21,856 bases of DNA from a virus. Location of the stretch: positions 1-21,856 of IMG/VR virus record IMGVR_UViG_3300025897_001451. The stretch is one strand, 5' to 3'. Below, one piece after another: positions 1 to 21,856 of the stretch (position 1 is its first letter; each line of letters begins with the position of its first letter). A model generated the notes under the pieces. That model did not search any database. It saw only the letters and a list, made by a program, of their open reading frames with translations, and was not told where the DNA came from. The position numbers were made by a program, and so were the translations under genes.

Positions 1-540
1 ACTAAACAATTCTACCTTACCACCTTTACATACTGCAAGTACTCTTACACCATCTAGTTTAACTTCAATTTGCTTTTTGCCTACCATCTTCTTTTCATGA
101 TTAGCTGAATCATGTGCAAGACTACAAGTAAACACAGGAACAGTACCTGGTGCTACTTTATTAACAGTCTTTTCACTCATTCCGCATCTCAAGTCTTTAA
201 TTAAGATACGTCTGTAAAAGCCATTCCACTGTTCGGTAGTAGCAACACCCATTGCAAGTTCAATTGCATCACGTGCCGCATGACCTGTAAGTTCTCTATT
301 GATTAATTGGTTAGCTAGGACTTTAAAATTATCCCAACTAAGTCCTTGTCCTGTAAGTACATCTGAACGCTCTGGAACTTTCTTAACACCAAATGTAACA
401 AGTGGGTCAAGTGCCATTGTAATACCTTCAAAAAACTCTGGAAGACCTTCTTCCAATGCTGATTTTAAGATTGCTTGTTTAGCGAGCTTACTGTTATCTG
501 CTTCTAACTGTGCAATAATATCTTGTGGTTGTGTTCTCAT
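1..540 (-). CDS. ATP-dependent DNA ligase, T4 gp30-like, N-terminal part (cut by window edge)
   Basis: The visible 180 residues are the amino-terminal part of an NTP-dependent DNA ligase, which seals nicks during phage DNA replication and repair. Near the window edge the protein reads EVKLDGVRVLAV, the KxDGxR adenylation motif; Lys161 is the predicted AMP-accepting residue, almost the same position as Lys159 of T4 gp30. The preceding ~155 residues are helical, as in the T4-type DNA-binding domain. The frame stays open through position 1, so the rest of the nucleotidyltransferase and OB domains lies to the left. The ATG has only a weak upstream GAGG-like ribosome site, but a clear sigma70-type promoter lies just upstream, which would allow early, independent expression. 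Family assignment is confident; the T4-like subtype is inferred from the lysine position and the neighbourhood. Confidence 0.9.
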   Translation of the reverse strand, partial: MRTQPQDIIAQLEADNSKLAKQAILKSALEEGLPEFFEGITMALDPLVTFGVKKVPERSDVLTGQGLSWDNFKVLANQLINRELTGHAARDAIELAMGVATTEQWNGFYRRILIKDLRCGMSEKTVNKVAPGTVPVFTCSLAHDSANHEKKMVGKKQIEVKLDGVRVLAVCKGGKVELFS

Positions 541-572
541 TTTTGCCTCTTTTGTGCCTAATTAATAACTAC

Positions 573-600
573 ATTATAGCACCGTTAGAGAAAAAGTCAA
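573..600 (-). promoter_or_regulatory. sigma70-type promoter for the DNA ligase gene
   Basis: On the minus strand TTGACT and a perfect TATAAT are separated by 16 bases, and the predicted start falls about 25 bases before the ligase ATG. This is the pattern expected of an early promoter read by unmodified host polymerase. Seen directly; activity is inferred. Confidence 0.75.
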
Positions 601-615
601 CCACTATTTTATCTT

Positions 616-1317
616 TTATTCGATAACTGGTTTTGGAGAGTTAGGTGTAATTTGTATTGGAGAAGCTATAATATTTGTATTAATGGTTACTCTTGGGTCG
701 TCATTAAAGTTCTTTCCTGTCCTATGAAGCATCCAACCTGGAAATATAACTACATCTCCTGTTTTTACTTTTAAATTTCTCCAACCATTTGTGCCACTCA
801 TACGTTTACTACCTTCCCAATGATAAAACAACGGATTGTGTATTTCTAAGTCACCACTGTCTTTTGGTACATCAAGGTATAATACCATTACTTGATCAGT
901 GTCGCCATGAGTATGTTCATCAGTCCATGCTTCTTTAGGATGATAGTTAGCCCAACTCCTTGCAATTTGTCTTTGTTCAGGATGTTTATATCCCCAATAG
1001 TTCCAAATTTGTAAACTAGCTTCGTTAGCCCATTGAAAGAACTCATGTGCTTCTGTCCACATATGAGGCATCTCAGGATCACTAGATGAACTTGCACCTC
1101 CATCTCTTTCTAATCCTGCATTTAGTTTATCACTATTTTTTAAAAAATCGTAAGTTTTTTTTCTAAGTTCTGTTAGATCGCCTGGATAATGTCCTCTCCA
1201 CAACGGATCAGGAAATATATCAGCAGTTACCCATGACGCAACTGTTTCTACATTAGTTTCTTCTTGCTTTTGTTGTTGAGCTTGGAGTTCGTTTAAATTT
1301 ATACCATCGTTATCCAT
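616..1317 (-). CDS. Fe(II)/2-oxoglutarate-dependent oxygenase, paralogue A
   Basis: Putative 2OG-Fe(II) oxygenase of the double-stranded beta-helix type common in marine T4-like phages (resembling the TIGR02466 group). Candidate iron ligands are His135/His137/Asp139 in EHTHGD and His198 in FPGWMLHR, with Arg209 in the DDPRVTIN segment as the likely 2-oxoglutarate-binding residue. About the first 30 residues are a Gln/Glu-rich extension absent from the neighbour. It is clearly paralogous to the next gene: both share an NPLFYHW/NPLIFHW block and the GWMLHR block. It is the last gene of a three-gene operon behind a radical SAM enzyme, and its ATG overlaps the upstream stop as TAATG. The substrate is unknown; protein, nucleotide or small-molecule hydroxylation are all possible. 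Confidence 0.8.
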   Translation of the reverse strand: MDNDGINLNELQAQQQKQEETNVETVASWVTADIFPDPLWRGHYPGDLTELRKKTYDFLKNSDKLNAGLERDGGASSSSDPEMPHMWTEAHEFFQWANEASLQIWNYWGYKHPEQRQIARSWANYHPKEAWTDEHTHGDTDQVMVLYLDVPKDSGDLEIHNPLFYHWEGSKRMSGTNGWRNLKVKTGDVVIFPGWMLHRTGKNFNDDPRVTINTNIIASPIQITPNSPKPVIE

Positions 1318-1901
1318 TAGTAGCCTTCCTTTGTTATTATTGTTGCATTTATAGTTATGCTTGTTCTTTCTTCTTCTGATTCATTTATATCTACTCGATG
1401 TAACATCCATCCTGGTATTATAATTACATCACCAGTAGTTGCAGGTATATCTTTCCAGATACTATCACCTGCTGGAGTATTTTGCCAATGAAATATTAAA
1501 GGATTTAATACTTGTAAATTTGCAGTAGTATCTGGTTTATTCAAATACATAACAATAGTCATTACATCATCAGAGTGTGTATGCTCTCCTGTATAACTTC
1601 CTTTAATATTATAGTTTGCCCAACTTTTAAATCTAACTTCTTGCCATTCCTCTAATTTGTAGTTCCAGTTATTCCATACCTTTTCCATATTAGGAGCAAA
1701 CCATTTATTAAATTCTTCTAGTTCATCCCATTCATGAGGATTGTCTTTAAAATTAATTCTTTGAATAGACTTTCCTAATAACTCTTTAGTAGTAACATCT
1801 TTTTGTGTTTTAAAGTCATTAGCTTTTTGTATTATTTTATCTAGCCTTCCAGGAAACTTTGCTTTCCATATTGGCTCTGGGAATAAATTTAATGATTGCA
1901 T
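1317..1901 (-). CDS. Fe(II)/2-oxoglutarate-dependent oxygenase, paralogue B
   Basis: Second member of the tandem oxygenase pair. The predicted iron site is His107/His109/Asp111 in EHTHSDD plus His168 in PGWMLHR, and Arg179 is placed to hold 2-oxoglutarate. It starts almost directly with the LFPEPIW segment typical of this family, so it is the shorter, standard-length form of its 233-residue neighbour. The ATG is coupled to the upstream radical SAM stop (TAATG), and an AAAGGA ribosome site lies inside the end of that gene. The tandem duplication with retained catalytic residues suggests two related substrates or two sequential steps. Enzyme class is well supported; substrate is not. Confidence 0.8.
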   Translation of the reverse strand: MQSLNLFPEPIWKAKFPGRLDKIIQKANDFKTQKDVTTKELLGKSIQRINFKDNPHEWDELEEFNKWFAPNMEKVWNNWNYKLEEWQEVRFKSWANYNIKGSYTGEHTHSDDVMTIVMYLNKPDTTANLQVLNPLIFHWQNTPAGDSIWKDIPATTGDVIIIPGWMLHRVDINESEEERTSITINATIITKEGY

Positions 1902-3013
1902 TATAATTTCCTTTTAGGTATTTTACTATCTGCAGAGCATACACAACTGTTTGTTATACAGGGCATAGCTTTGTTAAATAATTTAAAACTTGTTTCTATA
2001 TTTCCTAATGGAGCGTCATCACAACTATAACTGCGTTTTATACTGCCATCAGGCTCATGTATAATAATACCTTGATATCCAGCATTGCAACTCCAACCTT
2101 TGAATTTATTAAATTCAAAAGCATTCAATCTTTCTGCTTGATCTACATAGTATTTGTCACCCTTTGAATCTTCCATTTCTATCTTAAAATAAGGTGGAAT
2201 AGTTTCTCCTATATTAAACTTTGACCTTTTCTTAAAATTAGCACGAGGACGATCTGCCCACTTACGTTTGCCTTTAGTATAAGCACGTTGCGGCATACCA
2301 TTGTGTAGTTTTACTAATTGTTCTTTTGTATATCCGTCAACAACAAAACTTGCTGTAGGATCACTCATAGGCTTTAGGGTCACGTTAATACCTTGCTCAT
2401 GAAAGAACAATGCATTAGTCCAATCTCTTTCAAACCAGTTAGGTACCATAACCATGTTTATTGTTACTTGTATATCGTGCTCTTGACAAAATATTAGTTT
2501 GTCTGCAAACTCTTGCATCTTAACAGGTGTGTTTACAGATTCTGTATGTAGGCTTGCTGTTATACTTGCCCTATGAAATGCTTTTGCATACTCTACATAA
2601 GTTTCGAACCACTTCATTTTACGACTACAATTCGAAGTCATGTGTATACTTGTATAGTTTGTGTTTTCTACATCATCAGCTAGGTATTTAAGAATGTCTA
2701 AGTACCCTGGATGAAAAGTAGGCTCGCCGCCACTAAGACTAAAGTGGAAACTATTAAACCCGTTCTCACGAGACTGTCTCTTTATTTCATCGATGGTCGA
2801 CAAACAAAGTTCAGTTGGTCTATGATCTTTTTTACTGCTTCTAGCATAAGGCCAACAGTAGCTACAGTTATAGTTGCAAAAACGACCAAGCAACCAACTA
2901 ACTGTAAATATGTCACGATGGAGCAAATTACGTTGACCAAAACTAACAATATCGTCAAATGGTATCTTAGTGAAATCGTAATCACTCCATTTTAAGTCTG
3001 TATTCATTTGCAT
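1901..3013 (-). CDS. Radical SAM enzyme with SPASM/twitch-like C-terminus
   Basis: The protein carries the CxxxCxxC cluster motif (CNYNCSYC, about 44-53 residues from the start) for the [4Fe-4S] cluster that cleaves S-adenosylmethionine, followed by SGGEPT, the SAM-binding GGEP motif. The last ~60 residues contain several cysteines (CNAG, SCDD, PCITNSCVC) around a DGSIKRSYSC stretch, as in SPASM/twitch auxiliary-cluster domains of peptide- and protein-modifying enzymes. The frame remains open upstream to a GTG at 3067, but ATGs at 3013 and 3007 fit better; neither has a strong ribosome site, so the start is uncertain. It heads an operon with two 2OG oxygenases, suggesting a joint modification pathway. 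The substrate cannot be deduced. Confidence 0.85.
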   Translation of the reverse strand: MQMNTDLKWSDYDFTKIPFDDIVSFGQRNLLHRDIFTVSWLLGRFCNYNCSYCWPYARSSKKDHRPTELCLSTIDEIKRQSRENGFNSFHFSLSGGEPTFHPGYLDILKYLADDVENTNYTSIHMTSNCSRKMKWFETYVEYAKAFHRASITASLHTESVNTPVKMQEFADKLIFCQEHDIQVTINMVMVPNWFERDWTNALFFHEQGINVTLKPMSDPTASFVVDGYTKEQLVKLHNGMPQRAYTKGKRKWADRPRANFKKRSKFNIGETIPPYFKIEMEDSKGDKYYVDQAERLNAFEFNKFKGWSCNAGYQGIIIHEPDGSIKRSYSCDDAPLGNIETSFKLFNKAMPCITNSCVCSADSKIPKRKL

Positions 3014-3033
3014 ATTGTATTTAAAGAATAAGT

Positions 3034-3198
3034 ATGTGTATGGAAAAGAAAATGACTTACTATACACAACGAGAATGGGATAGAGTTGTTGGTATTGGAA
3101 AAGTTCCGCTAGAGTATCAACATCCTGAAGATATAAAGTCTGAAGAAAAAGGTGTAAACTCTACATTAGGTATGCCAACCGAGTCTATTGCGTGTTGA
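3034..3198 (+). CDS. Possible small plus-strand protein, antisense to the deaminase end
   Basis: A 54-codon frame opens with ATGs at 3034, 3040 and 3052. The last is preceded by GGA at a good spacing and begins MTYYTQREWDRV. Composition is protein-like (mixed charged and aromatic residues) and it fills the otherwise empty stretch between the radical SAM and deaminase genes. However, its last 27 codons lie antisense to the deaminase C-terminus and no promoter is evident. No family recognised. It could equally be a chance open frame. Confidence 0.3.
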   Translation: MCMEKKMTYYTQREWDRVVGIGKVPLEYQHPEDIKSEEKGVNSTLGMPTESIAC

Positions 3199-3464
3199 CA
3201 CACCTGACACGGTCGGGCTAATCTTGGATTTCCTTGTTTGTCGTAGCGTTCAACTACGATACGATAAATCTTATCCCAGTCTTTACATCTACGGAGTGCA
3301 TCAATTTCAGCATGTAGAAAGACTGCGTCAGGCTTGCCAACTGCATCTGCGTACATACTTTGTAATGGATGAGTTTTTGTATAACTATTTGTTCCTATCG
3401 CGAGTATTCTTCCTCGCTTGTCGTACAAAGTAGCCTTTAATTTAAAAATGCCTCTTCTTTGCAT
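3117..3464 (-). CDS. Cytidine/deoxycytidylate deaminase-family protein
   Basis: Short (115-residue) zinc-dependent deaminase. His51 and Glu53 in LHAEIDAL supply the zinc ligand and proton shuttle, and Cys86/Cys89 in RPCQVCQHAI complete the HAE...PCxxC site of the cytidine deaminase superfamily. Phage members usually deaminate dCMP or a free pyrimidine nucleoside to feed dTTP synthesis, or act on other bases; the substrate here is not clear from motifs alone. The ATG follows an AGGA about nine bases upstream. The gene lies directly downstream of three tRNA genes and is probably on the same transcript. The final ~27 codons overlap a possible small plus-strand frame. Confidence 0.82.
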   Translation of the reverse strand: MQRRGIFKLKATLYDKRGRILAIGTNSYTKTHPLQSMYADAVGKPDAVFLHAEIDALRRCKDWDKIYRIVVERYDKQGNPRLARPCQVCQHAIDSVGIPNVEFTPFSSDFISSGC

Positions 3465-3483
3465 TTTTTTGATTCCTAAAAAT

Positions 3484-3577
3484 TGGTAGTCCCGGGGGGA
3501 TTCGAACCCCCATCGCTCTCTAATCTGGAGACTGTGCCGAGTATAAGCCGGGTGTTTTACCGTTAAACTACGGGACT
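3484..3577 (-). tRNA. tRNA, best-read anticodon UAU (Ile, codon AUA), with unusual long variable region
   Basis: The ends are unambiguous: AGTCCCG pairs with CGGGACT, followed by A73 and an encoded CCA. The T arm GGGGG-TTCGAAT-CCCCC is perfect and the D arm GTTT/AAAC is regular. The anticodon arm is weaker: CCGG and TCGG flank the loop CTTATAC, which places UAU at positions 34-36. A 24-base variable region follows, able to form a short TCTC/GAGA stem with a seven-base loop. Total length is 94 bases. Isoleucine tRNAs normally have a short variable loop, so the isotype is uncertain; A73 plus a long arm would also suit a Leu or Tyr tRNA. Confidence 0.7.
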
Positions 3578-3580
3578 ATT

Positions 3581-3654
3581 TGGACACTAAGGCCGGAATC
3601 GAACCGGCATAAACGGAGTTGCAGTCCGTTGCATAGCCTTTCTGCCACTTAGTG
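3581..3654 (-). tRNA. tRNA-Cys (GCA)
   Basis: Cloverleaf with acceptor CACTAAG/CTTAGTG, anticodon stem ACGGA/TCCGT around loop CTGCAAC (anticodon GCA), T arm GCCGG-TTCGATT-CCGGC and encoded CCA. The discriminator base is U73, a hallmark of tRNA-Cys. It is separated by one base from tRNA-Trp and by three bases from the next tRNA, so the three are processed from one precursor. Confidence 0.93.
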
Positions 3655-3655
3655 T

Positions 3656-3729
3656 TGGCACCGGTGGAAGGAATCGAACCCTCATCTTCAGTTTTGGAGA
3701 CTGCCATACTACCATTGTACTACACCGAT
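3656..3729 (-). tRNA. tRNA-Trp (CCA)
   Basis: Acceptor ATCGGTG pairs with CACCGGT (one G-U pair), discriminator G73 and encoded CCA. The anticodon loop CTCCAAA gives CCA, the tryptophan anticodon, with G73 also typical of bacterial tRNA-Trp. The anticodon stem has one mismatch at its outer pair. The 5' end directly abuts the T7 run of an intrinsic terminator, leaving no room for a promoter of its own. Confidence 0.92.
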
Positions 3730-3766
3730 AAAAAAAGCCCCTAATAAAATTAATTACTAGGGGCTT
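3730..3766 (-). terminator. Intrinsic terminator immediately upstream of tRNA-Trp
   Basis: Minus-strand hairpin with a perfect nine-base-pair GC-rich stem (AAGCCCCTA/TAGGGGCTT), a 14-base AT-rich loop and a run of seven T ending at 3730. It would end the transcript that starts at the sigma70 promoter near 3883-3911 or reads through from the riboswitch. Because the tRNA array begins one base later, tRNA expression needs read-through or antitermination. Confidence 0.85.
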
Positions 3767-3797
3767 GTTTAAAATAACTTTTGGTTACAAAGTCATG

Positions 3798-3857
3798 TCA
3801 AAACATACCCCCGTTTGGTGGCCAACATATTATACATATTGTATTAGTCTTGATCAT
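3798..3857 (-). CDS. Possible 19-residue peptide between promoter and terminator
   Basis: A 20-codon frame starts with ATG seven to eight bases after AAAGGA and ends before the terminator at 3730-3766. The predicted transcript start of the promoter at 3883-3911 lies about 20 bases upstream, so promoter, ribosome site, frame and terminator line up as a minimal gene. The peptide contains CIICWPPNGG, with a CxxC and a Pro-Gly turn. No homologue is recognised; it may be a leader peptide or coincidental. Confidence 0.4.
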   Translation of the reverse strand: MIKTNTICIICWPPNGGMF

Positions 3858-3869
3858 GTTTAAATTCCT

Positions 3870-3995
3870 TTATTGTCCTTGTAGTATAACACATTTATTT
3901 ATGTGTGTCAACCTAGAACTTAATAAAAAATTGATTTTATTTCTATGGTGCTTGAGTATTAGACGTTTGAAGCACCAGTGTGTGAAGTTATTCAT
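3870..3995 (-). CDS. Small basic peptide downstream of the glutamine riboswitch (41 residues)
   Basis: The frame opens with ATG after a strong GGGAG ribosome site, about 28 bases beyond the riboswitch core, and starts MNNFTHWCFKRLILKHHR, rich in Lys/Arg/His and aromatics. The Downstream-peptide class of glutamine riboswitches is known for controlling just such short unannotated peptides in cyanobacteria and marine phages, and the placement here fits that arrangement. The last third overlaps the sigma70 promoter at 3883-3911, so the true C-terminus may be less constrained. Function unknown; a small regulator of host nitrogen metabolism is a reasonable inference only. Confidence 0.6.
   Translation of the reverse strand: MNNFTHWCFKRLILKHHRNKINFLLSSRLTHINKCVILQGQ
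3883..3911 (-). promoter_or_regulatory. Strong sigma70-type promoter with palindromic spacer
   Basis: TTGACA and TATACT are separated by exactly 17 bases. The spacer and its flanks contain a perfect inverted repeat ACACAT-AAATAA-ATGTGT, positioned like an operator between the -35 and -10 boxes. The same spacer includes CATAAATA (3903-3896), which resembles a T4 late promoter octamer. Drives the small transcript ending at the terminator at 3730-3766. Confidence 0.72.
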
Positions 3996-4022
3996 TACAC
4001 TTCTCCCTTTTACAGTTAAAGT

Positions 4023-4069
4023 GCGTTCCTTCGCATATTGCTACTTCCGTCCTTTTGTAGGATGAACGT
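4023..4069 (-). promoter_or_regulatory. Glutamine riboswitch, Downstream-peptide type
   Basis: Minus-strand RNA matches the conserved core of the glnA/Downstream-peptide motif. CGTTC pairs with GAACG to close the junction, ATCC...GGAC forms the second stem, GGACGGAAGTA is the conserved bulged strand, GCA-ATA-TGC the third short stem, and CGAAGGAACGC closes the core. This family binds L-glutamine and is common in marine cyanobacteria and their phages. It lies between a tRNA with anticodon GUU and a 41-residue peptide gene whose ribosome site follows closely, so it probably controls peptide translation. Identified from memory of the consensus, without a covariance search. Confidence 0.78.
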
Positions 4070-4088
4070 ATAGTTATTTAGTTAAAAT

Positions 4089-4189
4089 TGGCTCTGGGGG
4101 AAGGACTCGAACCTCCACGATAAATAAATTGCAGTATATCTATCATATGATTAACAGTCATACGTGTCTACCAATTTCACCACCCCAGA
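4089..4189 (-). tRNA. tRNA with anticodon GUU (Asn) in a class II (long variable arm) framework
   Basis: Acceptor TCTGGGG/CCCCAGA, G73 and encoded CCA; anticodon stem TATGA/TCATA is perfect around loop CTGTTAA, giving GUU for asparagine codons. The T arm GGAGG-TTCGAGT-CCTTC is regular. The D arm (GTG...TTGGTAGACAC) is of the leucine type, and a 29-base variable region folds into a seven-pair stem (GATAGAT/ATTTATC) with a 12-base loop. Normal tRNA-Asn is class I with a short variable loop. At 101 bases it is unusually long. It begins six bases after the stop codon of an AsnRS-like gene. Anticodon is firm; amino-acid identity is open (Asn, Ser or Leu). Confidence 0.82.
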
Positions 4190-4195
4190 ATAATA

Positions 4196-5026
4196 TTATA
4201 CCTTGCCTATTTTTTCTAGTGCTGGAATCATACGTGTTATACCTATGCCTCCGCCTACTCTTTGAAAGAAGTCAAACTCTAAAAACTTTTCTAGTTCTTC
4301 TTCTACTCTATCTTTGCCGAACAGTTCGAACAGTAGTTTTGAGTATGCACCATCTGTAATACTATGGAATGTATCACGCATCATATCAACATCACAACTG
4401 CGTTCTGCTGATCCAATAGTTTCCATACCACCTAGTATAACGTCCATCTTCTTTGCTGTGTTGCCATCATCGTTTCTAGCCATGTTCCAGAAAGGTGATG
4501 TTAGTTCAGGGAAGTTTGTAATAAGTGTTTGACCAAACTCTTTTTCCATTGCAAGTTCGTGTTCTGCTTCCATTTCTGTATCAGCACTTAGTCCAAAGTG
4601 TTGTTGCCATTCAGCATAAGTCTTTTCTGTAATGTTACCAAAGCCTAAGTATTCACATAGTTCATACTCCATTGCTTTTAGATCATCTACACTACCCGGC
4701 ATTTCAAATTCAAACATTGGAAATATTATATCGTGTCTACCTGGAATTGCATTAGGCTCTTGTCTGTAGGAAGTGGAGACACAAAAAAACCCCTTACTAG
4801 AGGGGCTACTTAATAATTCGTGTTCTAGCCACATCTGGCCTGTTTGCGGCAATGGCCAAACCTGGCCTGCGTAGTTGTATGTTGCTACATTAAATGGATC
4901 TTCACATGCGGCAAGTATGCTTAGTCTGTTTTGGGTATGGACTTCTAAAAATCCTTTATCCAAAAAAAATGACCTTAAAAGGCCAACTGTGTTTGTAAAT
5001 TTTTGTGGGTTTATGAGTTGCGTCAT
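4196..5026 (-). CDS. AsnRS/AspRS-like class II catalytic-domain protein, candidate asparagine synthetase
   Basis: The 276-residue protein is essentially a class IIb aminoacyl-tRNA synthetase core. Motif 2 appears as STSYRQEPNA..GRHDIIFPMFEFE, the GGMETIGSAERS segment corresponds to the GG-S-RE region of AsnRS/AspRS, and motif 3 is GGGIGITRM, with the ATP-binding Arg. The N-terminal OB-fold anticodon-binding domain is missing. Known stand-alone proteins of this shape include AspRS/AsnRS-derived asparagine synthetases (archaeal AS-AR) and the related AsnA fold, which amidate aspartate. I chose the ATG at 5026 because AAGGA lies seven to eight bases upstream; an in-frame extension to 5071 is poorly supported. 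A GUU tRNA follows after six bases. It may make free asparagine or act on that tRNA. Confidence 0.75.
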   Translation of the reverse strand: MTQLINPQKFTNTVGLLRSFFLDKGFLEVHTQNRLSILAACEDPFNVATYNYAGQVWPLPQTGQMWLEHELLSSPSSKGFFCVSTSYRQEPNAIPGRHDIIFPMFEFEMPGSVDDLKAMEYELCEYLGFGNITEKTYAEWQQHFGLSADTEMEAEHELAMEKEFGQTLITNFPELTSPFWNMARNDDGNTAKKMDVILGGMETIGSAERSCDVDMMRDTFHSITDGAYSKLLFELFGKDRVEEELEKFLEFDFFQRVGGGIGITRMIPALEKIGKV

Positions 5027-5054
5027 CTTTTTTTCCTTTTTCGAGTTTTGACCT

Positions 5055-5084
5055 AAAAAAAATTTGCTCAAAAAAAATTTGAGC
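5055..5084 (-). terminator. Terminator-like hairpin upstream of the AsnRS-like gene
   Basis: Minus-strand stem GCTCAAA/TTTGAGC (seven pairs, T5 loop) is followed by AAA and eight T. It could end the lyase transcript, or attenuate a transcript entering from the octamer inside the inverted repeat at 5104-5134. Only two or three GC pairs, so strength is uncertain. Confidence 0.55.
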
Positions 5085-5103
5085 CTGTTTAGTCTGTCGA
5101 GTT

Positions 5104-5134
5104 ATTTATCCTATATCTAAAATATAGGATAAAT
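5104..5134. repeat. Perfect 13-bp inverted repeat between two minus-strand genes
   Basis: ATTTATCCTATAT and its exact reverse complement flank a five-base loop. No T run follows on either strand, so it is not a typical intrinsic terminator. On the minus strand its second arm contains GATAAATA, close to the T4 late promoter octamer, 77 bases before the AsnRS-like start. It may be an mRNA-stabilising hairpin, an operator or a late promoter site. Confidence 0.7.
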
Positions 5135-5145
5135 CTCGAAACAAG

Positions 5146-5919
5146 TTATTTAATTTTAAGATCATCAAACTGAATAATACTAGTTTTGTTTATCTTTTTA
5201 AGAGACTGTGGGTGTTTCCAACTTGCCTTAGAGGGACGGTATATACCAAACTTAACATATTGTATTCCGCAACTAAGCATATATGAATTAGGAAATGTTT
5301 GATTAATCCCTAACGATTTACTTTGGACAGTATACCTAATACGGTTTTTATCTAATTGCTGAGAAATAACTTTTATATCATGCCAAGGCCCAAGTAAATC
5401 ACTTCTAGTTACTGGACCATACTTACCATTAACAATAGTAAATGTTCTTCCGTTAGGAACTTTTCTATATTCGTCAAACGTCTGTACTCTTAATGTCCCT
5501 TTATGAACATGTAACATAAATGGAGGTTTTGCTTCTTTGTTGCAACGTTTATTATGAGTATGTATTTGAAAGAAAGATTCATGACGGCCTTTAAATCCGC
5601 CAAGCATTCTAAATTGGAATTCTACAACTGTTACCCCGTTGTTATATCTTTTACTGTGTAGTTCGTTTCTCTCTGCAAACATTGGCCCATATGCTTTCTT
5701 TTTAGCATCATAAGGTATCCCTGGCTTGCCACCTTCTAAGATAAATTGTAAAGCTCTGTCTCCTTTATAATTGACCCATTTGATATCTTGACCGTGCAAG
5801 AAATCGTTATGAGTCCACATAGGAACATTCCAATCAGAATCTTGATAACTATCTTGATAAGCATAAGCAGATGTAAAACTTAATAACAAAACTGCTAAAG
5901 TTAGTATTAGCTTTCTCAT
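5146..5919 (-). CDS. Secreted polysaccharide-lyase-like protein
   Basis: The protein begins with a clear Sec signal peptide: MRKL, a hydrophobic core LTLAVLLLSF and an SAYA cleavage site around residue 20. The remaining ~237 residues look like a single jelly-roll domain with an AERNELHSKR segment, a SFFQIHTH segment and PPFMLHV, reminiscent of the polysaccharide lyase family PF14099 (heparinase/alginate-lyase fold). The best start is the ATG at 5919, with GGAG at ideal distance; four further in-frame codons begin with TTG. A consensus sigma70 promoter stands just upstream, implying early, isolated expression. Export of a glycan-active enzyme before lysis would be unusual; remodelling of host surface glycan is one inference. 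Catalytic residues are not assigned. Confidence 0.68.
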   Translation of the reverse strand: MRKLILTLAVLLLSFTSAYAYQDSYQDSDWNVPMWTHNDFLHGQDIKWVNYKGDRALQFILEGGKPGIPYDAKKKAYGPMFAERNELHSKRYNNGVTVVEFQFRMLGGFKGRHESFFQIHTHNKRCNKEAKPPFMLHVHKGTLRVQTFDEYRKVPNGRTFTIVNGKYGPVTRSDLLGPWHDIKVISQQLDKNRIRYTVQSKSLGINQTFPNSYMLSCGIQYVKFGIYRPSKASWKHPQSLKKINKTSIIQFDDLKIK

Positions 5920-5951
5920 ATTATTCTCCAATTAAGTTTAATTTATACCTA

Positions 5952-5980
5952 ATTATAACAGAATAAATTTTTTTTGTCAA
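5952..5980 (-). promoter_or_regulatory. Full-consensus sigma70 promoter
   Basis: TTGACA, 17 bases, TATAAT on the minus strand: a complete match in both boxes with optimal spacing. The predicted transcript begins about 26 bases before the lyase-like ATG. Few phage genes in this window have so strong a promoter, which suggests high early expression. Confidence 0.85.
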
Positions 5981-5984
5981 CCTA

Positions 5985-6176
5985 TTAGTGTACCACTGCC
6001 CCGTCATTGTACAAGTTAATCCCTGCGGCTTGTAACATCATTAATAATGACATTGGACAGTCTGTTTCTTTTGATCCATCTGGAATAAAAATTCCTTTGA
6101 CTCTACCATCATCTCCAAAGATAAGAGCCCAGTCATTTTCTTCCATTAGCTCGTTTAATTCACCTTTAACTTCCAT
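5985..6176 (-). CDS. Small acidic protein of unknown function (63 residues)
   Basis: The ATG is preceded by a strong GGGAG ribosome site. The protein is acidic at the N-terminus (ELNELMEEND), has a short beta-rich middle (WALIFGDDGRVKGIFIP) and a helical Met/Leu-rich stretch (MSLLMMLQAAG). No family is recognised. A minus-strand TATAAATA octamer 69 bases upstream suggests late expression, separate from the early lyase-like gene downstream. Confidence 0.7.
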   Translation of the reverse strand: MEVKGELNELMEENDWALIFGDDGRVKGIFIPDGSKETDCPMSLLMMLQAAGINLYNDGAVVH

Positions 6177-6244
6177 TTTGTTTCTCCCAAAAAATATGAT
6201 TGAATTAAATTTAGTATTCTAGTGTAGTGTAAACGTATTTTAGA

Positions 6245-6252
6245 TATTTATA
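6245..6252 (-). promoter_or_regulatory. T4-type late promoter octamer
   Basis: Exact TATAAATA on the minus strand between tRNA-Thr and the 63-residue gene. T4-like phages use this single box for gp55-directed late transcription. Inferred from sequence identity only. Confidence 0.55.
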
Positions 6253-6290
6253 AAAAGAGTGTTTCTTTTCTCGTATTTATTATGTATTTA

Positions 6291-6366
<76 letters not shown>

Positions 6367-6382
6367 AATATAATACTTATTA

Positions 6383-6643
6383 TTACTGTGAATCGATATT
6401 ATCTAATTCCGGCTCTGGTTCTGTTTGTTTTGGGAGTTCTTTTTGATAAGATTGTATAATAAAGTTTTGAATTTCTTCTACATCAACTGTTCCTGAATCT
6501 AGCATCTTAATAGCTTCTCCGGCTGTTTTTGCTTGTTTACTTCTTACTAGGTATGCTGCTACACCTACGAATTCGTTTCTTGTTAAGCCTGTTAGATCTA
6601 AAGTGCTATTCAAAAAAACTGATGCTTTTGATTTCGGTATCAT
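6383..6643 (-). CDS. Hypothetical protein, 86 residues
   Basis: ATG with AAGGA ribosome site. The N-terminal ~60 residues are predicted mostly helical (LTRNEFVGVAAYLVRS, TAGEAIKMLDSG), followed by a flexible acidic, Gln/Pro-rich tail (KQTEPEPELD). Not recognised. It has its own promoter region, with both a sigma70-type promoter and a TATAAATA octamer immediately upstream, so it could be transcribed early and late. tRNA-Thr follows 16 bases after its stop. Confidence 0.7.
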   Translation of the reverse strand: MIPKSKASVFLNSTLDLTGLTRNEFVGVAAYLVRSKQAKTAGEAIKMLDSGTVDVEEIQNFIIQSYQKELPKQTEPEPELDNIDSQ

Positions 6644-6659
6644 ATACTTTCCTTTTTTA

Positions 6660-6667
6660 TATTTATA
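6660..6667 (-). promoter_or_regulatory. T4-type late promoter octamer
   Basis: Exact TATAAATA on the minus strand, 16 bases before the ATG of the 86-residue gene, a typical late promoter distance. It sits just downstream of a sigma70-type -10 box, giving a tandem early/late arrangement. Confidence 0.6.
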
Positions 6668-6672
6668 GTTTA

Positions 6673-6701
6673 AGTATATAACACTTTTAAAGTATTGTCA
6701 A
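6673..6701 (-). promoter_or_regulatory. sigma70-type promoter
   Basis: TTGACA-17-TATACT on the minus strand; a shifted TATATA at spacing 15 overlaps it. Expected start is near 6666, reading into the 86-residue gene and tRNA-Thr. Confidence 0.7.
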
Positions 6702-6703
6702 CC

Positions 6704-7234
6704 TTAATGAGTTTGTAGATGATTAATTATTGGAGTAGGACAAGAACTTAGTACTAATGAAAATAAAGGATCTGGTTTTTGTTTATGATGTATTTGATTA
6801 TGATCTACCCAAAGTTCTTGTATTTTAAATGCATCTTTTTCTAATGCTCGTCTACATTCTATTGTTTCGTAGACTCCGTTTATTTTTTGTAAGAAATGAA
6901 CTAGTTCGTGTGCTAATATTACTTCTTGAAAATGATCAACAACCATATGTACAGTAGGCTCATTTCCAATAACTATTTCATTAATTTCGTCATTGTAATA
7001 TCCAGCAATGTGACAGGGATCTGGAACCATATCAAAAAGTTCTTTACACATCTCTTCTTGTGTAGAAATTTTTACTGTAGGTAATTGTTCTCCGTTATAT
7101 TTTAAGTCAGTATTCTTTTCAATAAATTTTATTACAGTCATCATATTATTATGAGAATCTAATTTAGTATTAAATGCATTAAATGCAAGTACTACAAAGA
7201 ACGTAAGTCCTAATAATATAAAGATTTTTTTCAT
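6704..7234 (-). CDS. Membrane-anchored zinc metallopeptidase-like protein (HELVH)
   Basis: A short Lys-rich start followed by a hydrophobic segment (residues 4-20, IFILLGLTFFVVLAF) indicates a signal anchor or uncleaved signal peptide. The extracytoplasmic part carries HELVH at 109-113, the HExxH zinc site, and a downstream helix with Glu132 three residues before Ala135 (ALEKDA) that may give the third ligand. Paired cysteines (63/74 and 127) may form disulfides. It overlaps the upstream oxygenase stop (ATGA) and is the last gene of an eight-gene operon. It resembles small phage zincins near the envelope; the substrate is unknown. Confidence 0.72.
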   Translation of the reverse strand: MKKIFILLGLTFFVVLAFNAFNTKLDSHNNMMTVIKFIEKNTDLKYNGEQLPTVKISTQEEMCKELFDMVPDPCHIAGYYNDEINEIVIGNEPTVHMVVDHFQEVILAHELVHFLQKINGVYETIECRRALEKDAFKIQELWVDHNQIHHKQKPDPLFSLVLSSCPTPIINHLQTH

Positions 7235-7707
7235 TCTGGTATAGTTCCTACTATGTGTATTCGATCAAACTCTTGCGGGTTACAATTCATTGCAGTATGT
7301 TTATCATGAGTATTTACTATATAAGGATGTCCATTGTTTGGCACATGTTGCATTTTTTCATTTTCAATAACAAAACATTTTTCGTTAGTAATAACTGCTA
7401 AGTGCATTCTTAGTTCTTTATCTCGATGCCAAGAATAGCATTGGCCAGATTTTAATTTAAGTATACGGGTTCTATATAGATTATTCTCAGTAATAAATTT
7501 TGCTATTTCAGTACTTGGATCTATAACAAATTTTGTATATCTTTTATTATTTTCAGGGCTAGATCTATGTAACTGAGATACATACGGATTACCATCAGGA
7601 GTTTGAAGATACATATGCTTTTGATTTAACCAACCTAATGTATCTTCTAGTTCTTTTATTTCTAGTTTAATCTTAACAAGATCGTATTGTCGATCAACCT
7701 TTTCCAC
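7231..7707 (-). CDS. Aspartyl/asparaginyl beta-hydroxylase-like 2OG oxygenase
   Basis: The C-terminal half shows the double-stranded beta-helix signature of the Asp/Asn beta-hydroxylase family: His94-x-Asp96 in YSWHRDKELRMHL, the VNTHDKHTAMN block with His137, and Arg149 in FDRIHIVG as the 2-oxoglutarate anchor. The first ~75 residues are a helical extension. The start is a GTG two bases after the clpP stop; no in-frame ATG lies before the ordered region, and an AAGAGA precedes the GTG, so translation is probably coupled to clpP. Next to a protease, a protein substrate is plausible, but free amino acids or nucleic-acid bases are not excluded. Confidence 0.72.
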   Translation of the reverse strand: MEKVDRQYDLVKIKLEIKELEDTLGWLNQKHMYLQTPDGNPYVSQLHRSSPENNKRYTKFVIDPSTEIAKFITENNLYRTRILKLKSGQCYSWHRDKELRMHLAVITNEKCFVIENEKMQHVPNNGHPYIVNTHDKHTAMNCNPQEFDRIHIVGTIPE

Positions 7708-7708
7708 A

Positions 7709-8299
7709 CTACGGTCTCTTTTCTATAATCTCGTCTGCAAGTCCATATGCTACTGCTTCTTCAGCACTCATAAACTTATCACGATCCATGTCACGCTCAA
7801 AGTCTTCGTATGTTTTGCCTGCTGTATTGTGCTTTACATATAACTTAGTTAAGTTTTCTTTTAAGTATTGAATTTCTTTGTATCGAATTTCAATATCGCT
7901 TGCCATACCTTGAGCACCACCACTAGGCTGATGAATCATTGTACGTGCATTAGGCAACAACTTACGTAATCCTGGACTTCCTGCTTGTGCTAGGAATGAT
8001 CCCATTGAACATGCTTGCCCCATTACAATAGTATGAATCTTTGGTTTAATAAATTGCATAGTATCGTAAATAGCCATTCCAGATGTAATTACACCACCTG
8101 GACTATTAATATAAAAATAAATATCTTTTTCAGAGTTATCAGATTCTAAATACAATAACTGAGCAACAATTAAGTTAGATGTAACATCTTCAACTGGTCC
8201 GTTAAGTAATACAATTCTTTCTTTTAGTAACTTTGAATAAATGTCATATGAGCGTTCGCCGCCTGATTCTTGTTCTACAACCATAGGTACTAATGGCAT
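7709..8299 (-). CDS. clpP: ATP-dependent Clp protease proteolytic subunit
   Basis: Full-length ClpP of 196 residues, the serine protease barrel that degrades proteins unfolded by ClpA/X/C. The catalytic triad is intact: Ser98 in GQACSMGSF, His123 in MIHQPSGG and Asp172 in DMDRDKFM, each offset by the same 13 residues from the E. coli precursor numbering. The oligomerisation handle segment and the ADEII terminus are present. The ATG overlaps the preceding stop as TAATG with GGAGG before it. No Clp ATPase is seen in the window, so the subunit would rely on host ClpA/ClpX/ClpC or be incorporated into the host barrel. The phage also encodes ClpS 12 kb away, pointing to control of host proteolysis. 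Confidence 0.96.
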
Positions 8300-8487
8300 T
8301 ATAATTCCTCCGCAATTCCTAATAGTTCAGCAACAAGTAATCCACTTGCTAACCAAACAATACTTCCTGTAAACAATGCTACTATACACCCTGCAATACG
8401 GGTTACACTTTTTATAAGACTAATATAAAAATGTTTTCTACTTACGTCCACTGGTTCTGGAACATATACTCTTTCTGGTATCGGCAT
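8299..8487 (-). CDS. Small membrane protein, 62 residues
   Basis: The N-terminal ~20 residues are polar ([15 protein letters not shown]), then a long hydrophobic stretch (about residues 25-58, with [15 protein letters not shown] and [14 protein letters not shown]) could form one long or two short transmembrane helices. AAGGA ribosome site; TAATG overlap with the gene upstream and again with clpP downstream. Position directly before clpP suggests co-regulation, but no function can be inferred. Confidence 0.75.
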
Positions 8488-8711
8488 TAACGTCCTTCCT
8501 TTATATTGTATGAGTCTGGCCCAGGTGTAGTAAATTCATATCCAAATGCATTGCCTACATAGACTCTGCCATTGTACTTCATATGAATTTTATTCGTAGC
8601 CATGAACACGTTCATTGAATCTTTACTTCTAAAGTTGTCAATTTCTGCCTCAACAACTTTTTCATTGTTTGTGCATGTTACCATACACTTATTTTCAAAT
8701 ACTTCTTTCAT
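8487..8711 (-). CDS. Small beta-rich hypothetical protein, 74 residues
   Basis: Short protein with alternating beta strands (CMVTCTNN, NKIHMKYNGRVYVGNAFGYEFTTPGP) and no membrane segment. The ATG overlaps the upstream small gene by ATGA, and its end runs into the next by TAATG, so it is firmly embedded in the operon. Family not recognised. Confidence 0.72.
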   Translation of the reverse strand: MKEVFENKCMVTCTNNEKVVEAEIDNFRSKDSMNVFMATNKIHMKYNGRVYVGNAFGYEFTTPGPDSYNIKEGR

Positions 8712-8872
8712 TGTGTAACTTTACCCCTTTGTTCAACATGTTTTTTAATAAAAGTATGCGGAACTTTTGGATTTAATTTTTTTAATTCCTTCTTACTGTA
8801 TGTATCAGGATGTCTAATGCCATACTTGTCCATCTGGCTTAACGCCCATTCGGTATAGTCTTTTTTAGTCAT
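8708..8872 (-). CDS. Small basic hypothetical protein, 54 residues
   Basis: Encoded between two genes by ATGA overlaps at both ends, with GAGG as ribosome site. The sequence starts MTKKDYTEWALSQMDKYG and continues with a Lys-rich segment (YSKKELKKLNPKVP), predicted helical and basic. Overlaps and ribosome site argue that it is real despite its size. It fills a stretch that would otherwise look non-coding. No family recognised. Confidence 0.7.
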   Translation of the reverse strand: MTKKDYTEWALSQMDKYGIRHPDTYSKKELKKLNPKVPHTFIKKHVEQRGKVTQ

Positions 8873-9372
8873 GTTGTTACCTCAATTTTGTATTCAAAGT
8901 TTTGGGTTTGGGGATTGATGTTAATCTGTCTTGCACCGTTACTAATATGGAAATGTGTTGCCATAGGAGTTAGCGGTGAAAGTGTTACAAGACGTTTTGT
9001 TGTAGGACGAGATGTGTTTAAAAATTCTCTTACTTTATTAATAATTTCTCTTCCAGCTCCTCTTTTACGAGACCAAACTGTATATGCTACTGCAATATCA
9101 CCTTGTTGACTGTCTTGACATGCCGCTTGACTCATGTAATCCATTTCTCTAACAGTTGAAGGCACTTCATTTGTAAAAGCTACACATATGATAGCTTCAA
9201 TATCTTCCTCAAATTTAAGACCGTATATTTTTCTTTGTGAAGAAAGACGCCAAGCTAAATCTAACTCAGGTCTAACTGGATCTTCAGATACATCTATATC
9301 AGTTAATTCTACAAGCTCGGTTCCTTTAACCCACTTGTAAAAGTTATCTAATTTTTTTTTGAATACTTGCAT
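8869..9372 (-). CDS. GNAT-like acyltransferase
   Basis: The middle of the 167-residue protein reads IAVAYTVWSRKRGAGREI, consistent with strand beta4 and the acetyl-CoA-binding R/QxxGxG/A loop (RKRGAG) of GNAT N-acetyltransferases. It is followed by a helix and the TPMATHFHISNGAR segment that resembles the terminal motif. The ATG at 9372 is one base after the upstream stop with AAGG before it. A longer in-frame reading to 9477 would overlap the upstream gene by about 100 bases and is rejected. Acetyl acceptor unknown. Family call is moderate. Confidence 0.6.
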   Translation of the reverse strand: MQVFKKKLDNFYKWVKGTELVELTDIDVSEDPVRPELDLAWRLSSQRKIYGLKFEEDIEAIICVAFTNEVPSTVREMDYMSQAACQDSQQGDIAVAYTVWSRKRGAGREIINKVREFLNTSRPTTKRLVTLSPLTPMATHFHISNGARQININPQTQNFEYKIEVTT

Positions 9373-9373
9373 T

Positions 9374-10045
9374 TTATACCTTATAAAGTTTACTGTAATT
9401 AAGTCTAGTTTCGTTAACGTCAAAGTTTCTGTTTTTAGTATGATCTTTAACTTTTGCTTTAATTTTTTTACGATCACCTATCTTATAATCAACTTTATTC
9501 ATAAAACTAACTAAGTCGCCGTTGAGGTCAGCAACATAATTGAAACTTTCCCATTGCTCACTCCAAAACTTATTCAATACCTTAATGACTCCTTCAACAG
9601 GATCTTTTACTTTGCCAATATGCTGACTATTTCTATATTCCATACGTAGTAACTTTTTAAACTTACTTTCTTCTACTTCACGTTTAACAAGTTCAGGAAC
9701 ATAAGCTAGTAATCCTAACTTATTAAAAGGTACATCTTTTAAATTTAAAATAGCAAAAACATCTTTTTGAAAGTCAGACATATTATTACCTAATAATTGC
9801 ATTGTGTATCTACGGAAATGTTTATTTGCTATTTCTACACCTTCATAGTCGTCTTCGGTTACAGTAAAGTCTACAAAGTCAGGGTCTGAATAATCACCAA
9901 AGTGTTGTTTAACCATATCTTTGTTTGAATGTTTTGTAGGAGTGTCTTCTGAATATCTTTGTGTATTTTTAAGATATCCGTTATTAATACGTTGTGCTGC
10001 AAAACAAAATGCTAGTGCTTCTTGTAACGGAACGGTTTTTGCCAT
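9374..10045 (-). CDS. Conserved-type phage hypothetical protein, 223 residues
   Basis: First gene of the eight-gene operon, with a sigma70-type promoter ~35 bases upstream. It is cytoplasmic, without signal or membrane segments. The N-terminal third is helical (LQEALAFCFAAQRINNGY) and acidic around 50-70 (DFVDFTVTEDDYEG). The C-terminal 40 residues are Lys-rich and basic (KKIKAKVKDHTKNRNF), as in nucleic-acid-associated proteins. The tail (NFDVNETRLNYSKL) feels familiar from marine T4-like phage hypotheticals, but I cannot name a function. Confidence 0.75.
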   Translation of the reverse strand: MAKTVPLQEALAFCFAAQRINNGYLKNTQRYSEDTPTKHSNKDMVKQHFGDYSDPDFVDFTVTEDDYEGVEIANKHFRRYTMQLLGNNMSDFQKDVFAILNLKDVPFNKLGLLAYVPELVKREVEESKFKKLLRMEYRNSQHIGKVKDPVEGVIKVLNKFWSEQWESFNYVADLNGDLVSFMNKVDYKIGDRKKIKAKVKDHTKNRNFDVNETRLNYSKLYKV

Positions 10046-10077
10046 GTCTGCCTCTTACTTAATGTTAATTTAAGTAT

Positions 10078-10106
10078 ATAGTAACATCACTTAACATGAA
10101 TGTCAA
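10078..10106 (-). promoter_or_regulatory. sigma70-type promoter for the clpP-containing operon
   Basis: TTGACA-17-TACTAT on the minus strand upstream of the 223-residue gene. The -35 box is perfect and the -10 box imperfect. It is the only promoter-like sequence seen before the chain of overlapping genes down to 6704. Confidence 0.6.
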
Positions 10107-10109
10107 GTA

Positions 10110-10205
10110 TTATTTTGGCGGAGTTTCTTTGTTCCAACTATAAAGCATATAGACTATAATAGATAAAGATAAAATTAAAAATAGTAATCCAGCTAGTTCG
10201 ATCAT
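10110..10205 (-). CDS. Single-span membrane micropeptide, 31 residues
   Basis: The ATG overlaps the stop of the SprT-like gene as ATGA. The peptide is one predicted transmembrane helix (AGLLFLILSLSIIVYMLY) with a short charged tail (SWNKETPPK). The overlap and the hydrophobic design resemble the many tiny membrane proteins of T4-like phages. The stop lies just before the next promoter. Function unknown. Confidence 0.6.
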   Translation of the reverse strand: MIELAGLLFLILSLSIIVYMLYSWNKETPPK

Positions 10206-10681
10206 AAATCGTATTGAGCCCATTTCTTTTTAGAATATCCGTTCTTTTCAGCCCAACGAACAAAGAGTCCACATTCGCGGCCGTGTGCTTCAATTTCCCA
10301 CGGTTGATCCCAGTAGTCTTTCACACATTTTTGATTTGGAGAAAGCCATTCTCCTTTCCATCTACTACCTTGTTTAGCTGATGGTTCGTACAGTTCATTC
10401 CTAGCAAATTGCTTTACATGAACCATTTCGTGTGCTACAGTTTCTAATAATCTACGTATTCTTTTATGTTTGTTGATTTCTAACCCAAATTCTCTAGGAT
10501 TTAAGCCATCTTCTAGAGGCCATGCATAGCCATAATTTTCATCTTTTTTGAAATCTTTTAGATGAATTTCAATATCAAGTGTCTGCATTCTAGGCATTAG
10601 CATATTGCAACAGTACTCTGCCATGCTTTTAACGTACTTCTTTTGGCTATTAGTGCCACCAATAACTTCGATATTGTTCAT
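10202..10681 (-). CDS. SprT-like zinc metallopeptidase-domain protein
   Basis: The 159-residue protein has HEMVH at 84-88 (HExxH) and, about 40 residues later, PWEIEAHGRE, where Glu129 or Glu131 can provide the third zinc ligand as in SprT/wss1-type zincins. The region before the motif (EIHLKDF...GLEINKHKR) corresponds to the beta strands of the fold. It is cytoplasmic, unlike the anchored zincin at 6704. SprT-like proteins in other systems act on DNA-protein crosslinks; whether this one does is unknown. Expressed from the sigma70-type promoter upstream; ribosome site weak (AAAGG). Confidence 0.75.
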   Translation of the reverse strand: MNNIEVIGGTNSQKKYVKSMAEYCCNMLMPRMQTLDIEIHLKDFKKDENYGYAWPLEDGLNPREFGLEINKHKRIRRLLETVAHEMVHVKQFARNELYEPSAKQGSRWKGEWLSPNQKCVKDYWDQPWEIEAHGRECGLFVRWAEKNGYSKKKWAQYDL

Positions 10682-10711
10682 TTGTTGACCTTTAAGTTAC
10701 TATATGTATAT

Positions 10712-10739
10712 ATTATAGCATCATTGATCATTAAGTCAA
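10712..10739 (-). promoter_or_regulatory. sigma70-type promoter for the SprT-like gene
   Basis: TTGACT-16-TATAAT, with the same box sequences and spacing as the ligase promoter at 573-600. Start expected near 10705, about 25 bases before the ATG. Confidence 0.75.
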
Positions 10740-10742
10740 CAC

Positions 10743-10925
10743 TTAATTGTCTATTTTTTCTATGATTATAGTGCCTTGATCACCAATTGACATCTTTAAA
10801 TTATCGCCTTCTTTCCAGCCTCGTTCTTCAGAGATTTCTTTAGGGATTTTCATTGTAACACAGCCGTTTTCGTCTGGTTCTCCAAAAACATCATCTTTCT
10901 TAAAAACCCATGTATTTTTTGTCAT
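10743..10925 (-). CDS. AbrB/MazE-type (SpoVT-AbrB) DNA-binding domain protein
   Basis: Sixty residues forming one swapped-hairpin barrel domain. The MKIPKEISEERGWKEGDNL segment is the standard SpoVT-AbrB strand-helix-strand (IP..I....GWKEGD.L), followed by a closing strand (TIIIEKI). Such domains dimerise to bind DNA in transition regulators and in antitoxins of MazF-like toxins. No toxin lies next to it; the neighbour upstream is divergent. It is more likely a small phage regulator. Ribosome site AAAGGA. Confidence 0.72.
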   Translation of the reverse strand: MTKNTWVFKKDDVFGEPDENGCVTMKIPKEISEERGWKEGDNLKMSIGDQGTIIIEKIDN

Positions 10926-10980
10926 ATTATTTCCTTTATGTGTATATATTTAACTAGTTTAAAAATTTAGTAAATACTTT

Positions 10981-11418
10981 ATGGACAACTATTTTAACGC
11001 ATTTTACCATATTGTAAAAGAAACTCAAGAATCTTCAGGGTATGATTTACCGGTTGATCTTGAATCATATATTGTCATGCTTTTATCTCATCATATAGAT
11101 AAGCCTGACTGGCTTCCAGAAAAATCTTTTGCTGAAGTGTATCTATCTTTATCAGAGACTGGCCAAAAAAGATTAACTGCAAAAGAACTAGGTGACGCAT
11201 GTCTTTTTATGACAGGAGTATTCCCAGCTTACGCAAAGAAAAAGAATAATATAAGATACTTTCAAGATATAGGTTCTAGTTCTTATGAGGTCGTAAACGA
11301 ATTAATTCCTGGTAGTTTATTTGGACAGCTATCTACACATTTTATATTTTTAAGTAGTTTTATTGAATACACAATAAACAATTCAAAAAATAATATTCAT
11401 TCTATTATGGATTTATAA
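10981..11418 (+). CDS. Hypothetical protein, 145 residues, plus strand
   Basis: One of the few plus-strand genes. It is predicted all-helical and soluble, with aromatic-rich helices (NYFNAFYHIVKET, YIVMLLSHHID) and a conserved-looking middle (LGDACLFMTGVFPAYAKKK). The region upstream is AT-rich without a clear Shine-Dalgarno; an AAATA box 10 bases upstream could be a weak late promoter. Its last 14 bases overlap the end of the convergent oxygenase gene. No family recognised. Confidence 0.72.
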   Translation: MDNYFNAFYHIVKETQESSGYDLPVDLESYIVMLLSHHIDKPDWLPEKSFAEVYLSLSETGQKRLTAKELGDACLFMTGVFPAYAKKKNNIRYFQDIGSSSYEVVNELIPGSLFGQLSTHFIFLSSFIEYTINNSKNNIHSIMDL

Positions 11419-11968
11419 ATTCCATATCTGCAGCCACAATAAACCTATCTTCTTCTGATTGCACTATGCCTGGACGATGCCATTGCTTTCCAGGATAGAT
11501 TAACCATTGTCCAACTTTTGCCTGTGCAAAATATCTTGTCTTAGGATCAGCTTCAGGACCTTCAGGTGCCATTTCTGTACCTGCAGTAGTCGTATCAATA
11601 TTGTTTGGAAGATGCAAATAATAAACTCCACTAACTGTATGTGTTTGATCGCTTCGATGATGATGATGCCAAAGTTTATCTCTATCTTCTGGAAATTTTA
11701 ATGAAGTCATATAACTCCAACTTTGTAAGTTTGTTATCTTAACTTCTCGTTTACAGTAAGCAAAGCACGACCAAATAAAACTCATGCTTAGATTAGTCCA
11801 ATCTTCAGTACCATATCTAAAAGGAGACATTACTTGATATTTAGGTAAATCAAAAGAATAATTTTCTTGTTCTACTTGTTTGCGAACATCAATGCACATT
11901 CGTAAACGTGCATCGTCTGTTATTAGATTATTCCAGTCATAATATTCGTCGTTTGTATTTTTATCCAT
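11405..11968 (-). CDS. Fe(II)/2-oxoglutarate-dependent oxygenase, possibly leaderless
   Basis: Double-stranded beta-helix oxygenase of 187 residues. A HHHH cluster (101-104) followed by SGVYYLHLP supplies the first iron ligands, His164 in YPGKQWHRPG the distal one, and Arg175 in EEDRFIVAA the 2-oxoglutarate anchor. It is distinct from the tandem pair at 616-1901 but of the same broad phage group. A sigma70-type promoter lies so close that the expected first transcribed base is the A of the ATG, and no ribosome site is visible. Substrate unknown. Confidence 0.78.
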   Translation of the reverse strand: MDKNTNDEYYDWNNLITDDARLRMCIDVRKQVEQENYSFDLPKYQVMSPFRYGTEDWTNLSMSFIWSCFAYCKREVKITNLQSWSYMTSLKFPEDRDKLWHHHHRSDQTHTVSGVYYLHLPNNIDTTTAGTEMAPEGPEADPKTRYFAQAKVGQWLIYPGKQWHRPGIVQSEEDRFIVAADMEFINP

Positions 11969-11974
11969 AGTACT

Positions 11975-12003
11975 AATATAACACCTTTATTACAAAAAGT
12001 CAA
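11975..12003 (-). promoter_or_regulatory. sigma70-type promoter with start at the oxygenase ATG
   Basis: TTGACT-17-TATATT on the minus strand. Six bases separate the -10 box from the ATG, so the transcript should begin at or within a base or two of the start codon. Confidence 0.68.
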
Positions 12004-12006
12004 GTA

Positions 12007-12543
12007 TTATTTTGTAACAGTCATATTAGCTAAAGGATTTTCTAAAGCCTTGTTAATTTTCTTATCTAACTTTTCTTCTAGAGCATTAATTTGTGCATCA
12101 ACTTTAGATAACTTATCGTCCCAACGTTTATCTGTATTTGAAATTAGTGTTCTAATTTCTGTTTCGCTAGAACGAAGTTGTTCCCTTACTTCTCTGTCAG
12201 CAGTTCGACTACGTTTATCAATTACTGCAATTTGATCAGTTTGATCACCTATTTCAATACGTAAATCTGTGCGAATATCTCTAGCAGTAGCTTGTGCATC
12301 GCTTACTAGTTCTTTCATAGTATCAACTTCTTTACGCATTACACTTACTTGTTCTTGAAATCCGCTTAGATCTGGAGCAACATAAGTTTCAATTTTATCA
12401 CGCATGTTCATATAGTCTTTGTAAAATTCAAATCCACCATAAAGTCCTCCACCAAGTGTAGTTAGTGCAGTAATTATTATTAGCATCTTTCCGCCTCTAA
12501 ATTTCACACCAGCGAATTCAATTTCTGTTTTATTTTCGGCCAT
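12007..12543 (-). CDS. Membrane-anchored coiled-coil protein, 178 residues
   Basis: A transmembrane segment near the N-terminus (about residues 20-40, MLIIITALTTLGGGLYGG) is followed by roughly 120 residues of charged heptad-like helix (MRKEVDTMKELV, DKRSRTADREVREQLR, LEEKLDKKINKAL), indicating a long coiled coil on one face of the membrane. Strong double AGGAAGGA ribosome site. It is the last gene of a cluster of exported or membrane proteins, starting 12 bases after the Thr-rich gene. It could tether or space partner proteins. Function unknown. Confidence 0.75.
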   Translation of the reverse strand: MAENKTEIEFAGVKFRGGKMLIIITALTTLGGGLYGGFEFYKDYMNMRDKIETYVAPDLSGFQEQVSVMRKEVDTMKELVSDAQATARDIRTDLRIEIGDQTDQIAVIDKRSRTADREVREQLRSSETEIRTLISNTDKRWDDKLSKVDAQINALEEKLDKKINKALENPLANMTVTK

Positions 12544-12555
12544 TGTTTTTCCTTC

Positions 12556-14484
12556 CTAGTTATATTGGAGATCTGTTAATTCTTCATGTAACCTATCTTG
12601 TGCAATGCTAAACAACCTTGCATAAGGATCTCTCAATTCTGCTGTATAAATTACAGGGTTTATATACCAGTCCTCTTTATCTTTTAAATTAGGACTATTC
12701 TTAGTTACATCAGCACCAATTATATTCATTAGTGCTAACTGTGTGCCTTGTGATGCCGCATCGTCTGACAACTTGCTTATTATCCTAGACACAATTCTTG
12801 TTGCTACTTCTTTTTTAATTTCTTCTTTATTCTTTGCGGATGCTTTTGCTTTTTCACCTTGATCTTTTTTATCCGACTCTTCTTTTGATTCTGCCTTTGC
12901 AGTTTTAGTTTCGCTACTTGATTCTTCTTGTTCACTTTCAGCTACTTCTGTTTTAGTTTCTAAACTTTCAGATTCTGTTGTAGATTCAACCTGTTCAGGT
13001 TCTGCTTCTGCTTGTTGACTATCAGGTTTTAATCCGCCCGGAGTAGTTTCTGCTTTTATTTCTTCAATTTGTGCTTCAACTTGTGCTTCTATTTGTGTTT
13101 CAACTTCTGCAACAGTTTCAGTTGTAGCAGGCATTTCAACCTCTATTGGTTCAATTGATATTTCAGTTAACCCTGTGTCTAAATTAGTTTCTGTAGTAAC
13201 TTCAAATGTATCAATAGTTGACCCTGTGTTATCTGTAACAGTAACTTCAAAAGTTTCTATCTCTGTGCCGCCGGCTATATCTTCCATATTAGTGTCTACT
13301 TCTACTTCAACTATGTCTAACCCTATATCAGGTGTTTCAACTTCAATAGGTGCTACAATAGTTACAACAGTCGATATGTCTTCATTTGTTATAGTTGTAA
13401 TTCTTTCTGTTGCACTAGATACAGCATATGTTCTAACTACATCAGTTTGTGTATCTATAATACTATTAATAGTCTGACTTACTACAAAATCAATTGCTGT
13501 GTACACAGTTTGTACTATTGCATTATCAAATTGAGGACCGTGTCTGCCACTATAATATCCTGAATCAATACCGTATAATTCTAATGTTGCTAATGAGCTT
13601 GTATAGTTATTGCTCGGTACTGTTGAATTAAAAAAGAAGTCTGTTGTATTCCAACCAGTCCAAGTAATATTAGTAAACTCGTGTTCAAATTTATGTAATA
13701 GTGTGCCGGATGAATCTTTAATATCTAATGTAATACTAAAAGTATCTTTACAATCACCATTTGTTGCAGAACACACAGGAACTGTAGCATTAGACTCATG
13801 CGACCAAACCTGAGAACCGTACTTAACTGTAAATCCTTGGTTAACTTCTGCTTGTGTCATTTGATCAAATAAATCAACAGTTTGAGAAACAGTTCCTCCA
13901 TTTGTATTTTCATTACCTGTTTTTAAACAGTTCCCTCCAAACGGTCCACAAGTATCTCCTACAGTAACATTACCACTTGCTGACCAATTACTAGGATTTT
14001 GATTTGTATTGGATTCAAACCCAGGATTGGTTAGATAGTTATTTGAATTAGTATTAGGTGTATGTGTTTCTGTTGTTGTATTTGTGGTAGTTGTAGTTGT
14101 TGTATTAGTAGTCGTACTAGTATCTATAGTTTGTGTGGTAGTTGTAGTTACATCATCTACATTAGTTGTAGTATGTGTGTCTACAGTTGTTGATTCTGAT
14201 ATTCCTGCACCAAAGTCTTCGATTGTAGTTGTAGTATTTGTAATTTCTGTATTAGTGCTTATTGGAGTAGTTGACGTAGATGTAGTAGTATCAACAATCG
14301 TAGATGTTGGCGTACCTGTACTAGTTGTAATACTTGTTGATGTTGTTGATGTAGTATCTCCATCAGCTGCTTTAGAAGGGTAAGATGCAAATAGGTAACC
14401 CAAGAAAACAAGAGACAACAGTAACGCCAATAACAATTTCTGTCCACGGAATGTGCTTTTTGTCTTTATCTTGTGCATAATCAA
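12556..14484 (-). CDS. Large exported Thr-rich surface-type protein
   Basis: About 640 residues in clear sections. A signal peptide or anchor (LLLALLLSLVFLGYLFA then SYPSKAA) is followed by ~100 residues dominated by Thr/Ser, then a compact beta domain starting YLTNPGFES and ending PQFDNAIV, similar to carbohydrate-binding (CBM4/9-like) modules and holding four cysteines. Next come beta repeats with EVETP/EVEMP blocks, a Glu/Lys-rich coiled or disordered segment, and a helical C-terminus. The likely start is a TTG at 14484, seven bases after AAGGAG; an ATG two codons later is the alternative. The first ~110 bases overlap the C-terminal membrane segment of the upstream frameshift extension in another frame. 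Surface adhesion or glycan binding is an inference. Confidence 0.75.
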   Translation of the reverse strand: MIMHKIKTKSTFRGQKLLLALLLSLVFLGYLFASYPSKAADGDTTSTTSTSITTSTGTPTSTIVDTTTSTSTTPISTNTEITNTTTTIEDFGAGISESTTVDTHTTTNVDDVTTTTTQTIDTSTTTNTTTTTTTNTTTETHTPNTNSNNYLTNPGFESNTNQNPSNWSASGNVTVGDTCGPFGGNCLKTGNENTNGGTVSQTVDLFDQMTQAEVNQGFTVKYGSQVWSHESNATVPVCSATNGDCKDTFSITLDIKDSSGTLLHKFEHEFTNITWTGWNTTDFFFNSTVPSNNYTSSLATLELYGIDSGYYSGRHGPQFDNAIVQTVYTAIDFVVSQTINSIIDTQTDVVRTYAVSSATERITTITNEDISTVVTIVAPIEVETPDIGLDIVEVEVDTNMEDIAGGTEIETFEVTVTDNTGSTIDTFEVTTETNLDTGLTEISIEPIEVEMPATTETVAEVETQIEAQVEAQIEEIKAETTPGGLKPDSQQAEAEPEQVESTTESESLETKTEVAESEQEESSSETKTAKAESKEESDKKDQGEKAKASAKNKEEIKKEVATRIVSRIISKLSDDAASQGTQLALMNIIGADVTKNSPNLKDKEDWYINPVIYTAELRDPYARLFSIAQDRLHEELTDLQYN

Positions 14485-14599
14485 CTTCTGGCTCCTTATA
14501 ATCATCTTCGCTATATGATTGGTAATCGTCGCTATCAGACCAAGTATAGTCGTCGACTATTCTTTCTGACTCCAATCGTCGTTCTTCAATTGCTTGGTC
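14372..14599 (-). CDS. -1 frame membrane-anchor extension of the upstream exported protein
   Basis: From the slippery run at 14600-14608 the -1 frame stays open for 75 codons. It gives a charged helix (QAIEERRLESERIVDD), a Ser/Asp/Tyr-rich acidic stretch (SDSDDYQSYSEDDY) and one transmembrane segment (EIVIGVTVVSCFLGLPICIL) ending four residues before the stop. Read alone it has only a TTG at 14575 with a poor ribosome site, so production by -1 frameshifting is the better model: a ~232-residue fusion with signal peptide, periplasmic domain, acidic linker and C-terminal anchor. The alternative is a sequencing or natural indel in the A9 run. The composition strongly suggests real coding. Confidence 0.6.
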   Translation of the reverse strand, partial: DQAIEERRLESERIVDDYTWSDSDDYQSYSEDDYKEPEVDYAQDKDKKHIPWTEIVIGVTVVSCFLGLPICILPF

Positions 14600-14608
14600 T
14601 TTTTTTTT
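14538..14608 (-). promoter_or_regulatory. Candidate programmed -1 ribosomal frameshift signal
   Basis: In the zero frame the run reads AAA AAA AAG, so the heptamer A_AAA_AAG, the classic dnaX-type slippery site, is correctly phased. Directly downstream GACCAAG (14599-14593) can pair with CTTGGTC (14544-14538), enclosing a second hairpin ATAGTC-GAC-GACTAT (14560-14546) that covers the zero-frame stop. The outer stem begins with no spacer, which is shorter than usual. Slippery site seen directly; function inferred. Confidence 0.55.
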
Positions 14609-15069
14609 GAAGAGTCTAAAAGTTGTGAACCAGATGGTATATCTTCTGGATGATTATTCCAGGATAATAATGCATCTTCTCCTATTTTACCTTTATAAGG
14701 ACATGGGGTACCAGCCATAATCATAGCATCAAATACCCTTGCGTCTTGACATAATGCACTAACAGCTGCGACTTTCATACCCATACCATATAACGATCTT
14801 GCAAGTTTTAATCTTTCGCAATTTTCATCAGTTATAGTCATGCCACTAGCTATTCCTAATATTTGTGTTTGTACACCAGCACTAAACGCACTCTTACAAA
14901 CATCACTGTTATTAACTACTACACTAGGCGCACTTGCTGTAGGTACAGATTTATCTACAGTAACAGTATTTGTTCCGGTTACAGTTGATGTTACAGTATT
15001 TGTTTGAGCTGTAGCCCAAGTCGGTGTTAATAGTAGTATTACTAAAAATAGTCCCAATAGTTTATTCAT
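14557..15069 (-). CDS. Exported protein of unknown function, zero-frame product
   Basis: The 170-residue zero-frame product starts with a textbook signal peptide (MNKLLGLFLVILLLTPTWATAQ). After a short Thr/Val-rich linker comes a cysteine-containing helical domain (DVCKSAFSAG, DENCERLKLARSLYGMG, SALCQDARVFDAMIMAGTPCPY) with four cysteines likely paired in the periplasm. The ATG at 15069 has GAGG seven bases upstream; the frame extends back to 15147 but without a good start. A run of nine A near the end (codons for SSKKKT) is a candidate -1 frameshift site that would replace the last 13 residues by a 75-residue anchor. Head of the exported-protein cluster. No family recognised. Confidence 0.75.
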   Translation of the reverse strand: MNKLLGLFLVILLLTPTWATAQTNTVTSTVTGTNTVTVDKSVPTASAPSVVVNNSDVCKSAFSAGVQTQILGIASGMTITDENCERLKLARSLYGMGMKVAAVSALCQDARVFDAMIMAGTPCPYKGKIGEDALLSWNNHPEDIPSGSQLLDSSKKKTKQLKNDDWSQKE

Positions 15070-15186
15070 ATAGCCCTCATCCTTTAATATAATCGCACAC
15101 AAGCGGTCACGCACGGAGAATTCTAAAATTTCTATGTTTCTTTGCACTTCATGATTTTTAAAAATGCACTCCTGGCCTGATACAAT

Positions 15187-15194
15187 TATTTATA
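15187..15194 (-). promoter_or_regulatory. T4-type late promoter octamer
   Basis: Exact TATAAATA on the minus strand, about 118 bases before the signal-peptide gene. With no sigma70-like pair nearby, the exported-protein cluster is probably late. The 15070-15354 gap otherwise contains no gene I can support. Confidence 0.58.
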
Positions 15195-15247
15195 CGATTA
15201 ACCCGTAAGATATGTATATACTTTAACATGGAAATTTGTAATCCAAG

Positions 15248-15308
15248 ACCGTCAAAATTTTGTACCGTCAAAATTCCAACACCTTTATTACATTGATTAC
15301 ATATGTAA
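15248..15308. repeat. Tandem 12-base repeats and a 12-base palindrome in a divergent intergenic region
   Basis: ACCGTCAAAATT occurs at 15248-15259 and again at 15264-15275, a 16-base period, followed by the perfect palindrome TTACATATGTAA at 15297-15308. They lie between two divergently transcribed gene groups. Such paired sites often bind regulators, but nothing more can be shown. Confidence 0.5.
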
Positions 15309-15330
15309 GTAATTATCTACCTATTTTTCT

Positions 15331-15338
15331 AATAAATA
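15331..15338 (+). promoter_or_regulatory. Late-promoter-like box for the MscS-like gene
   Basis: AATAAATA on the plus strand, one mismatch from TATAAATA, 16 bases before the ATG, with a GGAG ribosome site between them. A plausible late promoter. Confidence 0.42.
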
Positions 15339-15354
15339 CTAGTGGAGAACTAAT

Positions 15355-15810
15355 ATGAACCCTTTTGATCAATTTGGTATGGAATTTACTGACGTATTAG
15401 CACCTTGGATTGCTATACTAGTATCAATTAGTGCAGCTTTTTGGTTTAAAGATTTTGCCACTAATTTAATGCAAGGATTAAAGTTTAAAATGAATCCTGC
15501 TTTTAATGAAGGCGATGCAGTTATATTAAATGACGAAGATGCTATCATTGTAAAGATAGGATTAAGAGAAACTGTGTTTGGAGTATATGGTAAGAAGGGT
15601 TACACATGGCGTTATATTCAAAACGACAGACTGCACTTACTTAAACTCGAAAAGATCGTAAACAAGCATCTGCACTTAGATACTGATTACGAACAAGGTC
15701 GAAAGATACAAGCAAAAATTGATGAATTCCAATCGCATCAAATCAACGCAAACTCTTCAGACATCTCGGCTAATAAAGAAGCAATTGAACAACTAAAGAA
15801 AGGCAAGTAA
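15355..15810 (+). CDS. Miniature MscS-like mechanosensitive channel domain protein
   Basis: The first ~90 residues align by eye with TM3 and the beta domain of MscS. A hydrophobic helix (APWIAILVSISAAFWF) is followed by FATNLMQGLKFKMNPAFNEGD, matching the SNLAAG...RPFRAGE region, then the beta barrel (VILNDEDAIIVKIGLRETVFGV) and IQNDRL in place of IPNGKI. TM1, TM2 and the C-terminal cage are missing; instead a ~50-residue charged helical tail follows. MscS forms heptameric tension-gated channels; this single-helix form might assemble alone, join host channels or act as a membrane adaptor. ATG with GGAG ribosome site. A 41-residue zinc-ribbon-like gene follows directly. Confidence 0.7.
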   Translation: MNPFDQFGMEFTDVLAPWIAILVSISAAFWFKDFATNLMQGLKFKMNPAFNEGDAVILNDEDAIIVKIGLRETVFGVYGKKGYTWRYIQNDRLHLLKLEKIVNKHLHLDTDYEQGRKIQAKIDEFQSHQINANSSDISANKEAIEQLKKGK

Positions 15811-15936
15811 ATGTCACATTGTCAAAATTGCGGTCATGAACAACATGACGGTCCTCTATATAAAGAACATAAAGACGGAGATAATAAGATTGTTATTATT
15901 GAAGTTTGTAAGCAATACAGAAGTAAAGAAGACTAA
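15811..15936 (+). CDS. Small zinc-ribbon-like protein, 41 residues
   Basis: Begins at the base after the MscS-like stop with AAAGG before it. The peptide starts MSHCQNCGHEQHDG with a CxxC and nearby histidines, and has one more cysteine (EVCKQY), enough for one zinc knuckle. Its last four bases overlap the convergent 565-residue gene. Coupling and composition support a real gene; function unknown. Confidence 0.6.
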   Translation: MSHCQNCGHEQHDGPLYKEHKDGDNKIVIIEVCKQYRSKED

Positions 15937-17630
15937 GCAGTCATATAGCCAGGAGTTGCTGTTTGTTGATCATCATTCCAACTAAAGCTACCAGCTGAAA
16001 TATTTCCACCAACCATCTGTTGTCTAAAGTCTTCTGCATCCTTGATCATAGTATAATCTAAGGTAGAAGTATTTAGAAGCATAATTTCTGTAATACCATC
16101 TGCTAGATGATAACTTGCATATGCAATTTTTGTAAATGCTGGTGTAATTTTATCGAAGTCTATGGTTTTTCCATCACCTTGTCCGGATTCTTTTACAGCC
16201 GCCGCTATAAGTGCATCAGGATCAAATGGTTTATGATGTTCGTTAGGTGTACCTTCTGTTTTTGTTGCAGGTTTATTCAACTCATCATAGTTTCCTACTA
16301 ATCCTGGAATATTTTTTGGCGAACCGTCAATAGCATTTCTAAACAATTTAAAAGTTAAATCAAAATTACTATAAGGTAAAACTTCTGCGTTTAATTTCTT
16401 AAAACCTCCAACAGACCAATTATATCTACTGCCTTCTTTGGATGATTTTTTAGCTTTATTATAGTTGTATTCCTTACCGCTCCAGTTACGTATAGGAATT
16501 TGTTTTACAGTACCATCTTTTTGACCTTGACCAATTGTTCTTGATTCATCGGCGGTTTGCATAATAGCATTTATGCCTTCACTCCAGGCTGCCCAACCGG
16601 TGGTTGCTTTGGCAAATTTTTTACTGTTTAGTCTTCCACCTGTTTTAGCACTAGCTTTGACTTCAATTTCTCTTTTACCAATTTTAAGATCACCCTTCTT
16701 GCCTTTCTCAGCAGGGTTGCCCATCATTGATAGTGCCATCTCACCTGGACCAATCGCACCTGATGTTGTGCCAGGCGAATAACTAAAAATATTTTCCTTT
16801 ATAAAAGCATCAAAAACTTTTGAGTATTGTCCATTTACAAATTGCTTTAGATTTCCTCTAGGAGTATCAATTACCCTTGTCATGTTAAGTACTTTACCAT
16901 CAACACATGCTTGTAAAAATTGTTTGATATCTTCTGGTTTAACTTTGTCTTCTTTTTGCATGTTAATAATTTTACCAAACAATGCTTCTTTAAGAGTCTT
17001 AGTAAACTTTTCTGCGCTCACTGCTTTCTTACGCATTGCTGCATTCATTTTCTCAGCATCTTCCAGCTGGTAACCTTGAACTTTGTTACCAAGTGTAGTA
17101 AGTATACCTGTGACTTCTCTTATAAATTTAACTGCTTCGTCCCTTTGTGCAATAGCTGTATCTCTTTGTTGTCTAATGGTTTCAAATTTTATAGTAATCT
17201 TATCTAAGGATTTTGTAGCCCTTTGTAAAACATTATCTCTCTTTGATGATTCGCCTGCATCATCAACCCGTATTTCAGCAAGTTCCTTATATTGTAGACG
17301 CATTTCTTCTAGTTCTTGTTCTAGCTCTTGATCTTCTTTTTCTATAGCTTTTAATTTTGGGTCGTTATATGTACCCTCTTCGCCTTCGCCTTCTTGTACA
17401 GGCGTATCTATTTTGCCTTTGAAATACTCTATTGCTTTTTTAAGTAATCCGTTGATTGTTTTAATATCATTTGTTAGTGCATTTTTTTCTTGGCTTTTTT
17501 CATCAGGAATGTTAGGAACTGATTTTTTAATAGCATCAATGTCGTGGAGAGCATGTTGTACTTCTAAACCGGCATTAGCCGCTTCAGTTAATCTTCTATC
17601 TATTGATTGTTTAATATCTGTAAAACGCAT
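15933..17630 (-). CDS. Coiled-coil protein with PD-(D/E)XK nuclease-like core
   Basis: The first ~240 residues are charged helices, with a long coiled coil around 95-220 (QELEQELEEMRLQYKEL, FETIRQQRDTAIAQRDEAV). The middle contains GPGEMAL, KKGDLKIGKREIEVKAS and TGGRLNSKKF. Glu297, Asp314 and Glu323-x-Lys325 fit the E...D...ExK arrangement of PD-(D/E)XK nucleases and match phage proteins with a GE...KGD...EVK pattern. The C-terminal 200 residues are globular without a recognised motif. The ATG has GGAG and lies behind a CATAAATA box. It may be a DNA-processing or capsid-associated nuclease. The coiled coil suggests multimers. The nuclease call rests on motifs only. Confidence 0.62.
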   Translation of the reverse strand: MRFTDIKQSIDRRLTEAANAGLEVQHALHDIDAIKKSVPNIPDEKSQEKNALTNDIKTINGLLKKAIEYFKGKIDTPVQEGEGEEGTYNDPKLKAIEKEDQELEQELEEMRLQYKELAEIRVDDAGESSKRDNVLQRATKSLDKITIKFETIRQQRDTAIAQRDEAVKFIREVTGILTTLGNKVQGYQLEDAEKMNAAMRKKAVSAEKFTKTLKEALFGKIINMQKEDKVKPEDIKQFLQACVDGKVLNMTRVIDTPRGNLKQFVNGQYSKVFDAFIKENIFSYSPGTTSGAIGPGEMALSMMGNPAEKGKKGDLKIGKREIEVKASAKTGGRLNSKKFAKATTGWAAWSEGINAIMQTADESRTIGQGQKDGTVKQIPIRNWSGKEYNYNKAKKSSKEGSRYNWSVGGFKKLNAEVLPYSNFDLTFKLFRNAIDGSPKNIPGLVGNYDELNKPATKTEGTPNEHHKPFDPDALIAAAVKESGQGDGKTIDFDKITPAFTKIAYASYHLADGITEIMLLNTSTLDYTMIKDAEDFRQQMVGGNISAGSFSWNDDQQTATPGYMTA

Positions 17631-17649
17631 ACCTACTCCTCGTTGTATG

Positions 17650-17657
17650 TATTTATG
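17650..17657 (-). promoter_or_regulatory. Late-promoter-like octamer
   Basis: CATAAATA on the minus strand, one mismatch from the T4 late consensus, 20 bases before the 565-residue gene and overlapping the end of the bilin reductase gene. Confidence 0.4.
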
Positions 17658-18381
17658 TTAGTTTAGGAAATAACATATCTGTACAGAAGGTCTCAACTTC
17701 CTGTTCATTTAGGCCTAGACTCTTCATTACGTTAGGAGTATGTGGATTCATTTGCTGATGTGTACAATAATGATTGTGTGCTCCTGCAACTTCGTCTACA
17801 TTACCTGCACCATTATACTCTGATACTTCGTTAAAGTAAGAATGTAGATTACTTAGTGCAATACCTATAATAGTATCTACTTCTTGTTCTGTTTTAACAT
17901 TACCTGCGGCTAACATGTTATCTGAAAATATAGCTTTAGCCCAATCAGGCAATTCTCTTTTCTTTTCAGGAATAAAGTCAACAACAGAGTCATTATACCC
18001 TGTAATCATATCATGTTCTAATTCGCTACTAGGTGAAAAATCATGGAATGCACCAGTTATTTTATTTTTACCAGCAATTACATCAAAGCCGTATATAGGA
18101 GCATTGTTGTTAAGATTAGGAAAACAGCATACATGCATCATCCACAAACCTTTTGTTTGTCTTGCATCTACAACGTCAATATGACAACGACGAAGGCTAT
18201 CATTACGCCATACGCGATTAATCCAGGAACCGTCTTCTTTGTTAAATTGCGATAATCCTGGCTCTTCAAATTCTTCTGCTCTTTCATTAAATATCCTTAT
18301 GATTTCTTCTTGAAGGGAAATAAGTTTATCCCATAACGTAATTGTAGGTTTTTTATCTTCTTGAGTTGCTATTATTGTCAT
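17653..18381 (-). CDS. pcyX: Ferredoxin-dependent bilin reductase (PcyA/PcyX/PebS family)
   Basis: Reduces biliverdin IXa with electrons from ferredoxin to a phytobilin. Family signatures are clear: the GLWMMHVCCFPNLNNNAPIYG stretch with His83, YGFDVIAG with Asp100 (the PcyA-type catalytic Asp), FHDFSPSS, and the C-terminal helix QQMNPHTPNVMKSLGL ending in DMLFPKL. At 242 residues it has the usual length. Its ATG overlaps the nitrilase stop (ATGA), and it is the last gene of the heme-oxygenase cluster. Phage members include PebS and PcyX, both giving phycoerythrobilin; I favour PcyX from the hemO context, but PcyA or PebS cannot be excluded by eye. Family certain, product (phycoerythrobilin versus phycocyanobilin) inferred. 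Confidence 0.85.
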   Translation of the reverse strand: MTIIATQEDKKPTITLWDKLISLQEEIIRIFNERAEEFEEPGLSQFNKEDGSWINRVWRNDSLRRCHIDVVDARQTKGLWMMHVCCFPNLNNNAPIYGFDVIAGKNKITGAFHDFSPSSELEHDMITGYNDSVVDFIPEKKRELPDWAKAIFSDNMLAAGNVKTEQEVDTIIGIALSNLHSYFNEVSEYNGAGNVDEVAGAHNHYCTHQQMNPHTPNVMKSLGLNEQEVETFCTDMLFPKLT

Positions 18382-19241
18382 TCGTACGTAACTCCAAAAA
18401 AGTCGTGATAAAAGTATTGAGTGCCTGATCTAGGAACTTCAGTAACAAATTCTCCTCGTACTACTACACCACTTTCACTACTTGTTTGTCCATGGTATTC
18501 TGTTCCATCCATATGATAACAGTTGTCAACCGTAATAATTGGAATTTCTGACAAGTAAGACATCATAGTCAAATGTGCATGATGCCAGTTGTTAAACAGA
18601 GTCTCCATCTTTTTTCCGTTGCCTCTGAAACCGTTTGTTGAATGGACAAATAATTGCAGATCTTGTCTGCTACCCATATTGTATTGTTGTTTGGCATGCC
18701 AGCATATAGCTTTATGCCCGGACATTCCGTGTCCCCACATATCATTACATACTAATCCTACAACATTAAACTGAAATGTTTCGTTACCTAATTTCCATGC
18801 AAGTAATCCATCTTTATTTGTGTCATGTTCCATAAAAGGTAAGTCTTGTGGATTTATACAGAACGATTTATTAGTTGCTCCTCTTAATTGTCCATCTTTT
18901 GCATAAAATCTAATTTGGTTTCGTCCTATATCTCCAAATCTTTCTTTTTCTTTCCATAGTGTACCTAAGCACAATCCAACTTTATCTTTTGCATATGCTT
19001 CTACAGTTTTTAACCCATCCTCTAGTTCTGATAAATTTTCAAAAGGATCAATACCAAATGTAGTTGCGGCTATTCCTCCATGGTCATAACCGCTTAAAGC
19101 ACCTTCAGGTGTAACTAGATAATCACACCTGTTTTCTACTGCATAGTCTATTGCTTTTTTAATATGTTCAACGTTATCTTTAACTGAAGGCGTACAAGGA
19201 ATTTGTGCTCCTGCCATTCTAACTGGTATCTGTTTTGGCAT
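18378..19241 (-). CDS. Nitrilase-superfamily carbon-nitrogen hydrolase
   Basis: The Glu-Lys-Cys triad of the nitrilase fold is visible: Glu46 in YLVTPEGALSGYD, Lys125 in ATNKSFC and Cys165 in GLVCNDMWGHG. At 287 residues it covers a full single domain. Members hydrolyse nitriles, amides or carbamoyl groups, or transfer acyl or amine groups. Histidine-rich segments (NWHHAHLTMM) near the end are not standard. The ATG overlaps the oxygenase stop as TAATG, and the stop overlaps the bilin reductase start, so it is made together with the bilin enzymes. Role in bilin chemistry is an inference: release of ammonia, or modification of a propionate side chain, are possibilities. Confidence 0.85.
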   Translation of the reverse strand: MPKQIPVRMAGAQIPCTPSVKDNVEHIKKAIDYAVENRCDYLVTPEGALSGYDHGGIAATTFGIDPFENLSELEDGLKTVEAYAKDKVGLCLGTLWKEKERFGDIGRNQIRFYAKDGQLRGATNKSFCINPQDLPFMEHDTNKDGLLAWKLGNETFQFNVVGLVCNDMWGHGMSGHKAICWHAKQQYNMGSRQDLQLFVHSTNGFRGNGKKMETLFNNWHHAHLTMMSYLSEIPIITVDNCYHMDGTEYHGQTSSESGVVVRGEFVTEVPRSGTQYFYHDFFGVTYE

Positions 19242-19879
19242 TAATATTTACTCACTGAAAGTTTGTTTTGTGTATCAAAGTGTATTTTTAAATTGTCTGC
19301 TTTAAAAACAAAATTAATTACTAGTCTATTTTCATGTTCAATAGGACATGTACCTGTATGCATTAAGTTAGCTGGAAATAGAATTGCTCTTCCTTTTTTA
19401 GGTTCTACTTCTCCTACTACTTTCAAATCGCTATATGGCATTGGATCAGTAGTTGATTTTTGAAAAAATCTTGTAGGCCCATCACTATCTCTAATATAGT
19501 AAATCATAGTAAAGTAGTCAGGTGATTTATGATCTGCATGTGGTGGATGATATTTTCCTTTGTATGATTCATCTTTTAAATTCATATTTGTTTTTATTTT
19601 ATGTACGTCAGTTACAGTACACTCTGTTATAGATTCTAAAAAGTATAGCACCATTCTAGTTAATCCAAACGATTCAGGATTATCTTTTCCACCCCAAGAT
19701 GATATATGTACTATTTGAGGACATTCTTTTATATTCTCATCAACAACATCAATTGCGTTTTCTGTATCATTCCCTGATGTAAAAGAAACATAATTCCATA
19801 GTGTTTGATATTGAAACTGTTCTTCAAGCATGTTTTGAATGGTTATTGGTAAAAAATTTTCAATTACTGTATAGCTCAA
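19241..19879 (-). CDS. Fe(II)/2-oxoglutarate-dependent oxygenase in the bilin cluster
   Basis: Prolyl-4-hydroxylase-like fold: His114-x-Asp116 in HPPHADHKSPDYFTMIYYI, His174 in LFPANLMHTG and Arg185 in ENRLVINFVF give a complete iron and 2-oxoglutarate site. It differs from the other oxygenases in the window. The start is a TTG inside the heme oxygenase end, with GGAG seven bases upstream; it gives the expected YTVIENFLP opening, while the first ATG lies 16 codons further in and would cut the fold. It is thus coupled to the heme oxygenase. Substrate unknown; a bilin or bilin-bound protein would fit the location. Confidence 0.82.
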   Translation of the reverse strand: MSYTVIENFLPITIQNMLEEQFQYQTLWNYVSFTSGNDTENAIDVVDENIKECPQIVHISSWGGKDNPESFGLTRMVLYFLESITECTVTDVHKIKTNMNLKDESYKGKYHPPHADHKSPDYFTMIYYIRDSDGPTRFFQKSTTDPMPYSDLKVVGEVEPKKGRAILFPANLMHTGTCPIEHENRLVINFVFKADNLKIHFDTQNKLSVSKY

Positions 19880-20414
19880 GTTCTAACTCCATTAACTCTT
19901 TAAACAAATTTGTTGCCGAAGTGAAAACATATTGTGCTTCCTCAGCCATGTCGTCATTTGTTTTATTTCTGATTGCTTCTTTAAGTTGTTTTGTATCTGA
20001 ATCAAATTCGTACATCGTACCAGCTCCAGGAACTTTTTTTGCAATCATCTGTCCGCCACTAAGGTCTCCCATATGAAGTACGTACACATGAGCCATTAGT
20101 GCATTACTATCATGCATAATGTCTTTCATATGCATAATATAATCTCTTGTACTTTGTGTTAACACCGGCGGGTCAACATGTTTCCAAAGTTCTAAGTAAT
20201 CTTTTTCTATTCGTTGTTTGCGGCTAATACCTGGTAGATCAGTTAGTAAACCGTTAGCACCTGCTAGTGCTTCCAGTAAGTCGTATTTTTTATGTTGGTT
20301 CCAAAGATAAGTGGCATATAAATCTGGGTTTATTTTTCCACTCATTAACACTTTTACAAATTCTTGTCTCTCAGCATCTTTATGGTGCTCCCATGTCAAG
20401 TCTTTAAGACTCAT
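19860..20414 (-). CDS. hemO: Biliverdin-producing heme oxygenase
   Basis: Opens the heme ring to biliverdin IXa, CO and Fe2+, using reduced ferredoxin. The proximal haem ligand is His11 in WEHHKDAE (HxxAE), and the distal helix has GDLSGGQ at 116-122 (HMGDLSGGQMIAKKVPG), the most conserved family motif. At 184 residues it is slightly shorter than the cyanobacterial HO1 type and lacks any membrane tail. The ATG has AGGAG at a good distance. It heads a coupled set with a 2OG oxygenase, a nitrilase-family enzyme and a bilin reductase and so supplies biliverdin to the last. The released iron could also serve the many Fe(II) oxygenases of this phage (inference). Confidence 0.92.
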   Translation of the reverse strand: MSLKDLTWEHHKDAERQEFVKVLMSGKINPDLYATYLWNQHKKYDLLEALAGANGLLTDLPGISRKQRIEKDYLELWKHVDPPVLTQSTRDYIMHMKDIMHDSNALMAHVYVLHMGDLSGGQMIAKKVPGAGTMYEFDSDTKQLKEAIRNKTNDDMAEEAQYVFTSATNLFKELMELELELYSN

Positions 20415-20431
20415 TGAATTCTCCTAAGTTG

Positions 20432-20755
20432 TTATTCTTCTTCGACTTTGATCTGTAAAGGGTGTCCTTGTTCTCTACTTGCGGTAGTTGCTTCAACTGC
20501 TTTTTGTTCTGCCACTTCATATGTATATATACCTACAGTACCGCTTCCTTTTGTATGAATCTGGACCATAATTTGTTCTGCTGATTCAGCAGAATGTTTA
20601 AAAATTCCCATCAATATTTGTACAACCCACTCCATAGGAGTTGCGTCATCATTAAAAAAAATAACTTTATACTTAGATGGCTCGGTAATCTTTTGTTCGA
20701 TTAGCTCATCTATCTTTACATCTAAGTCGTGTGCGAATTCTACATCATTATTCAT
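20432..20755 (-). CDS. clpS: ClpS, adaptor for the Clp protease (N-end rule)
   Basis: Adaptor that delivers N-degron proteins to ClpA/ClpC. The core YKVIFFNDDATPMEWVV holds Asn35-Asp36 of the N-degron pocket; His67 in MVQIHTKGSGTVGIYTYEVAEQKA is the second pocket residue. Length 107 and the flexible N-terminal extension are typical. Start at ATG with AGGA eight bases upstream; a two-codon ATG-TAA lies just before it. Adjacent to hsp20 and heme oxygenase. Together with the phage ClpP, it could direct host proteolysis, but no Clp ATPase is in the window, so host ClpA/C would be used. Confidence 0.94.
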   Translation of the reverse strand: MNNDVEFAHDLDVKIDELIEQKITEPSKYKVIFFNDDATPMEWVVQILMGIFKHSAESAEQIMVQIHTKGSGTVGIYTYEVAEQKAVEATTASREQGHPLQIKVEEE

Positions 20756-20773
20756 TACATTTTTCCTATCTGC

Positions 20774-20796
20774 TTAGGGGGAATTTAACCCCCTAA
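20774..20796. terminator. Perfect 8-bp GC-rich hairpin between hsp20 and clpS
   Basis: TTAGGGGG and CCCCCTAA flank a seven-base AT loop. No T run follows on the minus strand, so it may be an mRNA-stability element or a weak terminator rather than a full intrinsic terminator. Confidence 0.5.
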
Positions 20797-20808
20797 ACAT
20801 TTCCCTAG

Positions 20809-21264
20809 TTAACCTTCGATAGTTGGACCAGCATTGATCTCAATTTTTTTAGGTTTCATTTCCTCAGGAATATCTCTGTGTAAATGAATATTCAACATAC
20901 CGTTTTCAAGTTTTGCTGATTTAACATCTACATGCTCTGCAAGATTAAATTCTCTTACAAAAGTTCTTCCTGCGATACCTCTGTGAAGATAGTTTACTTC
21001 TTCATCGCCTTTAGGTGTTGAACCTTCAATTTTAAGCATATCTTTGTCTTTTTCAATTGAAAGGTCTTCCATTGCAAAGCCTGCGACTGCTAATGAGATC
21101 ATAAACTCATCGTCGTTAAGTTTTGCTATATTATATGGTGGGTATCCTCCAGAACCGTTATTTGGACTGTTTTCAAATACTCTGTCCATTTGATCGAACA
21201 GATTATCAAATCCAATAAATTGTTTGTGGAAACCGGGTAGGTTTAGAGTTGTTAGTCTTGTCAT
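20809..21264 (-). CDS. Small heat-shock protein (HSP20/IbpA family)
   Basis: The alpha-crystallin domain is complete. The PYNIAKLNDDEFMISLAVAG opening and DLSIEKDKDMLKIEG strand, then FVREFNLAEHVDVKSAKLENGMLNIHL with the A-x-L-x-NG-x-L motif, are all present, followed by a PKKIEIN tail containing the I-x-I/V-like anchor. The N-terminal FDNLFDQMDRVF helix is also typical. This ATP-independent holdase prevents aggregation of denatured proteins; it is widespread in T4-like marine phages, where it may assist virion assembly. ATG with AAAGGAG ribosome site; GATAAATA box about 56 bases upstream suggests late expression. Confidence 0.93.
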   Translation of the reverse strand: MTRLTTLNLPGFHKQFIGFDNLFDQMDRVFENSPNNGSGGYPPYNIAKLNDDEFMISLAVAGFAMEDLSIEKDKDMLKIEGSTPKGDEEVNYLHRGIAGRTFVREFNLAEHVDVKSAKLENGMLNIHLHRDIPEEMKPKKIEINAGPTIEG

Positions 21265-21295
21265 AGTTTTCTCCTTTATTAAGCAAGATTAATTT

Positions 21296-21327
21296 ATGTA
21301 CCCTTTCGGCGTACATGTTTATTTATC
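21296..21327 (-). promoter_or_regulatory. Late-promoter-like box and GAAA-loop hairpin upstream of hsp20
   Basis: GATAAATA (21327-21320) is followed by ATGTAC-G-CC-GAAA-GG-GTACAT (21316-21296), a stem of eight pairs with one bulge and a GNRA-type loop in the predicted hsp20 leader. It may protect the mRNA 5' end or end guaC transcription. Confidence 0.45.
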
Positions 21328-21330
21328 CCA

Positions 21331-21856
21331 CTAGTTGCCGATGGTTGACTTTTCATAGACTCCATTGTGGGTTTGTGTACAACGTACAAAGGTTGTACAC
21401 CTCATTAGGTGCTTTAAACGTTTAGCACCTGCATACGTACAAGTACTACGCAATCCGCCTAGTATATCTTGTACAGTATTCTTTACAGTACCTCTATATG
21501 GTACTAAGACTGTTCTACCTTCACTTGAACGATAGTCTTTCAGTCCATCAAAATGTTTGTCATTTGCACTTTTACTACTCATACCATAAAACTGTACAAA
21601 CTGCTTTTCTTCAATAATTAGATTACCAACAGGATCTGCAAGTTCATTTGTATTATACTGTTTAGTAATCACTTCCCCGCCGCCTTCATCATGTCCAGCA
21701 AGCATACCGCCAAGCATTACGAAGTCAGCACCACCGGCAAATGCTTTAGCAACATCGCCAGGACAAGTACAACCGCCATCAGCGATAACATGTCCACCAA
21801 GGCCATGTGCCGCGTCGGCGCATTCGATGACTGCGGATAACTGAGGATATCCAACA
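21331..21856 (-). CDS. guaC: GMP reductase, C-terminal part (cut by window edge)
   Basis: Converts GMP to IMP and ammonia with NADPH. The frame is open to the right edge; the 174 visible residues begin at [17 protein letters not shown] and include [18 protein letters not shown], the catalytic Cys loop region with the flavin/phosphate-binding neighbourhood of the IMPDH/GMPR barrel, then [18 protein letters not shown] and FYGMSS. The later [15 protein letters not shown] and [18 protein letters not shown] blocks separate GMPR from IMPDH. The stop lies 66 bases upstream of hsp20. The N-terminus lies outside the window. Confidence 0.92.

Follow-up and report, generated by a model that had tools for sequence, protein, structure and literature searches.

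Recurring enzyme genes between hemO and pcyX in the predicted phycoerythrobilin cassette of a likely pelagimyophage-like virus

The window, by which we mean the whole stretch of DNA that was analysed, is a 21,856-base IMG/VR viral contig (IMGVR_UViG_3300025897_001451), likely from a pelagimyophage-like virus. It carries a cassette of four genes on the minus strand, the strand of every window gene located below. The cassette opens with hemO (19860..20414), which encodes a phage heme oxygenase of 184 aa (PF01126, 65 bits against a cut-off of 23, E 9e-18) with 44% identity to the heme oxygenase of the pelagiphage Mosig. Next comes a gene for a 2OG-Fe(II) oxygenase of 212 aa with a prolyl-4-hydroxylase/PhyH-like fold (19241..19879; PF13640, E 1e-6; phrog_274), whose TTG start lies within hemO, and then one for a nitrilase-superfamily C-N hydrolase of 287 aa (18378..19241; PF00795, E 1e-6; phrog_36475, E 4e-47). 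The last gene, pcyX (17653..18381; PF05996), encodes a ferredoxin-dependent bilin reductase of 242 aa, predicted to make phycoerythrobilin. Thus, the four overlapping reading frames and the family assignments of the initial annotation were confirmed, as all frames are present and intact and each family match exceeds its Pfam cut-off.

The joints of the cassette consist of a 20-nt overlap between hemO and the 2OG gene, with GGAG upstream of the TTG start, a 1-nt overlap (TAATG) between the 2OG and C-N hydrolase genes, and a 4-nt overlap (ATGA) between the latter and pcyX. The TTG start is common to three relatives (L002, L035 and L017). This coupling had been taken as a sign of one pathway, but eight of the 27 other adjacent gene pairs of the window overlap as well, which makes it weak evidence, and we dropped it as proof. 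Promoter and terminator scans gave no signal above chance. Upstream of hemO lie clpS (20432..20755; PF02617), found at the same position in 50 of 52 loci, hsp20 (20809..21264; PF00011), also in 50 of 52, and a guaB-like IMP dehydrogenase gene truncated by the contig end (21331..21855; PF00478), in 46 of 52. Downstream of pcyX is a gene for a protein of 565 aa with no assigned function and no Pfam or PHROGs match (15933..17630), which is partly conserved among relatives (88% in L002).

Among ferredoxin-dependent bilin reductases, the window enzyme is nearest to PcyX (5owg, 272 bits, E 5e-80), the best PcyA scoring 58 bits (E 1e-14). It keeps Asp55, the PcyX-specific catalytic residue (PMC11480375), within the motif HIDVVD; this equivalence takes D63 of the 5owg chain as Asp55 once eight tag residues are subtracted. 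By these comparisons the reductase is clearly of the PcyX type, and the proposal that hemO and the reductase make up a known two-gene phage pathway was borne out. Judging from close homologues tested by others, HemO would open the heme ring to yield biliverdin IX-alpha, and PcyX would carry out the four-electron reduction of biliverdin to phycoerythrobilin (PEB), a pink bilin pigment.

The window resembles the phage hemO-pcyX cassette (PMC11480375; PDB 5owg) in both enzymes, in gene order, in Asp55 and in its pelagiphage-like block; however, that cassette is described as having two genes, or three with alaS (PMC11480375), whereas the window has four. In Pelagibacter phage Mosig EXVC030M (MT647606), an isolate that infects SAR11, hemO is followed directly by pcyX (51% to the window); this phage also has 2OG genes nearby, but these lie, together with a ferrochelatase gene, upstream of hemO. 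The pcyA-type reductases of cyanophages are likewise phage-borne ferredoxin-dependent bilin reductases, but they share only 23-32% identity with the window reductase and are not of the PcyX type. The block IMPDH-Hsp20-ClpS-hemO-[gap]-pcyX is preserved in nearly all relatives.

Both middle enzymes retain their catalytic residues, as initially claimed. In the 2OG oxygenase, H114, D116 and H174 of the HxD...H metal site, together with R185 for 2OG, are invariant among 26 relatives, and its structural model (pLDDT 89.6) is a double-stranded beta-helix that matches SnoN, PHD2 and P4H (Foldseek probability 1.00). It is the least constrained gene of the cassette, with a dN/dS of 0.29 against 0.07-0.13 for hemO and pcyX. 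The name of its PHROGs family, phrog_274, is 'DNA endonuclease V', which cyanophage records also give to related genes; this is a misnomer, as Pfam and fold both identify the window member (19241-19879) as a 2OG-Fe(II) oxygenase.

In the C-N hydrolase, the Glu-Lys-Cys triad (E46, K125 and C165) is invariant among 45 relatives. Its model (pLDDT 90) has a nitrilase fold, aligning to 6lei with a Z of 28.6 over 254 residues. By structure, N-carbamoyl-D-amino acid hydrolases rank first (Z 28.6), with amidases, Nit2 and the glutaminase domains of NAD synthetases within about 2 Z units, and these many ties led us to reject an assignment of substrate from structure. At least 214 viral proteins belong to the family, and most of their genes adjoin unrelated ones; they occur in tandem arrays or next to peroxiredoxin, carbamoyltransferase, QueD-like or T4 core genes. 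The phrog_36475 hydrolases of P-SSM2 and Sf-FS3, 37% identical to that of the window, sit among sugar or T4-core genes and not, as here, in a bilin locus. In several marine viruses (L106, L129, L138, L140 and others), two or three paralogous hydrolase genes stand in tandem. The contigs of L055/L009 have a second hydrolase gene (L086/L087) at a distance of about 8 kb from pcyX, an exception to the placement between hemO and pcyX described below. A run of genes for 183 aa, a hydrolase and 240 aa (L080/L086) was considered as a second hemO-reductase cassette and rejected, the flanking products being a peroxiredoxin and a protein of no assigned function.

To place the window among its relatives, we compiled two sets of pcyX loci, 137 in total, which gave 87 lineages after dereplication; these represent the best 80 per search of at least 525 pcyX contigs. 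hemO lies upstream of pcyX in all but three of the lineages, in which it was not seen, although adjacency is not universal. The interval between the two genes, hereafter the gap, holds nothing in 60 lineages and, in five, one small ORF (about 90 aa), the sole non-enzyme cargo. Enzyme genes occupy it in 19: a halogenase-like gene in ten, halogenase-hydrolase in two (L037 being assigned manually), a hydrolase in two, 2OG-hydrolase in three, 2OG in one (L004), and hydrolase-hemO-2OG in one (L017). Counted by family, this amounts to 12 lineages with a halogenase-like gene, eight with a C-N hydrolase, five with a 2OG oxygenase and one with a second hemO. The arrangement of the window is thus restricted, among the 87 lineages, to itself and its two nearest relatives, L002 and L035, so that the four-gene order is not conserved across hemO-reductase phages. 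With 60 of the 87 having no gene there, PEB synthesis would not require the middle enzymes. The idea of a fixed four-gene pathway therefore largely fails, most relatives lacking the middle genes in the gap, which is much of what the initial annotation had named as refuting it; what stands is that their placement is probably non-random.

This last point comes from profile searches of 49 whole pcyX contigs (2.51 Mb). All eight genes found with the C-N hydrolase profile are in the gap, as are 18 of the 21 of the halogenase family; for the close 2OG family, four strong matches fall in the gap, and two weaker ones, besides faint ones, elsewhere. Assuming a mean gene of 750 bases, the gap represents about 1.5% of gene junctions. 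On the pcyX tree the minimum number of changes is four for hydrolase presence, three for 2OG and two for halogenase, and the chance of four independent placements in the gap is about 5e-8, or about 2e-4 for two, which are rough figures as the four changes may include losses. The eight gap hydrolases do not group cleanly, a single clade of them having a p-AU of 0.012, with long branches; the tree tests were compatible with a single origin for six core gap hydrolases (p-AU 0.19) and for the five gap 2OGs (p 0.079); hydrolase dS relative to L002 is saturated. Chance probably does not explain the presence of these enzymes in the gap, and the claim that tailoring-type enzymes lie between hemO and pcyX holds well beyond the window.

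Of the related findings, the most striking lies outside the window: 12 lineages have a halogenase-like gene in the gap. In the first search, 24 of 58 contigs had such a gene (PF04820, tryptophan-halogenase-like) at this position (for example L029:4493-6013, L034:3531-5099 and L043:4505-5998, among others). Among solved structures, tryptophan 6-halogenases are the best relatives, every copy has the WxWxxP and EPLES motifs, and the catalytic Lys is present in the copies inspected. We had considered this gap gene of about 1.5 kb, shared by many relatives, as the published alaS, which Pfam and PDB searches led us to reject.

Other variants were recorded. The cassette with a second heme oxygenase (L017:1129-4617) runs hemO-hydrolase-second HO-2OG-pcyX and so contains two divergent heme oxygenase genes. 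An AlaS-like gene (cluster 49) lies on the opposite strand upstream of hsp20 in L019, L027 and L059, consistent with published alaS cassettes, and clusters of curli-like (CsgG-like) genes occur downstream of pcyX in L006, L008, L013 and many relatives, both names being given from sequence only. Curli genes in pelagimyophages have already been published (PMC7029224). The window itself encodes, at 4196-5071, a short class II aminoacyl-tRNA-synthetase-like core of D/K/N type (291 aa), which could be an amino-acid ligase.

How the gap enzymes relate to bilins may be read in different ways. They may be general tailoring cargo with no bilin link, drawn from a pool of 2OG, hydrolase and halogenase-like genes that marine T4-like phages would use on sugars, proteins and small molecules, and landed behind hemO because insertion is tolerated there and transcription is good. 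We consider this possible, if somewhat doubtful. It agrees with the frequency of gene overlaps in the window and with the company that these families keep elsewhere: a sugar locus of cyanophage S-SSM7 combines a 2OG relative with halogenase and carbamoyltransferase genes, 2OG and halogenase genes occur together in HTVC008M, hydrolase pairs adjoin carbamoyltransferase and glycosyltransferase genes, and the Sf-FS3 hydrolase is found among sugar genes. Moreover, a close relative of the window 2OG (L146, 61% identical) lies outside any bilin locus, next to glycosyltransferase-like and radical-SAM-like genes, as named by sequence alone. However, a permissive site should gather other phage genes too, and apart from the short ORF only metabolic enzymes were found; the gap holds every hydrolase of the 49 contigs; and the neighbouring junctions of the block carry different cargo, namely chaperones and alaS-like genes, which makes the gap selective in its content.

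Alternatively, the cassette would serve to break down heme for iron and nitrogen in SAR11, with HemO freeing iron, PcyX clearing reactive biliverdin, and the hydrolase and 2OG oxygenase degrading the product further or releasing ammonia for phage growth. For these phage genes, a part in supplying iron has been discussed (PMC11480375), the hydrolase is by fold a nitrilase-superfamily amidase, and Mosig, with its SAR11 host, is related; but the product of PcyX-type enzymes is a specific pigment, a wasteful outcome if degradation were the sole purpose, the alaS-like gene close by in some relatives would favour tetrapyrrole synthesis, and the ammonia-releasing substrate is putative. We consider heme breakdown quite improbable.

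Based on the gene order, the intact catalytic residues and the repeated placement of such enzymes in the gap, we favour, with a probability of roughly 0.5, that the window contains the known PEB cassette of a pelagimyophage-like virus fitted with lineage-specific, interchangeable accessory enzymes, which would take part in the same pathway or process its by-products; that shared pathway, its substrates and its products are what we infer. The gap would be a favoured site for enzyme genes, in which, here, the 2OG oxygenase and the C-N hydrolase would be translated along with the cassette. During infection, the two enzymes would have the tetrapyrrole pathway or its by-products as their target, and could for instance hydroxylate a bilin or cleave an amide or carbamoyl group. 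As the enzyme set varies between lineages, these would be optional accessories rather than fixed steps of the pathway. Several observations speak against a role dedicated to bilins: the C-N hydrolase and 2OG families occur mostly outside bilin loci, this phage is rich in 2OG genes (three further clear matches and one weak one in the window), and the 2OG gene evolves faster than hemO and pcyX. One narrower form of the same-pathway reading is that pelagimyophages make families of modified bilins, with PEB tailored by the gap enzyme into novel halogenated, hydroxylated or deamidated products, in phages of hosts that are non-photosynthetic; we regard this as unlikely. The modified phytobilin proposed in the initial annotation is possible.

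The first description of pcyX is reportedly a paper from 2016. Our coverage, which extended to literature searches and to the main text of PMC11480375 and PMC7029224 but not to that first paper, returned no description of a gap with enzymes; specifically, the main text of PMC11480375 makes no mention of a C-N hydrolase, 2OG or halogenase-like gene in this position.

The recurring gap enzymes, some of them halogenase-like, bear on the question of why phages whose SAR11 hosts have no phycobilisomes make bilins. They provide a concrete and testable hint that some lineages may end with a product other than plain phycoerythrobilin, and the small size of the cassettes would allow their co-expression in E. 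coli.
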